This document shows positions 1 through 64,000 of a DNA stretch of 64,000 bases, piece after piece; the stretch's first letter is position 1; the number at the start of each line of letters is the position of its first letter. The notes beneath the pieces were generated by a model that worked only from the letters and a program-made list of their open reading frames with translations, was not told where the DNA came from and made no database searches. Source of the stretch: Stakelama portus (GTDB lineage Bacteria; Pseudomonadota; Alphaproteobacteria; Sphingomonadales; Sphingomonadaceae); assembly GCF_003171655.1 (NCBI RefSeq), contig NZ_QFZL01000001.1:186001-250000 (forward strand), written 5' to 3'. The position numbers and the translations under genes are program-made.

Positions 1-411
1 GAAGACGAGCGCCGGGACGAAACCGCCGACGAACAACGCCCAGTCCCAGCGGCTGCGCCAGCCCTTGTCGTCATGCTTCGAGCGATATTTGAAGCCCACC
101 GGTCGCAATATCAGCGCCGCGAGCACCAGGAACATCGCCAGATAGAAGCCCGAGAAGCTGACCGCATAGACGAACGGCCAGGCCGCGAAGATCGCACCGC
201 CGCCCAGGATGAACCAGACCTGGTTGCCTTCCCATGTGGCGCCGATCGTGTTGATCACCATGCGGCGCTCGACATCGTCGCGCGCGACGAAGGGGAGCAG
301 CGCGGCAACGCCCAGATCGAAGCCGTCGGTCAGCGCAAAGCCGATCAGCAGCACGCCCAGCAGCAGCCACCAGATGATCCGGAGGGTTTCGTAATCGAGT
401 GGGATGGACAT
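1..411 (-). CDS. cydB: Cytochrome bd ubiquinol oxidase subunit II, N-terminal part (gene runs off the left edge)
   Basis: This is the inner-membrane partner of CydA in the high-affinity quinol oxidase that reduces oxygen to water. Only the first 137 residues are present, because the window ends inside the gene. The start ATG (409-411) follows a purine-rich GAGGAG 7 bases upstream. The visible part begins [11 protein letters not shown], then a hydrophobic helix, then the CydB signature around residues 28-32 (TDGFDLG) and a [10 protein letters not shown] block near residues 57-66. Two more membrane segments follow. The gene lies 24 bases after cydA on the same strand, so it is certainly the second cistron of cydAB. 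A short cydX-like gene, if present, would lie outside the window. Confidence 0.96.
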
Positions 412-435
412 GATAGTCTCCTCGTTCCCGCGGGC

Positions 436-2004
436 TTATTCGGCCGGAACGGCGTGATAGGGGGCGGACGGCACCGGCTCGGGCGCCGGAAGATAGCGTT
501 CCGGCCCCTTCTTGATCGCCGCGAGCATCAGCCGCACCTCGATCACCGCCAGCACGCCATAGAGCAACGTAAAGCCGATGATCGTCGTCCAGATCTGGGC
601 CACGGTCAGGCTCGATGCGCCGAGGAAGGTCGGCAGCACGCCGTCCACTGCCCAGGGCTGGCGCCCGATTTCGGCGACAAGCCAGCCGAACTCCGCCGCG
701 ATCCAGGGCAGCGGAATGATCAACACCGCCGCGCGCAGGAACCATTTACGGTCGAACCGGCGCGTATTGGCGAAGATCAGCGCCAGACCGAAAAAGGCGA
801 TGAAGAAGAAACCGAGCCCGGCCATGCCACGGAACAGCCAGAACAGCGCAGGCACGTTGGGCACGGTCGACCATGCGGCCTTGTCGATCGCGGCGGCATC
901 GGCCTGACGCGGATCTTCGACATAGCGTTTGAGCAGCAGCGCATAGCCAAGATCGGCCTTGTTCCGCTCGAATTTCTCGCGCGCGGCGGGATTTTCGGGA
1001 TCGGCACGCAGCGTCTGAACCGCGTCATAGGCGTCGATGCCGTTGACGATCCGACCCTTGGCCTGTTGGACCAGCGGTTTGATGCCGCTTACTTCGCCGT
1101 CCAGGCTGCGCGTGGCGATCAGGCCGAGCACATAGGGGATCTTGACCTCATAGGTGGTTTCGCGCCCGCTGTTCGACGGCAGGCCGAAGATCGCCAGACC
1201 CGCCGGCGCCGGTTCGGTTTCCCATGCGCCTTCGATCGCGGCGAGCTTCATCTTCTGGTTGTCGGTGAGCGCATAGCCGCTTTCATCGCCCAGCACGACG
1301 ACCGAGAGCGAGGACGCCAGGCCGAAGGCGGCGGCAACCGCGAAGCTGCGCTTGGCAAGCTCCATATGACGCCCGCGGAGCAGATAGAAGGCCGATACCC
1401 CCAGCACGAACACCGATGCGGTGACATAGCCGGCGCTGACCGTATGGACGAACTTGGCCTGTGCGACGGGGTTGAACAGCACCTCGGCGAAATTGGTCAC
1501 TTCCATCCGCATCGTATCGGGATTGAACGTCGATCCGGCGGGGAACTGCATCCAGCCGTTCGCGATCAGGATCCACAGCGCGGACAGATTCGAGCCCAGC
1601 GCCACCATGAAGGTGGTGAAAAGATGCTGGCGCTTGGTCATCCGCCCCCAGCCGAAGAACATCAGTCCGACGAACGTGGCTTCGAGGAAAAAGGCCATCA
1701 GCCCCTCGATCGCCAGCGGCGCGCCGAAAATGTCGCCGACATAATGGGAGTAATAGGACCAGTTGGTGCCGAATTCGAATTCCATCGTCAGCCCGGTCGC
1801 CACACCGAGAACGAAGTTGATTCCGAACAGCTTTGCCCAGAAACGGGTGATATCGCGCCACACTTCGCGCCCCGTCATGACATAGACGCTCTCCATGATC
1901 ACCAGAATGAACGAGAGGCCCAGCGTGAGCGGGACGAAAAGAAAATGGTACATTGCTGTCAGCGCAAACTGCAGCCGCGAAAGCTCGACGACGGCCATAT
2001 CCAT
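436..2004 (-). CDS. cydA: Cytochrome bd ubiquinol oxidase subunit I
   Basis: The subunit carries the quinol site and ligates hemes b558, b595 and d in the inner membrane. Its 522 residues match the usual length. Visible family marks are the N-terminal MYHFLFVPLTLG segment (His about 20, a heme ligand), the KFVHTVSAGYV segment near residue 187 (heme b558 ligand region) and the GRQPW motif in the last third. The quinol-binding loop between helices 6 and 7 is long. Start ATG 2002-2004 has AGGAA a few bases upstream. It is the first gene of leftward cydAB and diverges from cydDC. An FNR-type box lies about 85-98 bases before the start, which suggests induction at low oxygen. Confidence 0.98.
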   Translation of the reverse strand: MDMAVVELSRLQFALTAMYHFLFVPLTLGLSFILVIMESVYVMTGREVWRDITRFWAKLFGINFVLGVATGLTMEFEFGTNWSYYSHYVGDIFGAPLAIEGLMAFFLEATFVGLMFFGWGRMTKRQHLFTTFMVALGSNLSALWILIANGWMQFPAGSTFNPDTMRMEVTNFAEVLFNPVAQAKFVHTVSAGYVTASVFVLGVSAFYLLRGRHMELAKRSFAVAAAFGLASSLSVVVLGDESGYALTDNQKMKLAAIEGAWETEPAPAGLAIFGLPSNSGRETTYEVKIPYVLGLIATRSLDGEVSGIKPLVQQAKGRIVNGIDAYDAVQTLRADPENPAAREKFERNKADLGYALLLKRYVEDPRQADAAAIDKAAWSTVPNVPALFWLFRGMAGLGFFFIAFFGLALIFANTRRFDRKWFLRAAVLIIPLPWIAAEFGWLVAEIGRQPWAVDGVLPTFLGASSLTVAQIWTTIIGFTLLYGVLAVIEVRLMLAAIKKGPERYLPAPEPVPSAPYHAVPAE

Positions 2005-2088
2005 GGCAGATTCCTCATATTGAGCCGGGCAAAGCCGTGACTCGAACGATATGCCCGCGCTATCTGCGGCGGCGGAATAGGACTCACC

Positions 2089-2102
2089 TTGACCAAGGTC
2101 AA
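2089..2102. promoter_or_regulatory. FNR/FixK-type box between cydAB and cydDC
   Basis: The sequence TTGACCAAGGTCAA is an inverted repeat of six-base arms around AA and fits the FNR/FixK pattern TTGAY-N4-RTCAA. Its centre is at 2095.5. A class II site (centre at -41.5) would put a leftward start point near 2054, with a GATAGC -10-like hexamer (2059-2064, minus strand) and a leader of about 50 bases before cydA. The same geometry to the right would fall inside cydD, so cydAB is the likelier target. The motif is seen; binding is inferred. Confidence 0.7.
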
Positions 2103-2119
2103 TTAGTGAAAATCATATT

Positions 2120-3646
2120 ATGATAAAGCATTGGAATGCAGGGTGGTTCTGGCTGCTCGATCTGGTCGGAGCCTCCTGGTTCGCATGGGGCATCGCCGAA
2201 GCGGTGAGTCGCGCCGCTGCGGGGCTTTCCGAACATTATTACGCTTATGCCGCGATTATCGGCGGCGGATTGATGCGTGCGGTTTCGGTATTCGCGGTTC
2301 AGCACTTTGCAATCGCGTCGGCGCAGCAATCGGGCGTGGCACTTCGCGCCGGCCTGTTCGACCGGCTGCTCGGCCGGCCGATCGCCACGCCGATTTCGAT
2401 GGGCGGATCGGCGGTTGTTGCGATCGACCATGTCCGCACGATCGAAGACTATGAAGCCCGTTTCATGCCCGCCCGGTTCGGGGCAACGCTCGCGCCGCTG
2501 GTGGTGATCGCAGTGGTTGCCTGTGCCAGCCTGGTCGCGGCGGGCATCCTGATGGTGACCCTGATCCCGTTCATTCTGGGCATGATCCTGGCGGGTACGG
2601 CGGCGCGGCGCGCATCGGAGCGGCAGCTGGCGGCGCTCGGCGACCTTTCCGGCCTGTTCGTCGATCGCGTCCGCACGCTGCCGATCATCCGCCATTTCGG
2701 GGCCGAGGATCGGATCGCACGCCAGGTGCAGGGCGCGACGCGCGAAGTTGCCGACCGCACGGTTGCGGTGCTGCGCGCGGCGTTCCTGTCGAGCGCGGTG
2801 CTCGAATTCTTCTCGGCGCTCGCGGTCGCGCTGGTCGCGGTCTATTGCGGGTTCAGCCTGCTCGACATGCTGCCCTTTCCCGATCCGGAAAATCTGACGT
2901 TGCGCGAGGCGTTTTTCGCGCTCGCCATGGCCCCCGAATTCTATTTGCCGATGCGGCGGCTGGCCGCGGCCTATCACGAAAAGCAACTGGGGGAGGCGGC
3001 GCGCGCGGAAATCGCGGCGCTGCCCGAACCAATGGCGATGCGCCCGTCGGTGCCGTGGAACGGTCTGCGTGCGCAGGCGCTGGCGATCGCATGGCCCGGC
3101 CATGCTATCGGCCCGCTCGATTTCGCGATCGGCCGGACGGGGATGATCGCGCTGACCGGCCCGACGGGAAGCGGCAAGACCAGCGTGCTCGCGGCGATTG
3201 CCGGACAGGTTGCAATCGTATCGGGCGACGTCACGCCGGTCGATCCGGGCGACATCGCCTGGGCGGCACAGCAGCCGCTGATCCTTCCCGGAACGCTGCG
3301 CGACAATCTGAAACTCGCCAGCCCGCAAGCGTCGCAGGAAAGCGTTGCCGATGCGGTGCGGGCGGTGGGGCTCGAATCGCTGGTCGGCGAGCGCGGCCTC
3401 GATCTGCCGCTCGATCATCGCGGATCGGGGCTGTCGGGCGGCGAACGGCGGCGCGTGGGACTGGCGCGTGCGATCCTGTCGGGCAGGCCGCTGCTGCTGT
3501 GTGACGAGCCGACTGCCGATCTAGACGCCGATTCGGCCGAAGCCGTCGTCGCGCTGCTGGCCGAACTGGCGCGCACCCATGCCGTGATCGTCGCGACGCA
3601 CGACGCGCGGCTGATTGCCGCAGCCGATATGGAGGTCGCGTTATGA
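2120..3646 (+). CDS. cydD: Thiol reductant ABC exporter subunit CydD
   Basis: CydD is half of the heterodimeric ABC exporter CydDC, which moves cysteine/glutathione to the periplasm and is needed for bd oxidase assembly. The 508-residue protein has an N-terminal six-helix membrane domain (about residues 10-290) and a nucleotide-binding domain with Walker A GPTGSGKT (347-354), ABC signature LSGGE (438-442) and Walker B ending D462-E463. It is somewhat shorter than the E. coli protein. The ATG at 2120 has no clear ribosome-binding site and lies only 18 bases after the FNR-type box, so translation may be leaderless or the promoter further left. No downstream in-frame start would keep the first membrane helix. 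It overlaps cydC by 4 bases (ATGA). Confidence 0.95.
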   Translation: MIKHWNAGWFWLLDLVGASWFAWGIAEAVSRAAAGLSEHYYAYAAIIGGGLMRAVSVFAVQHFAIASAQQSGVALRAGLFDRLLGRPIATPISMGGSAVVAIDHVRTIEDYEARFMPARFGATLAPLVVIAVVACASLVAAGILMVTLIPFILGMILAGTAARRASERQLAALGDLSGLFVDRVRTLPIIRHFGAEDRIARQVQGATREVADRTVAVLRAAFLSSAVLEFFSALAVALVAVYCGFSLLDMLPFPDPENLTLREAFFALAMAPEFYLPMRRLAAAYHEKQLGEAARAEIAALPEPMAMRPSVPWNGLRAQALAIAWPGHAIGPLDFAIGRTGMIALTGPTGSGKTSVLAAIAGQVAIVSGDVTPVDPGDIAWAAQQPLILPGTLRDNLKLASPQASQESVADAVRAVGLESLVGERGLDLPLDHRGSGLSGGERRRVGLARAILSGRPLLLCDEPTADLDADSAEAVVALLAELARTHAVIVATHDARLIAAADMEVAL

Positions 3647-5256
3647 CCCGACGGGATGAAACGGCCTTGCTGCAAGCAACCGATCGCAAGCTGCTGCGAT
3701 GGGCATTTGTCTGTGCGTTGGTTGCGGCGATTTCGTCGATCCTGTTGCTTGCGCTGTCGGGCTGGTTCCTGACCGCCGCGGCGATTGCGGGCGCTGCCGG
3801 ACCGGCGGCGGCGATGGGATTCAATTATCTGATCCCCAGCGCCGCGATCCGGGGGCTGGCGATCAGCCGCACGGCGGCGCGCTATGGCGAGCGGCTGGTG
3901 TCGCATCGCGCCGCGCTGGGTGCGATGGCGACGCTGCGCGGGAAGCTGTTCGGCAAGCTCGCCGCGCAGGACAGCCGCACCGCGCCGGACCTTTCCGGCG
4001 GCGATGCCAGCGCCCGGCTGATCGGCGATATCGAAGCGCTGGAGGATCTGGTGGTGCGTCGCCCGACACGCCCGGCCAGCCTGATCGCGGCGGTCTTTGC
4101 GGTCGGTCTTACCTGCTTTGCGGGATGGCAGGCGGCACTGGCGCTGGCGATCCTGCTCGCTGCGCTTCCCGGGCTGCTTGCGTTTGCGGCACGGCGGCTG
4201 ACGCGCGAGCCGGCAGCGGTGGCGGCCGCGGCGCTGGGCGACCTGCGTACGGCGTTCATCGATTATGCCGCCGCGCGACCCGAAGTGATCGCCTATGGCC
4301 TGGGCGACCGGGTGAGCGCGCAGCTGCTCGACATCGCCGCGCCGATGGATCGCGCCCGTGCCGCGCTGTTTCGCGGCGAAGGCGTCCTTGCCGGATTGCT
4401 GCTCGCTTATGGCTGTGTGGCGGCGGCGTTGGTGCTCGCCCTGGCGACGGGGCCGGCGGCACAGGTCGCGCTCGGCCTGCTCGCGGCGACGGCGTCGGTC
4501 GAATCGATGGCGGCCTTCGCGCGCACCGCCATGCGTCAGGCGAGCGTTGAACAGGGCATCGCGCGCCTCGCCACGTTGCGCACGCTGGAAGGCGAGCCGC
4601 AAAAGCGCATCGCTGCGGCGGCGGATGCCGCTTCGATCGCGCTCGGGGACGTGGCGATCGCGCCGGGCGCGCGCATCGCCGTCACCGGGCGTTCGGGTTC
4701 GGGAAAGACACGCATATTGGAGGCGCTTGCCGGGATGCGACCCGCGCATCATCGCCTGGCGGTCGATGGCATGCCGCTCGAAAACTGCACGGCGGACAGG
4801 TTGCGCGGCCAGTTCGCGCTGGCGCCTCAGGATGCGGTGCTGATCGCGGGAAGCATCGCCGACAATCTGCGGCTTGCCCGCTCGGGACTGAACGAAGCCG
4901 ATATGCGCGCGGCGCTGGAGGTCGCGTGCCTCGACCGCCGTATCGCGGCGATGCCTGCCGGGCTGGATACGCCGCTTTCCGAAGCGGGCGGCATCCTGTC
5001 CGGGGGCGAGCGCAAGCGGCTGTCGCTTGCGCGGGCGCTGCTCGCGGGGCGGCCCTGGCTGCTGCTCGACGAGCCGACCGAGGGGCTGGACGGCGCCACC
5101 GAGGCGGAACTGGTGCGGCGGCTGGGCGACTGGCTTGATGCCACCGGGACCGGGTTGGTGCTGGTATCGCACCGCCCTGCACCGCTTGCACTGACGCGGC
5201 AGCGAGTCGATGTGGCGGCGATCGCGCTGCGCGATCCCGCGCGGTCCGGCGATTAA
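3643..5256 (+). CDS. cydC: Thiol reductant ABC exporter subunit CydC
   Basis: This is the second half of the CydDC exporter; its start overlaps the cydD stop by 4 bases, so the two are translationally coupled. The 537 residues comprise a membrane domain (about 20-300) and an ATPase domain with Walker A GRSGSGKT (349-356), signature LSGGE (452-456) and Walker B ending D476-E477. The region before Walker A is compact: the beta-strand that normally binds the adenine ring is short, but the catalytic motifs are intact. The stop codon overlaps the stop of the converging arsR-type gene. Placing cydDC divergent from cydAB rather than downstream of it is a common alternative to the enterobacterial layout. 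Confidence 0.95.
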   Translation: MTRRDETALLQATDRKLLRWAFVCALVAAISSILLLALSGWFLTAAAIAGAAGPAAAMGFNYLIPSAAIRGLAISRTAARYGERLVSHRAALGAMATLRGKLFGKLAAQDSRTAPDLSGGDASARLIGDIEALEDLVVRRPTRPASLIAAVFAVGLTCFAGWQAALALAILLAALPGLLAFAARRLTREPAAVAAAALGDLRTAFIDYAAARPEVIAYGLGDRVSAQLLDIAAPMDRARAALFRGEGVLAGLLLAYGCVAAALVLALATGPAAQVALGLLAATASVESMAAFARTAMRQASVEQGIARLATLRTLEGEPQKRIAAAADAASIALGDVAIAPGARIAVTGRSGSGKTRILEALAGMRPAHHRLAVDGMPLENCTADRLRGQFALAPQDAVLIAGSIADNLRLARSGLNEADMRAALEVACLDRRIAAMPAGLDTPLSEAGGILSGGERKRLSLARALLAGRPWLLLDEPTEGLDGATEAELVRRLGDWLDATGTGLVLVSHRPAPLALTRQRVDVAAIALRDPARSGD

Positions 5257-5618
5257 CCGACGCGCGCGAAGACGGCGGCGCCCGACGTGGCGGGAATGTC
5301 GCCGGACTGCGCATCGGATGGCGGAGCCGCATTGCCCAGCACGTTCAGCATGCTGGTCAGCATCGCGAACCGGTCGCGGTTGAGCCGATAGAAAACCTGT
5401 TTGGCGGCGCGGCGCGTCAATACCAGATCGGCCTTTCGCAACACTGCCAATTGTTGCGAAAGCGCCGGCTGGCCGACGCCGGTCGCCGCTTCGATATCGC
5501 TGACGCTGCGCTCTTCGCCCTGCAAGGCGCGGATCAGCTCCAGCCGAGTCACATGCCCCAGCGTGCGGAGCAGTTCGGCGGCGGTTTCGATGTCGAGCGG
5601 GTCGGGGGGCTGTGTCAT
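5253..5618 (-). CDS. ArsR-family transcriptional regulator paired with a peroxiredoxin
   Basis: This 121-residue winged-helix regulator has the ArsR core: an LGHVTRLELIRAL helix near residue 20, then the HTH with VGQPALSQQLAVLRKADLV (about 48-66), and the beta-wing TRRAAKQVFYRL. I chose ATG 5616-5618 because it opens the domain directly and overlaps the peroxiredoxin stop (ATGA); a longer frame upstream only adds unrelated residues. There are no cysteines, so it cannot be a metal- or persulfide-sensing thiol switch of the ArsR/BigR/SqrR kind. The ligand is unknown. It probably controls its own operon through the repeat at 6309-6325. Confidence 0.9.
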   Translation of the reverse strand: MTQPPDPLDIETAAELLRTLGHVTRLELIRALQGEERSVSDIEAATGVGQPALSQQLAVLRKADLVLTRRAAKQVFYRLNRDRFAMLTSMLNVLGNAAPPSDAQSGDIPATSGAAVFARVG

Positions 5619-6262
5619 GAATCGTCCCCGGCCAGTTGATAGAACCAGTCCGTTGCCTGCCCGGCGTCGAACACCGTATCGATTTCCTGTGTCGGCGGGC
5701 GAAGCATCGGCTGGCCGGGCGTCCATTCCGCCGGGGCAAGCAGGCTGTGCCGGTCGGCATGCTGAAGCGCGGCGACCATGCGCAGCATTTCCTCCACCGA
5801 ACGCCCGATTTCGACCGGGTAGCAAGTCGATGCCCGCAATATGCCCTGGGGGTCGACGAAATAGCTGTAGCGCACGGTTGCCGCGTCGCGCGCGTCGGGA
5901 GCGACCATGCCATAGGCGCGGGCGATTTCGAGTGTCGGATCCTCGATGATCGGAAATTCGATCTTCACGCCGAACCGGTCATGGATCATCCGGATCCAGG
6001 CGAAATGCGAATAGAGGCTGTCGACCGATAGCGCCATCAGCGCGCAGCCGAGCCGTGCGAAACGATCCGCCGCGCGCGCGATCGCCACGAACTCGCTGGT
6101 GCAGACCGGCGTGAAATCGGACGGATGCGAAAAAAGGACCAGCCAGTTGCCGCGATAATCGGCAAGCGACTTCATGCCCATCGTCGTGCGCGCCCGGAAA
6201 TTGGGCAGCGGCATGCCGATGCGCGGTGCGGCCGTGACAGTGGTGGGGGGAGCGTCCTGCAC
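5615..6262 (-). CDS. Peroxiredoxin, 1-Cys (Prx6-like) AhpC/TSA family
   Basis: The enzyme reduces hydrogen peroxide or organic hydroperoxides through a peroxidatic cysteine. The 215-residue protein has a thioredoxin fold with the catalytic block SDFTPVCTSEF (Cys54) and the extended C-terminal domain typical of Prx6-type enzymes. I chose the GTG at 6260-6262 because AGGAAG lies 6 bases upstream and it begins just before the conserved IGMPLPNF; an upstream ATG (6317-6319) has no ribosome-binding site. Two further cysteines are present (GCALMAL and STCYPVE), so a resolving partner is possible. It forms an operon with the ArsR regulator, overlapping by 4 bases. The electron donor is not evident from the neighbours. 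Confidence 0.92.
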   Translation of the reverse strand: MQDAPPTTVTAAPRIGMPLPNFRARTTMGMKSLADYRGNWLVLFSHPSDFTPVCTSEFVAIARAADRFARLGCALMALSVDSLYSHFAWIRMIHDRFGVKIEFPIIEDPTLEIARAYGMVAPDARDAATVRYSYFVDPQGILRASTCYPVEIGRSVEEMLRMVAALQHADRHSLLAPAEWTPGQPMLRPPTQEIDTVFDAGQATDWFYQLAGDDS

Positions 6263-6308
6263 ATGAACTTCCTGAATCGCGTTGGGCGGACGATTGCACA
6301 GGTTCGAT

Positions 6309-6325
6309 ATCCAATACAACTGGAT
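6309..6325. promoter_or_regulatory. Possible operator of the peroxiredoxin-ArsR operon
   Basis: The repeat ATCCA-N7-TGGAT lies about 47 bases before the peroxiredoxin start, in a 146-base gap that otherwise holds no gene. A near-repeat GATTACAC/GATTACAT (6323-6337) overlaps it. On the minus strand the repeat covers a TATTGGAT stretch that could serve as a -10. A self-binding ArsR site is the simple reading, but nothing beyond symmetry and position supports it. Confidence 0.35.
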
Positions 6326-6408
6326 TACACGATTACATAGTGCGTTAAATTGAAATCGTTGAGGATACCCGCCGACGCGGCGGCAATCGCCGCGCCGGCA
6401 CGGGCGGT

Positions 6409-7449
6409 CTATATTGCGGCGCGGCGGGGGCTGGGTATTTCCCGACGCGGATTCTGACGCTCGAGCATCCAGCCCGGATATTCGGGCGTCAGCCGGCTCG
6501 CTTCGTCCAGCCGGGCGAGTTCGTCGGCAGTGAATTCGACATCGACCGCGCCCAGATTGTCGTCGAGCTGTTCCTTGCGCTTGGCGCCGACGATCACGCT
6601 GGTCACCACCGGGCGATGGAGCAGCCAGGCCAGCGCCAGCTGCGCGACGCTGCGGCCCTTTGCGGCCGCCAGTTCGTGCAGGATTTCGATGATGTCATAT
6701 CCGCGTTCCTTGTCGATCGGCGGGAAATCGAACGTGGTACGGCGACCCTCGCCTTCGCTCTGACGCGTATATTTGCCCGACAGGAAGCCTCCGGCGAGCG
6801 GGCTCCATACCATCATGCCGATCCCGTCATGGTGCAGCAGCGGCGCGATTTCGCGTTCGATGTCGCGGCTGGCGATCGTGTAATAGGCCTGAAGCGAGGT
6901 GATCGGCGCCAGCCCGTGATGGGCATTATGCGCCGACGCCTTGGCGATTGCCCAGGCCGGCCAGTTGGAAAGGCCGATATAGCGCACCATTCCCTGTCGG
7001 ACGAGGATGTCGAGCGCCGCGAGCGTTTCCTCGATCGGCGTCGTCGGGTCCCAGCCATGAATCTGATACAGGTCGATATGATCGGTCTGAAGGCGGTCGA
7101 GGCTGGCCTTGACCTGATCGAGAATATGTCCGCGCGATGCGCCGACGCCGTTGGGGCCGGGGTGCATGCGACCGACCACCTTGGTCGCGATCACCGCTTC
7201 CTCGCGTTTGATGCCCAGATTGCGGAACGACTGGCCCAGTATCTGCTCCGACTTGCCATCGGCATAGATATTGGCGGTATCGAAGAAATTGATGCCGCCA
7301 TCGAGCGCGGTTTTGACCAGCGTGTCGGCTTCGTCCTGCTGCAGCCGGCCGATCTGGCCCCACATTTCGCCTTCGCCGCCAAAGGTCATCGTGCCGAGGC
7401 AGAGTTCCGAAACGATAAGGCCGCTTTTGCCGAGATTATTGTAGCGCAT
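6409..7449 (-). CDS. Aldo/keto reductase
   Basis: This 346-residue NADPH-dependent oxidoreductase of the (beta/alpha)8 aldo/keto reductase superfamily would reduce an aldehyde or ketone in the cytoplasm. Key marks are the catalytic Asp and Tyr in GINFFDTANIYADGKSE (about residues 48-64), the Lys in ATKVVGRM and the His in DLYQIHGWD. The IVGAKRKEQLDDNL segment near the C-terminus fits the cofactor phosphate-binding loop. The start ATG 7447-7449 opens MRYNNLGKSGL, the usual N-terminus of the subgroup; in-frame codons further up are not conserved-looking. It is close to the YajO/Tas-like or general-stress AKR subgroup. The substrate cannot be told from the sequence. Confidence 0.92.
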   Translation of the reverse strand: MRYNNLGKSGLIVSELCLGTMTFGGEGEMWGQIGRLQQDEADTLVKTALDGGINFFDTANIYADGKSEQILGQSFRNLGIKREEAVIATKVVGRMHPGPNGVGASRGHILDQVKASLDRLQTDHIDLYQIHGWDPTTPIEETLAALDILVRQGMVRYIGLSNWPAWAIAKASAHNAHHGLAPITSLQAYYTIASRDIEREIAPLLHHDGIGMMVWSPLAGGFLSGKYTRQSEGEGRRTTFDFPPIDKERGYDIIEILHELAAAKGRSVAQLALAWLLHRPVVTSVIVGAKRKEQLDDNLGAVDVEFTADELARLDEASRLTPEYPGWMLERQNPRREIPSPRRAAI

Positions 7450-7591
7450 GAGTCGCTCCGATGTCTGAGGCGCGCGATATCGGGGAAGGGCGCGCGAAGC
7501 TTTGGGGGAAGACCATTCAGATGTGATCGCCGGGCGCGATTGCAATGGCAGACGCTTTGCAGCCGGCGCGGAACCGGCTAGCGCTTGTACC

Positions 7592-8500
7592 ATGAACGCT
7601 TCGGCCAATGATGCGTCGCTGATTGCGGGGCTCGAGCTCGGCGGCACGAAATGTGTCGCCATTCTTGCCAGCGGCCCGGACCGGGTCGTGGCGCGGCAGG
7701 CCGTGCCGACCACCTCGCCCGAAGAAACGCTGAACGCGCTCGAATCGCTGCTCGAAGGGTGGGATTTCGATGCGGTCGGGATCGCTTCCTTCGGGCCGCT
7801 CGAGCTCGATCCGACGCAGCATGATTATGGCCGGATCACTGCCACGACCAAAAAGGGCTGGGAAGGCACCGACCTGTTACGCCGTATCGAACGGCGTTTC
7901 GGCAAGCCGACGGGGTTTCAGACCGACGTCAACGGCGCGGCGATCGCCGAAGCGCGATGGGGCGCGGCGCGGGGACTGCGCGACCATTGCTACATCACCA
8001 TCGGTACCGGCGTCGGGGTCGGGGTGATGTCGGGCGGCAGGCCGCTGATGGGCGTCGCGCATGGCGAATCGGGGCATATGCGTGTTTCGCGCGTGCCGGG
8101 CGACACTTTCGCCGGCTGTTGCCGCTTTCACCGCGATTGCGTGGAAGGATTGGTATCCGGGCCGGCACTGGCCGAGCGGTTCGGATGTTCGCCCGCCGAT
8201 GTGCCCGATACCGACGATCGCTGGTGCCTGTTCGTCCATGATCTGGCGGCGCTGCTGCACAATCTGGTCGTTACGCTGGTGCCGCAGCAGATCGCGATCG
8301 GCGGCGGCGTGGTGCAGGACCGCCCGTTCCTGTTTCCGATGCTGCGCAAGCGTTTGTCGGAAAGCCTGGGGGGATATGGTTCGCTGTCGGCCTGGGCGGC
8401 GGGGCTCGACCGGCGGCTGATCGCGCCGGGGCTGGGCGCCATGGCGGGGCCGCTCGGCGCGATAGCGGTCGGGCATGACGCACTGAACGAAGCCGCCTGA
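7592..8500 (+). CDS. ROK-family sugar kinase (fructokinase-like)
   Basis: This 302-residue kinase probably phosphorylates fructose or another hexose with ATP. It opens with the phosphate-binding GLELGGTKCVAIL (about residues 11-23). It has the ROK signature around GTGVGVGVMSGGRPLMGVAHGESGH and a zinc-site region GCCRFHRDCVEGLVSGPA (about residues 174-190), the fructokinase variant of the ROK cysteine motif. A C-terminal GGGVVQ block follows. Start ATG 7592 is preferred over an in-frame upstream codon because the protein then begins just before the ATP site. It diverges from the aldo/keto reductase and converges with the FMN reductase. Fructokinase is likely, but mannokinase activity is possible. 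Confidence 0.9.
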   Translation: MNASANDASLIAGLELGGTKCVAILASGPDRVVARQAVPTTSPEETLNALESLLEGWDFDAVGIASFGPLELDPTQHDYGRITATTKKGWEGTDLLRRIERRFGKPTGFQTDVNGAAIAEARWGAARGLRDHCYITIGTGVGVGVMSGGRPLMGVAHGESGHMRVSRVPGDTFAGCCRFHRDCVEGLVSGPALAERFGCSPADVPDTDDRWCLFVHDLAALLHNLVVTLVPQQIAIGGGVVQDRPFLFPMLRKRLSESLGGYGSLSAWAAGLDRRLIAPGLGAMAGPLGAIAVGHDALNEAA

Positions 8501-8512
8501 ACGACCGCGCGA

Positions 8513-9103
8513 TCAATAGGGCGGTTTTGGGCGCTCACGTTGCTCGCGCGCCGCTTCGATCCACCAGCCAAGATCGTCGGCGAAGCGCCCGAAGGCATTT
8601 TCCAGCGCGTCGCCGCCCTCGCCGATCGGCTGGGCATCCGCGTCGATCGATTTGCCGATCTGTCCCACGGTCAGCGTGCTCGAAACCACGACCATGCCCA
8701 TTTCCGAAAGCGTGGCATGCCATGCCGAATTGGCACGTGCGCCGCCCAGACGCCCGGCGGAATAGCTGGCGATCGCGGCGGGGCGCCAGAACCATTCTTC
8801 GAGGAAATGATCGGTCAGATTCTTGAGGCCCGGCTGCATGCCCCAATTATATTCGCCGGTGACGAAGATGAATCCGTCGGCATCGCGGATCTTGCCGGCC
8901 AGCTGCGCCATCGCCTCCGGCGCTTCGCCTTCGGGATATTCCTTGTACATCCGGTCGAGCATCGGCAGCCCGACCGCCATCGCGTCGATCAGTTCGGGTG
9001 CCGCGCCGCGATCGGCCAGATTGCGGACCAGATAGTTCGCCAGCCGGATGCCCAGCCGGTCGCGGCGATAGGAGCCGTAGAGCACCAATATCCTGTCGGC
9101 CAT
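8513..9103 (-). CDS. NAD(P)H-dependent FMN reductase family protein
   Basis: This 196-residue flavodoxin-like protein would reduce FMN, quinones or azo/chromate substrates with NAD(P)H. It begins with LVLYGSYRRDRLGIRLA (residues 6-22), the flavin phosphate-binding loop of the NADPH-dependent FMN reductase family. The FVTGEYNWGMQPGLKNLTDHF segment (about residues 80-100) forms the flavin-contacting loop. GGGAG lies upstream of ATG 9101-9103. It follows the DNA glycosylase gene by 20 bases on the same strand, so the two may be co-transcribed, although their functions do not obviously connect. Confidence 0.9.
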   Translation of the reverse strand: MADRILVLYGSYRRDRLGIRLANYLVRNLADRGAAPELIDAMAVGLPMLDRMYKEYPEGEAPEAMAQLAGKIRDADGFIFVTGEYNWGMQPGLKNLTDHFLEEWFWRPAAIASYSAGRLGGARANSAWHATLSEMGMVVVSSTLTVGQIGKSIDADAQPIGEGGDALENAFGRFADDLGWWIEAAREQRERPKPPY

Positions 9104-9123
9104 AATGTCTCCCGCTGGTGGCG

Positions 9124-9747
9124 TCAGATCACTTCCATGTCGGTCTTATAATGATGCCAGGCGAAAATGGCTGCAGCGCCCCGATGCGGGCGCCAGGATT
9201 CGGCAAGGTCGCGGATCCGCTTTTCGTCCGGTCGCTCCGCCATGCCGAGCAATCGGCCGATCTCGATCTGCACGGCAAGATCGCCTGCCGGCCAGACATC
9301 GGGGCGACCCTCTGCAAACAACAGATAGATTTCGGCCGACCAGCGCCCGATCCCCTTGATCCGGATGAGTTGCGCGATAGCTTCCTCATCGTCTTGAGCC
9401 AGGCTGTCGAGATCGAGCCGACCGCTGAGCACTTCGTCGGCAAGGCTGCGCGCATAGCCGATCTTCTGCCGCGAAAGCCCGGCGCCGCGCAGCGTTTCGT
9501 CGGTCGCGGCGGCGATGCTCGCCGGGTTTTCCAGATCGCCGACCGCAGTCGCCACCTTGTTCCAGATCGATGCCGCCGCCTGCACGCTGACCTGCTGCCC
9601 GACGATCGTGCGCAGCAAGGTGGCATAGCCCCGGTCGCGGATTCGCGGCTCGGGATAGCCGACGCGTGCCAGTCCCGAGGCGAAAGCGGGTTCGATCCCG
9701 GCCAAGGCATCGAGCGATGTTCGCAACTGTTCGGCGGTCAGCCCCAT
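9124..9747 (-). CDS. DNA-3-methyladenine glycosylase, AlkA-like HhH-GPD family
   Basis: The enzyme removes alkylated bases from DNA as the first step of base-excision repair. Its 207 residues contain the helix-hairpin-helix IKGIGRWSAEIYLL (about residues 130-143) followed by the catalytic Asp156 in PAGDLAV. The TIVGQQVSVQAAASIW helix (about 45-60) is typical of the family. It lacks the N-terminal TBP-like domain of E. coli AlkA, so it resembles the short MAG1/AlkA2 type. Start ATG 9745-9747 opens MGLTAEQLRTS; further upstream codons would overlap the promoter of the divergent ferredoxin gene. It sits 20 bases before the FMN reductase gene. Confidence 0.92.
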   Translation of the reverse strand: MGLTAEQLRTSLDALAGIEPAFASGLARVGYPEPRIRDRGYATLLRTIVGQQVSVQAAASIWNKVATAVGDLENPASIAAATDETLRGAGLSRQKIGYARSLADEVLSGRLDLDSLAQDDEEAIAQLIRIKGIGRWSAEIYLLFAEGRPDVWPAGDLAVQIEIGRLLGMAERPDEKRIRDLAESWRPHRGAAAIFAWHHYKTDMEVI

Positions 9748-9810
9748 GCTGCAAATCCTTGAATCGTGCCGCGCGGGACGGCATGGCGAACTTCGAAAGA
9801 GGAGAACAGA

Positions 9811-10128
9811 ATGCCGAAGCTTATCGTCGTGACGCGTGATGGGGAAGAAAAGCAAGTCATCGGGGACGCGGGTCTTTCGGTGATGGAAGTCATTCGCGAG
9901 AACGGATTCGACGAACTGCTGGCGCTGTGCGGCGGTTGCTGCTCGTGCGCGACCTGCCATGTGCATGTCGATCCGGAATTTGCTTCCAAACTGCCGGCGA
10001 TGAGCGAGGACGAGAATGACCTGCTCGACAGCAGTTCCTATCGCGACGAACGCTCGCGGTTGTCGTGCCAGATTCCCTTCACCGACGATCTCGACGGGCT
10101 GAAAGTCACGATCGCCGAAGAGGATTGA
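9811..10128 (+). CDS. 2Fe-2S ferredoxin, adrenodoxin/ISC type
   Basis: This small cytoplasmic electron carrier has 105 residues. The cluster ligands are Cys40, Cys46, Cys49 and Cys86, spaced C-x5-C-x2-C as in adrenodoxin/putidaredoxin-type ferredoxins. Two extra cysteines (43 and 44) sit inside the loop. ATG 9811 has GAGGAG 8 bases upstream. No isc genes, ferredoxin reductase or P450 lie next to it, so the partner (often a P450 or Rieske oxygenase in sphingomonads) cannot be named. It diverges from the DNA glycosylase and converges with rlmB. Confidence 0.94.
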
Positions 10129-10144
10129 ACGATTCGGCCGGGCG

Positions 10145-10897
10145 CTATGCGTCCGGCCGTGTCGCTATGGCATAGAGCGCGATCGCCGCAGCGTTGGAGA
10201 CGTTCAGGCTCTCCACCTTGGGGCTGATCGGCAGTTTCGCCAGTTCGTCGCAATGCGCCTCGGTATTGGCGCGCATGCCTTCGCCTTCGGCGCCCATGAC
10301 CAGCGCGACTTTGGGCGCGCCGATCGCCTGTGCCAGCGTCGTTTCGACATGGCCGGTCAGGCCGACGCGCCAGAAACCGGCCTCGGCGATTTCCTCGAGC
10401 GCGCGGGCCAGATTGACCACGCGCACCCAGGGAACGGTTTCCAGCGTCCCCGACGCCGCACGAGCGAGCGCGCCCGATTCGGGGGGCGCGTGCCGGTCCT
10501 GCGTTACGATGCCCAGCGCGTCGAATGCCGCTGCCGAACGCAGAATCGCGCCGACATTGTGCGGATCGGTGACCTGATCGAGCACCATCAGCGGACGGCG
10601 ATTGTCTGCGCCGCTTTCCAGCAGGTCGCCCAGCCAGACATCCTCCAGCGGTTCGACTTCCGCCACCAGCCCCTGATGCGGCGCATCATTGGGCACCATA
10701 CGGCCCAGATCAGCGACATCGGCATAGACGATCGGCAGGACCGGGGGCAGGTCGAGCGCGGAAAGCGCCTCGCGCGTGCCCCAGATCTTGCGCACGGTGC
10801 GATTGGGGTTGGCCAGCGCCGCCAGCACCGCGTGACGCCCGTAGAAACGGGGCCGCGAAGCCGGCGCCTGGCTTGGCCTGTGGCCGCGTCTTGCCAT
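10145..10897 (-). CDS. rlmB: 23S rRNA (guanosine-2'-O-)-methyltransferase, RlmB type
   Basis: This SPOUT-class enzyme uses S-adenosylmethionine to methylate the 2'-hydroxyl of a guanosine in 23S rRNA (G2251 in E. coli). The 250 residues show an N-terminal substrate-binding domain with FYGRHAVLAAL. The SpoU motifs follow: LDQVTDPHNVGAILRSA (about 124-140), VMGAEGEGM (about 208-216) and LNVSNAAAIALY (about 230-241), which form the trefoil knot. A basic N-terminal tail precedes them. The start shares one base with the stop of the M28 peptidase gene (TAATG), so translation is probably coupled. RlmB is the best assignment; another TrmH-family rRNA or tRNA target cannot be excluded. Confidence 0.93.
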   Translation of the reverse strand: MARRGHRPSQAPASRPRFYGRHAVLAALANPNRTVRKIWGTREALSALDLPPVLPIVYADVADLGRMVPNDAPHQGLVAEVEPLEDVWLGDLLESGADNRRPLMVLDQVTDPHNVGAILRSAAAFDALGIVTQDRHAPPESGALARAASGTLETVPWVRVVNLARALEEIAEAGFWRVGLTGHVETTLAQAIGAPKVALVMGAEGEGMRANTEAHCDELAKLPISPKVESLNVSNAAAIALYAIATRPDA

Positions 10898-12513
10898 TAT
10901 TCCCCCGCTGCCTCGCCCGGGAAGGCATAGAAGCCGTCGCTGGACTTGGGTTCGGTCGGGAAGGGGACGCGCGGCAGCGGCTTATCGGCATTGGCGGCCT
11001 GAATCAGGAACGCGGCCAGAATGATCGCGCCCTGCCGCATGTCGGCGGCCTGCAAATGGTCGAACGTATCCAGATTGGTGTGGTGCAGGCGGCTGCCATA
11101 ATCCAGCGGGTCCTGAATGAACTGGAACGCCGGGATTCCGACCGCGTCGAAAAAGACGTGATCGGTGCCGCCGGTGCTGCGCATCGACACGGTCGTCGCG
11201 CCCATCGGTGCGAAGGGTTCGAGCCATTGTTGGAAGATCGGAACGACGCCCGCATTGCCCTGCGTATAGATGCCGCGGATTTTGCCCGAGCCATTGTCGA
11301 TGTTGAAATAGGCGGCAAGCTTGCCGTGATCGGCGCCCGGCGTGATCGGCCATGCGCGCGTCCAGCCCATATAGCGGGCGATTCCGCTGGCCGAAGGATC
11401 GACCGGGCGGCTGGCGACATGTTGTTCGACATAGGCCATCGAGCCGAGCAGCCCCTGTTCCTCGCCGCTCCACAGCGCGAAGCGAATCGTGCGTTTGGTG
11501 GGAATGCCGAGCGCCCGGATGATCCGAGCGGCCTCCATCACCATCGCCGATCCTGCGGCATTGTCCGCTGCGCCGTCGCCGGCGGCCCAGCTGTCGAGAT
11601 GCGCGCCCGCCATCACATAACCGGCATTGCGGTCGGTGCCGGGAATATCGGCGATGATGTTATAGGCCTGGGTGTTGCTGTCGTCGAAATGGACGGTGCT
11701 TTCCAGCTCGATCTCGGGCGCTGCGCCCATGCTGAGCAGGCGGGCGAGGCGGCGATAATCCTCTGCCGACATTTCAAAGCCCGGCACCTGCGGCGCATTT
11801 TCCAGGCGGAAGCTATAGCCGCTGCCATGCACGATATCGCCGTCGCGGCCCGACATGGTGACGGTGGCCAGCGCGCCTTCTTCCTTCAGAAACGCGTCGC
11901 GCCGTTCGCCGAAGGTCATGCGCGCCGAACGGTTCCCGCCGCGATCCTGATAGGTGGGGAGCGAATAGTCGTTGAAGCCGGCCAGATCCTCGTCGGTCCA
12001 GCGGCGCAGCGGCACGCTGGTCGGGTCTTCGGCGGGCTTGGCTTCGCTCAGCAGCACGATCTTGCCCGCCAGCTTGCCCTTCCACCGCGCCAGATCGGCG
12101 TCACTGTCGATCTGGGCAAGGATCACCTGGCCGCGCACCACGCCATCGGTGCCCGGGGTCCAGGTGATCGGAACGACGTTGAGCTGGTCATAGCGCGGCG
12201 TAACCATCCGCCCGCTCCAGCTGTCGGCCCACCAGCCGCGACCGAATTCGAACCCTTCCTTGTGCACATTGGTCAGGCCCCATTCGCGGAACTTTGCCGC
12301 CGTCCAGTCTTCGGCGTGGCGCATGCCCGGCGAATTGGTCAGCCGCGGGCCGATGACATCGGTCAGATATTGGGCGATTCGCATCACTTCCGAATCGCGC
12401 GTGCCTTCATCGACGATTCGCGCGACCTGGCTGCGATCGACCTGCTGAGCATGGACGGAAACGGGCGGAGTCAACAGCATCGCGGTAGCGACGGCATAGG
12501 TTATGGCGCGCAT
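10897..12513 (-). CDS. Exported M28-family zinc aminopeptidase
   Basis: This is a secreted or periplasmic dizinc peptidase of 538 residues. The first 22 residues form a signal peptide ending VSVHAQQ. The catalytic core has the zinc ligands in VMAGAHLDSWAAGDGAADNAAGSAMVMEA (His, Asp), the Glu pair in SGEEQGLLGS and a later His in the C-terminal GGTDHVFFD segment. A protease-associated domain probably precedes the core (about residues 130-260). The start ATG 12511-12513 begins the signal peptide. A longer frame would run backwards through tRNA-Tyr and is an artefact. It is the first gene of a two-gene unit with rlmB. The natural substrate is unknown. Confidence 0.93.
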   Translation of the reverse strand: MRAITYAVATAMLLTPPVSVHAQQVDRSQVARIVDEGTRDSEVMRIAQYLTDVIGPRLTNSPGMRHAEDWTAAKFREWGLTNVHKEGFEFGRGWWADSWSGRMVTPRYDQLNVVPITWTPGTDGVVRGQVILAQIDSDADLARWKGKLAGKIVLLSEAKPAEDPTSVPLRRWTDEDLAGFNDYSLPTYQDRGGNRSARMTFGERRDAFLKEEGALATVTMSGRDGDIVHGSGYSFRLENAPQVPGFEMSAEDYRRLARLLSMGAAPEIELESTVHFDDSNTQAYNIIADIPGTDRNAGYVMAGAHLDSWAAGDGAADNAAGSAMVMEAARIIRALGIPTKRTIRFALWSGEEQGLLGSMAYVEQHVASRPVDPSASGIARYMGWTRAWPITPGADHGKLAAYFNIDNGSGKIRGIYTQGNAGVVPIFQQWLEPFAPMGATTVSMRSTGGTDHVFFDAVGIPAFQFIQDPLDYGSRLHHTNLDTFDHLQAADMRQGAIILAAFLIQAANADKPLPRVPFPTEPKSSDGFYAFPGEAAGE

Positions 12514-12589
12514 GGGCCTCCGAAGGGCTTGTGAAAGGATGCCGGACGCTATTCGTGCCGTTCGTGACACGCAAGAGGCGGTCAAGGCG

Positions 12590-12618
12590 TTGACAGCGCC
12601 CGGATGGTTCGGCATTGG
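12590..12618 (+). promoter_or_regulatory. Candidate promoter of tRNA-Tyr
   Basis: A perfect -35 hexamer TTGACA (12590-12595) is followed after 17 bases by CATTGG (12613-12618), a weak -10, about 29 bases before the tRNA. The -35 match and the position support it; the -10 is poor. Confidence 0.4.
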
Positions 12619-12646
12619 CTCGCGCTCGCTGAAAAAGCGGCCCCGT

Positions 12647-12732
12647 GGACAGGTGGCCGAGTGGTTAAAGGCAGCAGACTGTAAATCTGCCCGGTTTTCC
12701 GTACGCTGGTTCGAATCCAGCCCTGTCCACCA
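12647..12732 (+). tRNA. tRNA-Tyr (GUA)
   Basis: The 86-base type II tRNA folds with acceptor stem GGACAGG/CCTGTCC, anticodon arm GCAGA-CTGTAAA-TCTGC (anticodon GTA), a long variable arm (CCGGTTTTCCGTACG) and T arm GCTGG-TTCGAAT-CCAGC. The 3' CCA is encoded (12730-12732). It stands alone between the M28 peptidase gene and a lipoprotein gene. Confidence 0.97.
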
Positions 12733-12785
12733 TTTTCCCGACAAGCAGATTTGGGCCAAGGCGGCTGGCAGCCGAATTTCGGCTG

Positions 12786-13136
12786 CTATCGCGCAAAGCG
12801 CATCGCGATGTGGCCAGTGACGGTTTTCCCGAGAACCGGACAGCCGCGCGAGCCAGTGGCGCTCACACGGCTATCTTCGAGAAATGCGGCCAGTTTCGGC
12901 ACATCAGCTTCGCCGTCGGTGACTCGACAATCGATCAGCCGGTGATTCGAACCAACGACGCATCGATAATCGCCCTCCATATCCTGGGGCGGCAATCGTC
13001 GACGGCTGAGCCAGTCGTCATATTGCGCGGGCCGGAAATCAAGCTCCGACAGCCGCAGCGTCTGTGGGCAGGGCGGCGGTGGCAGGGCACAGCCTGCGAC
13101 CGCCGATAAAGCGATAGAGGCCGCTACCAGGCGCAG
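12786..13136 (-). CDS. Small predicted lipoprotein with a non-ATG start
   Basis: I do not recognise a family. The frame encodes a hydrophobic signal (LRLVAASIALSAVAGC) ending in a lipobox, so the mature protein would begin at Cys16 and be a lipoprotein of about 100 residues. The rest has CPQTLRLSELDF, an EGDYRCVVGSNHRLIDCRV segment and a final GHIAMRF, a pattern reminiscent of the small TonB-C-like domain of sphingomonad periplasmic proteins; two cysteines there could form a disulfide. No ATG, GTG or TTG precedes the signal in frame; CTG 13134-13136 is the best guess, so the exact start is open. The start overlaps the end of the upstream lipoprotein gene. A sequence error upstream is the alternative. 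Confidence 0.6.
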   Translation of the reverse strand: MRLVAASIALSAVAGCALPPPPCPQTLRLSELDFRPAQYDDWLSRRRLPPQDMEGDYRCVVGSNHRLIDCRVTDGEADVPKLAAFLEDSRVSATGSRGCPVLGKTVTGHIAMRFAR

Positions 13137-13594
13137 ATTTCGAAATCTTCGCCGGTCCAGCAGGCCGGATCTTCGGTCGAGCGCGTTGCCGAGCCCCAGC
13201 GCGAATTGATGCCGGCGGTGGTCAGGCCGCGTACTTCCGCCTTGCCCGGCGCGGTAATCCCGACGCCGATCAGCGTGATTTCGTCGGTCAGAGGCTTTTC
13301 GTCGGGCAGCGACAGCGCGAAGCTTCCGTCGCTATCGGCCTGGAACAGGCATCGCCCGTCGAACTTCGCGCCATAGTCATTGGTGATGCGGCAATGGACC
13401 ATCCGGCCCGTCGGCTTCGGATTGGGCGTCACCGCGCCAAATTCGTCGAGCGGCGCTTCGGCAGTGTTTTCGGGCGGCGCGATCAGGTTGCCCGGCTCGG
13501 TCATGTTTACGGGCGAAGCAGCCTGTTCCGAACCGCCGCCGCCGCATCCGGCAAGCAGCATCGTTGCGCCCGCGATGATAAGCCAATTGCGCAT
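13124..13594 (-). CDS. Hypothetical lipoprotein
   Basis: The function is unknown. The 156-residue product has a clear lipoprotein signal, MRNWLIIAGATMLLAGC, with Cys17 followed by GGGGS. A Pro/Asn-rich linker (about 25-65) precedes a small domain with RMVHCRITNDYGAKFDGRC, LSLPDEKPL, and a C-terminal ACWTGEDFEICAW, so four cysteines could form two disulfides in the periplasm. The start is ATG 13592-13594; a longer frame upstream is out of register with the membrane-protein gene there. It follows the SPFH-tail protein gene by 16 bases and overlaps the next lipoprotein gene, so the three form an operon. Confidence 0.85.
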   Translation of the reverse strand: MRNWLIIAGATMLLAGCGGGGSEQAASPVNMTEPGNLIAPPENTAEAPLDEFGAVTPNPKPTGRMVHCRITNDYGAKFDGRCLFQADSDGSFALSLPDEKPLTDEITLIGVGITAPGKAEVRGLTTAGINSRWGSATRSTEDPACWTGEDFEICAW

Positions 13595-13610
13595 CACATT
13601 TCCCTTTGGT

Positions 13611-14048
13611 TCAGTTTCCGCCCTGCGGCGCCGGTTGCGAACGGGTAAGCCTGCCCGCCTCCAATATCGGCAAGCCGCCTTCGGTCGGGACATAGATGAT
13701 CTGCCCCTGCGATTGTTCCAGATTTTGGATGTAGAGATAGCGCAGATAGCCTTCGGGGCCGCCCAGGCCATCGGCGACGATGCGGTTCGATTCGGCCACG
13801 CCCTTCGCGCGCTCAACTTCTGCCTGTGCTTTGAGTTTCGCCGAATCCAGCGCTGCCTGCGCCTCCAGCACCGCGACGCGACGATTCTGTTCGGCCTCGG
13901 CATATTGCGCCTCGCCAGCCGTGCGCGCGTTCCAGACGCGAACCGAATTATAGGCCGCGCACGACCCCAGTCCTCCGCCCACTGCCACGATCAGCAGAAA
14001 CAGCAATGCCGCAGTAAAACGAAGAATGCTGCCTGTTGTCCGATCCAT
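13611..14048 (-). CDS. Membrane-anchored protein resembling only the C-terminal coiled coil of prohibitin/SPFH proteins
   Basis: This 145-residue protein has one N-terminal membrane helix (about 12-33), then an Ala/Glu-rich coiled coil (about 45-100), and ends with ESNRIVADGLGGPEGYLRYLYI and IIYVPTEGGLPILEAGR. The last block matches what is seen at the C-terminus of prohibitin-like SPFH proteins, but the SPFH domain itself is absent. It may scaffold membrane complexes or associate with full-length SPFH proteins; this is inference. The start ATG 14046-14048 opens directly before the membrane helix. It lies 87 bases after rdgB and 16 bases before a lipoprotein gene. Confidence 0.82.
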   Translation of the reverse strand: MDRTTGSILRFTAALLFLLIVAVGGGLGSCAAYNSVRVWNARTAGEAQYAEAEQNRRVAVLEAQAALDSAKLKAQAEVERAKGVAESNRIVADGLGGPEGYLRYLYIQNLEQSQGQIIYVPTEGGLPILEAGRLTRSQPAPQGGN

Positions 14049-14135
14049 AAATCCCCCACGAAAATCAGCGCCCTTATTGGCGCGTGGGGGCGTCTCGTCC
14101 AGCCAGACTGATTTTCTGCCCCCGATCATAGGGGA

Positions 14136-14765
14136 TCAGAATATCGCCGCCACCATCTGCCGGAAGGCATCGGCGCGGTGGCTCATGGCGTGTTTGCGGT
14201 CCGGGTCCATCTCGCCGAATGTGATGTCCTCGCCGATCGGCTGGAACACCGGATCATAGCCAAAGCCCTTGTCGCCGCGCGGCGGCCAGACCAGCGTGCC
14301 GTCGACGCGTCCTTCGAACCATTCGACATGCCCATCGGGCCAGGCGAGCGCGAGCGCGCAGACAAAATGCGCGCCGCGGCTGGCTTCGGGGCCTTTTTCG
14401 CCGAGTTCGCGCTCGACCCGCTCCATGGCGAAGCGGAAATCCTTGTCCGGCCCGGCCCAGCGTGCCGAGAAGATGCCCGGTTCGTTGTTCAGTGCCTCGA
14501 CACACAGGCCGCTATCGTCGGCAAGGGCAGGGAGGCCGGAAAGATCCGCCGCCTGCATCGCCTTCAATTCGGCATTGGCGACGAAGGTGGTGCCGGTCTC
14601 CTCCGGCTCGGGCAGGTCGAGATCGCCTGCCGAAACGGGCGTCACGCCATAGGGTGCCAGCAATTCCGCAATCTCGCGGATCTTGCCCTTGTTATGGCTG
14701 GCGATGACCAGCTTGCCGGGGGCAAGCTTGCGGATCGCCTGTGGCGTGTCGCCCTCGCCGCTCAT
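14136..14765 (-). CDS. rdgB: XTP/dITP diphosphatase (Ham1 family)
   Basis: RdgB hydrolyses dITP, XTP and other non-canonical purine nucleotides to monophosphates and keeps them out of DNA and RNA. The 209-residue protein has the Ham1 hallmarks: [18 protein letters not shown] (about 19-36), [25 protein letters not shown] (about 75-86, with the metal-binding Asp), the [11 protein letters not shown] block (about 160-170) and a C-terminal SHRADA motif. ATG 14763-14765 is chosen because it overlaps the rph stop by 4 bases (ATGA). rph-rdgB is a conserved alphaproteobacterial pair. Confidence 0.96.
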
Positions 14766-15481
14766 TTGCCGACTGCCTTGCGTTGCGCGGCGAAAATGTC
14801 GTTGCAACCGATCCGGGCGAGGCGGAGCAGGCGGAGCAGCCCTTCCTCGTCATAGGTCGCGCCTTCGGCGGTCGCCTGTGCCTCGGCGATGTTGCCGTTC
14901 GACAGCAGCACGAAATTGGCGTCGGCATCGGCGTTCGAATCCTCGTCATAATCGAGGTCGAGCACCGGATTGCCCTGATAGATGCCGCAACTGATCGCCG
15001 CGACCTGTTGTTCGATCGGGTCTTCGGTGATCGCGCCCGATGCCATCAGCTTGTCGACCGCGATGCGGAGCGCGACCCATGCGCCCGAGATCGAGGCCGT
15101 GCGCGTGCCGCCATCGGCCTGAATCACGTCGCAATCGAGCGTGATCTGGCGCTCGCCGAGCTTTTTGAGGTCGGTGACGGCGCGGAGCGAGCGGCCGATC
15201 AGCCGCTGGATTTCCTGCGTCCGGCCCGATTGCTTGCCCTTGGCGGCTTCGCGGCCGCCGCGGGTATGGGTGGCGCGGGGCAGCATGCCATATTCCGCGG
15301 TCACCCAGCCTTCGCCCTTGCCGCGCAGCCATGGCGGGATGCGTTCCTCGACCGATGCCGTTACCAGCACCTTGGTATCGCCGAAACCGATCAGGACCGA
15401 TCCTTCGGCATGGCGGGTATAGTTGGGCTCGATCGTGATCGCGCGCATTTCGTCGGGGGCGCGGCCGGATGGGCGCATCAT
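14762..15481 (-). CDS. rph: Ribonuclease PH
   Basis: RNase PH trims the 3' ends of tRNA precursors by phosphorolysis, working as a hexamer. The 239 residues are of normal length. The family marks are [11 protein letters not shown] at the N-terminus, [15 protein letters not shown] (about 31-45), [22 protein letters not shown] (about 50-71), [10 protein letters not shown], and the phosphate-site block [18 protein letters not shown] (about 115-132). Two adjacent ATG codons (15476-15481) share a ribosome-binding site AGGAG. It is the first gene of the leftward rph-rdgB run and diverges from the DUF6438 gene. Confidence 0.97.
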
Positions 15482-15570
15482 TCAAACTCCTGTAAGCTAT
15501 GCTGCGCGACGTAGCGGCCAGGGAACGAACGCGCTAGCCCGCGCGTCGATCCGGCAAAGGGAGGAATGCA

Positions 15571-16080
15571 ATGCGGTGGATGGTTGCTAGCGGACTGGCA
15601 CTGATGCTGGCGGGATGCGCGACGAACGATCCAGGGTTGCCGTTGCCCCCGGGGCCGATCGCGACCGAAAGCGAATCGATCAGCTATGAAACCAGCCCCT
15701 GTTTCGGTCGCTGCCCGGTCTATCGCGTCACGGTGCGTCCCGACGGCACCGGCGTTTTTGTCGGCGAGCGCTTCACGCAGGTCGATGGCGAGCGGACCTT
15801 CACGCTGACGTCGCAGCAATATGAAGCGTTCAAGGCGAAACTCGCGCCCTATCGCCCCGAAACCGGCGAACGGCGAATCGCGCCGGGGACGGCGGAATGC
15901 AAGCTGGCGGCGACCGACCTGCCGAGCGTGGCGATTCAATGGACGCGACCGATCGGCGACAGCCAGAGCCTTTATTTCTATTATGGCTGCGACATGGAGA
16001 AAAATGCGACGATGGCGCAGGCGCTGGGCGATGCAGTCGATCTGCTGCCTATCGAAGCGCTGATCGGCGAACAGCCTTGA
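15571..16080 (+). CDS. DUF6438-domain lipoprotein
   Basis: The function is unknown. A lipoprotein signal, VASGLALMLAGC, ends at Cys16. The mature part carries the DUF6438 pattern ISYETSPCFGRCPVYRVTV (about residues 35-53) followed by a DGTGVFVGER strand, then a later Cys in TAECKLA and one in YYGCDME. The CFGRCP pair is the most conserved piece of the family and may form a disulfide or bind a metal in the periplasm. ATG 15571 has GAGGAA upstream. It lies alone between rph and hrcA, on the hrcA strand, 58 bases before hrcA. Confidence 0.88.
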   Translation: MRWMVASGLALMLAGCATNDPGLPLPPGPIATESESISYETSPCFGRCPVYRVTVRPDGTGVFVGERFTQVDGERTFTLTSQQYEAFKAKLAPYRPETGERRIAPGTAECKLAATDLPSVAIQWTRPIGDSQSLYFYYGCDMEKNATMAQALGDAVDLLPIEALIGEQP

Positions 16081-16138
16081 GCGCGCCCGGCGCGCATCGG
16101 GAGTTTTCACGGCGCGCCTCCATCCCTAGATCAGGGGC

Positions 16139-17182
16139 ATGAGCACGCCGACCATCCCCGAACTGACCGATCGCGCGCGCGACGTGTTCCGGATCGTGGT
16201 GGAAAGCTATCTCGATTCGGGCCTGCCGGTCGGATCGCGTACGATATCGCGGATTTCGACACTCAACCTGTCGCCTGCGTCGATCCGGAACGTGATGCAG
16301 GATCTGGAGGAGCATGGGCTGCTCGCGGCGCCGCATACCAGTGCGGGGCGACTGCCGACCCAGAGCGGCCTGCGGCTGTTCGTCGACGGCATGATGCAGG
16401 CGAGCGAGCCCTCGCCCGAGGAACGGGCCGCGATCGAAGGCCGCGCCCGCGAAGGCGGGCCGGTGGAGGAAGCGCTGGCGAATACCACCGCGGCGCTTTC
16501 CGGCCTGTCGGCCTGTGCGGGGATGGTGCTCGTTCCCAAGCGCGAACCGGTGCTGCGCCAGTTCAGTTTCGTGCCGCTCGGCGGGGATCGCGCGCTCGCG
16601 GTGCTGGTCGGGGCGGACGGATCGGTGGAGAACCGAGTCGTCGACCTGCCCGGTGGCGTCGCGCCGGGTGCGCTGGAACAGGCGACCAATTATATTTCGA
16701 CCACCTTTGGCGGGCTGACGCTGGGCGATGCGCTTGCCCGGATCGGCCGCGAAATCACCCATGAACGGGCACAGCTGGACAGCGCGGCGCGCGATCTGAT
16801 CGAACGCGGCCTGGCGGTGTGGAGCGAGGATGGCGGCAATCGCCCGGTGCTGATCGTGCGCGGGCAGGCGCGGCTGTTGGAGGATGGTGCCGCTGCCGAT
16901 CTGGAGCGCGTGCGCCAGTTGCTCGACGAACTGGAGGGCAAGGAGGAAATCGCGCGCCTGCTCGACAGCGCGCGCGAGGCGGATGCGGCACGAATTTTCA
17001 TCGGATCGGAGAATAAATTGTTCGCGCTTTCCGGGTCTTCGGTTATCGCACAGCCGGTTCGCGCGATGGACGGCCGGGTGGTCGGAGTCGTCGGCGTGAT
17101 CGGTCCCACTCGGTTGAACTATGCCCGTGTCGTCCCCATGGTGGACTTCACAGCTTCGACCCTGGCCCGTATTTTGGGCTGA
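16139..17182 (+). CDS. hrcA: Heat-inducible transcription repressor HrcA
   Basis: HrcA represses chaperone genes such as groESL by binding CIRCE elements, and needs GroEL for activity. The 347 residues include the N-terminal winged helix (LTDRARDVFRIVVESYLDSGLPVGSRTIS in pieces, about residues 7-35, with SPASIRNVMQDLEEHGLL at 42-59), the AAPHTSAGRLPT turn and the GAF-like dimerisation domain. The C-terminal IGPTRLNYARVVPMVDF is diagnostic. No CIRCE sequence was seen upstream, so self-repression is not indicated here. grpE follows after 20 bases, the standard alphaproteobacterial arrangement. Confidence 0.96.
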   Translation: MSTPTIPELTDRARDVFRIVVESYLDSGLPVGSRTISRISTLNLSPASIRNVMQDLEEHGLLAAPHTSAGRLPTQSGLRLFVDGMMQASEPSPEERAAIEGRAREGGPVEEALANTTAALSGLSACAGMVLVPKREPVLRQFSFVPLGGDRALAVLVGADGSVENRVVDLPGGVAPGALEQATNYISTTFGGLTLGDALARIGREITHERAQLDSAARDLIERGLAVWSEDGGNRPVLIVRGQARLLEDGAAADLERVRQLLDELEGKEEIARLLDSAREADAARIFIGSENKLFALSGSSVIAQPVRAMDGRVVGVVGVIGPTRLNYARVVPMVDFTASTLARILG

Positions 17183-17202
17183 CGAACGAGAACAGGAATA
17201 CG

Positions 17203-17766
17203 ATGAGCGAAGAAAAGTCCGCCGGTTCGGATGTGAAGGAAGGCGAAGAAACGCTGCGCGAGGAAACCGCCGACAGCGCGCCGGAAGTCGCCGAGCATGA
17301 CAAGCTGGCCAAGCTTGAGGCCGAGCTTGCCGAGGCCAAAGCCGCAGTGCTCTATGCGCGCGCCGACGCGCAGAACATGGTTCGCCGCGCTCAAAAGGAA
17401 ACCGACGACGCGCGCACCTATGCCGTCACGCAATTCGCCCGCGACATCCTGTCGGTTGCCGACAATCTTTCGCGCGCGCTGGCGGCGATCCCCGACGAGC
17501 TGCGCGCCGACGACAAGATGAAGGGTCTGGTTGCGGGCCTGGAAGCCACGGGCCGCGAACTGGATACCGTGTTCGGTCGCCATGGCATTTCGAAAGTCGA
17601 TTCGATGGGTCAGCAGCTCGATCCCAATCGCCATCAGGCGATGATGGAAGTGCCGAGTAGCGATGCCGAACCCGGGACCGTCGTTCAGGAAATTCAGAGC
17701 GGCTATATGATCAAGGACCGGCTGCTGCGTCCCGCACTGGTGGGTGTGGCAAAGAAACCAGACTGA
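17203..17766 (+). CDS. grpE: Nucleotide exchange factor GrpE
   Basis: GrpE releases ADP from DnaK in the Hsp70 cycle. The 187-residue protein has an acidic N-terminal tail, a long coiled coil (about residues 35-90; LAKLEAELAEAKAAVLYARAD) and the C-terminal beta domain with GLEATGRELDTVFGRHGI and the family pattern QLDPNRHQAMM. It ends with the VQEIQSGYMIKDRLLRPALVGV block. AGGAA precedes ATG 17203. It is co-transcribed with hrcA. dnaK and dnaJ are not in the window. Confidence 0.97.
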   Translation: MSEEKSAGSDVKEGEETLREETADSAPEVAEHDKLAKLEAELAEAKAAVLYARADAQNMVRRAQKETDDARTYAVTQFARDILSVADNLSRALAAIPDELRADDKMKGLVAGLEATGRELDTVFGRHGISKVDSMGQQLDPNRHQAMMEVPSSDAEPGTVVQEIQSGYMIKDRLLRPALVGVAKKPD

Positions 17767-17914
17767 TTTATTCTCGCGCGGCCAGGGCAAGTTCGCGCGG
17801 GACAATCCAGGACATGCGTAATAATATTGCGGCTCGACACGGGCCGCTTACCCGCGCGACACAGGGGCGTTGCGGGTTCGCTGCCTATTGCAGCAATTTG
17901 GGGGATCGTGCGTC

Positions 17915-19981
17915 TTGGGGGGGAAGAATTCGGTCGAACTGATCGCAGCGGCGACGCTGGTTACCATCATGGTTGTTCCCGCCCGGGCACAGGATGTCCC
18001 GGCGGGTGAGGCTGTGCCCGCGCCGGCGGAGGCACAGAATAGCGGCGTGCTCGTCTACACGCCCGATTTCTTCGCCAGCTATAGTCCCAGCACTGCGCTG
18101 GACATGATCAACCGCATTCCCGGCTTTTCGCTGAATACCGGCAATTCTTCGACACGTGGCCTTGCCGGCACTGCGGGCAATGTCCTGATCGACGCCGATG
18201 TCCCGACATCCAAAAGCGATAGTGTCCGTGAGCTTCTCGAGCGGATCCCGGCCGCGAATGTCGAACGGATCGAGCTGGTGCGCGGGGGTGCGCCGGGGAT
18301 CGACATGCACGGCTATTCCGTCGTCGCGAACGTCGTGATGAAGCGGGTTCGTACCCGCGAATGGGTGGGCGAACTCAACAGCTATATCTATCCCGATGGC
18401 GGCCTGGGTCCGCAGGGGCGGTTGACCTACACTGCACGCGATGGCGAGCGACAGACGCAGTTTTCGCTCTATGGCACGCGCGATCGCACCGGCACGACCT
18501 CACACGGAACGCGCGTGCGCACCGATCCGGGCGGCGCGGTGATTCAGAGCGCGGACCTCGACACGCGCGACCGCATCTATTCGTTCAGCGCGCGCGGGTC
18601 GATCGATCGCCCGACCGGGGGCGGGGGCAAGCTGCACCTCAACGGGCTGCTGGGATATGACACCAGCGACATATGGCAGGATTTCACCATCCGTTCGGGC
18701 AGCGGCGCCGACGAACATGCGGAAGCCAGCGATCGCAACCTTGGCGGCGAATTCAGTGCGACATGGTCGAAACCGATCGGCGGCGACACCGAGATCGAAC
18801 TCACCGCGCTTCAGCGGCTTGGCCATTATACCTATGACCAGTTGTCGCAAAGCGGTGGCGGGAACAGCGATTTCTCGCTCCAGTCGACCTCGGGCGAAAG
18901 CGTCGGGCGGGTAATCCTGCGCTACAAACCCGAAGACGCCTGGGCGTTCGAGGGCGGCGGCGAATTCGCCTATAACTGGCTGGACAGCAGCACCGGCTAT
19001 GCCAGCAATGGCGCCCGCATTGCGCTGCCCAACGAAAATGTCTTCGTCAACGAATTGCGCGGCGAAGCTTTTGCCCAGGCGACCTGGCATCCCAGCAAGT
19101 CGCTGACGCTGGAGGCGACGATCCGCGCCGAAGTGTCGCGTATCGCGCAGAATGGCGACACCGATCAGAGCAAGAGCTTTTTCTATCCCAAGCCGCGCGT
19201 CCAGCTGACCTGGATTCCGGGCAAGGGGCATCAGTTCCGCCTGCGCTATGAACATGTCGTCGGGCAGCTTGATTTCGACGATTTCGTCGCGTCGAGCGAA
19301 GTCGAGCTTGGCACCGTTGCGGGCGGCAATGCCGATCTGAAGCCGCAGCAGACCACCGTCTATGAAGCGGGATATGAATTCCGCTTCTGGGGCAAGGGCG
19401 CGATCACCGCGCTGTACCAGCATTATCAATATCAGGACATTGTCGACTATATCCCACTGGTCGGCGGCTATGACGCGGTCGGCAATATCGGGTCGGGTTC
19501 GGGCGACCTGCTGGAAACCACAGCAACCCTGCCGTTCGACAAGGTCGGGTTGAAGGGTGTGCAGTTATATGTGCGCACCGCCTGGTACTGGACCCGCGCC
19601 ACCGATCCGGTGACCGGCGAGATCCGCCGCATTTCGGGTGCGGGCCATTTCGGCTGCACGGTCAATTTCAGGCACGACATCGACGATGGCCGCTGGTCAT
19701 GGGGCGTCGAACATGGCTGCAATCTCGATCAGGACTACACCTATCGCGTGCGCGAATTGCGCGATTATCGCCTGCCGCCGCTGGTGACGGTCTATGCCCA
19801 GTGGAAACCCAATGCCGACTGGACGATCCGGGTCGAGGGCGGGAACGTCACCGACGTCACTCAGCGATATGTCCGCGACATTTATTCGGGCCCGCGCAAC
19901 ACGTCGCCGCTGCTCTATCGCGAGCGGCGCGAGACGCAGTTCGATCCGTGGATCTACCTCAAGATCCGCAAGCGGCTCTGA
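17915..19981 (+). CDS. TonB-dependent receptor with plug domain
   Basis: This outer-membrane beta-barrel protein of about 688 residues has a signal peptide (IAAATLVTIMVVPARAQ), a plug domain (about 40-150; STALDMINRIPGFSLNT, GNVLIDADVPTSKSDSV, ERIELVRGG) and a barrel ending in an amphipathic strand with terminal L. The start is uncertain: TTG 17915 follows GGGGGA and begins just before the signal peptide; TTG 17870 would add 15 residues. The barrel is shorter than in siderophore receptors and no canonical TonB box is obvious. The gene converges with scfR and has no substrate-linked neighbours, so the ligand is unknown. Confidence 0.85.
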   Translation: MGGKNSVELIAAATLVTIMVVPARAQDVPAGEAVPAPAEAQNSGVLVYTPDFFASYSPSTALDMINRIPGFSLNTGNSSTRGLAGTAGNVLIDADVPTSKSDSVRELLERIPAANVERIELVRGGAPGIDMHGYSVVANVVMKRVRTREWVGELNSYIYPDGGLGPQGRLTYTARDGERQTQFSLYGTRDRTGTTSHGTRVRTDPGGAVIQSADLDTRDRIYSFSARGSIDRPTGGGGKLHLNGLLGYDTSDIWQDFTIRSGSGADEHAEASDRNLGGEFSATWSKPIGGDTEIELTALQRLGHYTYDQLSQSGGGNSDFSLQSTSGESVGRVILRYKPEDAWAFEGGGEFAYNWLDSSTGYASNGARIALPNENVFVNELRGEAFAQATWHPSKSLTLEATIRAEVSRIAQNGDTDQSKSFFYPKPRVQLTWIPGKGHQFRLRYEHVVGQLDFDDFVASSEVELGTVAGGNADLKPQQTTVYEAGYEFRFWGKGAITALYQHYQYQDIVDYIPLVGGYDAVGNIGSGSGDLLETTATLPFDKVGLKGVQLYVRTAWYWTRATDPVTGEIRRISGAGHFGCTVNFRHDIDDGRWSWGVEHGCNLDQDYTYRVRELRDYRLPPLVTVYAQWKPNADWTIRVEGGNVTDVTQRYVRDIYSGPRNTSPLLYRERRETQFDPWIYLKIRKRL

Positions 19982-19985
19982 CGCT

Positions 19986-21389
19986 TCATTCGGTCGACAC
20001 CGCAAAGGGCTCGTTGGCGTCGAGATAATCGTCGCGGTTGATTTCGCGGCCGATCGGCGGCGCGGCGCGGGCAAGGCAGCGCGCGCGCTGGCACAGCCGA
20101 CAACCGACGCCGATCGGCGTGGCGCGCTCGGGTGACAGCGACGGATCGCTGCGCGTGTAGATCAGCTTGTCGGCATGTTCCTCGGCACAGGCGAGCGCGA
20201 CGGCGCGTTCGATACGCGGTGCGCCGAAACTGCCGCCGCCGGCATCGACGGTGCGCGCGATCGAAAAGAAACGCTGGCCGTCGGGCAGCTCGACCCATTG
20301 GGTGACGATCCGCCGCGGCGTCGCAAAGACGCGGTGGAGCGACCAGAGCGGGCAGCCGCCGCCATGGCGTGCGAAGGGAAAGCCCGCGCCGTCGAGCCGT
20401 TTCAGCACATTGCCGGCCGGATCGACCTTGATGAAAAAGAACGGCACGCGTTCCTGACCGGGGCGATGCAGCGTGGTCAGCCGATGCGCGGTCTGTTCGT
20501 ACGACGCGCCGAAATGGCGCGCGAGCGATTCGATGTCATAGCCGCGCGCTTCGGCCTCGCGGGCGAATTCGGCATAGGGCATCATCCACGCGCCAGCGGC
20601 ATAGCGCGCCAGTGCCTTGCGCAGCAGGCGGCGGCCATTGTCGGTGTCGAAGCTGGCTTCGGCGATCAGCGCCTCGATCGCGTCGCGCAGTTCGAGATAG
20701 ACGAGCTGCAGCCCCAGCTGAAAGGTCGCCGATGCGCGGTCGAGCGTGTCGGCAAGCCAGATCTCTTCGCGGTGGCGGTCATAGCGGCGGACCAGCCCCA
20801 TCATCAGATCGGGCCCGAAGGCGCGGACACGCAGCCGGTGCTTTTCCTTGAGATAGGCGACCGCGCCATCATAGCCGCGCGCCGCTTCGGCGAGCCGCCC
20901 GGCAGCGTCGTCGAGCGCGGGGAAACAATTGCGCCGCGCGGCGAGGAAATTGCGCGCTTCGTTGACCGGATCGGGCGCATCCCCGCCGCCGCCTTCCGCC
21001 GAGCGATCGGCGAGCGCGAGCTGTTCCTCGCGATAGGTCGTATAGAGTCGCAACAGCGCTTCGGAAATGCCGGGAAAGCTGGTCGCGCAATCGCTGACTT
21101 CGAGCGGCGGCAAATCGATATCGGCGAACAACGGGTCCTTGAGCAGCCCTTGCAGCCGCGAGGCGGTTTCCGCGCCGCCATCATCGGCAAAGGTGCCGAT
21201 ATCGACCTTATAGGTACGCGCGAGCCGCAACAGCATATCGGCGGTAAAGGGGCGCTGATTGCGTTCGAGCAGCGCGACATAGCTGGGCGAGATATCCAGG
21301 TCGGTCGCCATCTGCCCCTGAGTCAGGCCCAGTTCGCGGCGGAACCGCTTGAGCCGCGGGCCCATGTAAATCGACTTTCCAACCGCCAT
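19986..21389 (-). CDS. XRE-family short-chain acyl-CoA regulator (RamB/ScfR type)
   Basis: This protein has 467 residues. The N-terminal HTH (FRRELGLTQGQMATDLDISPSYVALLE in pieces, about 15-45) is followed by an IrrE/ImmA-like middle region (about 200-300) and the DUF2083 domain with FARHGGGCPLWSLHRVF (about 340). It ends with a cysteine cluster, IGVGCRLCQRARC. Such proteins (RamB in actinobacteria, ScfR/MccR types in proteobacteria) respond to short-chain acyl-CoA and control glyoxylate or methylcitrate genes. Here it diverges from aceA, with a strong inverted repeat between them. The minus-strand TTGTCA (21443-21448) and TTGTAA (21420-21425) hexamers, 17 bases apart, give it a promoter overlapping that repeat, which suggests autoregulation. 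Confidence 0.9.
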   Translation of the reverse strand: MAVGKSIYMGPRLKRFRRELGLTQGQMATDLDISPSYVALLERNQRPFTADMLLRLARTYKVDIGTFADDGGAETASRLQGLLKDPLFADIDLPPLEVSDCATSFPGISEALLRLYTTYREEQLALADRSAEGGGGDAPDPVNEARNFLAARRNCFPALDDAAGRLAEAARGYDGAVAYLKEKHRLRVRAFGPDLMMGLVRRYDRHREEIWLADTLDRASATFQLGLQLVYLELRDAIEALIAEASFDTDNGRRLLRKALARYAAGAWMMPYAEFAREAEARGYDIESLARHFGASYEQTAHRLTTLHRPGQERVPFFFIKVDPAGNVLKRLDGAGFPFARHGGGCPLWSLHRVFATPRRIVTQWVELPDGQRFFSIARTVDAGGGSFGAPRIERAVALACAEEHADKLIYTRSDPSLSPERATPIGVGCRLCQRARCLARAAPPIGREINRDDYLDANEPFAVSTE

Positions 21390-21415
21390 TTGGTGCGCCT
21401 TTGTGAGTGCTGTAC

Positions 21416-21442
21416 AACTTTACAAGCAAATTCTGTAAAGTT
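21416..21442. promoter_or_regulatory. Inverted-repeat operator between scfR-type regulator and aceA
   Basis: Arms AACTTTACA (21416-21424) and TGTAAAGTT (21434-21442) are perfect 9-base complements separated by 9 bases. The right arm runs into TTGACA (21442-21447), which could be an aceA -35, though a good -10 is not apparent. The site also covers the putative promoter of the divergent regulator gene. Position and symmetry make it the expected binding site of that regulator. Confidence 0.65.
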
Positions 21443-21531
21443 TGACAAGATGACCTCATAGCCTCTCGCTGCGGTGCAACCGACACCGTAGCTGAGCGTC
21501 CTGACTTCCAGCGCTCAACACGAGGATCATC

Positions 21532-23127
21532 ATGAGCTACCGCACGATCACCGCCGAAGCCGACAAGACGATCGGCACCAACGCCAACTGGGACGGGATC
21601 GAGGCCGAAGCGGTTGCGCGCATGCGCCTGCAGAACCGGTTCCGCACCGGGCTCGACATTGCGCGCTACACCGCCAGGATCATGCGTGAGGATATGGCGG
21701 CTTATGACGCCGATCCGTCGAATTACACGCAATCGCTCGGTTGCTGGCACGGTTTCATCGGCCAGCAGAAGATGATTTCGATCAAGAAGCATTTCGGATC
21801 GACCAAGGGCCGGTATCTCTATCTGTCCGGCTGGATGGTTGCCGCGCTGCGCAGCGAATTCGGGCCGCTGCCCGACCAGTCGATGCATGAAAAGACCAGC
21901 GTCCCGGCGCTGATCGAAGAACTCTACACCTTCCTGCGTCAGGCCGATGCCCGCGAACTGGGGATGCTGTTCCGCAGCCTCGATACCGCGCGCAAGAATG
22001 GCGACGAAATGGAAGTGAAGCGGATCGAAGCCGCGATCGACAATCACGAAACCCATGTCGTGCCGATCATCGCCGATATCGACGCCGGTTTCGGCAATGC
22101 CGAAGCGACCTATCTGCTCGCCAAGAAGATGATCGAAGCCGGCGCCTGCGCGCTGCAGATCGAAAACCAGGTGTCCGATGAAAAGCAATGCGGCCACCAG
22201 GACGGCAAGGTCACTGTGCCGCATGAGGATTTTCTCGCGAAGATCCGCGCCTGCCGCTATGCGTTCATGGAACTCGGCATCGAGGACGGCATCATCGTCG
22301 CGCGCACCGACTCGCTCGGTGCGGGCCTGACCAAGCAGATCGCGTTCAGCCGCGAGCCGGGCGATCTGGGCGATCAGTATAACGCCTTCCTCGATTGCGA
22401 CGAAGTGGCGATCGCCGACCTGAAGTCGAGCGATGTCGTCATCGCCCGCGACGGCAAGCTGATGAAGCCCAAGCGGCTGCCGTCGAACCTGTTCCAGTTC
22501 CGCAAGGGTTCGGGCGAGGATCGCGTGGTGCTCGATTGCATCACCTCGCTTCAGAACGGCGCCGACCTGCTGTGGATCGAAACCGAAAAGCCGCATGTCC
22601 AGCAGATCGCCGGCATGGTCGATCGCATCCGCGAAGCGGTGCCGAACGCCAAGCTGGTCTATAACAACTCGCCGTCGTTCAACTGGACGCTCAATTTCCG
22701 CCAGCAGGTGTTCGACGCCTGGACGGCGGAAGGGATCGACGTGTCGGCCTATGACCGCGATCGCCTGATGAGTGTCGATTATGACGGCACTGCATTGGGG
22801 ATCGAAGCCGACAAGCGCATTCAGAGCTTCCAGAAGGATGCTGCCGAACGTGCCGGCATCTTCCATCACCTGATCACGCTGCCGACCTATCACACCGCCG
22901 CGCTGTCGACCGACAATCTGGCGAAGGAATATTTCGGAGCACAGGGGATGCTGGGATATGTCCAGGGCGTCCAGCGCAAGGAAATCCGCGAAGGCATCGC
23001 CTGTGTGAAGCATCAGAATATGGCCGGATCCGATATGGGTGATGACCATAAGGAATATTTCGCCAGGGAAGCCGCGCTGAAAGCCGGTGGCGAGCACAAC
23101 ACCATGAACCAGTTCGCCGCCGCGTAA
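21532..23127 (+). CDS. aceA: Isocitrate lyase
   Basis: The enzyme cleaves isocitrate to glyoxylate and succinate, the first step of the glyoxylate shunt, and permits growth on acetate and fatty acids. At 531 residues it belongs to the longer isocitrate lyase subgroup. The catalytic loop K218-Q-C220-G-H222 is intact, within EKQCGHQDGK. Other signature parts are the SLGCWHGFIGQQKM block, IADIDAGFGNAEATYLL, and VYNNSPSFNWTLNF near residue 380. ATG 21532 has GAGGA upstream. A divergent ScfR-type regulator, a small open frame and malate synthase surround it. Confidence 0.97.
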   Translation: MSYRTITAEADKTIGTNANWDGIEAEAVARMRLQNRFRTGLDIARYTARIMREDMAAYDADPSNYTQSLGCWHGFIGQQKMISIKKHFGSTKGRYLYLSGWMVAALRSEFGPLPDQSMHEKTSVPALIEELYTFLRQADARELGMLFRSLDTARKNGDEMEVKRIEAAIDNHETHVVPIIADIDAGFGNAEATYLLAKKMIEAGACALQIENQVSDEKQCGHQDGKVTVPHEDFLAKIRACRYAFMELGIEDGIIVARTDSLGAGLTKQIAFSREPGDLGDQYNAFLDCDEVAIADLKSSDVVIARDGKLMKPKRLPSNLFQFRKGSGEDRVVLDCITSLQNGADLLWIETEKPHVQQIAGMVDRIREAVPNAKLVYNNSPSFNWTLNFRQQVFDAWTAEGIDVSAYDRDRLMSVDYDGTALGIEADKRIQSFQKDAAERAGIFHHLITLPTYHTAALSTDNLAKEYFGAQGMLGYVQGVQRKEIREGIACVKHQNMAGSDMGDDHKEYFAREAALKAGGEHNTMNQFAAA

Positions 23128-23152
23128 CCAAATCGGGGGAAGGAGTGCCACC

Positions 23153-23335
23153 ATGACTGACGAAGAGGATCGTCCGATGAACCAGATGACCATGCGTCCC
23201 CGGGCCGCATTTTCGACCGAGGATTTCAGCCTGATCCGCACTGCCGTGCTGCACTATCTGAAGGAAGTGCAGGACAAGCCGGAATCGGTGAAATACGCCG
23301 CGCTCTATCACCGTCTCGGCCGCATCGAAGGCTGA
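23153..23335 (+). CDS. Small protein between aceA and glcB
   Basis: The 60-residue product is not recognised. It has no membrane segment or signal. The middle (FSTEDFSLIRTAVLHYLKEVQDK) looks like an amphipathic helix and the end (ESVKYAALYHRLGRIEG) like another, so a small helical binding protein is plausible. GGAG lies 8 bases before ATG 23153; an internal ATG at 23177 would give 52 residues. It is 25 bases after aceA on the same strand and likely shares its transcript. Codon use matches its neighbours, which argues that it is real. Confidence 0.7.
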   Translation: MTDEEDRPMNQMTMRPRAAFSTEDFSLIRTAVLHYLKEVQDKPESVKYAALYHRLGRIEG

Positions 23336-23345
23336 GCGACGCGCT

Positions 23346-23381
23346 TGACCGACGCCCGATACGAGAGCCGGGCGTCGGTCA
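23346..23381. other. Large hairpin between the small gene and glcB
   Basis: The arms TGACCGACGCCCG and CGGGCGTCGGTCA are perfect 13-base complements around a 10-base loop. The hairpin starts 10 bases after the small gene and ends about 110 bases before glcB. No U-run follows directly (AGGCCAGTTT), so it may be a weak or Rho-assisted terminator, or an RNA-stabilising element that sets different aceA and glcB levels. Confidence 0.6.
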
Positions 23382-23492
23382 GGCCAGTTTACAGCTGAGC
23401 GCAAATGGTTGCCAGAGCGCGCCCAAGGGTTGCGCATGACGTATGCGACTTACAGCGCATCTGCTGCTCGAAAACCCACCCAAGGAAATTCC

Positions 23493-25619
23493 ATGACCAC
23501 GCTTACCCGCGCAGACCTGACCATCGACGCCGGCCTCGCCGCATTCATCGAGGATGAGGTGCTTCCCGGGACGGGCGTATCGGCCGAGGCGCTCTGGCGG
23601 GGGCTGGCGAACATCCTTGCCGACTTTACGCCGCGCAACCGCGAATTGCTGGCGATCCGCGACCGCATGCAGGGTCAGATCGACGACTGGTATCGCGCGC
23701 GTCAGGGGCAGGCTTTCGACCCGGCCGAGCATGAGGCGCATCTGCGTCAGATCGGCTATCTGGTCGACGCGCCGGCGCCCTTCACTGTCGATCCGCAGGA
23801 CGTCGATGCCGAAGTCGCGACGACTGCCGGTCCGCAGCTGGTGGTCCCGATCCTCAATGCGCGTTTCCTGCTCAATGCCGCCAATGCGCGCTGGGGGAGC
23901 CTCTATGATGCGCTGTACGGCACCGATGCGATTCCAGGCGAAGCAAAGCCGGGCGGCTATGATCCCGAGCGCGGGGCGAAGGTGATTGCCTGGGCCAAGG
24001 CGTTTCTCGATGAGGCCGTGCCGCTCAAGGCCATGAAATGGGCCGATCTGACCGACACGGACAACCTGCCGCTCGCCGATCCGTCGCAATATGTCGGTAA
24101 AAGCGAGACCGGCGCGCTGTTCCGCCATAATGGCCTGCATATCGAAGTGATGGTCGATGCCACGCACCCCATCGGCAAGACTGATCCGGCGCATATCGCC
24201 GACGTCATCCTCGAATCGGCGCTGACCACGATCTGCGACCTTGAGGATTCGGTCGCTGCGGTCGATGCCGAAGACAAGATCGCCGCCTATCGCAACTGGC
24301 TGGGCCTGATGAAGGGCGATCTGGAAGAGACGTTCGACAAGGGCGGGCGGACGATGACGCGGCGGCTCAACCCGGATCGTCGCTATGAAGCTGCCGATGG
24401 CGGCGAACTGATGATGCCGGGGCGCAGCCTGCTCTTCGTGCGCAATGTCGGCCATCTGATGACCAATCCGGCGGTGCGCCTGCCCGATGGCAGCGAAGCG
24501 TTTGAAGGGCTGCTCGACGCCGTGTTCACCAGTTTGATCGGCAAGCATGACGTGCTCGCCAACGGGCAATATCGCAACAGTCCCGAAGGATCGATCTATA
24601 TCGTCAAGCCCAAGATGCACGGGCCCGACGAAGCCGCGTTCAGCAATGATTTGTTCGACGCAGTCGAGGACATGCTCGGGCTCGACCGGCACACGATCAA
24701 GATCGGCGTGATGGACGAGGAGCGGCGGACATCGGCCAATCTCGCCGCGTGCATCCATGCGGTGAAGCATCGCATCATGTTCATCAACACCGGCTTCCTC
24801 GATCGCACGGGCGATGAGATGCACACCGCGATGCTGGGCGGGGCGATGATCCGCAAGGGCGAGATGAAGACCAGCGACTGGATCACGGCCTATGAGGACC
24901 GCAACGTCCAGATCGGGCTTGCCTGCGGCCTTTCGGGCAAGGCGCAGATCGGCAAGGGCATGTGGGCCGCGCCCGATCGCATGGCGGACATGCTCGAGGC
25001 GAAGATCGGCCACCCCCGATCGGGCGCCACGACGGCCTGGGTGCCGTCGCCTACTGCGGCCACGCTGCACGCCACCCATTATCACAAGGTCGATGTGTTC
25101 GCGCGACAGGACGAACGCAAGGCAGAGAATGTCGCGCCGCTGGAGAAGCTGCTGACGGTGCCGTTCGCCGATGGCGTCAACTGGTCGCAACAGGAAATCC
25201 GCGACGAGCTCGACAATAATGCGCAGGGCATATTGGGCTATGTGTCGCGCTGGATCGATCAGGGCGTCGGTTGTTCGAAAGTGCCCGACATTCACGATGT
25301 CGGGCTGATGGAAGATCGCGCGACCTTGCGCATTTCCTCGCAGCATATGGCCAACTGGCTGTTCCATGGCGTCTGTTCAGCTACGGAGGTCGATGCCGCG
25401 CTGCTGCGCATGGCCGAGGTGGTCGATCGTCAGAATGCAGGCGATCCCGCCTATCGTCCGATGGCGCCGGACCCGGATGCCAGCCTGGCATTTCAGGCGG
25501 CGCGTGCATTGGTGTTCGAAGGGCGCGAGCAGCCCAATGGTTATACCGAGCCGCTGTTGCACGCCTGGCGGGCAAAAGCGAAGGCGCGGCAGCTGGCCCC
25601 GGTGCAGGAACCCGCCTGA
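23493..25619 (+). CDS. glcB: Malate synthase G
   Basis: The enzyme condenses glyoxylate with acetyl-CoA to malate, the second glyoxylate-shunt step. At 708 residues it is the monomeric G isoform. Signature parts are [28 protein letters not shown] in pieces (about 117-145), [18 protein letters not shown] (about 246-263, with catalytic acidic residues), NPDRRYE with [13 protein letters not shown], and [15 protein letters not shown] 23493 has AAGGAAAT upstream and gives the usual N-terminus; an upstream in-frame ATG lacks one. It is followed by a strong terminator. aceA, the small gene and glcB lie in one direction. Confidence 0.97.
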
Positions 25620-25642
25620 CAACGTCGACAGTTTGAGAGGAT

Positions 25643-25676
25643 GGCCGGGGCCGCGCAATGCGGCTCCGGCCTTTTT
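25643..25676 (+). terminator. Intrinsic terminator after glcB
   Basis: A 12-base-pair stem (GGCCGGGGCCGC with GCGGCTCCGGCC, one G-U pair) with a 5-base loop is followed by TTTTT. It starts 23 bases after the glcB stop. Confidence 0.9.
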
Positions 25677-25695
25677 GTTTGTGCCGGTTGCTGCA

Positions 25696-25712
25696 CGTCA
25701 ACCCGGTTGACG
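25696..25712. promoter_or_regulatory. Perfect inverted repeat upstream of the thiolase operon
   Basis: CGTCAACC and GGTTGACG are perfect 8-base arms around a single C. The repeat lies 164 bases before the thiolase start in a 199-base region that holds no gene after the glcB terminator. It looks like an operator for a dimeric repressor, but none is encoded next to it. Confidence 0.45.
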
Positions 25713-25875
25713 CGGTGGTTTGAAAGATAGGTTACGCCTGTAAACCGCATGAAATCGCGATATTTGGCAAGGTATCGAATATTGCGTATGGCTTTCCGCG
25801 AATTTGGTCAGGAGAGGCCCGGCGACTCGCCCCGTGCAAGCGGGCGGGCGCCGGCCGGAAACCGGTGGAGAGAAA

Positions 25876-27081
25876 ATGACGCGCGAAGCCGCTATCGTCG
25901 CAACGGCACGCACGCCGATCGGGCGGGCGCATCGCGGGGCGTTCAACAATACGACGCCCGATGTGCTTGCCGCGCATGTCATGAACGCGGTGATCGATCG
26001 GGCAGGGGTGTCGCCCGATCGGATCGACGACATTTTCTATGGCACGGGCAATCAATATGGCCCGCAATTCTACAATATCGGGCGGATGAGCGTGTTTACC
26101 GCCGGGCTGCCGCAATCGCTGCCGGCGTTCACGCTCGATCGCAAATGCGCGTCGGGGCTGACGACGGTCGCGCTCGCCGCACGGTCGATCATCGCCAATG
26201 ACGCCGATGTCATTCTGGCGGGCGGCGGGGAATCGATTTCGCTGACCAGCGTGCCGGGCATGGTCCAGCCCGGCTGGCGATCGCCGAGCGTGATCGCGGC
26301 GGAAAGCGATGCTTATATGGCGATGATCGAAACCGCCGAGATCGTTGCCGAACGCTATGGCGTCAGCCGCGAGGCGCAGGACCGCTTCGCCGTCGAAAGC
26401 CAGCAGCGCGCCGCCGCGGCGACTGCGCAGGGGCGGCTTGCCGAGGAAATCGTGCCGCTGACCGCCGAAAAGCTGATGCGCGCCAAGGACGACAGTGAAA
26501 CCGGGCGCGAGACCGTGACGCTGACCAGCGATGAAGGCATTCGCGCCGACACCAGTTACGAAGCGCTGTCCGGCCTCAAGCCGGTCTGGAAGGACGGCGC
26601 GAAAGTGAAGGAAGGGCGCAACGTCACTGCCGGCAATGCCAGCCAGTTGTCCGACGGCGCGTCGGCGCAACTGCTGATGGACCGCGCAACGGCGCAGGCA
26701 GAGGGCAAGACCATCCTGGGCGTGTTTCGCGGCTTTCAGGCGGCGGGATGCGCGCCCGATGAAATGGGCATCGGCCCGGTATTCGCAATTCCCAAATTGC
26801 TCGACCGCGCCGGGCTTTCGGTTGGCGATATCGGCCTGTGGGAAATCAACGAAGCCTTTGCCAGCCAGGCGCTTTATTGCCGCGACAAGCTGGGCATCGA
26901 TCCTGAAAAGCTCAATGTCGATGGCGGCGCGATCGCGATCGGTCACCCGTTCGGCATGACCGGCAGCCGGCTGGTCGGCCACGCCCTGATCGAAGGCCGC
27001 CGTCGCGGCGTCCGCTATGTCGTCGTGTCGATGTGCGTCGCGGGCGGCATGGGCGCGGCCGGCCTGTTTGAAATCGTCTGA
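25876..27081 (+). CDS. Acetyl-CoA C-acyltransferase (thiolase), PimB-like
   Basis: This thiolase cleaves a 3-oxoacyl-CoA with CoA to acetyl-CoA and a shortened acyl-CoA, or runs in reverse. The 401 residues carry the three catalytic motifs: nucleophile Cys91 in LDRKCASGL, the [12 protein letters not shown] block (about 353-364) and the C-terminal [13 protein letters not shown] with the second cysteine. GGAGAGAAA precedes ATG 25876. Two acyl-CoA dehydrogenase genes follow at once. Their order, thiolase - large ACAD - small ACAD, matches pimBCD of Rhodopseudomonas, where pimeloyl-CoA or other dicarboxylic or long acyl-CoAs are degraded. The substrate here is not proven. Confidence 0.92.
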
Positions 27082-27097
27082 ACCCGGGAAAACGACC

Positions 27098-28294
27098 ATG
27101 GATCTCGAATTCACCGAAGAGGAAAAGGCATTTCGCGAGGAAGTGCGCGCATTCCTGAAGGAAAAACTGCCGGCGCGGCTGTCGGACAAGGTGCGCAACG
27201 GCCAGAACCTCAGGAAGGAAGACATGGAGGAATGGCACGCCATCCTCAATGCGCGCGGCTGGCTCGCCAATCACTGGCCGGTCGAATGGGGCGGCACCGG
27301 TTGGACGGTGATGCAGCGCGCGATTTTCGAAGAGGAAGTGTCGAAGGCACATGCCCCGCGCATCGTTCCTTTCGGCCTGTCGATGCTGGCGCCGGTGCTG
27401 ATCAAATATGGCAGCGAGGAACAGAAGAAACACTATCTGCCGCGCATCCTGGATGGGACCGACTGGTGGTGTCAGGGCTATTCGGAACCGGGCGCGGGGT
27501 CCGATCTTGCCAGCCTGAAGACCCAGGCGGTGCGCGACGGCGATGATTATATCGTCAACGGGCAAAAGACCTGGACGACGCTCGGCCAATATGCCGACTG
27601 GATCTTCTGCCTCGTCCGCACGTCGAACGAAGGCAAGAAGCAGGAGGGCATTTCCTTCCTGTTGATCGACATGAAGACGCCGGGGATCGAGGTTCGTCCG
27701 ATCAAGCTGCTCGACGGCGATCATGAAGTGAATGAAGTGTTCTTCACCGATGTTCGCGTGCCGGTCGCAAACTTGGTCGGCGAAGAGAATAAGGGCTGGA
27801 CCTACGCCAAATATCTGCTGACCTATGAACGGACCAATATCGCCGGGGTCGGCGCATCGATCGCTGCGTTCGAGCAGTTGCAGCAGGTTGCCAAGACGAC
27901 GATGCGCAACGGCGGGCCGCTGGCCGAAGACCCGTTGTTCGCGGCGCGCATGGCAAAGGTCGAGATCGATCTGGAGAATATGAAGACGACGAACCTGCGC
28001 GTGCTGGCGGCGGCGGGCGCGGGTCATGCGCCGACCGCCGAAAGTTCGATGCTGAAAATCCGCGGCACCGAAATCCGTCAGGCACTTACCGATCTGATGC
28101 GCCGCGCGGCGGGCAGCTATGCCCAGCCCTGGATCCATGCCGCGTTCGAGGAAGGGTTTAACGGCGAACCGGTCGGACCCGATTGGGCGGCGCCGGTGGC
28201 ATCGGACTATTTCAACATGCGCAAACTCTCGATCTTCGGCGGATCGAACGAAGTGCAGCGCGAAATCATCACCAAATCGATTCTGGAGCTCTGA
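27098..28294 (+). CDS. Acyl-CoA dehydrogenase, large (PimC-like) subunit
   Basis: This FAD enzyme of 398 residues would introduce the 2,3 double bond into an acyl-CoA. It shows the N-terminal helical domain (MDLEFTEEEKAFREEVRAF), the middle beta domain with WCQGYSEPGAGSDLASL (about 124-140) and GQKTWTT, and the C-terminal helical domain. In the position of the MCAD catalytic Glu (YEGT) it has FGGS (in KLSIFGGSNEVQ), so the base must come from another residue or from the partner. It is 16 bases after the thiolase and 3 bases before the second dehydrogenase gene. The pair probably forms a heterotetramer. Confidence 0.92.
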   Translation: MDLEFTEEEKAFREEVRAFLKEKLPARLSDKVRNGQNLRKEDMEEWHAILNARGWLANHWPVEWGGTGWTVMQRAIFEEEVSKAHAPRIVPFGLSMLAPVLIKYGSEEQKKHYLPRILDGTDWWCQGYSEPGAGSDLASLKTQAVRDGDDYIVNGQKTWTTLGQYADWIFCLVRTSNEGKKQEGISFLLIDMKTPGIEVRPIKLLDGDHEVNEVFFTDVRVPVANLVGEENKGWTYAKYLLTYERTNIAGVGASIAAFEQLQQVAKTTMRNGGPLAEDPLFAARMAKVEIDLENMKTTNLRVLAAAGAGHAPTAESSMLKIRGTEIRQALTDLMRRAAGSYAQPWIHAAFEEGFNGEPVGPDWAAPVASDYFNMRKLSIFGGSNEVQREIITKSILEL

Positions 28295-28297
28295 CCG

Positions 28298-29398
28298 ATG
28301 GATTTCTCGCTTGGTGAAGACCGGCAGATGCTGGTCGATTCGGTGGGGCGCTATCTGGCCGACACCTTTGACTTCAGCGCGCGCGAAAAAGCGATTGCCT
28401 CGTCCGAAGGCTGGTCGCGTGCAATGTGGAACGGGCTTGCCGAACTCGGCGTGATCGGCGCGTTTTTCCGCGAGGATGCGGGCGGCTATGGCGGATCGCC
28501 CTTCGATATCGGCGCGGTGTTCGGCGAAGTCGGGCGCGCGATCGCAGTCGGGCCGTTCCTCGAAACGCTGATGGCCGGCAGAGTGCTGGCGGCAACGGGG
28601 CGCAGCGAAGAACTGGCCGGCGTGATCAGCGGCGAAACCCGCATCACCTTTGCCGATACGCCGATGATGGGTGCGAACGGCAGCCCGGTTGCACCGATGC
28701 ACGCGGCATCGAATGGCGATGGCTGGAAATTGTCGGGCGGCAAGGGCGTGGTCGGCTATGTCGCCGGGGCGGAGCTGATCGTGGTGAGCGCGCAGACCGA
28801 CACGGGCACCTCGCTGTTTCTGGTGCGCGGCGACGCGGCCGGTGTGTCGATCCGCGATTATCCGCTGGTCGATGGCGGCGCGGCTGGCGAGCTGACGCTC
28901 GCCGATACGCCCGCCGAATTGCTGGGCAGCGACGGCGAGGGGCAGGCCCTGATCGACGATGCGACGGCGGCGGGGCTTACTGCGCTCAGCTGGGAAGCGG
29001 TCGCGATCATGGACGTGCTGCGCGCGCAGACGATCGAATATCTGCGCACGCGCAAGCAGTTCGGCATTCCGATCGGCAAGTTTCAGGCGCTGCAGCATCG
29101 CATGGCGACGGTCGCGCTCGAAATCGAGCAGGCGCGTTCGGCGGCGATCAATGCGGCGGCGGCGCTCGACAAGGCGCCGAATGTCCGCGACGCGGCGGCG
29201 TCAGCGGCCAAATATACTATCGGCACGGTCGGCAAACTGACCGCCGAAGAAGCGATTCAGCTGCATGGCGGGATCGGCATGACCTGGGAATTGCCGCTGT
29301 CGCATTATGCCAAGCGGCTGACGATGATCGGCCATCTGCTCGGCGACGAGGACGAGCATCTGTCGCGCTATATCGCGCTGCGCCAGGCGGCGGCCTGA
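28298..29398 (+). CDS. Acyl-CoA dehydrogenase, small (PimD-like) subunit
   Basis: This 366-residue member of the acyl-CoA dehydrogenase fold is divergent in its N-terminal half. It has LAELGVIGAFFREDAGGYGGSPFD (in pieces, about 47-70) and the C-terminal flavin segment RTRKQFGIPIGKFQALQHRMA (about 248-268). It ends with IQLHGGIGMTWELPLSHYAKR, where the active-site acidic residue of the single-subunit enzymes is not evident. It starts 3 bases after the large subunit, so both are made together. This two-subunit design is known for PimC/PimD and for the actinobacterial steroid FadE pairs. Confidence 0.9.
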   Translation: MDFSLGEDRQMLVDSVGRYLADTFDFSAREKAIASSEGWSRAMWNGLAELGVIGAFFREDAGGYGGSPFDIGAVFGEVGRAIAVGPFLETLMAGRVLAATGRSEELAGVISGETRITFADTPMMGANGSPVAPMHAASNGDGWKLSGGKGVVGYVAGAELIVVSAQTDTGTSLFLVRGDAAGVSIRDYPLVDGGAAGELTLADTPAELLGSDGEGQALIDDATAAGLTALSWEAVAIMDVLRAQTIEYLRTRKQFGIPIGKFQALQHRMATVALEIEQARSAAINAAAALDKAPNVRDAAASAAKYTIGTVGKLTAEEAIQLHGGIGMTWELPLSHYAKRLTMIGHLLGDEDEHLSRYIALRQAAA

Positions 29399-29420
29399 AC
29401 CAGTCCCGACCCGGCGGCGC

Positions 29421-30476
29421 TCAGGCGGTGCCGGGGGCCGGGCCGGTGGATTCGCGAATGATCAGGCTGGCCGCGACGATGCGCGGTTCGGTCGCGGGTT
29501 TCTTGCGCCGTTGCTGTTCGATGATCAGTTCGACGGCGGCTTCGGCAACCTCTGCGATCGGCTGGTGCACCGCAGTCAGCGGCGGATGCGCGAAGCGGAC
29601 GATCGGCGTGTCGTCGAAACTGACCAGCGACAGGTCGCGCGGGATGGTGAGACCGCGGTTGCGGGCGTATTCCATCACCGCCTGCAACTGATCGGCGCTG
29701 CCGATAATGGCAGTCGCGCCGACATCCGCAGACAATAGGCGTTCGGCGGCGGCGCGGCCCGATTCATAGCCGAAATCGCCTTCGGTCAGCAGGCCGTCGA
29801 TGTCGAGCCCGGCATCGGCCATCGCGGCCTTCCACCCTTCGACGCGCCACGCGCTGAGTTCATATTCGGGATCGCCGCCGATAAAGCCGATGCGGCGATG
29901 GCCGAGCGCGACGAGATGCTCGGTCGCCAGTCGCGCGGCGTGATCGTCGTCCATCGTCAGCCGGAAACCAGGGCCTTCGCACAGCGACCCGATCCGCGCG
30001 ACGCTGATCTTATGTTCGTCGAGCAGTTCGAGGATCGCCGGGTTCTGCGAATGCGGCGGCGTCAGGATCACGCCATCGGGTTGCAGCGCGGCGATGGCCG
30101 CGCGCAATTCGCGCTCGATATGGTCGCTATGCGTGTCGATCAGTTCGACGATCAGGCGATAGCCATGTTCGGCGCATTTGAGCATGCCGCCCAGCAGCAT
30201 CTGGTCGACCCAGTCGGTGCCTTCGCGTTTGCGCCAGTCGGCGATCGTCCGCTCGCGATCGTTCAGTGCCATGATCAGATAGGATCGCGATCCGCTCATC
30301 CGCTGCGCGGCGATGGAGGGGACATAGCCGAGCTTGTCGATCGAAGCCTGAACCCGCTCGAGCATCTCGGGCCGGACATTGGGCTCCTTGTTGATCACGC
30401 GGCTCACCGTCTGCAGGGAGACCCCTGCATCGGCGGCGACATGTTTGATGGTTACGGATTGCCGTCTTCGCGCCAT
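29421..30476 (-). CDS. LacI-family transcriptional regulator of the carbohydrate locus
   Basis: This 351-residue repressor has an N-terminal LacI HTH (VTIKHVAADAGVSLQTVSRVIN, 21 positions starting near residue 7) with hinge helix MSGSRS, followed by a periplasmic-binding-like sugar domain (about 65-340; GFIGGDPEYELSAWRVEGWK is typical). It is the last gene of the leftward TonB-receptor operon, 10 bases after halogenase 1, so it would feed back on its own expression. Two copies of TGAGAACGTTCAC, a LacI-type core, lie in the promoters of the receptor/GH3 pair and the beta-helix gene. The effector is likely a sugar released from the substrate glycan. Confidence 0.92.
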   Translation of the reverse strand: MARRRQSVTIKHVAADAGVSLQTVSRVINKEPNVRPEMLERVQASIDKLGYVPSIAAQRMSGSRSYLIMALNDRERTIADWRKREGTDWVDQMLLGGMLKCAEHGYRLIVELIDTHSDHIERELRAAIAALQPDGVILTPPHSQNPAILELLDEHKISVARIGSLCEGPGFRLTMDDDHAARLATEHLVALGHRRIGFIGGDPEYELSAWRVEGWKAAMADAGLDIDGLLTEGDFGYESGRAAAERLLSADVGATAIIGSADQLQAVMEYARNRGLTIPRDLSLVSFDDTPIVRFAHPPLTAVHQPIAEVAEAAVELIIEQQRRKKPATEPRIVAASLIIRESTGPAPGTA

Positions 30477-30486
30477 GGTCTTGCGT

Positions 30487-31983
30487 TCAGACCGCTTCGG
30501 GCTGTCGTGCGCCGCAATAGCGGGCGACATAGGCGGCATGGTCGGGCAGGCCCGATACGGTGCGCGTGACCAGGTCACGCAGGTTGGAAAGCAGCGAAGC
30601 GAGCTCCTCGTCGTTCAGTTTTTCGGCAATCGGGTGGTGGCTTTGCGGGACGATACCCTGACCCAGCATCACCTGGACCCAGCTGTTTTCGGCGAACAAT
30701 TCCTCGTTGCGGCGGAAGACGCGACCGGTTTCGCGGAACAGTTCGATCTTTTGAGTCAGCGTGTCGGGAATTTCCATGTCGCGGCACTGGCGCCAGAAGG
30801 CGCTGTCGTCGCGTTCGGTCACTTTATAGTGGAGGATCAGGAAGTCGCGGATCTGCACCATGTCGACATGCTGCTGGTCGTTGAATTCGGCAATATCGCG
30901 CGGGCTGATGCGATCGAGCGGCATCATCCGGATAAGGCGCAGCACGGCACGCTGGATCAAGTGGATGCTGGTCGATTCGAGCGGCTCCATGAACCCGCCC
31001 GACAGGCCGATCGCAACGCAGTTGCGATGCCATTGCCGCCGCCGCGCGCCGGTGGTGAAGCGCAGCTTGTTGGGCTCGGTCAGCGGCTTGCCCTCGATAT
31101 TGCCGAGCAGCCGTTCGAGCGCAGCGTCCTGCGACAGATAGCGGCTGCAATAGACCAGGCCATTGCCGGTGCGGTGCTGCAGCGGGATGCGCCATTGCCA
31201 GCCGGCATCATGCGCCATCGCGCGGGTATAGGGGATGGGCGGGCGGACATTTTCGGTCTGGACCGCGATCGCCGCGTCGCAGGGCAGCCAGTGAGTCCAG
31301 TCGTCGAAACCGGCGTGGAGTGCCCCTTCGATCAGCAGCGCGCGAAAGCCGGTGCAATCGAGGAACAGATCGCCTTCGATCCGTTGCCCGGAATCGAGCG
31401 TAAGCGCGGCGATATCGCCGCTCTCGCCATCGAGTTCGACCTGAGCGATCCGGCCTTCGATGCGTGTGGTGCCGTCGCCTTCGGCCATGTTGCGCAGGAA
31501 CCGGGCATAGGCGGTGGCGTCGAGCTGATAGGCATAGTTGAGCCCATTGTCGGGCAGATGCGCGAACTTGCCCGCCATCGCCGCGCCCAGCTCCAGACAG
31601 TAATCGGCATAGGGCTGGTCATGCCCGCGTTCGCGGCCATAGCGCCAGAAATGCTGGAATCCGGCGGACCAGTGATCCTTGCCGGTGATGCCGAAGCTGT
31701 GGAAATAGCTGTCGGTGCCGTTGCGCCACCCTTCGAAATTGATGCCGAGTTTGAAGGTCGCGTTGGTCGCGCGCATGAAATCGGCTTCGTTGATGCCGAG
31801 CAACCGGTTGTAGGCGACCAGCGGCGGAATGGTCGATTCACCCACGCCCACCGTGCCGATCGCATCGGATTCGACCAGCGTCACATCGACTGCCGATCCC
31901 AGCACGCGCGCGATCGCCGCCGCCGCCATCCAGCCGGCGGTGCCGCCGCCCGCGATCACCACGCGGCGCAATCTTCCTTCCAT
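30487..31983 (-). CDS. Flavin-dependent tryptophan-halogenase family protein (halogenase 1)
   Basis: The 498-residue protein belongs to PF04820. It has the FAD motif GGGTAGW (12-18), the catalytic lysine position K78 in NATFKLGI, the halogenase motif W262-Q-W264-R-I266-P267, and GGFMEPLESTS with the conserved Glu333 and Glu336. All hallmarks of PrnA/RebH-type halogenases are intact, so flavin-dependent halogenation is possible, but the substrate is unknown and free tryptophan is only a default. It is the penultimate gene of the operon, 5 bases after the cupin gene. Start ATG 31981-31983 opens directly before the FAD motif. Confidence 0.92.
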   Translation of the reverse strand: MEGRLRRVVIAGGGTAGWMAAAAIARVLGSAVDVTLVESDAIGTVGVGESTIPPLVAYNRLLGINEADFMRATNATFKLGINFEGWRNGTDSYFHSFGITGKDHWSAGFQHFWRYGRERGHDQPYADYCLELGAAMAGKFAHLPDNGLNYAYQLDATAYARFLRNMAEGDGTTRIEGRIAQVELDGESGDIAALTLDSGQRIEGDLFLDCTGFRALLIEGALHAGFDDWTHWLPCDAAIAVQTENVRPPIPYTRAMAHDAGWQWRIPLQHRTGNGLVYCSRYLSQDAALERLLGNIEGKPLTEPNKLRFTTGARRRQWHRNCVAIGLSGGFMEPLESTSIHLIQRAVLRLIRMMPLDRISPRDIAEFNDQQHVDMVQIRDFLILHYKVTERDDSAFWRQCRDMEIPDTLTQKIELFRETGRVFRRNEELFAENSWVQVMLGQGIVPQSHHPIAEKLNDEELASLLSNLRDLVTRTVSGLPDHAAYVARYCGARQPEAV

Positions 31984-31988
31984 CGCGC

Positions 31989-33023
31989 TCACCGGCTGAG
32001 CTGCCGCAGGATGAAGCCGCGCATGCGCGCCGCCTTTTCGGGAGTCAGCGGCGAAAGAACGCTGCGGCCGGGCTCGGGAATATGCGCCACGACATCGGCC
32101 TGATCGCCGAACACATAATAATCGAACAGATCGCGCCAATGCGCTTTCTCGTCCGCCGGCAAATCGCGGATCGACAGCATCGCGTGGTTGAGCGCGTCCT
32201 GCGGCTGGCCCAGCCAGCGCGGGGTTTCGCGCCACCAGTAATTGACCAGGATGTTGAAGCGATCGAGCCCTTCGACATGGTGCCACCACATGCTGGGGAT
32301 GTGCAGCGCGTCGCCCGGCTCCAGATCGGCGATCTGCGCATGTTCGAGCGCGTCGCGAAAGCGCGGAAAACGATCGAAATCGGGTGCGTGGAAATCGACC
32401 ATGCTCACTGCGCGGCCGGCAGGGGTATTGTCCACCGGGCCGAGATAGAGGTTGCGGAACTGATCGGGCGGGAACAGCGTGAAACGGCGCCGTCCGGCGG
32501 CGACACAGGCGAGATTGTCGGGAAAGTCGTTATGCGCCGCAATCCGCGTATGCGTGCCGATCCAGATGCTGGCGAGCAGGTCGCGTTCCCCCAGATCGAC
32601 ATGGTTCGCCGCGTCCAGGCCATCGAAATACTGATGCACGTCGGTCGACGCGATATAGATGGCGCGCGCGTCGCCCAGTTCCTCGCCCTTGTCGAACTGC
32701 GCGAAGATGCCGGGCAGCTTGCCCTTGAACGTGTTGAAATTCATCGCCGTGGCGTCGGCGTTATAGAACAGCCGCCCGTCATCCTGTGGCTGTCCGACCG
32801 ACACCGTGAAGTCCATGTCGCGGCTGAGGCCGAGCAGATAGTCGCGCGCGGCACGCGGCGACTGGCGCGCAGCCTCGACCAGCGGCCAGTGCGCCACCAG
32901 CCCGCGAATGACGAACGGCGTCGTTGCGTCGCGCAGCAGCATATCGAGCGCAGCCGCATCGGCGGCTTCGACTTCGCGAATGCTCGCCGCCGCCTGAAAC
33001 GGTCCGGGATCGCGTTCAGCCAT
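31989..33023 (-). CDS. Cupin_8/JmjC-like protein, possible Fe(II)/2-oxoglutarate oxygenase
   Basis: The 344-residue protein has a JmjC-like fold. The facial triad appears as H164-x-D166 in AAHNDFPDN and His248 or His249 in MWWHHVEG, with the downstream Lys/Arg-rich strand GRRRFTLFPPDQ for 2-oxoglutarate. This matches the cupin_8 (PF13621) group, whose characterised members hydroxylate proteins or amino acids. Neighbours are SapC (start overlaps the sapC stop by 8 bases) and halogenase 1. The same trio recurs beside TonB receptors in sugar loci of related bacteria, where its purpose is not established. Hydroxylase activity is inferred from the triad alone. Confidence 0.85.
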   Translation of the reverse strand: MAERDPGPFQAAASIREVEAADAAALDMLLRDATTPFVIRGLVAHWPLVEAARQSPRAARDYLLGLSRDMDFTVSVGQPQDDGRLFYNADATAMNFNTFKGKLPGIFAQFDKGEELGDARAIYIASTDVHQYFDGLDAANHVDLGERDLLASIWIGTHTRIAAHNDFPDNLACVAAGRRRFTLFPPDQFRNLYLGPVDNTPAGRAVSMVDFHAPDFDRFPRFRDALEHAQIADLEPGDALHIPSMWWHHVEGLDRFNILVNYWWRETPRWLGQPQDALNHAMLSIRDLPADEKAHWRDLFDYYVFGDQADVVAHIPEPGRSVLSPLTPEKAARMRGFILRQLSR

Positions 33024-33729
33024 GGCGCATCCGGCGGTTCTTGCGCGCGACCAGCGCGTCGAGATTGCCGAGCGAGGCCACTGCCATGAACAGCGGCATC
33101 AGATGCCCGGCGGCATGGAGATCGGCGAGCGCAGCGGCATCGAGATCGCGCAGCTTCGCCTCATCGACGATGTGGAACCCGACCAGCCGATTGGTCGAAC
33201 CATCCTCCAGCGTCACTTCGAGTGTCAGCGGCTCAAGCAGATCATAACGCTGGATCGCCGCGAAGAAATCGGGAGAGGCGACATAGCCGGCGTCGAGCTC
33301 GCCCAGCTTTTCGGTAATGTGGTCGAGGAAGGGAGTGGGGCGCCCCACTTCATCGAACACGCGGACGCCATCGGCGGCGATGCGCGGGCTCGCCATGTCG
33401 ATATGGACCTGTCGCTCCTCGGAATCAGGTGCGGCGCGCCCGATCAGGAATGGCTGAATGTCCATCGCCAGCGGGCGATAGCGCGCGTCCCAGCCCCCGT
33501 TTTCCAGGAACAGGTTTTCGCCGGTTTCGAAACCGAACATGGCGAGCGCAGTAAAGGCGTCACGCTCGACATTCAGCCGGAACAGGATCGGATATTCGTT
33601 CTGAACCCGCCGAAACTCGTTGGGCACGGTGATGCAGCACATCACCGCATCGCCCAGATCGGCGCTGCGATCGGTGGAGATGCGCAGATCGGCATGCGCT
33701 TGCGCAGTGAGGACGGTGTGGCTGGTCAT
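33016..33729 (-). CDS. SapC-family protein
   Basis: The 237-residue product matches the SapC family (PF07277): [24 protein letters not shown] in pieces (about 29-52), [21 protein letters not shown] (about 66-86), then IQPFLIG, followed by a C-terminal helical part. The name derives from Campylobacter S-layer work, but a biochemical function is not known for the proteobacterial soluble form. No signal peptide is apparent, so it is probably cytoplasmic. The start overlaps the halogenase 2 stop by 4 bases and the stop overlaps the cupin gene by 8, so the three proteins are made in a fixed ratio. Confidence 0.88.
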
Positions 33730-35297
33730 GACTGGATGGCGTGCTCTTGAGAGGGAATAAGGCCTGCCGCCCGGACCGCGTCAAGATAGGCGCGGTTGTC
33801 GGGCAGCGCTGCGGCAAGCGCACGGGCGCGCTGATGCGTCTGTTCGAACGCGCGATTCAGCGGTTCGCGCGGGCCGGTACGGATGGCACCGTCGGGCGGC
33901 GGAGGAAAGCCCATGCCGTAGAGGACATATTGATAGCTGGCGGCCGGGAAAATCTCGTCGACGCGATCGAGATCGGTGGTCGAAGGCGGATGATAGCGCC
34001 AGATTTCAAGCAGTTCGCCAAGGCGCGGCGGGATCGTCGCGGAGTCGCGATGCGCGCGCCAATAGGGCTCGTCGCGTTCGCTCAGCACATAATGAAGCTT
34101 GAGGAATTCGACGATCCGGTCCCAGCGGGTGCGGAACAGCGCGTTGAACCGACGGGCGTGCAGATCCATCGCCGAACGCGTCGCAGGAAAATTATCGAGC
34201 AGCGCATCGAGCGACAATTCGATCATCACGATCGCCGACGCTTCGAGCGGTTCGACAAATCCCGCCGACAGACCGATGGCGAGGCAGTTGCGCTCCCAGA
34301 AACGTTCGCGATGGCCCGATCGGAAGGAAAGGCGGCGCGGGGCGAGCGCATCGATATCGGCGCCGGGCACCACGCGCGCGATATAATCGCGGAGCGTTGC
34401 CTCCGCCGCGTCGTCGTTCAAATAACGCGAGGCATAGACACAGCCGATGCCGCGCCGCGTCGGCAGGCCGATGTCCCAGATCCAGCCCGCGGCATGCGCA
34501 GTACCGGTGGTCTGCGACGCGATCGGGCTGTCGGGTGCCACCGGTACCTGCACGGCCAGCGCGCGATCGTTGAACAATGTGTCGCTGCGATCGATCACCG
34601 GCACGTCATAATGGCCGCCGAGCAGCAATGCGGCATGGCCGGTGCAATCGAGGAAGAGATCGCCGGTTATCCGGCCGGAGCCGCGCGTGGTCACGGCGGC
34701 GATGTCGCCATCCGCTGTGGCTTCGACGGCGTCGACATGGTCGCGGATGTGCCGCACGCCCAGCCGTTCGGCGCCGTGCCGGGCGAGCAGCATGGCGAGC
34801 TTTCCGGCGTCGAGATGATAGGCATAGTTCAGCGCGCCGCCATATTCGGCCATGTTGCGCTGGCGCGGCGCGAGCATGCGGTCGCATATTGCCGGCTGCG
34901 CACACAAGGTGGCGGCAAAATCGCTTGCCGGACCGGTGTCGCGCCACGCCGCGACGATATCGCGCGGATCGCCTTCGACCGGCGGCGTGAAGGGATGGTA
35001 ATAGCGATCGTCCGGCGCGCCGGTGCGCCAGCCGTCGAAGCGCGAACCCTGTTTGAAACTCGCGTCGCATGCGATCAGAAATTCGGTTTCGGAAATGCCG
35101 ATGCGCTGCAGCGTGTGGCGCATTGTCGGCCAGGTGCCTTCGCCGACGCCGATAGTGGGAATGTCAGGCGATTCGATCAGCGTGACCTGAAGCGGGGAGG
35201 GCGCATCGCGATCGGCGCGGGCCGCGATCAGGCACGCCGCCAGCCATCCGGCGGTTCCCCCGCCGACGATGACAATCTGTGCGATCGGCCTGTCCAC
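33726..35297 (-). CDS. Flavin-dependent tryptophan-halogenase family protein (halogenase 2)
   Basis: The 523-residue PF04820 protein has GGGTAGW (12-18), the catalytic lysine position K82 in DASFKQGS and [11 protein letters not shown] with the conserved glutamates. The halogenase signature is changed: residues 272-277 read W-I-W-D-I-G, with Gly in place of the usual Pro. It is only distantly like halogenase 1, so the two are not a recent duplication. It is the first gene after the receptor, beyond a strong hairpin. A non-halogenating flavoprotein is as possible as a halogenase. Confidence 0.9.
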
Positions 35298-35338
35298 CGC
35301 ATGCCTCGGAAAAAGGAGTATCCTCGCCCGGAAATAGG

Positions 35339-35372
35339 GGAGAAGTCACGCCCGATCGAGCGTGACTTCTCC
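35339..35372. other. Perfect 13-bp hairpin between the TonB receptor and halogenase 2
   Basis: Arms GGAGAAGTCACGC (35339-35351) and GCGTGACTTCTCC (35360-35372) pair perfectly around an 8-base loop that is itself partly symmetric. It lies 32 bases after the receptor stop on the minus strand. On that strand the tail is not U-rich (CCTATTTCC), so it is more likely a stability or processing hairpin than a full terminator. On the plus strand it is followed by TTTT, but no rightward gene ends here. Confidence 0.65.
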
Positions 35373-35404
35373 TTTTAGTTCGGGGAGGCAATTATTGGCT
35401 TCAC

Positions 35405-38400
35405 TCAATAGGTGAAGCGGAGACCCGCCGAATATCGGGCATATCCGGGCGAGACGAAGGTCACCGTATTGTCCGAGCGGCGATGGCCGCGCCGGCTTTC
35501 CCCGGTGAGATTGATCCCTTCGACAAAGGCCGTGAAGCCGGGGATGAACTCATAGCTCGCGCTCGCGTCCACCTGGCCATAGGCCTCGACATAGAAGGGG
35601 TTGGCGCCGGTGCCCTGCAGGAACTCGTCGCGCCAGTTATACGCGACACGCGCCTGGATCGGCCCCTTGTCATAGAAGATCACGGCATTGGCGCTGTCGC
35701 TCAGCCCGGTCAGCGCGAATTGCGTGACGTTGTAGGGCTGGGTGTTGTCGTAGGTCGCGTCGCCGTTGACGATCGTATAGTTCAGGATGACGCCGAAGCC
35801 GGTTTCCCAGAAGCTGTGCTGGATCGCGAATTCCCAACCGTACAGCTGTGCGGTCTGCGAATTGTTGACCGGCTGATTGACCTGGAAATTGACCAGCGGA
35901 TCTTCGTCGAGCGAATAGATTTCGCCGGTCGTATAGCCCGCCGGATCGGTGCCCGTCGGATTGGTCGAACCGGGATAGTTGTCGAAGATATACTGGCGGA
36001 TATCCTGCGCCGAAGCGCCGGACCCCAGGGCGGCAAGCGCGGCCTGATAGCGCGGGCCGCCGAACACCGTCCGCAGGCCGAACGCCGACATGTCGGTGCG
36101 GTCCTGCGAAATGAAGTTCGACACGTCCTTGTGGAAATAGCCGACCGAAATGTAGCTCGACGGGCCGTAATACCATTCCGCCGACAGATCGATATTCTTC
36201 GATTTATACGGCAGCAGCCCCGGATTGCCGTTGCTGCCGGTGCCGCCGCCGACACGGAACTGGGTGTCGAGCGTCAGACCGCCCTGAAGGCTGCCATAAT
36301 CGGCGCGGGTGATGGTGTGGCTGTACGATGCGCGCAGCTTCACATCGCGGACCGGCTCCATGTCGAAATCGATCGCGGGCAGCCAGTTTTCATATTCGCC
36401 CTTGAACCGCGTGAAGTCCTGATCGCCCGAATAGGAGATATAGAATTCGTTCGCGGCGTTCCACGACGTCCCGTCGGGAATCGGCACCAGCGCTCCGGAG
36501 GAAATGCTGGTGAATTCATAGCGTACCCCCGCGCGCAGATGCGCCGGATTGCTGAACAGCATGAATTCGTTGTTGATCTGCAGATAGGGCGACACCGTCT
36601 TTTCGGTGATGCGGCGATCGACGGTGAAGTCGGCAAGGCAGGTGCCCGCCGGAGCCGTGCCGGCCTGCGGCGAACTGCACGTGCCGTACAGGCTTTCGAT
36701 CAGATCGACCATCCGTTCGAAATCGAAGCTGTAGAGGCCCTGGATCATGTTCGGATCGTCGGCGCCGTCGAGCCCGGAAAATTTGTCGGGCAGCGAGACA
36801 TAGGTGAAGATGTCGTCGGGAATGTCCGACGCGGGACCGGCGCCGCTCCAGGTTTCGTTCTGGATATAGCCATAGGCCGACCGCACCTTGTTTTCGGTGT
36901 AGGACATGCCCCAGTCGATGCTGTCGAGGAAGCTGCCCTGATGGTCGTAATGGCCCGTCAGCTGGATCTGGTTGATCTCGTCCCGGAAATAGGCGTTGCG
37001 GAACGCATTGCCGGTCGGCGTGATGTTCGCCGGGTCATACTGATCGATGCCCGGATACATGTTGACCGAAATGACCGGCAGATAGCTGTCATAGCGTTCG
37101 GTCTGATTCTGAACGCCGAACACGGCGTTACCCACCGAAACGCTCGAGCCATATTTATTGGTCGGCTTTGATTCCGCAGTCGAATGATGCGCGTCGAGCT
37201 GCATCGTCACGCCGCCGGGCGCATCCCAGGTCAGATTGAAGCCGAGCGACTTGTTCTCGCTCTCGTTCGCGGTCAGCGCGCCGCTATAGGACAGATCCTT
37301 GCGCTCGCCCGCACCGAACGCTTCGGAATAAAAGACCGGTCCGGCGACCGGGCCGTCGGTCCATTCGCTCGATACGTCGTTGAAATTATACCAGATGCCG
37401 ACATTGCTGTTCCGCACTTCCACCTTGTTGCGCGAATAGGTGAAATCGACGGTGGCAGTCAGCGAATCGATCGGGCGAACCTGCAGCACGGCCTGGCCGT
37501 TGAGGCGTTCGCGGTCGATATCGTTGAGGTTGTACGACCCGTTCTGCGGCACCGCATAGACATCATTGCCTTCGGGACGGTTGGTGATGTTCGCCGCACG
37601 GCCATCGGGCGCGGCGGGAAGCGCGCCCCAGGAGGTCGTGTCGCTGCCCAGATAGCCGTCGCGCCAGTCGATATTGGCGCTGTTCGTGCTTGCCTTGCGG
37701 CGCTGGTACGAACCGGCGATCAGGATGCCGATGCTGTCATTGGCGAAGGTGTCGCTGAAGATTCCGGAAACTTCGGGCGTGATTTCCTGGTCGCCGTTCA
37801 TCGACGAATCGAGCACGCCCTTGGCGGCGATGCTGCCGCGCAGGCCAGGCCGGTCGAGCGGACGCGGGGTCAGGATGTTGATCGTCGAGCCGATGCCGCC
37901 ACTGGGGATCGAGGCGCGGCCGCTCTTATACACTTCGACCGCCGAAATGCCTTCCGACGCGAGGTTGGCGAAATCGAACGAGCGCGATGCGGGCGGGCTG
38001 GCGCCGTCGCCGAGCGTCGAGGTCGGCATCTGGCGGCCGTTGAGCAGCACCAGATTGAATTCGGGACCGAAACCGCGAACCGTGACGGTCGAGCCTTCGC
38101 CGTTCGAACGGTCGATCGACACGCCGGTGATGCGCTGCAGCGATTCGGCGAGGTTGGTGTCGGGGAACTTGCCGATATCTTCGGCGGAGATCGCATCGAC
38201 GATGCCCTGACCGTCGCGCTTGATCAGCATCGAGTCGCGCAAGCTGGCACGGATGCCGGTGACGACGATTTCCTCGCCCTGGGTTTCCTGCGGCTGGGTT
38301 TGTTCGGACTGGCCGGATGCGTCCTGGGCGAACGCAGTCGCGGGAACAGTGAGCGCCAGCACGGAGGCTCCCAGAGCCCACCGGGACACAGCGCGAGCGT

Positions 38401-38413
38401 CGTATTTTCGCAT
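35405..38413 (-). CDS. TonB-dependent receptor (TIGR01782-type) of the carbohydrate locus
   Basis: This 1002-residue outer-membrane receptor is of the Xanthomonas/Caulobacter type used for oligosaccharide uptake. A signal peptide (about 1-30, ending ATAFAQ) precedes a TonB box EEIVVTG (about residues 46-52). The plug domain then has IGKFPDTNLAESLQRITGVSIDR and GGIGSTINILTPRPL in pieces. A long barrel ends SAGLRFTY with terminal aromatic. ATG 38411-38413 is chosen because GGGAGG lies just upstream and it precedes the signal peptide. The divergent GH3 gene and shared operator tie it to glycan use. The promoter has TTGACA (38495-38500, minus strand), with the operator over its -10. Confidence 0.94.
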   Translation of the reverse strand: MRKYDARAVSRWALGASVLALTVPATAFAQDASGQSEQTQPQETQGEEIVVTGIRASLRDSMLIKRDGQGIVDAISAEDIGKFPDTNLAESLQRITGVSIDRSNGEGSTVTVRGFGPEFNLVLLNGRQMPTSTLGDGASPPASRSFDFANLASEGISAVEVYKSGRASIPSGGIGSTINILTPRPLDRPGLRGSIAAKGVLDSSMNGDQEITPEVSGIFSDTFANDSIGILIAGSYQRRKASTNSANIDWRDGYLGSDTTSWGALPAAPDGRAANITNRPEGNDVYAVPQNGSYNLNDIDRERLNGQAVLQVRPIDSLTATVDFTYSRNKVEVRNSNVGIWYNFNDVSSEWTDGPVAGPVFYSEAFGAGERKDLSYSGALTANESENKSLGFNLTWDAPGGVTMQLDAHHSTAESKPTNKYGSSVSVGNAVFGVQNQTERYDSYLPVISVNMYPGIDQYDPANITPTGNAFRNAYFRDEINQIQLTGHYDHQGSFLDSIDWGMSYTENKVRSAYGYIQNETWSGAGPASDIPDDIFTYVSLPDKFSGLDGADDPNMIQGLYSFDFERMVDLIESLYGTCSSPQAGTAPAGTCLADFTVDRRITEKTVSPYLQINNEFMLFSNPAHLRAGVRYEFTSISSGALVPIPDGTSWNAANEFYISYSGDQDFTRFKGEYENWLPAIDFDMEPVRDVKLRASYSHTITRADYGSLQGGLTLDTQFRVGGGTGSNGNPGLLPYKSKNIDLSAEWYYGPSSYISVGYFHKDVSNFISQDRTDMSAFGLRTVFGGPRYQAALAALGSGASAQDIRQYIFDNYPGSTNPTGTDPAGYTTGEIYSLDEDPLVNFQVNQPVNNSQTAQLYGWEFAIQHSFWETGFGVILNYTIVNGDATYDNTQPYNVTQFALTGLSDSANAVIFYDKGPIQARVAYNWRDEFLQGTGANPFYVEAYGQVDASASYEFIPGFTAFVEGINLTGESRRGHRRSDNTVTFVSPGYARYSAGLRFTY

Positions 38414-38461
38414 GATCTCCCTCCCTAGTTTTACTTGCATGGCTGTCCCATGCGATCGTTA

Positions 38462-38474
38462 TGAGAACGTTCAC
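38462..38474. promoter_or_regulatory. LacI-type operator, copy 1 (receptor/GH3 control region)
   Basis: The 13-mer TGAGAACGTTCAC contains the LacI-type core GAACGTTC (38465-38472). It lies between the divergent receptor (49 bases from its start) and GH3 (119 bases from its start). A minus-strand -35 TTGACA is at 38495-38500; the expected -10 (38472-38477) overlaps the site, as in repression. The same 13-mer recurs at 44768-44780. Confidence 0.72.
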
Positions 38475-38592
38475 TTGCGCAGTTTCAATCCTGCTGTCAA
38501 GTAATTGCAGACAGCCTGGCCGTTCGGCCCAAGACAAGGAAGAGCGTTCGTCGCGCGCAGCGACGCGGCGCCGCAATCAGGTGAGGAAGAGC

Positions 38593-40848
38593 ATGACCAA
38601 GCGCTTTAGATCGTTGATTCTTGCAAGTGTTTTTGCCGGAACGCTGCAGGTTCCCTTTGCCGTTGCGCAGGATGCGCCGGCGGTGGCTGCGGCGGCTCAG
38701 GACGCACGGGCGCGGGCCGATTCGCTGGTCGCGCAGATGACGCTGGATGAGAAGATCAAATTGCTCCACGGGCTGTTCCCGCCGATGGCAGACGGCAAGA
38801 CCGAAGAGACGCTGGTCCCGTCGGCCGGGCATTTCGATGCGCTGCCGCGCCTGGGCATTCCGACGATTCGCGAAACCGATGCCTCGCTGGGCGTCGCCAA
38901 CCAGGTCGAGCAGCGCAAGGGCGACACCGCCACCGCGCTTCCCTCCAGCCTTGCCACCGCGGCGACTTTCGATCCCGGCATTGCGCGCGAGGGCGGGGAG
39001 ATGATCGGCGCCGAAGCGCGCGCCAAGGGGTTCAACGTGATGCTCGCAGGCGGCGTCAACCTGACCCGCGATCCGTGGAACGGGCGCAATTTCGAATATC
39101 TGGGCGAGGATCCGCTGCTCGCCGGTACGATGGCGGGCGCGCATATCGCAGGGGTTCAGTCGAACAAGATCGTTTCGACGGTGAAGCATTTCGCGCTCAA
39201 TGCGCAGGAAACCGGGCGGATGGTGCTCGACGCGCGAATCGATGAGGCGGCGTTCCGCGAATCCGATCTGCTGGCGTTTCAGCTCGCGATCGAGATCGGC
39301 AATCCGGCTTCGGTGATGTGCGCGTACAACAAGGTCAATGGCGACTGGGCGTGCGAGAACGACTTCCTGATGAATCAGGTGCTCAAGCGCGACTGGGGCT
39401 ATCAAGGCTGGGTGATGAGCGACTGGGGCGGGGTGCATTCGACTGCCAAGGCCGCGCTTGCCGGGCTCGATCAGGAATCGGGTCAGGAACTCGATTCGCA
39501 GATTTTCTTCGGTGAACCGCTCAAGGCGGCCGTGGAGTCGGGTGCAGTATCCGAAGCGCGGATCGACGACATGGTTGCGCGCTTCCTGACCGGGCTGATC
39601 GAAGCCGGCGTGCTCGACAATCCGGTGCCGGAGCATCCGCAGCCCATCCCCTATGACGTCCATGCCGATGTTGCACAGCGCGCCGCCGAAGCGGGCATCG
39701 TGCTGCTCAAGAATCAAGGCGATATCCTGCCGCTCGCCACCACCGCGCAGAAGATCGTGCTGATCGGTGGCCATGCCGATGTCGGCGTGCTTTCGGGCGG
39801 CGGGTCGAGCCAGGTGCGTTCGGTCGGCGGGGTGCCGATCGAAGTGCCGCTGACCGAAGGCGCGGCGATGTCGTTCGCGCGGCTGACCTATCACAACAGC
39901 TCGCCGATGCGGGCGCTGCAGGCGGCGCTGCCCAATGCACAGATCAGCTTTGTCGACGGGTCGGACCCGGCGGCTGCGGCACAGGCGGCTGCCGATGCCG
40001 ACATGGCCATCATATTCGCGACGCAATGGACCACCGAGGCACAGGATGTGGACGACATCCGCCTGCCCGACGGGCAGGACGCGCTGATCGCGGCGGTCGC
40101 GGCGGCGCAGCCCAAAACCGTCGCGGTGATGGAAACCGGCGGACCGGTGCTGATGCCGTGGATCGATCAGGTGCCGGCGGTGTTGCAGGCCTGGTATCCC
40201 GGCCAGCGCGGGGGTGAGGCGATCGCCAATCTGCTGACCGGGCGAGTCAACCCGTCGGGTCGCCTGCCGATCACCTTCCCGGCATCCGCCGATCAGCCGC
40301 CGCGTCCCGCTCCTGTCGGCCTCGAAACGTTGACCAGCCTCGAAGCACAGGCGGCGGCCAACCCCGCCAATGCCGGCGCCTATCAGCTCAGGACCTTCCC
40401 GGTCGATTATGTCGAAGGCGCCGATGTCGGCTATCGCTGGTATGAAAAACAGGGGCTGACCCCGCTCTTCGCCTTTGGCCATGGCCTCAGCTACACCAGC
40501 TTTGCCTATCGCAACGCCACGGTGACCGGCGGCGACACGATCACGCTGTCGTTCGATGTCGTGAATACCGGCGATCGGGCAGGGGCGGACGTGCCGCAAA
40601 TGTACATCACGCGCACCGATGGCGGCGATCCGATGCGGCTTGCGGCATTCGATCGCATCACGCTGCTGCCCGGTGAGACGCGCCATGTCACGCTGACCGC
40701 CGAACCGCGCATCCTCGCCGATTACGATACCAGCCTGCCGGGATGGCGCATCGCGGGGGGCAGCTACACCGTCGCGCTGGCACGCGATGCCACCGATCGC
40801 AGCCAGAGTTTCACGGTCGATGTGAACCCCGCGACCATCGCGCCGTAA
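38593..40848 (+). CDS. Exported GH3 beta-glucosidase
   Basis: This glycoside hydrolase family 3 enzyme would release glucose from beta-glucan oligosaccharides in the periplasm. The 751 residues include a signal peptide (to about 25, VPFAVAQ), the GH3 (beta/alpha)8 domain, the nucleophile Asp277 in VMSDWGG, the KHFALNAQE block with the substrate-binding Lys-His (about 197-205), and C-terminal alpha/beta and fibronectin-III-like domains. GAGGAAGAG precedes ATG 38593; an upstream in-frame ATG has no such site. It is followed by an MFS transporter and diverges from the receptor. GH3 plus GH16 fits beta-1,3-glucan breakdown. Confidence 0.94.
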   Translation: MTKRFRSLILASVFAGTLQVPFAVAQDAPAVAAAAQDARARADSLVAQMTLDEKIKLLHGLFPPMADGKTEETLVPSAGHFDALPRLGIPTIRETDASLGVANQVEQRKGDTATALPSSLATAATFDPGIAREGGEMIGAEARAKGFNVMLAGGVNLTRDPWNGRNFEYLGEDPLLAGTMAGAHIAGVQSNKIVSTVKHFALNAQETGRMVLDARIDEAAFRESDLLAFQLAIEIGNPASVMCAYNKVNGDWACENDFLMNQVLKRDWGYQGWVMSDWGGVHSTAKAALAGLDQESGQELDSQIFFGEPLKAAVESGAVSEARIDDMVARFLTGLIEAGVLDNPVPEHPQPIPYDVHADVAQRAAEAGIVLLKNQGDILPLATTAQKIVLIGGHADVGVLSGGGSSQVRSVGGVPIEVPLTEGAAMSFARLTYHNSSPMRALQAALPNAQISFVDGSDPAAAAQAAADADMAIIFATQWTTEAQDVDDIRLPDGQDALIAAVAAAQPKTVAVMETGGPVLMPWIDQVPAVLQAWYPGQRGGEAIANLLTGRVNPSGRLPITFPASADQPPRPAPVGLETLTSLEAQAAANPANAGAYQLRTFPVDYVEGADVGYRWYEKQGLTPLFAFGHGLSYTSFAYRNATVTGGDTITLSFDVVNTGDRAGADVPQMYITRTDGGDPMRLAAFDRITLLPGETRHVTLTAEPRILADYDTSLPGWRIAGGSYTVALARDATDRSQSFTVDVNPATIAP

Positions 40849-40911
40849 TTCGTCGCACGCGGCGGCGGCAGGCGCTTGCCCGCCGCCGCGCGCACGGGCA
40901 GTGTGGCGCCG

Positions 40912-42114
40912 ATGGAACCGCTTACATCCGCTGCGCCCGAGCGCCGATCGACGGGGTTCCTGCTGCTGTGCGGGCTTGCCTATGCCGGCGGGGTGATTTC
41001 CTATCTGCCGCTGCTCGCGCTGATGCTGCCCGAAAAGGTCGAGCGGATCGCGGGCGACGCGCGGCTCGATGTGTTCACCGCCTGTGTGATCGCCGGCGGG
41101 GTGGCCGCGAGCATTTCCAACATCGTCTTCGGCTGGCTCAGCGACCGCAGCTTTGCGGCGGGCAAGGGGCGGCGCGGATGGATGGTGCTGGGCGTGGCGG
41201 CGCTGGCGCTCAGTTTCGCGGGCGTGGCGGCGGCGGACACGCCGATGGCGGTGCTGGTCGCCATCGTCTTTTTCCAGATCGCCGTGAACATCATCCTCGC
41301 GCCGCTGTTCGCGCTGATGGCCGAGGAGATACCCGACGGCCAGAAGGGGACGGTCGGTGGCCTGTTGTCGCTGGCATCGCCGGCGGCGACGATGCTGTCG
41401 GCCTGGATGTTCGTGGCGGTGCCGGGCGCAGAGGCAGCGCATCTGGCGATCGTTGCGCTGGTAGTGGCGCTGTGCGTCCTTCCGCTGTTGCTGATTCGCC
41501 CGCGCATTGTGGCCGATGCCGTGATGCCCGAGCAGGAAAAACAGATGCTGCGCGGCGACATGGCGATCGCATGGACCGCGCGCATTTTCGTTCAGATGGC
41601 GGGCGCTGCGCTGTCGAGCTACCTCATCTATTATTTTGAGAGCATCGCGCCCGAATTGCGCGAGGCTATGAAGGCGCGGGTCGGCAATTTGCTGACGATC
41701 GCCTATTTGGCGCCGGTGCCGCTGGCGATCCTGCTCGGCCGGATTTCCGACCGGATCGACCGGCGCAAGCCGTTTCTGTTCGCGACTGCCGCGCTGGCAT
41801 CGGCGGGAATCGTCGTCATGGCACTGGCCGATAGCTGGCAGGCGGGGGCAGTTGGCGTGTGCATCTACACCGCCGGCATCGCGATCTTTCTGGCGCTGCA
41901 TGCAACCTTTTCGATGCAGTTGCTGCCCAATCCGCGCCATCGCGGGCGCGATCTGGGGCTGCTCAACCTTACCAACACGCTGCCGATCCTGGCGGGGCCA
42001 GCGCTCACCTGGCTGCTGGCGACGCCGGAGGATTTCGATCCCGCCTTATGGGTGCTCGCGGTGCTGACGCTGATCGGCGGGCTGATCGTGCTGCTGGTGC
42101 GCGGGCGGCGCTAA
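40912..42114 (+). CDS. MFS transporter, inner membrane sugar permease candidate
   Basis: This 400-residue protein has about 12 membrane helices, with the MFS loop motif GWLSDRSF after helix 2 and GRISDRIDRRKPF in the matching second-half position. It probably carries the mono- or oligosaccharide made by GH3 and GH16 into the cytoplasm. ATG 40912 opens just before the first helix. It lies 63 bases after GH3 on the same strand, and its stop overlaps the GH16 stop on the opposite strand. It is not close to the LacY or sugar-phosphate families; it resembles the glycoside-cation-symporter-like or GPH-type members. The substrate is inferred from context. Confidence 0.88.
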   Translation: MEPLTSAAPERRSTGFLLLCGLAYAGGVISYLPLLALMLPEKVERIAGDARLDVFTACVIAGGVAASISNIVFGWLSDRSFAAGKGRRGWMVLGVAALALSFAGVAAADTPMAVLVAIVFFQIAVNIILAPLFALMAEEIPDGQKGTVGGLLSLASPAATMLSAWMFVAVPGAEAAHLAIVALVVALCVLPLLLIRPRIVADAVMPEQEKQMLRGDMAIAWTARIFVQMAGAALSSYLIYYFESIAPELREAMKARVGNLLTIAYLAPVPLAILLGRISDRIDRRKPFLFATAALASAGIVVMALADSWQAGAVGVCIYTAGIAIFLALHATFSMQLLPNPRHRGRDLGLLNLTNTLPILAGPALTWLLATPEDFDPALWVLAVLTLIGGLIVLLVRGRR

Positions 42115-42944
42115 TCGGTGTCCGGCGCGGGCCAGAAGCGGACATAATCGACCGACATGCGCTGGGGCAGGGCAGTATCGTCGATACCTTCCTTGCCGCC
42201 CCAGTCGCCGCCGATCGCAAGGTTTAGGATCAGCGCATAGGGCCGGTCGAACGGCCATGCCGCATGGCCGCCGGGCTGATCGTCGCGCACCTCCATATAG
42301 CCGCGATCATCATAGCCGATCAGGATCCGGTCCTTGGTCCAGCTCAGCTGATAGCGGTGATAGGCGGTGCAGGCGCTGGGGATCGTCACCTGCGCGCCGC
42401 GCTGCGTGCCGAGGCGATGGTTGAACGCGCCCGAATGGAGCGTACCATGGACGACATTGGCGTCCCATCCGACCATTTCCATGATGTCGATTTCGCCCTG
42501 ATCCGGCCACTCGCCGGTTTCGGGAAGCATCCAGATCGCCGGCCAGGTGCCGCGACCGCAGGGCAGCTTTGCGCGGATTTCGTAAAAGCCATAGCCGAGC
42601 AGGTCGCGGGTCACCAGCTTGGCGGACGTATATTCCTGTCCGCCCCAATCGGCGAACTCGCTGCGCTTGAGCGTTTCGCGATGTGCTTCGATCACCAGCG
42701 CGCCATCCTCGATCCGCGCATTTTTGGCCCGGTCGGCGGCGTAATATTGCCTTTCGTTGTTGTACCAGCCCTGGGCATTGCGCGACGTGTCGTAGCGCCA
42801 TTTGCCGGTATCGATTTCGGGATCGTTGAATTCGTCGGCAAAGCCCGGCGCGGTGGTCGGCGTCTCCATCGGCACGTCGACGCTATAGTTGGTGGCGCCC
42901 AGCGAGCTTGTCGTCTGGAGCAGCATGGTCGCGGCGATCAGCAT
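42111..42944 (-). CDS. Exported GH16 endo-beta-glucanase (laminarinase-like)
   Basis: The enzyme would cut beta-1,3- or mixed-linked glucan internally. The 277 residues start with a signal peptide (to about 16, ending LGA). The GH16 catalytic motif GEIDIMEMVG has Glu151 as nucleophile, Asp153 and Glu156 as acid/base; the extra Met between Ile and Glu is typical of laminarinases rather than lichenases. KYDTSRNAQ and VVHGTLHSG are supporting segments. Its ribosome-binding site AGGAGG lies inside the end of the beta-helix gene, 4 bases from its stop, so the two are coupled. Short length suggests no extra binding modules. Confidence 0.93.
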   Translation of the reverse strand: MLIAATMLLQTTSSLGATNYSVDVPMETPTTAPGFADEFNDPEIDTGKWRYDTSRNAQGWYNNERQYYAADRAKNARIEDGALVIEAHRETLKRSEFADWGGQEYTSAKLVTRDLLGYGFYEIRAKLPCGRGTWPAIWMLPETGEWPDQGEIDIMEMVGWDANVVHGTLHSGAFNHRLGTQRGAQVTIPSACTAYHRYQLSWTKDRILIGYDDRGYMEVRDDQPGGHAAWPFDRPYALILNLAIGGDWGGKEGIDDTALPQRMSVDYVRFWPAPDTD

Positions 42945-42948
42945 CGGA

Positions 42949-44751
42949 TCAATCCTCCTGCACGGGGTAATGAGTCAGCGTCTGGCGAATGTCGCCGGGG
43001 CGGGCGGTCTTGCCGGCTCGGTTGACGATATGCGCGATGGCGCCACGGTTGTTGCCGAGCGAGATCGTCGTCACCGATTGGAAGCGGACATCGGGCGCGT
43101 CGGGTGCTTCGATTGCGCTTTCCAGAACAATGGCGGGGCCGACATTGAAATAGGCATAGATGCCCATGCCGACCGCATAATGATGCCGCACATCGTCCGC
43201 GACCTTGTACGCCGCCCAGCCGCGGGTTTCGCCCGCCATCCACGATGCTTGCGTCGGCGGATCATAGGGCAGTTCGTTCTGATAGAAATAGGTGCGGCCA
43301 CGCTCGCCATTCCAGATCGTCTGGTATTTTTCGAAATGCTCGACGAACAGGCCATAGAGAGTGACATCGTCGCCATTGACGATGATCCCCTGATTGCCGA
43401 CGCTTTCGCTCCAGCCGACATGGACGCGACCGCTCGCCCGGTCACCATGATCGGCGCGCCAGATCCAGAGGTGATCGCCGATCACATGATGGCTGTTGAT
43501 GACGAGGCAGGTGTCGGCATTGCCCACCGCCGCGCCGCCGACGCGGAAGAACAGGTCGGCGAGCAGGATCGGATCGTCGCGATGATCGCCGCGCGCACCC
43601 GGCTCGCCGACCTGCATCAGCACCGGCGACATGGTCGGTCCGGCATCGAACAGCAGCCCTGCGATGGCGACGCCCGGTACGTCCGCGACGCTGAGCGCCA
43701 TGGCTCCGTCTTCGGCGAGCAATGTCGCCAGGCCAAGGCCGAGGACCACCGTGTCGGGGCGCGTGACCCGGATCGGTTCGGACAGACGATAGATGCCCGG
43801 CGTCACCAGCAAATGCCTGCCCGATGCGAGTGCTGCGTTGATCGTCGCGACCGGCGTTGCGGGCGTGGCGATCAGGAAATCGGACAGCGGCAGCGTCCTT
43901 CCCGCGGGCGCAGCACCGCTCGCCCAGCCGGGCCCGGTCGAATCGCGGCGCAGGGCGGGGACGAACACGCCCCAGCCGCCATCGTCATCGACATGCAGGA
44001 ACGGCTTGTCGCGAACCACCGGCGTGGTGGCGATATTGGTATAGGGCGGTTCGGGAAAGCTGGTCGGCGGGGCGCCTGTCGTGCCGACAAAGGTCATGTT
44101 CCAGTTCGAACCGTCCCAGCCGCCGATCGCGCTGTTGCGCGTGAACCATTGTTGTTGCGTGCCCGACCGGACCGTCCCCGAAATGCGGCAATCGGCGAAG
44201 AAGCCGCCGCTCGCCCAGCCGCCATCGTCGAGGGTCAGATCGCCGTCGAGATGCATGCGGCGATAGGGCGCGGCCTGCGACACGGCCCAGCGATCGGCGC
44301 GATCGGCGGGCGCAACGTGCAGATTTTCGACGCCGCGCCAGAAATTGATCAGCGCATTGCCGTCATTCCAGTCCGCTTCGGCATGGACGTGACCGGTGAT
44401 CGTCACATCGTCGGGCAGCAGGCCCAAACCCGCAATCTGGGTGAAATAGCCGACCTTGATGTCGAGTGCATGCGCGCCGGGTTTCAGCAGCACCGCATAG
44501 CGGCGATCGGTGAAATGCGCGCGCTCCTGTTCGGCAAAGATAGCGTCGAGTCGCGCCTGCACCGCCGCAGCGGGCATAGCGGAATCGATGATGATAACAT
44601 TGGCCCCCAGATCGGGGTCGGCGTCCGACCGGGGAAGGCGCGTTGCCGCGTGCGCCATTCGGGGCGCAGCGACGGCGAGCATTCCGGCGCCGGCCATTGC
44701 GCCGATCATCCTGCGGCGGTCCAGATGGCCGCCAACTGCGTTTTCCGACAT
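42949..44751 (-). CDS. Tat-exported right-handed beta-helix protein of the glucan locus
   Basis: The 600-residue product has a twin-arginine signal (LDRRRMIGAMAGAGMLAVAAP, residues about 12-32). Its body resembles pectate-lyase-like parallel beta-helix proteins, with many short strands such as VVLGLGLATLLAEDGAMALSV and DHLWIWRADHGDR. I believe relatives often carry the name adenylyl cyclase, which nothing here supports. Its place next to GH16 suggests a polysaccharide lyase or glycosidase, possibly GH55-like exo-beta-1,3-glucanase, but no catalytic residues can be assigned. ATG 44749-44751 is preferred: GGAG lies just upstream, and the operator ends 16 bases before it. An earlier ATG at 44763 would add 4 residues. 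Confidence 0.8.
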   Translation of the reverse strand: MSENAVGGHLDRRRMIGAMAGAGMLAVAAPRMAHAATRLPRSDADPDLGANVIIIDSAMPAAAVQARLDAIFAEQERAHFTDRRYAVLLKPGAHALDIKVGYFTQIAGLGLLPDDVTITGHVHAEADWNDGNALINFWRGVENLHVAPADRADRWAVSQAAPYRRMHLDGDLTLDDGGWASGGFFADCRISGTVRSGTQQQWFTRNSAIGGWDGSNWNMTFVGTTGAPPTSFPEPPYTNIATTPVVRDKPFLHVDDDGGWGVFVPALRRDSTGPGWASGAAPAGRTLPLSDFLIATPATPVATINAALASGRHLLVTPGIYRLSEPIRVTRPDTVVLGLGLATLLAEDGAMALSVADVPGVAIAGLLFDAGPTMSPVLMQVGEPGARGDHRDDPILLADLFFRVGGAAVGNADTCLVINSHHVIGDHLWIWRADHGDRASGRVHVGWSESVGNQGIIVNGDDVTLYGLFVEHFEKYQTIWNGERGRTYFYQNELPYDPPTQASWMAGETRGWAAYKVADDVRHHYAVGMGIYAYFNVGPAIVLESAIEAPDAPDVRFQSVTTISLGNNRGAIAHIVNRAGKTARPGDIRQTLTHYPVQED

Positions 44752-44767
44752 CCCCAGCTCCATTTTT

Positions 44768-44780
44768 GTGAACGTTCTCA
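44768..44780. promoter_or_regulatory. LacI-type operator, copy 2 (beta-helix/GH16 control region)
   Basis: On the minus strand this reads TGAGAACGTTCAC, identical to the copy at 38462-38474. It lies 17 bases upstream of the chosen beta-helix start and would block initiation. The minus-strand reading is in the same orientation relative to its gene as copy 1 is to GH3. Confidence 0.72.
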
Positions 44781-44880
44781 CAAGAATCACGGAGCGTTTC
44801 AAGCGTGACCTTTGCATGCGATCTTGCGAAGCGTCTTGCGGGGTTTCGGACGGGCATTGTTCATGTGGCGTTCAGGGCTA

Positions 44881-44914
44881 TTGACTACAGACGTAATCGT
44901 CGTTTACAAACGTA
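44881..44914 (+). promoter_or_regulatory. blaI-type promoter with two tandem operators
   Basis: TACAGACGTA (44886-44895) and TACAAACGTA (44905-44914) are two copies of TAC-N4-GTA, 19 bases apart, each followed by ATCG. The -35 TTGACT (44881-44886) and a -10-like TTACAA (44904-44909) are 17 bases apart, and each operator overlaps one of them. This is the expected layout for autoregulation by a BlaI/MecI repressor. Confidence 0.65.
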
Positions 44915-44931
44915 ATCGAAAGAGGACAGGC

Positions 44932-45300
44932 ATGACCGAGCGTATCAGCGATGCCGAGCACACCGTGATGGAAGTGCTCTGGGAAGAATCACCGCTAACG
45001 GCACAGGAAGTCGCCGAACGCGTGCCGGCCGAACGTGCCTGGAGCGCGAACACGGTCAAGACGCTGCTCGGCCGCCTGCTCGCCAAGAGTGTCATTGCCC
45101 ATGAAGAAGACGGGCGGCGCTATCGCTATCGCCCGCTGGTGGCGCGCAACGATTATGTCACCGGCGAATCGCGCCGGATGATCGATCGCCTGTTCGGCGG
45201 AAAACTAACCCCTCTGGTCGCACATCTTGCCGAACGCGAACAACTCACCGATCAGGACATTGCCGAGATCGAAGCGCTGCTGAAGGATCTCAAGCAATGA
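44932..45300 (+). CDS. BlaI/MecI-family repressor
   Basis: This 122-residue winged-helix repressor has ISDAEHTVMEVLW at the N-terminus, then the HTH with LTAQEVAERVP and WSANTVKTLLGRLLAKSVI (about 33-51), a short wing (EEDGRRYRYRPLV) and a C-terminal dimerisation helix. BlaI repressors are usually inactivated by proteolysis triggered by the membrane sensor made from the next gene, which overlaps by 4 bases. AGAGGACAGG precedes ATG 44932. No beta-lactamase gene is in the window, so the target regulon is unknown. Confidence 0.92.
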   Translation: MTERISDAEHTVMEVLWEESPLTAQEVAERVPAERAWSANTVKTLLGRLLAKSVIAHEEDGRRYRYRPLVARNDYVTGESRRMIDRLFGGKLTPLVAHLAEREQLTDQDIAEIEALLKDLKQ

Positions 45301-46952
45301 TCGGCTGGGCGCTCGAAACGCTGATCGCCTCCACGTTGCTGATGCTGCTGGTCCTGGCGATCCGTGCGCCGGTCCGACGCGCGTTCGGACCCGGTGTCGC
45401 CTATGCGCTGTGGCTGTTGCCGGCCGTGCGCATGCTGATGCCGCCCTTGCCCGGCAACTGGCAATTGAGTGCGTTGCTCCAACCCTTCGTAAAGGGGGCC
45501 GAAAGCTCGCCGGGGTTCACGGTCGGACTGCTCAATGCCGACACCGCGCCGGTGGAGGCCGTGCAGAACGCGACCATGGCGGTGCATGTCGCCGACGCCC
45601 AGATGCTGGTGGTGCCGCCGACGGTCGTATCGAGCGGACCCTCGCTGCTCGTCCTGCTGGGGGCGTTCTGGCTGGTCGGCACCTTGTGCTTCCTTGGCTA
45701 TCACCTCATCGCCCATTCGCTGTTCTGCCGCCGCCTGCTGGCGCGTGCAAAGGCGAACCGCGCGGTTGCCCATGGCAAGGTGCGCGTCATCGAAACCGAT
45801 GCGACGCATGGGCCGCTCGCCTTTGGCATCTGGCGCAAATATGTCGCCTTTCCGCGCGATTTTTCCGAACGCTATGACGATGTCGAGCAGGATCTCGCGC
45901 TTGCCCACGAACTGGGCCACCATGTCCGCGGCGATCTGATCGCCAATTGGGTGGCGCTGATCGTTCTTGCAATTCACTGGTTCAATCCGGTCGCGTGGCG
46001 GGCGTTCCGTGCCTTTCGCGCCGATCAGGAAATGGCCTGCGACGCCCTCGTGCTCTCAGGCCGCGCCCAGGCACTGCGCCATGCTTATGGCCGTGCGATC
46101 GTCAAGTCCGCGCATGGGGGTGCGGTCTCGGCGGCTTGTCACTTGCACACCATCAACGAAATCAAAGGGAGGCTCCGTATGCTCTCGAAGAATGATCGCA
46201 AATCCCCCACCCGCATCGCGTCCGGTATCGCCGGAGTCAGCGCGATCGCGCTCGCCGCGCTCGGCCTGACCGCATCGGGCACGCAGGCAGCCGAAACCAT
46301 CAAGGCGCAGGTCGAACGCACTGTCGGCGTCAAGCTCGATATGCAGGATGTTCCGCCGGCGGCGCCAAGCGCTCCGGAAGCGCCCGTCGCGCCGACGGCA
46401 CCTGCGGCACCTGCGGCACCCGAAGCACCCGTTGCTCCGGAAGCGCCGGAAGCACCGACGATCACCCGGACAATCGAAGGCACGTACATGATCCGCAGCG
46501 ACACTGGCGGCAGTACGCGCGTCGCAATGCGCAGCCAGCATCAGAATGGCCCCTTTGTCGTCGATGTGCAGAGCGCGGACCCCGACAAGGTCGAGGTGCG
46601 GGAGCGCAGCTGCGGTACCACTGGTCCTGACTCCGATAAGGTCACGGTGCACCAGACGCGCGGCGATCGTCAGATCATCATCATCTGCACCGATCGCATC
46701 GAAGCGATCACCGCCAATGCCGAGCGTCAGGCAGCACAGGCGCGGGCTCAGGCCGCGACCGCCCGGGTTGAGGCGCGCGAATATCGCCGGATCGCGATTG
46801 TCAGTGCCCGTGAAGGGCTGGATGCGGCCCGCGCCAGCATCGCCGCCCTGGACAATATTCCCGAAGAGGATCGTGCCGAGGCGCTGCGCGACATCGAAAG
46901 TGCTCGCGCTGAACTCGAAGCCGAAGCCGCTTCTGCGGCGAACGACGACTGA
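45297..46952 (+). CDS. BlaR1/MecR1-like M56 membrane metallopeptidase with an unusual C-terminal domain
   Basis: The N-terminal part has membrane helices and the M56 zinc motif H204-E-L-G-H208, with a following Glu in RADQEMACDALV. The 551-residue protein would cleave the repressor after signal sensing. After the last helix (about 305-320) comes an Ala/Pro/Glu repeat (about 355-385, APEAPVAP-type) and a charged, Ala-rich C-terminal region. The penicillin-binding sensor domain of BlaR1 is missing. The ligand is therefore probably not a beta-lactam, or sensing is indirect. A hairpin lies just after the stop codon. Confidence 0.9.
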   Translation: MIGWALETLIASTLLMLLVLAIRAPVRRAFGPGVAYALWLLPAVRMLMPPLPGNWQLSALLQPFVKGAESSPGFTVGLLNADTAPVEAVQNATMAVHVADAQMLVVPPTVVSSGPSLLVLLGAFWLVGTLCFLGYHLIAHSLFCRRLLARAKANRAVAHGKVRVIETDATHGPLAFGIWRKYVAFPRDFSERYDDVEQDLALAHELGHHVRGDLIANWVALIVLAIHWFNPVAWRAFRAFRADQEMACDALVLSGRAQALRHAYGRAIVKSAHGGAVSAACHLHTINEIKGRLRMLSKNDRKSPTRIASGIAGVSAIALAALGLTASGTQAAETIKAQVERTVGVKLDMQDVPPAAPSAPEAPVAPTAPAAPAAPEAPVAPEAPEAPTITRTIEGTYMIRSDTGGSTRVAMRSQHQNGPFVVDVQSADPDKVEVRERSCGTTGPDSDKVTVHQTRGDRQIIIICTDRIEAITANAERQAAQARAQAATARVEAREYRRIAIVSAREGLDAARASIAALDNIPEEDRAEALRDIESARAELEAEAASAANDD

Positions 46953-46968
46953 GCACAGGGGGAGGGCG

Positions 46969-46995
46969 GCATTCACCATGCCCCTTGGTGAATGC
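46969..46995. other. Inverted repeat after the BlaR1-like gene
   Basis: GCATTCACC and GGTGAATGC pair perfectly over 9 bases around a 9-base loop, 16 bases after the stop codon. No U-run follows. A second 8-base repeat GGGGCCGG/CCGGCCCC lies about 10-45 bases further on. They may act together as a weak terminator. Confidence 0.45.
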
Positions 46996-47113
46996 TGACC
47001 TCAAAATCGGGGCCGGTCGCTTTCCTTCGTGCGGCCGGCCCCGCAACCTGTGCGGGACACCGGCGCGGCATCGCCCACTTGTGTTGCAGGGGCGAAACCG
47101 CCATCTCGTAGGT

Positions 47114-47971
47114 ATGACGGAAACTCCCACCGGCGTCGCCGAACGGCTCGACACGCTCGTGGTGCGCGTGCTGGCGCCCAATCCGTCGCCCTATACCTAT
47201 AGCGGAACCCAGACCTATCTGATCGGCACCAGCGATCTGGCAGTGATCGATCCGGGTCCGGCGGACCCCGCGCATCTCGCCGCCCTGACCGAAGCGATTG
47301 CCGGGCGCCCGGTGCGCGCGATCCTGTGCACCCATACCCATCGCGATCACAGCCCGGCGGCCGCGCCGCTGAAGGCCGCCACCGGCGCGCCGGTCATCGG
47401 TTGCGCGCCGCTGACGATGGACGATGCCGGTCCGCGTGCCGACGCGGCATTCGATGCCGAATATCGGCCCGACCGGGTGTTGACGCATGGCGAAACCATT
47501 GCGGGCGAAGGCTGGACGATCGAAGCAGTGGCAACGCCGGGCCATACGTCGAACCATCTCTGTTTTGCGCTGCGCGAAAATGGCGCGCTGTTCACCGGCG
47601 ATCATGTGATGGGATGGTCGACCAGCGTCGTCGCGCCGCCCGACGGCGACATGACGGCATATCTGGCGAGCCTGGAATTGCTGATGCATCGCGAGGACAA
47701 GGTCTATTATCCCGCCCATGGACCGCAGATCGATCGGCCGCAACGGCTGGTGCGCGGCATGATCGGCCATCGCCGCCAGCGCGAGGGCCAGATATTGCGG
47801 CTGTTGCGCGAAGGAGTGCATCGCATCCCCGATCTGCGCGCGCGCATGTATGTCGGGCTCGATCCCCGGCTGGAGGGCGCGGCGGAACGATCGGTGCTTG
47901 CGCATCTGATCGACCTGATGGGCCGTGGTATCGTCGCCGGTGAAGGCGAGGATTGGAGAATGGCGGCATGA
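47114..47971 (+). CDS. MBL-fold metallohydrolase, LACTB2-like
   Basis: This 285-residue metallo-beta-lactamase-fold enzyme has the zinc motif H74-x-H76-x-D78-H79 (in CTHTHRDHSPAA), then TPGHTSNH, FTGDHVMG with the bridging Asp, and PAHGP with the last His. The C-terminal winged-helix-like tail is typical of the LACTB2 group, whose characterised members act on RNA. The chosen ATG 47114 opens near the fold start; an upstream in-frame ATG (46985) lies inside the hairpin region. It overlaps the next gene by 4 bases. Confidence 0.9.
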   Translation: MTETPTGVAERLDTLVVRVLAPNPSPYTYSGTQTYLIGTSDLAVIDPGPADPAHLAALTEAIAGRPVRAILCTHTHRDHSPAAAPLKAATGAPVIGCAPLTMDDAGPRADAAFDAEYRPDRVLTHGETIAGEGWTIEAVATPGHTSNHLCFALRENGALFTGDHVMGWSTSVVAPPDGDMTAYLASLELLMHREDKVYYPAHGPQIDRPQRLVRGMIGHRRQREGQILRLLREGVHRIPDLRARMYVGLDPRLEGAAERSVLAHLIDLMGRGIVAGEGEDWRMAA

Positions 47972-48657
47972 AGCGGGGCTGTTTTTCGGTATTCGGGTTT
48001 CTTGCCGCGCTGGCGATCATCGTCGGCGCCATCTTCGTGGTGGGTCGCGACTATATCGAAAAGAAGATCGCCGGCCCCGATCCGGTGACCGTCGCGGCGA
48101 CGAGCCTGCAGGGCATGCGCGAACAGGCCCGGCTTTCCACCTTCGCTGCGCGTTATGTGACGGTCGTCACTGCGACTCAGCAGCGCATGTGGCTGTCGGC
48201 GCACAAGACGCTGATCATGCCCGGAGACGTCCGCTATGAAGTCGACCTGTCCAAGCTTCAGCAAAAGGACATGCGCTGGGACGCGAACACCAACACGCTC
48301 AGCATCGTCCTGCCGCCGATCGAAGTCGTCGGCCCCACCGTCGATATGAACGCGATCCGCGAATATAGCGGCGGCGGCATTTTGATGTCGCTGACCGATG
48401 CCGAGGATCAGCTCGACGAAGCCAATCGCAAGGCGGCGCAGGAGGACCTGCTGAAACAGGCGCGTGCCGATGTGCCGATGCGGCTTGCCCGCGAAGCGAC
48501 CCGCCGCGCCGTCGAGCGCAGCTTTGCCATGCCGCTGCGCGCAGCGGGGCTGCAGGCGAATGTCCAGGTGCTGTTTCCCGACGAAGTGAAGCGCGGGAAC
48601 AACGAAGTATGGGATGTTTCGCCGTCGATCGAGGAAGTGCTCGCCAATCGTCAGTGA
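47968..48657 (+). CDS. DUF4230-domain membrane-anchored protein
   Basis: This 229-residue protein has a short N-terminal helix (FSVFGFLAALAIIVGAIFVV in part, about residues 6-25) and then an external domain matching DUF4230. It ends with PSIEEVLANRQ. The family's function is unknown. ATG 47968 is chosen because it overlaps the MBL hydrolase stop by 4 bases, a typical coupled start; a longer in-frame form would add only 5 residues. No other link between the two proteins is known. Confidence 0.83.
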   Translation: MKRGCFSVFGFLAALAIIVGAIFVVGRDYIEKKIAGPDPVTVAATSLQGMREQARLSTFAARYVTVVTATQQRMWLSAHKTLIMPGDVRYEVDLSKLQQKDMRWDANTNTLSIVLPPIEVVGPTVDMNAIREYSGGGILMSLTDAEDQLDEANRKAAQEDLLKQARADVPMRLAREATRRAVERSFAMPLRAAGLQANVQVLFPDEVKRGNNEVWDVSPSIEEVLANRQ

Positions 48658-48741
48658 TTGGCCCCGACAGGCGGGGCCGCTTTCCTCGGTTGATCGTTTC
48701 ACGGATTGGCCCCATCTGGGCGCCAACGGAGGACCTCTCGA

Positions 48742-49773
48742 ATGAATGCACCAACGGGTAATGGCGAAGATTTGCGCGGGCTGGATCTGCGGGCCGAGAT
48801 TGAGCGACTGCGCAAGGAGCGCAATGCCGTCATTCTGGCGCATTATTACCAGAAGCCGGAGATTCAGGACATTGCCGATTTCGTCGGCGACAGCCTCGAC
48901 CTCAGCCGCAAGGCGGCGGCGACCGATGCCGATGTGATTGCGTTCTGTGGCGTGCGCTTCATGGCGGAGACCGCCAAGGTGCTGAGCCCGGAAAAGATCG
49001 TCGTGCTGCCCGACATGGATGCCGGCTGTTCGCTGGAGGACAGCTGTCCGCCCGAACAATTCGCCGAATTCCGCCGCCAGCATCCCGATCATATCGCGCT
49101 GACCTACATCAACTGTTCGGTCGAAGTGAAAGCGCTGTCCGACGTGATCGTCACCAGTTCGTCGGCGGAAAAGATCCTGACGCAGATCCCGGAAAGCCAG
49201 AAGATCATCTTTGGCCCCGACAAGCATCTGGGCGGCTATCTGGCGCGCAAGACCGGACGCGACATGCTGTTGTGGCCGGGCGTGTGCATCGTCCATGAGG
49301 CGTTCAGCGAGACCGAGCTGCTCAAGCTCAAGGCACAGCATCCCGACGCGCCCGTCGCCGCGCATCCCGAATGCCCCGCCTATATCATCGATCATGCCGA
49401 TTATGTCGGATCGACCAGCGGCATCCTGCAATATGCCAAGGATATGACCGGTGACACGCTGATCGTCGCCACCGAACCGCATATCATTCACCAGATGGAA
49501 AAGGCGGTTCCGGAGAAGAATTTCATCGGTGCGCCGGGCGCGGACGGCAACTGCAACTGCAACATCTGTCCGTATATGGCGCTCAACACGATGGAGAAGC
49601 TCTATCTCGCGCTGCGCGATCTGGAACCCCGGATCGAGATCGAGGAGGAGTTGCGGCTCAAGGCCAAGAAGAGCCTCGACAAGATGCTCGAAATGGCGAG
49701 CGCGACGGTCGGGCAGGGCGATCTGGGCCCGGTGCCGGAAAACGATATGGGCCCGGTGATGAAGGGCGACTGA
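48742..49773 (+). CDS. nadA: Quinolinate synthase
   Basis: The enzyme condenses iminoaspartate with dihydroxyacetone phosphate to quinolinate in NAD synthesis, using a 4Fe-4S cluster. The 343 residues have VILAHYYQKPEIQDIADFVGDSLDLSR in pieces (about 29-55), FCGVRFMAETAKVLSP (with one cluster Cys), YINCSVEVK, VAAHPECP (second), and the C-terminal GNCNCNICPYM (third). GGAGGA precedes ATG 48742. nadC is two genes downstream. nadB, which would make iminoaspartate, is not in the window. Confidence 0.97.
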   Translation: MNAPTGNGEDLRGLDLRAEIERLRKERNAVILAHYYQKPEIQDIADFVGDSLDLSRKAAATDADVIAFCGVRFMAETAKVLSPEKIVVLPDMDAGCSLEDSCPPEQFAEFRRQHPDHIALTYINCSVEVKALSDVIVTSSSAEKILTQIPESQKIIFGPDKHLGGYLARKTGRDMLLWPGVCIVHEAFSETELLKLKAQHPDAPVAAHPECPAYIIDHADYVGSTSGILQYAKDMTGDTLIVATEPHIIHQMEKAVPEKNFIGAPGADGNCNCNICPYMALNTMEKLYLALRDLEPRIEIEEELRLKAKKSLDKMLEMASATVGQGDLGPVPENDMGPVMKGD

Positions 49774-49831
49774 TCGGGACGATGCGTCGCGGGCGGGGCA
49801 ACCGTTTCGCCCGCGGCACGTTCTAGGGCGC

Positions 49832-51136
49832 ATGAATGCCTGGTTGCGCCAAATCACCTCCCGCCTCAACGCGAGCTACTGGTTCCTTCCCACGCTGCTG
49901 ACGATCGCCGCGATACTATTGTCGCTGGTCACTTATTGGCTTGATCGCACGCTGGGTCAGCACTGGATCGCGGACATGGGCTGGCTTCACGCGTCGAAGC
50001 CCGACGGCGCCCGCGCGCTGTTGTCGACCATCGCCGGATCGATGATCTCGGTCGCCGGCACGGTGTTCGCGATCACGATCGCGGCAGTCGTCTATGCCTC
50101 GGGCAATTACGGGCCGCGCCTGCTCACCAACTTCATGACCGACCGCGGCAATCAGCTTTCGCTCGGCGTGTTCATCGCGACCTTCGTCTATTGCCTGCTG
50201 ATATTGCGTACGATCCGCCAGCCCGATGAAACCGGGCCGTTCGGCATGGGTGGCGGCGGCGGATTCGTTCCCGAACTGTCGTTGCTCGTCGCCTTCATGC
50301 TCGCGCTGCTTTCGGTCGCGGTGCTCGTTTATTTTCTGCACCATGTGCCCGACAGTATCCGAATCAATCGCGTCGTCGCATCGATCGGCCGACGCGTATT
50401 GCACGATATCGAGCATCGCTTTCCCGACCCCGATCAGGGCAAGGAGCCGATACATCGTTCGCGCGCGGGCACGCCGGTTCGCGCGCATCGCGTGGGCTAT
50501 GTCGAAGTCGTCGATTTCGCGACGCTTGGCCGCGTCTGCGAGGAACAGGGCCTGAAAATCCAGCTTGCGGTACGGCCGGGCGATTTCGTGCATCCCGATG
50601 TCCCGCTGCTGCATGTCGAGGGGACGTGCGGCGAGGATGTCCCCGATCGTCTTCGCAACGCCTTTGCGGTCGGGACCAGCCGTACTGCCGATCAGGATCT
50701 GGAATATTCGATCGACGAACTGGTCGAAATTGCGTTGCGCGCGCTTTCTCCGGGCATCAACGATCCCTTCACCGCGATCACCTGTATGCACTGGTTGTCG
50801 GCGGGAACCGCCAGGATTGCGATGCGCGATCTGCGCCGCGATGCGGATGGGGATTGCAGTAGCGATCATGGTGTCGACGCATTGCCCGACGATTTCGCGC
50901 ATTTCCTGCGCCGGGGCTTCGGAGCGGTCCGCACCTCGGCGGCGGGCAATCTGCTGGCGGCGCTCAATTTCGTTCAGGGGCTGGAAAGCGCCGCGACGGG
51001 GCGACCATCGGACGCGCGCACCGAAATGCTGCGGCACGAAGCGCGTCAGCTGCTGGCGCAGGCGGAGACATTGCTTGCCGGTCCGGCGCTCGATGAACTG
51101 CGCGAACGCGTGACGCTGTTCGTCGGCGACGATTGA
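49832..51136 (+). CDS. DUF2254-family membrane protein
   Basis: This 434-residue protein of unknown function matches the DUF2254 family. Four membrane helices lie in the first half (about 15-45, 60-95, 110-140 and 150-175), with TIAGSMISVAGTVFAITIAAVVY as one. Then comes a long cytoplasmic domain with DQDLEYSIDELVEIALRALSPGINDPFTA in pieces (about 285-312), the most conserved family segment. It stands between nadA and nadC on the same strand. No role in NAD synthesis is known, so it is probably a passenger. Confidence 0.87.
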   Translation: MNAWLRQITSRLNASYWFLPTLLTIAAILLSLVTYWLDRTLGQHWIADMGWLHASKPDGARALLSTIAGSMISVAGTVFAITIAAVVYASGNYGPRLLTNFMTDRGNQLSLGVFIATFVYCLLILRTIRQPDETGPFGMGGGGGFVPELSLLVAFMLALLSVAVLVYFLHHVPDSIRINRVVASIGRRVLHDIEHRFPDPDQGKEPIHRSRAGTPVRAHRVGYVEVVDFATLGRVCEEQGLKIQLAVRPGDFVHPDVPLLHVEGTCGEDVPDRLRNAFAVGTSRTADQDLEYSIDELVEIALRALSPGINDPFTAITCMHWLSAGTARIAMRDLRRDADGDCSSDHGVDALPDDFAHFLRRGFGAVRTSAAGNLLAALNFVQGLESAATGRPSDARTEMLRHEARQLLAQAETLLAGPALDELRERVTLFVGDD

Positions 51137-51206
51137 CGTCTGTCGCTTGCCGCAGCGATCTGCCAAGGAAGGCGCGGCGAGAGTTCAGCTATTGAGAGGC
51201 GACAGC

Positions 51207-52085
51207 GTGACCCAGCAGGTACAGGCAGGAATCGATCCGGGCGCATTCGCCTTGCCGGGTTTCGATCTCGACCGCTTCGTGCGCGAAACGCTGGCGGAGG
51301 ATCTGGGCGTGGCGGGCGATATCACTTCGGCCGCGGTCATTCCGGCCGAAGCGCGCTTCACCGGCGTGATGGACAGCCGCGACGCGATCATCGTCGCGGG
51401 GCTGCCGATCGCCGAAGCCTTTTTCCGCGCGCTCGATCCCGATGTCGAAATCGAATGCCTGGTAACGGATGGGGACAGGGTCGCCGCCGGGACCGATCTG
51501 ATGCGGCTGTCGGGAAAGGCACGCGCGTTGCTGACGGCGGAACGGTCTGCGCTCAACACCGTGCAGCATCTGTCGGGCATTGCCACGATGACGCGGGGCT
51601 ATGTCGAGCGCATCGCCGGGACGGGCGCGACTCTGCTCGACACGCGCAAGACGATTCCGGGCCTGCGCGTTCTGGAGAAATACGCAACGCGCATGGGCGG
51701 CGCCCGCAATCACCGCATGGGCCTGTGGGATGCGGCGATGATCAAGGACAATCACGTCGCCGTTGCCGGGTCGATCGGCGAGGCGGTGCGTCGCGCGGTT
51801 TCGGCGCATATCGAGAACATCATCGTCGAAGTCGACCGGATCGATCAGATCGAACCCGCGCTGGCGGCGGGGGCCACGCACCTGCTGCTCGACAATATGT
51901 CGGTCGCGCTGCTGCGGGAGGCGGTGGCGCTGGTGAACGGGCGCGTGCCGACAGAGGCATCGGGCGGCGTGCGGCTCGACACAATTCGTGCCATCGCCGA
52001 AACCGGCGTGACCTTTGTCAGCGTCGGACGGCTGACTCAGTCGGCGCCCGCCGCCGATATCGGGCTCGACTTTCAGGCGGAATAG
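51207..52085 (+). CDS. nadC: Nicotinate-nucleotide pyrophosphorylase (carboxylating)
   Basis: The enzyme converts quinolinate and phosphoribosyl pyrophosphate to nicotinate mononucleotide, the step after NadA. The 292 residues include EDLGVAGDITS (about 32-42), LNTVQHLSGIATMT, the DTRKTIPGLRVLEKYA block (about 144-159) with NHRMGLWDAAMIKDNH (about 168-183), and the C-terminal ASGGVRLDTIRAIA. The GTG at 51207 is chosen: GAGAGG lies 9 bases upstream and no ATG opens the conserved start. It is 70 bases after the DUF2254 gene. Confidence 0.95.
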   Translation: MTQQVQAGIDPGAFALPGFDLDRFVRETLAEDLGVAGDITSAAVIPAEARFTGVMDSRDAIIVAGLPIAEAFFRALDPDVEIECLVTDGDRVAAGTDLMRLSGKARALLTAERSALNTVQHLSGIATMTRGYVERIAGTGATLLDTRKTIPGLRVLEKYATRMGGARNHRMGLWDAAMIKDNHVAVAGSIGEAVRRAVSAHIENIIVEVDRIDQIEPALAAGATHLLLDNMSVALLREAVALVNGRVPTEASGGVRLDTIRAIAETGVTFVSVGRLTQSAPAADIGLDFQAE

Positions 52086-52100
52086 CGTTCCGCCGCAACC

Positions 52101-52532
52101 TTAATGGTTGATCGTGGCGGTGCCGGGATGATGCTTGTCCAGATGGCGCAGGATCATCTTCAGGTTGCGCGTGTTCGACCGGAACATGAAATCGGCCGCG
52201 TCGCCGATGAACGGCACCAGCCCGATCAGCCAGTCGAATGCGACATTGCCGACCATCCGCGCCATCTTGGTCTTTGACATGCCGATATTGCGCGCTTCCC
52301 ACACCATATAAAGGCCCATTGCCGAGGTGATGAAATCGCCCGCGATCGGGATCAGGCCCAGGATCGCATCCAGCCCGAATCGCTGATTGGTGCCGGGAAT
52401 TTTGAAGCTGCCCTCGAGCAGTTGTTCCATCGCAACGACACGCTTGCGCACATCAGCGGCATGCGTGCCCAGCGGCAGATTCTTGCCTGCTTCGCGAAAT
52501 GTGCTCGATGCCATACGTCCCAGCCGTGCCAT
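52101..52532 (-). CDS. DUF4112-domain protein
   Basis: This 143-residue protein matches DUF4112. It has two membrane or amphipathic segments, GLDAILGLIPIAGDFITSAMGLYMVW in pieces (about 58-83) and FDWLIGLVPFIGDAADFMFRSN (about 106-127). The paired GLIPIAGD and GLVPFIGDAAD repeats mark the family. The function is unknown. It follows the lipoprotein gene for a peptide-binding protein by 7 bases on the same strand and converges with nadC. Confidence 0.88.
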   Translation of the reverse strand: MARLGRMASSTFREAGKNLPLGTHAADVRKRVVAMEQLLEGSFKIPGTNQRFGLDAILGLIPIAGDFITSAMGLYMVWEARNIGMSKTKMARMVGNVAFDWLIGLVPFIGDAADFMFRSNTRNLKMILRHLDKHHPGTATINH

Positions 52533-52539
52533 GAGCGCC

Positions 52540-54009
52540 TCATTTGTTGTCGTTGCGTACCTGATCCAACACATGCCATGCGCGCGGGTTCCCCTGCCAC
52601 GCATTCAGCCGCGTCGCGACGATAGACCATCTGAGTGGTTTCGCCAGTGGAATGAACGAAACGTCGCGCGTCAACAGCGCGTCGGCCTCGGCGATGCGAT
52701 GCGACCGTTCGGTAAGGTCCGTCGTATCGCGCGCGGCGTCGAGTGCGGCCTGCGCTTCTTCCGAACAGGGCTGACAGGCCTCTGCCAGATACCAGCGCGC
52801 GCTGTCATAGGGTGCGACATCGTCGATCAGCCGTAAATCGGCGTCTTCCCAGGGCGGCACGCGAACCGGGTCGATACCGATATCGATCAGCGCGACGCCG
52901 ATATGCCCCCATATCAGCGTGGCACCGGGGCCATAGGGCATCGCCACGCGCAGGCGCACCGGCGCGCCGTCATGCGCGCCACGCCATTGGCGCACGCGCG
53001 ATCGGGCAAGCGCGCGGCGTTGCTCAAGCGAAGTTTCGCGCCATTCCGGAACCGTCGGATCGGCCGCCGAATCGAACCGGGCGGGAAGCAGGGTTTCCTG
53101 CGTCGACCAGCCGGCCATTACTGCGTCGGTCAGCGCGGAGCGATCGATCGCCATTGCCAATGCTGCGCGATTTTCCGCCGATTCCAGAAAGCCGGCTCGA
53201 TCGACGATGGCCAGCCCGAACAGGCCCTCCGCCGGGTCCGTGCGGATATTGGCGGGGGCAACGCCGGCGATGCCGACGAGCGGCCAATCGACGAAGCTGC
53301 CGCCCAGCACCAGATCCGACCGGCCTGAAACGAAACGTGCCAGCGCCAGCGACGCGCGTTCGCCGCGCAGCCGCACCTGTTTGGCGGGTTCGGGCTCGCT
53401 CGCTTCTTCCGCTTCGGTGTCGGAAGAATCGAACGCGGGCGAGAGCAGCAGCACATCGTCGGTTTCGCCCGCCACGCGGAACGGCCCGCTGCCGTCCAGC
53501 TGGCGCGGGCGGAATATCGTCAGCTCGGGCTGCGCGAACAGGTTGAGCATGTCGGGGCGCGGCTGGCGCAGCCGCACTTCGATCACTTCCGGAGTCATCG
53601 CGACGATTTCGTCGATCACGGCGAGGAACGGAGCCAGCGCGTTGCGGCTGCGCGGTGCGATGGCGCGGCGCAACGATGTCACCACCTGCGCCGCGGTTAC
53701 CGGCGTGCCGTCGGGCCAGGTGGCGTCACGCAGCCGGAAGATATAGCTGCGCCCGTCGTCGATGACGATCCATCTCTGGGCAAGGCCGGGGACGATCTGG
53801 CCATTGGCATCGAACCGCACCAGCCCCTGCGCGGTCGCGTACATGCGCACCGCCTGTGGCGTATCGATCGGCCCGCGGCTCGGATCGGCCGCTTCGGCAG
53901 GGCCGCCGATCGCACTTACTTCGACCGGTATATCGTCCGGTCGCGGCTTGCCGCACCCCGCCGCAGCGAGCGCGAGCGCAAACACCAGCAGCAGAGGCGA
54001 GCGGTTCAT
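52540..54009 (-). CDS. Peptide-type extracellular solute-binding lipoprotein (family 5), first copy
   Basis: This 489-residue lipoprotein of the SBP_bac_5 family has a signal MNRSPLLLVFALALAAAGC (Cys19). The ligand-binding fold includes YIFRLRDATWPDGTPVTAAQVV (about 92-113), typical of dipeptide/oligopeptide binders. The rest is divergent: charged inserts such as DTEAEEASEPEPAK appear near the middle. Its start overlaps the stop of the next SBP gene by 4 bases. No permease or ATPase gene is near, so it either feeds a distant ABC transporter or has another role. Confidence 0.88.
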   Translation of the reverse strand: MNRSPLLLVFALALAAAGCGKPRPDDIPVEVSAIGGPAEAADPSRGPIDTPQAVRMYATAQGLVRFDANGQIVPGLAQRWIVIDDGRSYIFRLRDATWPDGTPVTAAQVVTSLRRAIAPRSRNALAPFLAVIDEIVAMTPEVIEVRLRQPRPDMLNLFAQPELTIFRPRQLDGSGPFRVAGETDDVLLLSPAFDSSDTEAEEASEPEPAKQVRLRGERASLALARFVSGRSDLVLGGSFVDWPLVGIAGVAPANIRTDPAEGLFGLAIVDRAGFLESAENRAALAMAIDRSALTDAVMAGWSTQETLLPARFDSAADPTVPEWRETSLEQRRALARSRVRQWRGAHDGAPVRLRVAMPYGPGATLIWGHIGVALIDIGIDPVRVPPWEDADLRLIDDVAPYDSARWYLAEACQPCSEEAQAALDAARDTTDLTERSHRIAEADALLTRDVSFIPLAKPLRWSIVATRLNAWQGNPRAWHVLDQVRNDNK

Positions 54010-55514
54010 TGCAGTTCCCGGTGCAGGAGACGGCTGGGGTGTATGTTCATGCCATTGTCCTGCCAACCCCCGATTTCGGGCGCGACCAGCGAGCGGCTGA
54101 CATAGAAATGGAGGAGCAGGATGGGCGCGGCGCGTTGCAACCGCAACTCGGCGGCCTGTAACGCGTCGGGATCGCCTGTCATCCCTGCGTCGAGCAACTG
54201 GTCATATTCGGGGTCGGCATAGCCCGAATAGTTGATCGCCCCGGCATCGCTGCGATGGACCGCAAGGAAATTCTCCGCAGCGGGCAGATCGGCGATCCAG
54301 CCCGAACGCGCCAGTTCGAAATCGCCGCTGCGCAGGGCAGCGAAATGGAGCTGTGCCTCGCTGTTGAGCAGCTGTGCCTCGACGCCATAAGGGCGCCACA
54401 TCGCCGCCAGCGCCACGGCGATCCGGCGATGGTCGCCGCCCGAATTGAAGCGGATGGTGAAGCGCAGCGGCCGGCCGGGCCCGAAGCCGGCCTGGGCGAG
54501 CAGCCAGCGGATATGCTCCGGGTCGCTGCCCAGCGGATCGGCATTGGCGCCGCCCAGCGCAGGCGGGACCAGTCCCGTTGCCGGCAATTCCCCGGTGCCG
54601 AGCAGCGTATCGGCGATCCAGCGACGGTCGACCGCCATCGACAGCGCCTGACGGACGCGCGCGTCGCTGCACGGCGGGCGGCGTGTGTTGAACGCGAAAT
54701 AATAGGTTCCGGCATAGGGATGGACATGCACCGCGCCGGGCAAATGTGCGCGCGCCCAGTCGAGCCGCGTCGGCGGCACATCGGAAACCGTGTCGGCCAT
54801 GTCACCGCGAAACCGGCGCAATGCCGCCAGCTTGTCCTCCGCCGGGCGCCAGTCGATCCGCGAAGTGGCGGGCGCGCCGCCCTGCCATGCCGGATTGGCT
54901 TCCAGCGCGATCCGGTCGCCCAGCCGCCAGTCGGTGAGGCGATAGGGACCGGACGTGACCAGCGGCCGCTCCGACGTCCAGCCGTCGCCAGCGGAATCGA
55001 TCCGGTGCAGCGGCAGCGCCGCCATCGCCGGATGGGCGAGCAGATAGGGGAGATAGGCGATCGGACGCTTCAGCCGGACCGTGACTGCGTCCGGCCCGTC
55101 GGGTTCGATTCCGGCAATGGCTTCGAACAGCGAGGCCGTGGGCGAAGCGGTTTCGGGCGCGCAAAGCCTTTGCCAGCCGCGTACGAAATGCTCGGCCCTG
55201 ATCGGTGCGCCGTCCGAAAAGCGCAGCGCCGGTCGCAGCTGGAATCGCCACGCCAGCGCGGCGCGATGCGTAATTTCCGCCAGTCCCGGCTCGGCTTCTC
55301 CGGCTCCGGTATAGCGCATCAGCCCTTCGAACTGGTCGGCGGCGACGCGCAGCGATGTGAGATCCGAGATCTTCTGCGGATCAAGGCCTTTCACTTCATC
55401 GTCGGAAAGGCGCACAATGACGCCATCGCGCGGTTGCCGGGAAGGCCCGCGGGAACAGGCGCTCAGCGCCAGCAGCGACAGCGTGCCCAGATGAATGTCG
55501 CGGCGGGAAAACAT
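54006..55514 (-). CDS. Peptide-type extracellular solute-binding lipoprotein (OppA/MppA-like), second copy
   Basis: This 502-residue protein resembles oligopeptide-binding OppA: PALRFSDGAPIRAEHFVRGWQRL in pieces (about 112-134), YYFAFNTRRPPCSDARVRQALSMAVDR (about 281-307), and a C-terminal binding lobe. The N-terminus, MFSRRDIHLGTLSLLALSAC, carries a twin-Arg-like RR and a lipobox ending in Cys20. It is the first gene of an operon with the other SBP and the DUF4112 gene. It is closer to OppA than the downstream copy. Confidence 0.9.
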   Translation of the reverse strand: MFSRRDIHLGTLSLLALSACSRGPSRQPRDGVIVRLSDDEVKGLDPQKISDLTSLRVAADQFEGLMRYTGAGEAEPGLAEITHRAALAWRFQLRPALRFSDGAPIRAEHFVRGWQRLCAPETASPTASLFEAIAGIEPDGPDAVTVRLKRPIAYLPYLLAHPAMAALPLHRIDSAGDGWTSERPLVTSGPYRLTDWRLGDRIALEANPAWQGGAPATSRIDWRPAEDKLAALRRFRGDMADTVSDVPPTRLDWARAHLPGAVHVHPYAGTYYFAFNTRRPPCSDARVRQALSMAVDRRWIADTLLGTGELPATGLVPPALGGANADPLGSDPEHIRWLLAQAGFGPGRPLRFTIRFNSGGDHRRIAVALAAMWRPYGVEAQLLNSEAQLHFAALRSGDFELARSGWIADLPAAENFLAVHRSDAGAINYSGYADPEYDQLLDAGMTGDPDALQAAELRLQRAAPILLLHFYVSRSLVAPEIGGWQDNGMNIHPSRLLHRELQ

Positions 55515-55611
55515 GCGGGTACCAGACTGCGCCTTTGCGGCAAGGCGGGCAAGCCTTGGCGCGGCTGCTGCACCTGCCATAGGGTGGACGAAATTCAGAG
55601 GCGAGTCGGCA

Positions 55612-56088
55612 ATGCTGGTGGAGCGACGGGGATTGTCGGCATTGCTGTTTCGCGCGGCGGCCACCGGCGCGCATCATCTGTTGCGGCTGCGCTGGTGGGT
55701 GACGCGGCCCAGGACCCAGGGCGTCAGTGCGCTGCCCGTCACGCCCGAGGGCAAGGTGATCCTCGTCCGCCACAGCTATGTTTCGGGCTGGTATATTCCC
55801 GGCGGCGGCCGCAGGGCCGATGAGGATCCGCGCGAGGCGGCACTTCGCGAATTGCGCGAGGAGATCGGCATGACGTCGCATGGCCGCGTCCACGCGATCG
55901 GCGAATTCGAACATCGGCCCCACCACAAGCGCGACACAATGGCCTTTTTCGTTGTCGAGGATGTCGTCTGTTCGGCGAGACTGTCGATCGAGATCGAAGC
56001 GATCGGTGCCTTTTCGCCTGATGCACTGCCCGATGGCGTCAGTCCACGAAGCGTCGCACGCATCAAGCTTTGGCGGGAAGGCGCTTGA
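55612..56088 (+). CDS. NUDIX hydrolase
   Basis: The 158-residue protein carries the complete Nudix box G-x5-E-x7-REL-x-EE-IG (in GGRRADEDPREAALRELREEIGM, about 65-88). It would hydrolyse a nucleoside diphosphate-linked compound with Mg. A hydrophobic stretch (LLFRAAATGAHHLLRLRWW, about 10-28) precedes the fold. ATG 55612 is chosen as the start nearest the fold; in-frame codons upstream overlap the divergent SBP gene. The substrate is unknown. Confidence 0.9.
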   Translation: MLVERRGLSALLFRAAATGAHHLLRLRWWVTRPRTQGVSALPVTPEGKVILVRHSYVSGWYIPGGGRRADEDPREAALRELREEIGMTSHGRVHAIGEFEHRPHHKRDTMAFFVVEDVVCSARLSIEIEAIGAFSPDALPDGVSPRSVARIKLWREGA

Positions 56089-56172
56089 TCGCTCCGGCTG
56101 GATGGAGGGCTGCTGTTTCGGAACGCGCGTCTGGTATAGTGCGGTGCAGCAAAAGCGGCTAAGGCGTGGCCG

Positions 56173-56556
56173 ATGCAGACCATGGCCAACACCTATAACG
56201 GGTGGATCGACTGGATCCTCAATACCAGCCAGCTGTCGGACAAGTTCTGGCACGTCCAGGCAGGGCTCGCGATCCTGGTGATCGCGCGGCTGTTGCTCCG
56301 CGTTCCGTTGCGCAGCTTTCTGCCCCTGTTCGTGGTGATCGCTGCCGAAGCGGGGAATGAAGTGCTGGATCGCATCTATCTGGGCGCATGGAACTGGGAC
56401 GATACTGCCAGCGACGTGTTCTATACGCTGCTCTGGCCGACGATCCTTACTTGCGGCGCCTTTGCTACGGCACGGTATCCGGAACTGAGCGAGCCGCCGA
56501 AATGGCTTCGTCGATGGGTCATCCGCGACGAAAAGCGGACTGACGAGCAGGAATAA
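56173..56556 (+). CDS. Hypothetical membrane protein
   Basis: The 127-residue product is not recognised. It has two or three hydrophobic segments: about 28-42 (AGLAILVIARLLL), 48-60 (FLPLFVVIAAEAG) and 80-98 (DVFYTLLWPTILTCGAFAT), with WNWDD between the second and third. The charged C-terminus is RDEKRTDEQE. ATG 56173 or 56182 could be the start. It stands alone, 84 bases after the NUDIX gene and 7 bases before tRNA-Leu (opposite strand). Confidence 0.75.
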   Translation: MQTMANTYNGWIDWILNTSQLSDKFWHVQAGLAILVIARLLLRVPLRSFLPLFVVIAAEAGNEVLDRIYLGAWNWDDTASDVFYTLLWPTILTCGAFATARYPELSEPPKWLRRWVIRDEKRTDEQE

Positions 56557-56563
56557 GGCCTGC

Positions 56564-56650
56564 TGGTGCGGACGGCGGGACTCGAACCCGCACGCCCTTA
56601 CGGGCAAAAGATTTTAAGTCTCCAGCGTCTACCGGTTCCGCCACGTCCGC
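56564..56650 (-). tRNA. tRNA-Leu (UAA)
   Basis: This 87-base type II tRNA has acceptor stem GCGGACG/CGTCCGC, anticodon loop CTTAAAA (anticodon TAA), a long variable arm and T arm GCGGG-TTCGAGT-CCCGC. The 3' CCA is encoded (plus-strand TGG at 56564-56566). Confidence 0.97.
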
Positions 56651-56752
56651 ACCCGGGGACGAGAAGCCGATGGCGATCCGCGCGTCAAGCGCCGCAGCAT
56701 ATCAATTTGCTGAGAGGGTATCCGGAAAAGACCGAGTTTGCCGTTGGAACGG

Positions 56753-57031
56753 TTAAACGTTCAGGCGCTCGCGCATTTCCTTGCCGGGTTTGAAATAGGG
56801 GACGCGCTTGGCATCCACTTCGACCGATTCGCCCGTGCGCGGATTGCGTCCGACGCGTGCGTCGCGGGCGCGGGTAGAAAAGGCCCCGAAGCCGCGCAGT
56901 TCGACACGGCCACCTTCGCTCAGCCGCTGAACGATCTCGTCGAAAAATACCGCGACGATCCTCTCGACCTCCCTTGCGGAAAGATCGGGGTTATCATGTG
57001 CCAGCTTCTGAACAAGTTCGGAACGGATCAT
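56753..57031 (-). CDS. ihfB: Integration host factor subunit beta
   Basis: IHF is a heterodimeric DNA-bending protein used in recombination, replication and sigma-54 promoters. The 92 residues have [46 protein letters not shown] (about 40-59), the DNA-clasping arm [10 protein letters not shown] and the end [15 protein letters not shown] (as [15 protein letters not shown]). IhfB rather than HU is favoured by the LRGFGAF and YFKPGKE pattern and by its position downstream of rpsA, as in other proteobacteria. Confidence 0.94.
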
Positions 57032-57164
57032 CCAAGCCCTCCAAGCGGGCGGCCTTCCGTTTTTTCGGTAAGACTACGCCGCGACCACGGCCGCATGGTA
57101 GCGCCGATGGGCTATCTGCATCAACCCGAAGATGAACGAAATTTGCAGATTCCCAAAGATATGC

Positions 57165-57193
57165 GTGCCGGGACGGACGGTCCGCCCCGGCAC
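57165..57193. other. Hairpin between rpsA and ihfB
   Basis: GTGCCGGG (57165-57172) and CCCGGCAC (57186-57193) pair perfectly; an inner CGGA/TCCG stem with a CGG loop extends it beyond one mismatch. It begins 8 bases after the rpsA stop, on the minus strand. No clear U-run follows, so it may attenuate rather than end transcription into ihfB. Confidence 0.55.
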
Positions 57194-57200
57194 ACCATAT

Positions 57201-58922
57201 TTACTCCTGGTCGCCGCCGGTGCTGCGCGCCTTGAGCGCTTCACCGAGGATGTCGCCGAGCGACGCACCCGAATCGGACGAACCATATTGTGCGACAGCC
57301 TGCTTCTCTTCGGCGATCTGCATCGCCTTGACCGAGAAGGTCGGCTTCTTCGACCGGTCGGTGCCGGTGACCATTGCGTCGAACTTCTGGCCGACCTGGA
57401 AACGTTCCGGACGCTGTTCGTCGCGGTCGCGGCCCAGATCGGTGCGCTTGATGAAGCCGGTCTGGCCATCTTCGCCCGCCTGAACCTCAAGGCCCGCGTC
57501 GCGGACTTCGAGAACGGTGACGGTGACGATCGCGCCCTTGTTCAGGCGGTCGCCCGAAGCGGCAACCGCGCCGGCGGCCGGGGCCCCACGCTCGAGCTGC
57601 TTCATGCCCAGGCTGATGCGCTCCTTGTCCGGCTCGACGGCCAGAACGACGGCCTGAACCGTCTCACCCTTGCGGTGCAGGTTGAGCGCGTCTTCACCCG
57701 AAATGCCCCAGGCGATGTCCGACATATGGACCATGCCGTCGACATCGTTGTCCAGGCCGACGAACAGGCCGAATTCAGTGGCGTTCTTGACTTCGCCCTC
57801 GACAGTCGAACCGACCGGATGCGCTTCGGCGAAGGCTTCCCACGGATTCTGCTGCGCCTGCTTCAGGCCCAGCGAGATACGGCGCTTGTCTTCGTCGACC
57901 TCGAGCACCATCACTTCGACTTCCTGCGAAGTCGACACGATCTTGCCCGGATGGACGTTCTTCTTGGTCCAGCTCATTTCGCTGACATGGACCAGGCCTT
58001 CGATACCCGGCTCCAGTTCGACGAACGCACCATATTCGGTGATGTTCGTGACGCGGCCGGTGATCTTCGCGCCGACCGGATATTTGGCCGATGCGCCTTC
58101 CCACGGATCGCTTTCGAGCTGCTTCATGCCCAGGCTGATGCGCTGCGTGTCGCGGTTGATGCGGATGATCTGCACCTTCACCGTGTCGCCGATGTTGAGC
58201 ATTTCGCTCGGATGATTGACGCGCTTGTAGCTGAGGTCGGTGACGTGCAGCAGGCCGTCGATGCCGCCCAGGTCAACGAACGCACCATAATCGGTGATGT
58301 TCTTGACGACGCCGTCGATCACCTGGCCTTCGGTCAGGCTCTGGATCAGGCCCGAACGCTGTTCGGCGCGAGTTTCCTCAAGCACCGCGCGACGCGACAC
58401 GACGATGTTGCCGCGCTTGCGGTCCATCTTGAGGATCTGGAAGGGCTGGGGGATGTCCATCAGCGGCGTGACGTCACGCACCGGACGGATATCGACCTGG
58501 CTGCCCGGCAGGAACGCCACGGCGCCGTTCAGGTCGACGGTGAAGCCACCCTTCACGCGGCCGAAGATCACGCCTTCGACGCGGCTGTTTTCGGCGAATT
58601 CGGATTCGAGCTTATCCCAGGCGGCTTCGCGGCGGGCGCGGTCGCGGCTCAGCATCGCTTCGCCGTTCGCATTCTCGACGCGGTCGATATAGACTTCGAC
58701 TTCGTCGCCGACCTTCAGCTCGGCCTTCTGGCCCGGAGCGGCGAATTCGCGCAGCGGCACGCGGCCTTCGCTCTTCAGACCCACGTCGATGACGGCGAGG
58801 TCGTTTTCGATGCCGGTGACGGTGCCGATGACGACGCGGCCTTCAAAGCTGTCTGCGCCGCCGAGCGTCTGCTCGAGCATTGCCGCGAAATCGTCGCGGC
58901 TCGGATTTGCCGTAGTGGCCAT
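57201..58922 (-). CDS. rpsA: 30S ribosomal protein S1
   Basis: S1 binds mRNA and helps start translation on structured messages. The 573-residue protein has six S1 (OB-fold) repeats; repeats 3-6 carry the G-x-V-[TK]-x-I-T-x-[YF]-G-A-F-V pattern (for example ITEYGAFVELEPGIEGLVHVSE). ATG 58920-58922 is followed by MATTANPSRDDFAAML. A leader of nearly 300 bases lies upstream, after the alcohol dehydrogenase gene. ihfB follows. In most relatives cmk precedes rpsA directly; here adh lies between. Confidence 0.97.
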   Translation of the reverse strand: MATTANPSRDDFAAMLEQTLGGADSFEGRVVIGTVTGIENDLAVIDVGLKSEGRVPLREFAAPGQKAELKVGDEVEVYIDRVENANGEAMLSRDRARREAAWDKLESEFAENSRVEGVIFGRVKGGFTVDLNGAVAFLPGSQVDIRPVRDVTPLMDIPQPFQILKMDRKRGNIVVSRRAVLEETRAEQRSGLIQSLTEGQVIDGVVKNITDYGAFVDLGGIDGLLHVTDLSYKRVNHPSEMLNIGDTVKVQIIRINRDTQRISLGMKQLESDPWEGASAKYPVGAKITGRVTNITEYGAFVELEPGIEGLVHVSEMSWTKKNVHPGKIVSTSQEVEVMVLEVDEDKRRISLGLKQAQQNPWEAFAEAHPVGSTVEGEVKNATEFGLFVGLDNDVDGMVHMSDIAWGISGEDALNLHRKGETVQAVVLAVEPDKERISLGMKQLERGAPAAGAVAASGDRLNKGAIVTVTVLEVRDAGLEVQAGEDGQTGFIKRTDLGRDRDEQRPERFQVGQKFDAMVTGTDRSKKPTFSVKAMQIAEEKQAVAQYGSSDSGASLGDILGEALKARSTGGDQE

Positions 58923-59161
58923 GTAAAAGTGGTTCCTGAACTAACGTTTTTCCGGCCAGCCGGTTGTTTCCGGCGGTCTTGTGGCCGAACTGCCGTGCCG
59001 GGCGAATCCCGGACGCGGCATCCGGGCGGGCATCGCCCCCGCAAAGGGTTGTTACAGTCGACAAAATGGCAATCGCCAAAATGCGAAATGGCGCGTGAGG
59101 AATCTTCCTCCGCGCCGACCCTCCGCGAGTCTCAACTCGCCGGACGGGCGCGCGTTAGCCG
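58923..59161 (-). other. rpsA upstream/leader region without a gene
   Basis: No coding frame is convincing in these 239 bases. Several short GC-rich inverted repeats lie near the rpsA start, including CCGGCTGGCCGG (58951-58962). rpsA must have its own promoter here, because an intrinsic terminator precedes the region. S1 autoregulation through a leader is known in E. coli; nothing specific proves it here. Confidence 0.4.
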
Positions 59162-59193
59162 AAAACCCCCGCGAAGGCAAGCTGTCGCGGGGG
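59162..59193 (-). terminator. Intrinsic terminator after the alcohol dehydrogenase gene
   Basis: On the minus strand, CCCCCGCGA and TCGCGGGGG pair perfectly over 9 bases around a 10-base loop, followed by TTTT. It lies 24 bases after the stop. Confidence 0.85.
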
Positions 59194-59216
59194 AAGAGGG
59201 GGGGCGCGATCGGGGT

Positions 59217-60245
59217 TCAGGGTACCAGGACGGCGCGTCCGTTCACCTTGCCTTCGCGCAACCGGTCATAGACTTTCGCTGCATCTTCCAGAGGGTGCTT
59301 CTCCACCTCTGCACGGATACGGCCATTTTCGGCCAGCGCGATGACTTCCATCAGTTCGGCACGCGTGCCCCAATAGGGAATGGTCACTTGCGTGCCATAG
59401 GGCGGGCTGTCAGCCGAATATTTCACTACGCCGCCGGCAAGGCCGACCACCGTCAGCCGACTGTCGCGACCGACAACACTCGCCGCAAGGTCGATCGTCG
59501 TCTGCGCGCCGACGAAATCGAGCGCGACGGCGACACCGCGTCCGCCGACCAGATCGCGGATTTCCTCTGCGGCTGTCGTGTGGCCGCTATTGATCGTGAT
59601 GTCGGCGCCCAGTTTCCTGGCATGATCGAGCTTGCCCGCATCGATATCGGCGGCGATGATCCGTGCGCCGGTGATCGCGCGCAATATCTGTACCGCCATA
59701 TGGCCCAGTCCACCCACGCCGATCACCAGTACAGTGGCGTCGGGCGTCAGCTGCGGAATCGCCGCCTTGATCGCGTGATAGGGAGTCAGTGCGGCATCGC
59801 TGAGCGGCGCGACATCGGCCGGATCGAGCCCCTTCAACGGGACCAATAGCCGGGAATCGGGAACGATCATGTAATCGGCCATGCCGCCATCGCTGCCCAG
59901 TCCGCCGCCATAGCTCGGAATGCTGGCATGGCGTTCGCAGTAGTTTTCGGCCGAGATCTGGCAATGATGGCATTGGCCACAGCCCCATGGGCCATAAACG
60001 GCAACGGCATCGCCTTCCTGCCAGCCGTCGACGCCCTGACCCAGTGCGGCGACCCAGCCGGCATTTTCATGGCCGAGCGTGAACGGGCCCTTGAACGGCA
60101 CTTCGCCATCCAGGACGTGCAGATCGGAATGGCAAACACCCGCGCCGCCGATCTTGAGCAATATTTCGCCAGGGCCGGGTTCGGGCTTGGCGATATCGAC
60201 AATTTCCGGAGGTTTGCCTCCCTCGATAAAGCGGACGGCTTTCAT
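59217..60245 (-). CDS. Zinc-dependent alcohol dehydrogenase (AdhP/AdhA-like)
   Basis: This 342-residue medium-chain dehydrogenase would oxidise primary alcohols with NAD. The catalytic zinc ligands are Cys38 (GVCHSDLH), His59 with Glu60 (GHENAG), and a later Cys or Asp. The structural zinc cysteines are C89, C92, C95 and C103 (CGQCHHC). The Rossmann motif is GVGGLGH (about residues 174-180). It is bounded by terminators on both sides, interrupting the cmk-rpsA order. A symmetric repeat 25 bases upstream suggests separate control. Confidence 0.93.
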   Translation of the reverse strand: MKAVRFIEGGKPPEIVDIAKPEPGPGEILLKIGGAGVCHSDLHVLDGEVPFKGPFTLGHENAGWVAALGQGVDGWQEGDAVAVYGPWGCGQCHHCQISAENYCERHASIPSYGGGLGSDGGMADYMIVPDSRLLVPLKGLDPADVAPLSDAALTPYHAIKAAIPQLTPDATVLVIGVGGLGHMAVQILRAITGARIIAADIDAGKLDHARKLGADITINSGHTTAAEEIRDLVGGRGVAVALDFVGAQTTIDLAASVVGRDSRLTVVGLAGGVVKYSADSPPYGTQVTIPYWGTRAELMEVIALAENGRIRAEVEKHPLEDAAKVYDRLREGKVNGRAVLVP

Positions 60246-60269
60246 GGTTGCGCTCCTTTTGCGACCTTT

Positions 60270-60286
60270 TTGGATTCATAATCCAA
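60270..60286. promoter_or_regulatory. Symmetric operator candidate upstream of adh
   Basis: TTGGATT and AATCCAA are perfect 7-base arms around CAT. The repeat ends 25 bases before the adh start, in the promoter region. No regulator gene lies nearby. Confidence 0.5.
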
Positions 60287-60322
60287 ACGTGTCGGACCCC
60301 AGGTACGTTGCATTTTGCCACG

Positions 60323-60349
60323 AAAAAAACCGCCGGCAGGATGCGGCGG
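60323..60349 (-). terminator. Intrinsic terminator after cmk
   Basis: On the minus strand, CCGCCG and CGGCGG pair over 6 bases (extendable by one or two) around an 8-base loop, followed by seven T. It lies 11 bases after the cmk stop and separates cmk from adh. Confidence 0.88.
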
Positions 60350-60359
60350 GAAGCGCGCG

Positions 60360-61007
60360 CTATTCGCTTTCAGAAGCGGCCTTCGCCCTGGACCGCGCTG
60401 CTTCCACGATCGCCACCGCCTTCTGCACTGCTGCTTCGATCGACAGGAAACTGGTGTCGAGCAACACCGCGTCCGCCGCCTGACGCATCGGCGCCTCGGC
60501 GCGTTTGGCGTCGCGTTCGTCGCGTGCGCGAATGTCGGAAAGCACCTTGTCCAGGCTTTCGAAGATACCGCTCTTGCGCTGTTCGAGCTGGCGGCGCTGG
60601 GCGCGGATCATCGGCGTCGCCTTGACGAAGATCTTCACATCCGCCTCCGGCGCGATGACCGTGCCGATGTCGCGCCCGTCGAGCACGGCGCCGCCCGGCT
60701 GACCGGCAAATCTCTTCTGCCGCAGCAACAGCGCCTTGCGTACCAGCGGATGCGCCGAAACGACCGATGCGACCTTGCCGACTTCCTCGCTTTTCAGCCG
60801 GGGATCCTCGAGCTGAAAATCGTCGAAGCTGCATCCGGCCAGCGCATCGGCTTCATTCGCCGGATCGCGTTCTTCGCGCAGCACTTCGGCGGCGACGGCG
60901 CGATAGAGGAGCCCGGTATCGAGATGCGGCAGCCCATAATGCCGCGCGAGTGCGCGGGCGATCGTGCCCTTGCCCGAGGCGGCGGGTCCGTCGACTGCAA
61001 TAATCAT
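60360..61007 (-). CDS. cmk: Cytidylate kinase
   Basis: The enzyme phosphorylates CMP and dCMP with ATP. The 215 residues start with the P-loop GPAASGKGT (7-15), then LDTGLLYRAVA (about 31-41), GGAVLDGRDIGTVI (about 106-119, CMP-binding Asp and Arg) and VKIFVKATPMIRAQRR. It is 15 bases after aroA on the same strand, the standard order. A terminator follows, so rpsA is uncoupled from it. Confidence 0.96.
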   Translation of the reverse strand: MIIAVDGPAASGKGTIARALARHYGLPHLDTGLLYRAVAAEVLREERDPANEADALAGCSFDDFQLEDPRLKSEEVGKVASVVSAHPLVRKALLLRQKRFAGQPGGAVLDGRDIGTVIAPEADVKIFVKATPMIRAQRRQLEQRKSGIFESLDKVLSDIRARDERDAKRAEAPMRQAADAVLLDTSFLSIEAAVQKAVAIVEAARSRAKAASESE

Positions 61008-61022
61008 TACCTAGACTTCAGC

Positions 61023-62360
61023 TTAGCGACGCACCGCGTCAAGGGTTTGGTAGAAATCGGGGTAGCTCGTTCCCACCGGCGCGACGTCGTCGATCGTCAA
61101 TGGCCGGGTGCAGGCAAGCGCGGCGACCGTCATGCTCATTGCGATGCGATGGTCGAGTTTCGAGGCGATCTGCGCGTCGCCGGGCAGGGGATCGCCATCG
61201 GTGCCGTCGATGATCAGGCCGTCGGGAACTTCCTCCACATGCGCGCCCGCCGCGGTCAGCGCCGCCGCCATCGTCGCGATCCGGTCTGATTCCTTGACGC
61301 GCAGCTCCTCGGCACCGCGTGCGATCGTGCGGCCCCGCGCCAACGCGGCGGCGACGAACAGGATGGGATATTCATCGATCATGCTCGGCGCGATCTCTGG
61401 CGGGACTTCGATTCCGGTCAGCGGCGCGTGGCGGACGATCAGGTCGGCGACCGGCTCGCCGCCCACGGTGCGCGGCTGTGCTTCGGTAATGTCGGCGCCC
61501 ATCATCCGCAGCGCCTGGATCAGGCCCGCGCGCGTCGGATTGAGGCCGACATTGGCAATCGTCAGTTCCGAACCCGGTACGATCGACGCGGCGACCATCC
61601 AGAAAGCGGCGCTGGAAGGATCGCCGGGCACTTCGATCTGCTGCGGGCGCAACTCGGCCTCTCCGGCGATCGCGATGATTCGTCCCTCGGGCGTTTGCTC
61701 GACCGACACGTCCGCACCGAATCCGCGCAGCATCCGTTCGCTGTGATCGCGCGTCGGCACCGGTTCGATCACGCGCGTGATACCGGGCGTGTTGAGCCCC
61801 GCCAGCAGGACCGCCGATTTCACCTGTGCCGATGCGACGGGCAGGCGATATTCGATCGGCACCGCCGGGCAAATGCCGCGCATGGTGAGCGGCAGGCATT
61901 TGCTTCCCTTGGCGCCGGGCGAAGCCGTGAATTCCGCCCCCATTTGCGACAACGGATCGATCACGCGCCCCATCGGCCGACTCGACAGCGACGCATCGCC
62001 GGTGAATGTCGCAGTGATCGGATGGCTGGCGATCAGGCCCATCAACAGCCGGGTGGACGTGCCCGAATTGCCCATTTCCAGTGCCGTGCGCGGCTGGAGC
62101 AGCCCGCCCACGCCGACGCCATGAACGCGCCACACGCCATCGCCGCCGCGTTCGATATCCGCACCCATTGCGCGCATCGCGGCGGCGGTGGCGAGCACGT
62201 CCTCACCCTCCAGCAACCCCGTGATACGGCTTTCGCCGACGGCCAGACCGGCGAACATCAGCGCGCGGTGGCTGATCGATTTGTCGCCGGGCACGCGGAC
62301 GGTGCCGCGCAACGGTCCGGCGGCGGAAAGCGAAAGCGGGCGGGGGGCTGATGATGTCAT
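61023..62360 (-). CDS. aroA: EPSP synthase (3-phosphoshikimate 1-carboxyvinyltransferase), class II
   Basis: The enzyme joins phosphoenolpyruvate to shikimate-3-phosphate in aromatic amino-acid synthesis and is the glyphosate target. The 445 residues have GDKSISHRALM (about 24-34), SSRPMGRVIDPL, PVASAQVKSAVLLAGL, RDHSERML and the PSMIDEYPIL block, all close to the class II (CP4-like) enzymes. At residue 100, in GNSGTSTR, it has Gly, where the glyphosate-insensitive CP4 enzyme has Ala. ATG 62358-62360 opens the fold. It heads the aroA-cmk unit. Confidence 0.96.
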   Translation of the reverse strand: MTSSAPRPLSLSAAGPLRGTVRVPGDKSISHRALMFAGLAVGESRITGLLEGEDVLATAAAMRAMGADIERGGDGVWRVHGVGVGGLLQPRTALEMGNSGTSTRLLMGLIASHPITATFTGDASLSSRPMGRVIDPLSQMGAEFTASPGAKGSKCLPLTMRGICPAVPIEYRLPVASAQVKSAVLLAGLNTPGITRVIEPVPTRDHSERMLRGFGADVSVEQTPEGRIIAIAGEAELRPQQIEVPGDPSSAAFWMVAASIVPGSELTIANVGLNPTRAGLIQALRMMGADITEAQPRTVGGEPVADLIVRHAPLTGIEVPPEIAPSMIDEYPILFVAAALARGRTIARGAEELRVKESDRIATMAAALTAAGAHVEEVPDGLIIDGTDGDPLPGDAQIASKLDHRIAMSMTVAALACTRPLTIDDVAPVGTSYPDFYQTLDAVRR

Positions 62361-62488
62361 AAGGCGCGCGGGCTTTTGACAGCGCGCTTGCGCTATGGCA
62401 AGGCGCGCCCCACTTTGCGGGGTACGGGCTTTGTCAGTGGCGGGCTCGATCCCCAAAATCCCAGTTTCGAAAGGCAAGAGGCGCTCAC

Positions 62489-62806
62489 ATGGTGAAGCCG
62501 GAATGGGGCACGAAGCGTACGTGCCCGAAATGCGCGACGCGATTTTACGATCTTGAGAAAGACGAACCGGTAACCTGCATCGAATGCGGGTATGCCTGGG
62601 AACCCGAGCCTGTGCTCAAGTCGAAGCAGCCGCTTCCGTTCGAATCGAACAAGAAGGAAGCGGAAAAGAAGGAAAGCAGCGATTCGGATCTCGGTGACGA
62701 GGATCTGGACATCGGTGAAGACGATGATTCGCCCGATGACGAAGTCGATCTGGGCGGCGACGACGATCTGGGCGTCAAGGCTTCCGAAGAAGACGACGAA
62801 AACTAA
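62489..62806 (+). CDS. TIGR02300/FYDLN-acid family zinc protein
   Basis: This 105-residue protein of unknown function is found almost only in alphaproteobacteria. It opens with KPEWGTKRTCPKCATRFYDLEKD and CIECGYAWEPEP: two CxxC pairs (about residues 12-15 and 30-33) probably hold one zinc. The rest is acidic, with runs of Asp and Glu (about 65-104). GCAAGAGG precedes ATG 62489. It diverges from aroA. Confidence 0.93.
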   Translation: MVKPEWGTKRTCPKCATRFYDLEKDEPVTCIECGYAWEPEPVLKSKQPLPFESNKKEAEKKESSDSDLGDEDLDIGEDDDSPDDEVDLGGDDDLGVKASEEDDEN

Positions 62807-62821
62807 GCACCCGCTCTCGCG

Positions 62822-62845
62822 CGCTCCGGCCCTGTTTCCGGAGCG
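62822..62845. other. Hairpin after the TIGR02300 gene
   Basis: CGCTCCGG and CCGGAGCG pair perfectly over 8 bases around CCCTGTTT, 16 bases after the stop. No U-run follows; a Rho-assisted or weak terminator is possible. Confidence 0.45.
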
Positions 62846-62918
62846 GCGCGGCAGCATCAAATCGGGTGCTTGCAATCTCCGCGGCGGCTGACTAAAGGCC
62901 GTCGCCTTCCCGGGGTGT

Positions 62919-62994
62919 GGGGCCGTAGCTCAGCTGGGAGAGCGTCGCAATGGCATTGCGAAGGTCAGGGGTTCGATCCCCCTCGGCTCCACCA
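62919..62994 (+). tRNA. tRNA-Ala (GGC)
   Basis: This 76-base tRNA has acceptor stem GGGGCCG/CGGCTCC (one G-U), anticodon arm TCGCA-ATGGCAT-TGCGA (anticodon GGC), and T arm with GTTCGATCC. The 3' CCA is encoded (62992-62994). Confidence 0.97.
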
Positions 62995-63308
62995 TTTCCC
63001 CTATGCCGTCCTTCGGACGCGATAGAATCGCGAATGGCAGGGGCTTAGGGCGGTTTTAAAGCCCTGATCCAGCGAGCCGGCTTTGACGGCTACCCGGTCT
63101 CTTCGATCTTCATGAGGCACGCAGAGTGCGCCGCCGGTGCTGGAAATGCGCGCACAGGGCCCTGTCCAATCCGATCGGCTCCGCCAGATCGCCGGGCACC
63201 AGCGCACCACGTTCATCAAGCACGCCCGCCGCTTCTGCTACGAGCGGCGCCAGGCCATGGTGGACGGAGCTAGTGGCTGGAGCGAGGCGGCGGACAGGCT
63301 CGGCACGT
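62995..63308. other. 314-base region without a supported gene
   Basis: Short frames exist on both strands here, for example a plus-strand stretch from 63137 with natural-looking codon use, but none has a recognisable domain, ribosome-binding site or neighbour. CGTCC-TTC-GGACG forms a small hairpin at 63008-63020. No copy of the tRNA-Ala 3' end that would mark an integration site was seen. A decayed gene is possible. Confidence 0.4.
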
Positions 63309-63512
63309 CTATCGGCGCTGCTTTTCGCGGGTGCGCGCCGAACTGCGGGTTTGAGAGGCCTTCGTCCAGGCGTGCGCGACGGCAAGCAACGGCAGGCTGA
63401 GTGCGAAGATGCCCAGAACGTCGCGCCAGCCTTCTCCGGTCAGCGCGACGATCAGACCGAACAGCGATGTCACGGCAAGGATCGCGGGTATGGCGAAGAC
63501 GCTGCGCATCAT
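63309..63512 (-). CDS. Small membrane protein of a PepSY operon
   Basis: The 67-residue product has two hydrophobic segments (about 5-24, FAIPAILAVTSLFGLIVAL; and 30-48, DVLGIFALSLPLLAVAHAW) and a basic C-terminus. Its start overlaps the stop of the PepSY gene by 4 bases (ATGA), so it is made with it. Similar small proteins follow iron-regulated PepSY genes in sphingomonads, but the function is unknown. Confidence 0.78.
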   Translation of the reverse strand: MMRSVFAIPAILAVTSLFGLIVALTGEGWRDVLGIFALSLPLLAVAHAWTKASQTRSSARTREKQRR

Positions 63513-64000
63513 GGTGCCGGCTCGGCTGGGACAACAGCCGTCCTCGTATCGCCCGCTGCGGCTGGCGGGCTGCGTCGCTTGCCGTGCCCGAGCCAGAGAT
63601 ACACGCCGGATCCGAGCACTATGATCAGGAAGATATCGAGCGTCGCCCAGAGCAGTTTGAGCGGCAGTCCGCCATAGTCGCCGAAATGCAGCGGGCGACT
63701 GAGCTGCAATGCCTTCATCGATACCGGCATCGGGCGGACATCGACCAGCGCGCCGGTCTCCGCGTCGATCAACGCGGGGGTCAGCAATTCCTTGGTCAGC
63801 GCCGACTTGCCCTGAAAGAACACGGCATAATGGCGGTCGGTGCTGAAACTGCCGCCCGGAAAGCCGATAAATTGCGGGTTGCTGCCGGGCAGCGCCTTGC
63901 GCGCAGACGCCATTGCGCGATCGAGCGAGCCATAGCGTTCGGGCGGGAGCGCGCCTTCGCCACGATGCGCGCCGGTCATGTCGGCAAGCGCGGTGGTGCG
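63509..64000 (-). CDS. PepSY-associated TM protein, C-terminal part (gene runs off the right edge)
   Basis: The visible 163 residues include ALADMTGAHRGEGALPPE near the left-over N-terminal end, NPQFIGFPGGSFSTDRHYAVFFQG, LHFGDYGGLPLKLLWATLDIFLIIVLGSGVYLWL (in pieces, the last membrane helix) and a Pro/Ala-rich tail. These mark the PepSY_TM family, often near siderophore receptors and thought to handle iron or reduce ferric siderophores. The N-terminal part with its other membrane helices lies outside the window. The small membrane protein follows with a 4-base overlap. Confidence 0.85.
   Translation of the reverse strand, partial: RTTALADMTGAHRGEGALPPERYGSLDRAMASARKALPGSNPQFIGFPGGSFSTDRHYAVFFQGKSALTKELLTPALIDAETGALVDVRPMPVSMKALQLSRPLHFGDYGGLPLKLLWATLDIFLIIVLGSGVYLWLGHGKRRSPPAAAGDTRTAVVPAEPAP

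Follow-up and report, generated by a model that had tools for sequence, protein, structure and literature searches.

On what do two flavin-dependent halogenase family proteins (hal1 and hal2), a cupin and a SapC family protein act, when their genes are placed between a TonB-dependent receptor and a LacI-family regulator? The question is raised by one locus in the window, i.e., the whole stretch of 64,000 nucleotides that was analysed (Table 1). A minus-strand operon hal2-SapC-cupin_8-hal1, with a TIGR01782 TonB receptor on one side and LacI on the other, is confirmed there. Adjacent genes overlap by 4 bases at the hal2/SapC junction and by 8 bases at the SapC/cupin junction, and the cupin-hal1 junction is a 5-base gap when hal1 starts with ATG, or a 4-base overlap when it starts with GTG. 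The initial annotation, which had four genes with 4-, 8- and 5-base junctions in the interval from receptor to LacI, agrees with these coordinates when the ATG start is used. The receptor gene ends 107 bases upstream of hal2 and the LacI gene starts 10 bases past the end of hal1, so that LacI may be part of the same operon. By its combination of a TIGR01782 receptor with glycosidases, an MFS transporter and LacI, the locus is a sugar receptor locus.

Table 1. Features of the receptor locus, with positions in the window
Feature	Position	Strand	Basis
TonB-dependent receptor, TIGR01782 type, 1011 aa; proposed cassette substrate	35405..38440	-	TIGR01782 591.9 bits, plug and barrel domains
hal2, flavin-dependent halogenase family protein, GTG start	33726..35297	-	PF04820 392 bits, cut-off 21
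SapC family protein	33016..33729	-	PF07277 210.3 bits, cut-off 28.9
cupin_8, FIH/JmjC-like 2-oxoglutarate oxygenase family	31989..33023	-	PF13621 233.6 bits
hal1, flavin-dependent halogenase, Xcc4156/BrvH type	30487..31992 (GTG) or 30487..31983 (ATG)	-	PF04820 630.7 bits, cut-off 21
LacI-family regulator	29421..30476	-	PF00356 and Peripla_BP_3
GH3 enzyme	38461..40848	+	Pfam Glyco_hydro_3 and C-terminal domain
MFS transporter	40876..42114	+	Pfam MFS_1
GH16 enzyme	42111..42944	-	Pfam Glyco_hydro_16
Hairpin between receptor and hal2, 35 bases, 13-bp perfect core	35338..35372	-	Folding of the intergenic region
Codon of receptor Trp531, candidate modification site in predicted extracellular loop IQNETWSGAG	36848..36850	-	Reading frame checked

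The 107-base region between receptor and hal2 has a folding energy of -45.5 kcal/mol, in a comparison that used whole-sequence rather than dinucleotide shuffles. Of 80 related loci, 42 have a perfect stem of at least 8 bp 3' of the stop codon of the receptor, the receptor-hal2 junction being misplaced in this survey for L209 and L277, where the receptor reading frames end early.

The gene order of the cassette is far from chance. Receptor, SapC, cupin and hal1 lie on one strand in 80 of the 80 loci that were found through the cupin and kept (the best 80 of 276 cupin relatives, in named genomes), with LacI in 78 of these architectures. hal2 is present in 70 and absent from 10, i.e., it is a dispensable part of the cassette. 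SapC-linked cassette genes are also found together in diverse Pseudomonadota. The initial annotation had stated that these families recur beside TonB receptors with no established role, and had left to a search for co-occurrence whether the quartet might be absent elsewhere. Their recurrence at TonB-receptor loci is borne out by the counts just given, the quartet is not confined to the window, and no description of the cassette system was found in the literature searched, among the matches listed.

The association extends to the type of receptor. In a non-random sample of 98 SapC regions, picked among the matches listed with long contigs favoured, all 31 regions whose receptor is of the window's type (above 400 bits with our own HMM) carry hal1, hal2 or cupin, while only 3 of the 67 regions without such a receptor do so. 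Halogenases like hal1 are nearly restricted to genomes that bear TIGR01782 receptors: they occur in 58 of 397 sampled Pseudomonadota genomes, and the receptor is present in 57 of these 58, as against 87 of 397 overall. At least 78 of 126 hal1 places have a receptor within 6 kb, and among 55 places in genomes with fuller receptor lists, 17 are more than 6 kb from any receptor among the matches listed. Apart from the cassette, no neighbour family reaches more than 12 of the 42 loci. The distant hal1 places excepted, these counts support the view that the cassette is a conserved, co-inherited operon module.

Both halogenases carry the FAD motif GGGTAGW. In hal1, K81 is kept in 109 and E336 in 111 of 113 aligned relatives, and in hal2, K82 and E349 are each kept in 101 of 102; we equate these residues with the Lys and Glu that take part in catalysis in PrnA. 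The earlier claim that both proteins have the FAD motif and the Lys/Glu pair thus stands. What is presumably the WxWxIP motif is intact in hal1 (W265 in 113, W267 in 110 and P270 in 109 of 113 relatives). In hal2 WxWxI is retained and the proline occurs in none of 102 relatives (G in 82, A in 14, others in 6), and hal2 is for this reason classed as a member of the PF04820 family, with no claim that it is an active halogenase. A PDB sequence search with hal1 gave 6y1w on top (686 bits), followed by 9luq and 6frl (475 bits), where we assume 6y1w to be Xcc4156 and 6frl to be BrvH. For hal2 the best matches are 9ltb and 2pyx, and 5uao, presumably MibH, is among the matches of both. Against the NCBIfam model of QhpG, hal2 scores 36.6 and hal1 31.2 bits, below the cut-off of 240 bits, a weak match that was scored without other halogenases as control; against that of LodB, hal1 scores 19.3 bits with a cut-off of 400.

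The metal triad H164/D166/H248 of the cupin, described in the initial annotation as HxD...H, is kept in 110 of 110 relatives. The PDB sequences closest to the cupin are those of factor inhibiting HIF (FIH), an asparaginyl protein hydroxylase, with an E value of 2e-21 over cupin residues 156-274. For SapC no PDB sequence relative was found at E values up to 1, nor for DUF6445, and SapC, DUF6445 and cupin have no NCBIfam match even at E 10. The AlphaFold model of SapC (pLDDT 94.1) has no Foldseek match in the PDB and none in a viral structure library at E <= 0.001, and a single VIA row with Z 2.1, from which novelty of the fold does not follow. The SapC family is found in 139 of the 397 genomes, also without halogenases, and receptor-linked SapC proteins fall on two separate branches of the SapC tree. 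Of 67 regions with solitary SapC, 17 contain a reading frame of at least 1500 aa, compared with 0 of 31 receptor-linked SapC regions and 2 of 40 receptor control regions; the controls were chosen away from listed SapC, yet 5 of 40 contain SapC, and their median length is lower (15.5 kb versus 20 kb). Two of three giant reading frames adjoining SapC have no match in Pfam.

Which residue of the receptor could be a target? In the AlphaFold model (mean pLDDT 80.2) the loop with Trp531 comes after the predicted strand 507-528. Trp531 is invariant in the main hal1-linked clade of 108 receptors: it is W in all 107 covered receptors, L268 being gapped at this position, and 46 of them are less than 70% identical to each other. 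The loop motif [DNSTG]W[GSN], whose letters were broadened once the data had been seen, occurs in 42 of 43 hal1+ and 6 of 79 hal1- receptors, while W anywhere in the loop is found also in 36 of 79 hal1- receptors. Here hal1- means that there is no hal1 within the stretch covered, about 6 kb or less per side. L175 was scored as hal1+ from a divergent hal1 next door, L038, L039 and L041 were excluded as duplicates, 70 of the 80 named loci were excluded (every eighth was used), and L190, at a contig end, was excluded from the pooled test. In a later plasmid set inspected by eye the loop W is found in 5 of 5 hal1+ and also in 6 of 12 hal1- receptors. On the receptor tree there are only 5 changes of hal1 label, which implies about 3-4 gains and means that shared ancestry confounds the Trp531-hal1 link. 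One gain, L170, is without the loop motif, and L199 keeps Trp531 with no cassette nearby. A conserved loop Trp would also be expected of a sugar-stacking residue. The first candidate site, Trp660, was dropped because it is retained in the unlinked L199 and L202 and goes with the clade (L158_16511 was excluded from the unlinked set in this comparison).

Our tentative reading, with a probability of about 0.4, is that the cassette is a protein-modifying module dedicated to its receptor and acting before export. LacI and sugar would switch on receptor and enzymes jointly. In the cytoplasm, where the receptor is still unfolded, hal1 would act on a receptor Trp, halogenating or oxidising it with the help of reduced FAD, oxygen and halide; Trp531 is the best candidate for this residue. 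The FIH-like cupin may hydroxylate another receptor side chain. SapC could hold or present the exported polypeptide to the enzymes, and hal2 may serve a second, dispensable site. Such a mark would adjust how sugar is bound, how the loop folds, or how well the receptor withstands proteases or phages. Among the relatives of hal1 and of the cupin are enzymes with protein side chains as substrates, which supports protein modification, as do the giant reading frames near solitary SapC; counting against modification of the receptor are the missing WxWxIP proline of hal2, the action of BrvH on free indole, and the 17 hal1 places with no receptor among the matches listed within 6 kb. The wider proposition that TIGR01782 sugar receptors of Proteobacteria are halogenated and hydroxylated post-translationally by the enzymes of their own operon with SapC as substrate-presenting factor, and that this widespread protein-halogenation system is what the orphan BrvH/Xcc4156-type halogenases serve in nature, is doubtful at present. 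If true, it would be a case of an outer-membrane transporter halogenated by enzymes, and it would give a pointer to the function of SapC.

Consider the alternative targets, beginning with the sugar. The cassette lies mostly in sugar-uptake loci and some plant glycans carry aromatic esters, so that the enzymes might act on the incoming glycan or on an aromatic group bound to it. Yet the neighbours vary: GH3/GH1/GH16; GH20 with sugar-amine genes; agarase-CBM/GH42 with sulfatase; GH2; GH43/xylanase; and alpha-galactosidase. Cassette type goes with receptor clade (receptor tree, n = 87) and is independent of sugar kind, be it in beta-glucan, chitin/GlcNAc, xylan or galactan loci. This occurrence in chemically different sugar loci disfavours a sugar-linked aromatic target and weakens a role in sugar chemistry; to our knowledge, neither algal beta-glucan nor GlcNAc offers an aromatic ring for halogenation. 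Furthermore, inspection by eye gave no evident signal peptide on the four proteins, which are from this probably cytoplasmic. Action on the glycan is accordingly very improbable, and comparison of the loci makes a protein target the favoured one. Of the one-pathway reading in the initial annotation there remains the single co-inherited module, now with a protein as the preferred target, while its sugar-linked aromatic recedes. The clade dependence, the dispensability of hal2 and the occurrence of SapC without halogenases had no place in that annotation.

The cassette could instead produce a small halogenated or hydroxylated metabolite, with indole or some other aromatic as its precursor, for example, which cells would export or sense while growing on polysaccharide; co-regulation alone would then account for the link to the receptor. 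Family members halogenate free Trp or indole, and those of known role belong mostly to natural-product pathways. But of 24 recurrent neighbour families, the 20 scanned are mostly glycosidases, transporters and sugar-metabolism genes with no biosynthetic family among them, annotated plasmid regions (from 17 of the 47 plasmid records that had a match) are similar, and composition tracks receptor clade, which makes this explanation unlikely. BrvH brominates free indole in vitro, slowly, and its authors leave the natural substrate open and doubt indole (BrvH paper, in the part available). About equally improbable is co-inheritance without contact, in which Trp531 binds sugar and the target of the cassette is another exported or cytoplasmic protein. 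It would account for the loop Trp of hal1- receptors, for other SapC in regions with large, presumably exported proteins, and for the lack of a receptor residue that tracks hal2 loss: hal2 is missing from 10 of 80 loci, no aromatic residue follows this pattern, and the only residues to pass the filter, A301 and Q929, are not aromatic. It fits less well with TIGR01782 receptors in nearly all hal1 genomes, with the low recurrence of any further neighbour family, and with receptor-linked SapC on two separate branches, though hal2 sequences form a single group (37 of 37) in their tree.

How does a receptor-modifying module compare with known systems? In carbohydrate-utilisation TonB-receptor loci (PMC1790865), receptor, LacI, MFS and glycosidases stand together as here, but a term search of that paper gave no halogenase, SapC or cupin. 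The cupin shares with the FIH/JmjC hydroxylases alignment and metal triad, and differs in being bacterial and operon-linked to a receptor. QhpG acts on protein Trp, and QhpG, LodB and GoxB are flavoproteins that modify Trp of a partner protein (PMC7876137, in part); their chemistry is without halide, and the QhpG scores of hal1 and hal2 are far under the cut-off. SrpI and MibH are flavin-dependent halogenases acting on peptide Trp (PMC10858898, in part). Their substrate is a RiPP precursor peptide, while the one proposed here is a large outer-membrane receptor, and the cassette, with its overlaps, its 5-base gap and the hairpin region before hal2, has no room for a precursor gene. Closest are BrvH and Xcc4156, of the same type as hal1 by their 475 and 686 bits but studied as biocatalysts; a term search of the main texts of both papers gave no mention of TonB or SapC. 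BrvH, too, adjoins a second halogenase, 42.7% identical to it (BrvH paper, same part). By tying a BrvH-type halogenase to a receptor family and a named residue, the present locus turns the question of its substrate into one mass-spectrometry experiment.

The four genes lie in the place and order on the minus strand that the initial annotation gave them (see table), with overlaps of 4 and 8 bases at the first two junctions and a 5-base gap at the third if hal1 starts at its ATG. In family scans of the window, GH3, MFS and GH16 genes adjoin the receptor, which suggests a beta-glucan locus. The genome as a whole holds, above the cut-off, five PF04820 proteins, two SapC and six TIGR01782 receptors. 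Three of the PF04820 halogenases lie beyond the window, in tandem after a second TIGR01782 receptor (L167, G000:C10:150425-158023) and with a GH20 gene near; the middle one has Cys in place of Lys.

Features of the receptor and cassette locus, in window positions
Feature	Position	Strand	Assignment or remark
TonB receptor	35405-38440	minus	TIGR01782 (family scan)
Hairpin	35338-35372		13-bp perfect core; between receptor stop and hal2 start
hal2	33726-35297	minus	PF04820 (family scan); 107 bases after receptor
SapC	33016-33729	minus	PF07277 (family scan)
cupin_8	31989-33023	minus	PF13621 (family scan)
hal1	30487-31983/31992	minus	PF04820 (family scan); two possible starts
LacI	29421-30476	minus	last gene in order, after hal1

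The cassette is a real, widespread and receptor-coupled unit. When named genomes were scanned for the cupin and the best 80 of 276 relatives were kept (going by the record titles, 79 are from Sphingomonadales and one is from Caulobacter), receptor, SapC, cupin and hal1 were on one strand in all 80 loci and hal2 was also present in 70, which bears out the recurrence of halogenase, SapC and cupin in TonB-receptor loci. From the absence of hal2 in the other 10, seemingly at about five scattered places on the receptor tree, follows that hal2 is dispensable. PF07277 occurs in 139 of 397 Pseudomonadota genomes. Among 98 SapC-centred regions, a receptor of the window's type (more than 400 bits with its own HMM) is found in 31, all of which have hal1, hal2 or cupin, while a hal1-like gene occurs in three of the other 67. 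Hal1-like proteins (E <= 1e-110) are present in 58 of the 397 genomes, and 57 of these 58 have a TIGR01782 receptor among the matches listed, as do 87 of the 397 overall. Of 126 hal1 places, at least 78 have such a receptor among the matches listed no more than 6 kb away, a lower bound since receptor matches were listed in part and scoring covered few matches in each genome. On a Pseudoalteromonas megaplasmid (L292:11624-13620), two hal1-like ORFs without an annotated gene follow each other, perhaps a broken hal1 beside hal2.

Cassette types form blocks on the tree built from 87 receptors: a first clade has hal2-SapC near its base, then SapC-cupin-hal1 and then the quartet of the window, and in a second clade SapC is accompanied by one or two hal2. 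The neighbouring enzymes, from which we infer the sugar names, are GH3, GH1, GH16 and MFS_2 for beta-glucan, agarase-CBM/GH42, sulfatase and a gluconolactonase-like protein for galactan, and GH20, amidohydrolase, SIS and BcrAD-type kinase for chitin/GlcNAc; GH2 also occurs. Annotated plasmid regions, where SapC and cupin are in part divergent from the receptor, add xylanase, GH43 and GH115, GH95 and alpha-galactosidase. Judged by these gene neighbourhoods, the cassette follows the receptor, not the sugar. The initial annotation proposed a sugar-linked aromatic or a protein as target; as the neighbouring enzymes vary, one such aromatic common to all cassettes is unlikely, and a protein, the receptor, is the most likely target. 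We favour modification of the receptor before export, with a probability of about 0.4, the main rivals being synthesis of a small molecule and action on another protein.

A putative site in the receptor is Trp531, a lead rather than proof. In the receptor model, strand 507-528 gives way to a long segment that reaches residue 607, and Trp531 is at the beginning of this segment (local pLDDT 73-78); the segment would face outwards if the short turns are those on the periplasmic side. Of the 108 receptors in the main hal1-linked clade, 46 of them at less than 70% identity, 107 are covered here, and all 107 have Trp; the position is conserved above its neighbours, ranking 15th of 1011 positions. 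Among 122 pooled receptors, a Trp anywhere in the loop occurs in 43/43 of those with hal1 in the retrieved stretch and in 36/79 of those without; for the motif [DNSTG]W[GSN], the letters of which were widened after data inspection, the counts are 42/43 and 6/79. In 17 plasmid regions retrieved after the hypothesis arose, Trp is present in 5/5 with hal1 and 6/12 without. The link between hal1 and this Trp is weakened by the widening of the motif and by the few changes of the hal1 label on the receptor tree, only five, with one gain that lacks the motif.

The receptor stop is followed by perfect stems of at least 8 bp in 42 of the best 80 of 276 loci, with sequences that differ; the mean stem in these loci is 8.4 bp against 5.1 bp in shuffles, with two loci mis-measured. 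Such hairpins could lower the expression of the enzymes relative to the receptor, as expected if the enzymes act on it catalytically.

ORFs of at least 1500 aa occur in 17 of the 67 solitary-SapC regions, in none of 31 receptor-linked ones and, among the shorter receptor control regions, in 2 of 40; the remaining 50 solitary regions have no ORF of this size. These giant ORFs include an RTX protein (L075) and two proteins with a LEPRVLL stretch, and a ShlB-type secretion gene family is present in the regions of some long ORFs. Of the 118 receptor-linked SapC, 108 stand apart in the SapC tree from the 67 others (support 0.999), while the other ten, nine from second-clade receptor loci and one extra copy in region L276, nest within the solitary group. 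From this follows, with midpoint rooting, that SapC joined receptors at least twice. Hal2, unlike SapC, forms a single group (37/37, support 0.992), and members from the second clade branch near the base of this group. Taken together, this suggests that SapC may serve exported proteins in general. SapC residues H12, E38, N72, P86, P93, F125 and S219 are conserved in 182-185 of 185 sequences; its structure model (pLDDT 94.1, from a 31-sequence alignment) had no Foldseek match in the PDB at E <= 0.001, the sole VIA row having Z 2.1.

The gene directly upstream of SapC belongs to an FAD-linked oxidase family (PF02913/PF01565 on the family representative) in 16 of the 67 solitary regions (L076, L084, L112 and 13 more). 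In L090:13920-16811 and L095:2780-5845, at 3-4 kb from SapC and near a giant ORF with a LEPRVLL stretch, lie ORFs of about 960-1020 aa that contain a halogenase domain and have Arg in place of the Lys.

In sequence comparison with PDB entries, hal1 comes closest to Xcc4156 and BrvH, hal2 to 9ltb and 2pyx, and the cupin to FIH. The catalytic residues of the cassette enzymes are conserved, the exception being the Pro of WxWxIP, which is absent from hal2; the metal triad of the cupin is conserved in 110/110. In nine of 42 loci, DUF6445 (PF20043, e.g. L083:13011-13787) adjoins cassette genes. Its HxD...H...R pattern, which 95% or more of the 21 sequences compared conserve and which resembles that of 2-oxoglutarate oxygenases, suggests another 2-oxoglutarate dioxygenase. 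A TPR-sulfotransferase, possibly another protein-modifying enzyme, is found near three second-clade receptor-SapC-hal2 loci of the chitin/GlcNAc clade (L108:4936-6507, L115, L139). For BrvH, weak activity on indole is reported, together with doubt that indole is its natural substrate and a remark that larger substrates would have room (PMC5945002).

The gene families and peptide-Trp halogenation are already known, and a literature search, with most subscription journals outside its reach, gave no description of the system among the matches listed. Receptor-dedicated protein modification, if true, would be a new form of known chemistry. Relatives of the cassette enzymes are reported to have side chains of proteins or peptides as targets: peptide Trp is brominated by SrpI and chlorinated by MibH (PMC10858898), and protein Trp is dihydroxylated by QhpG (PMC7876137).
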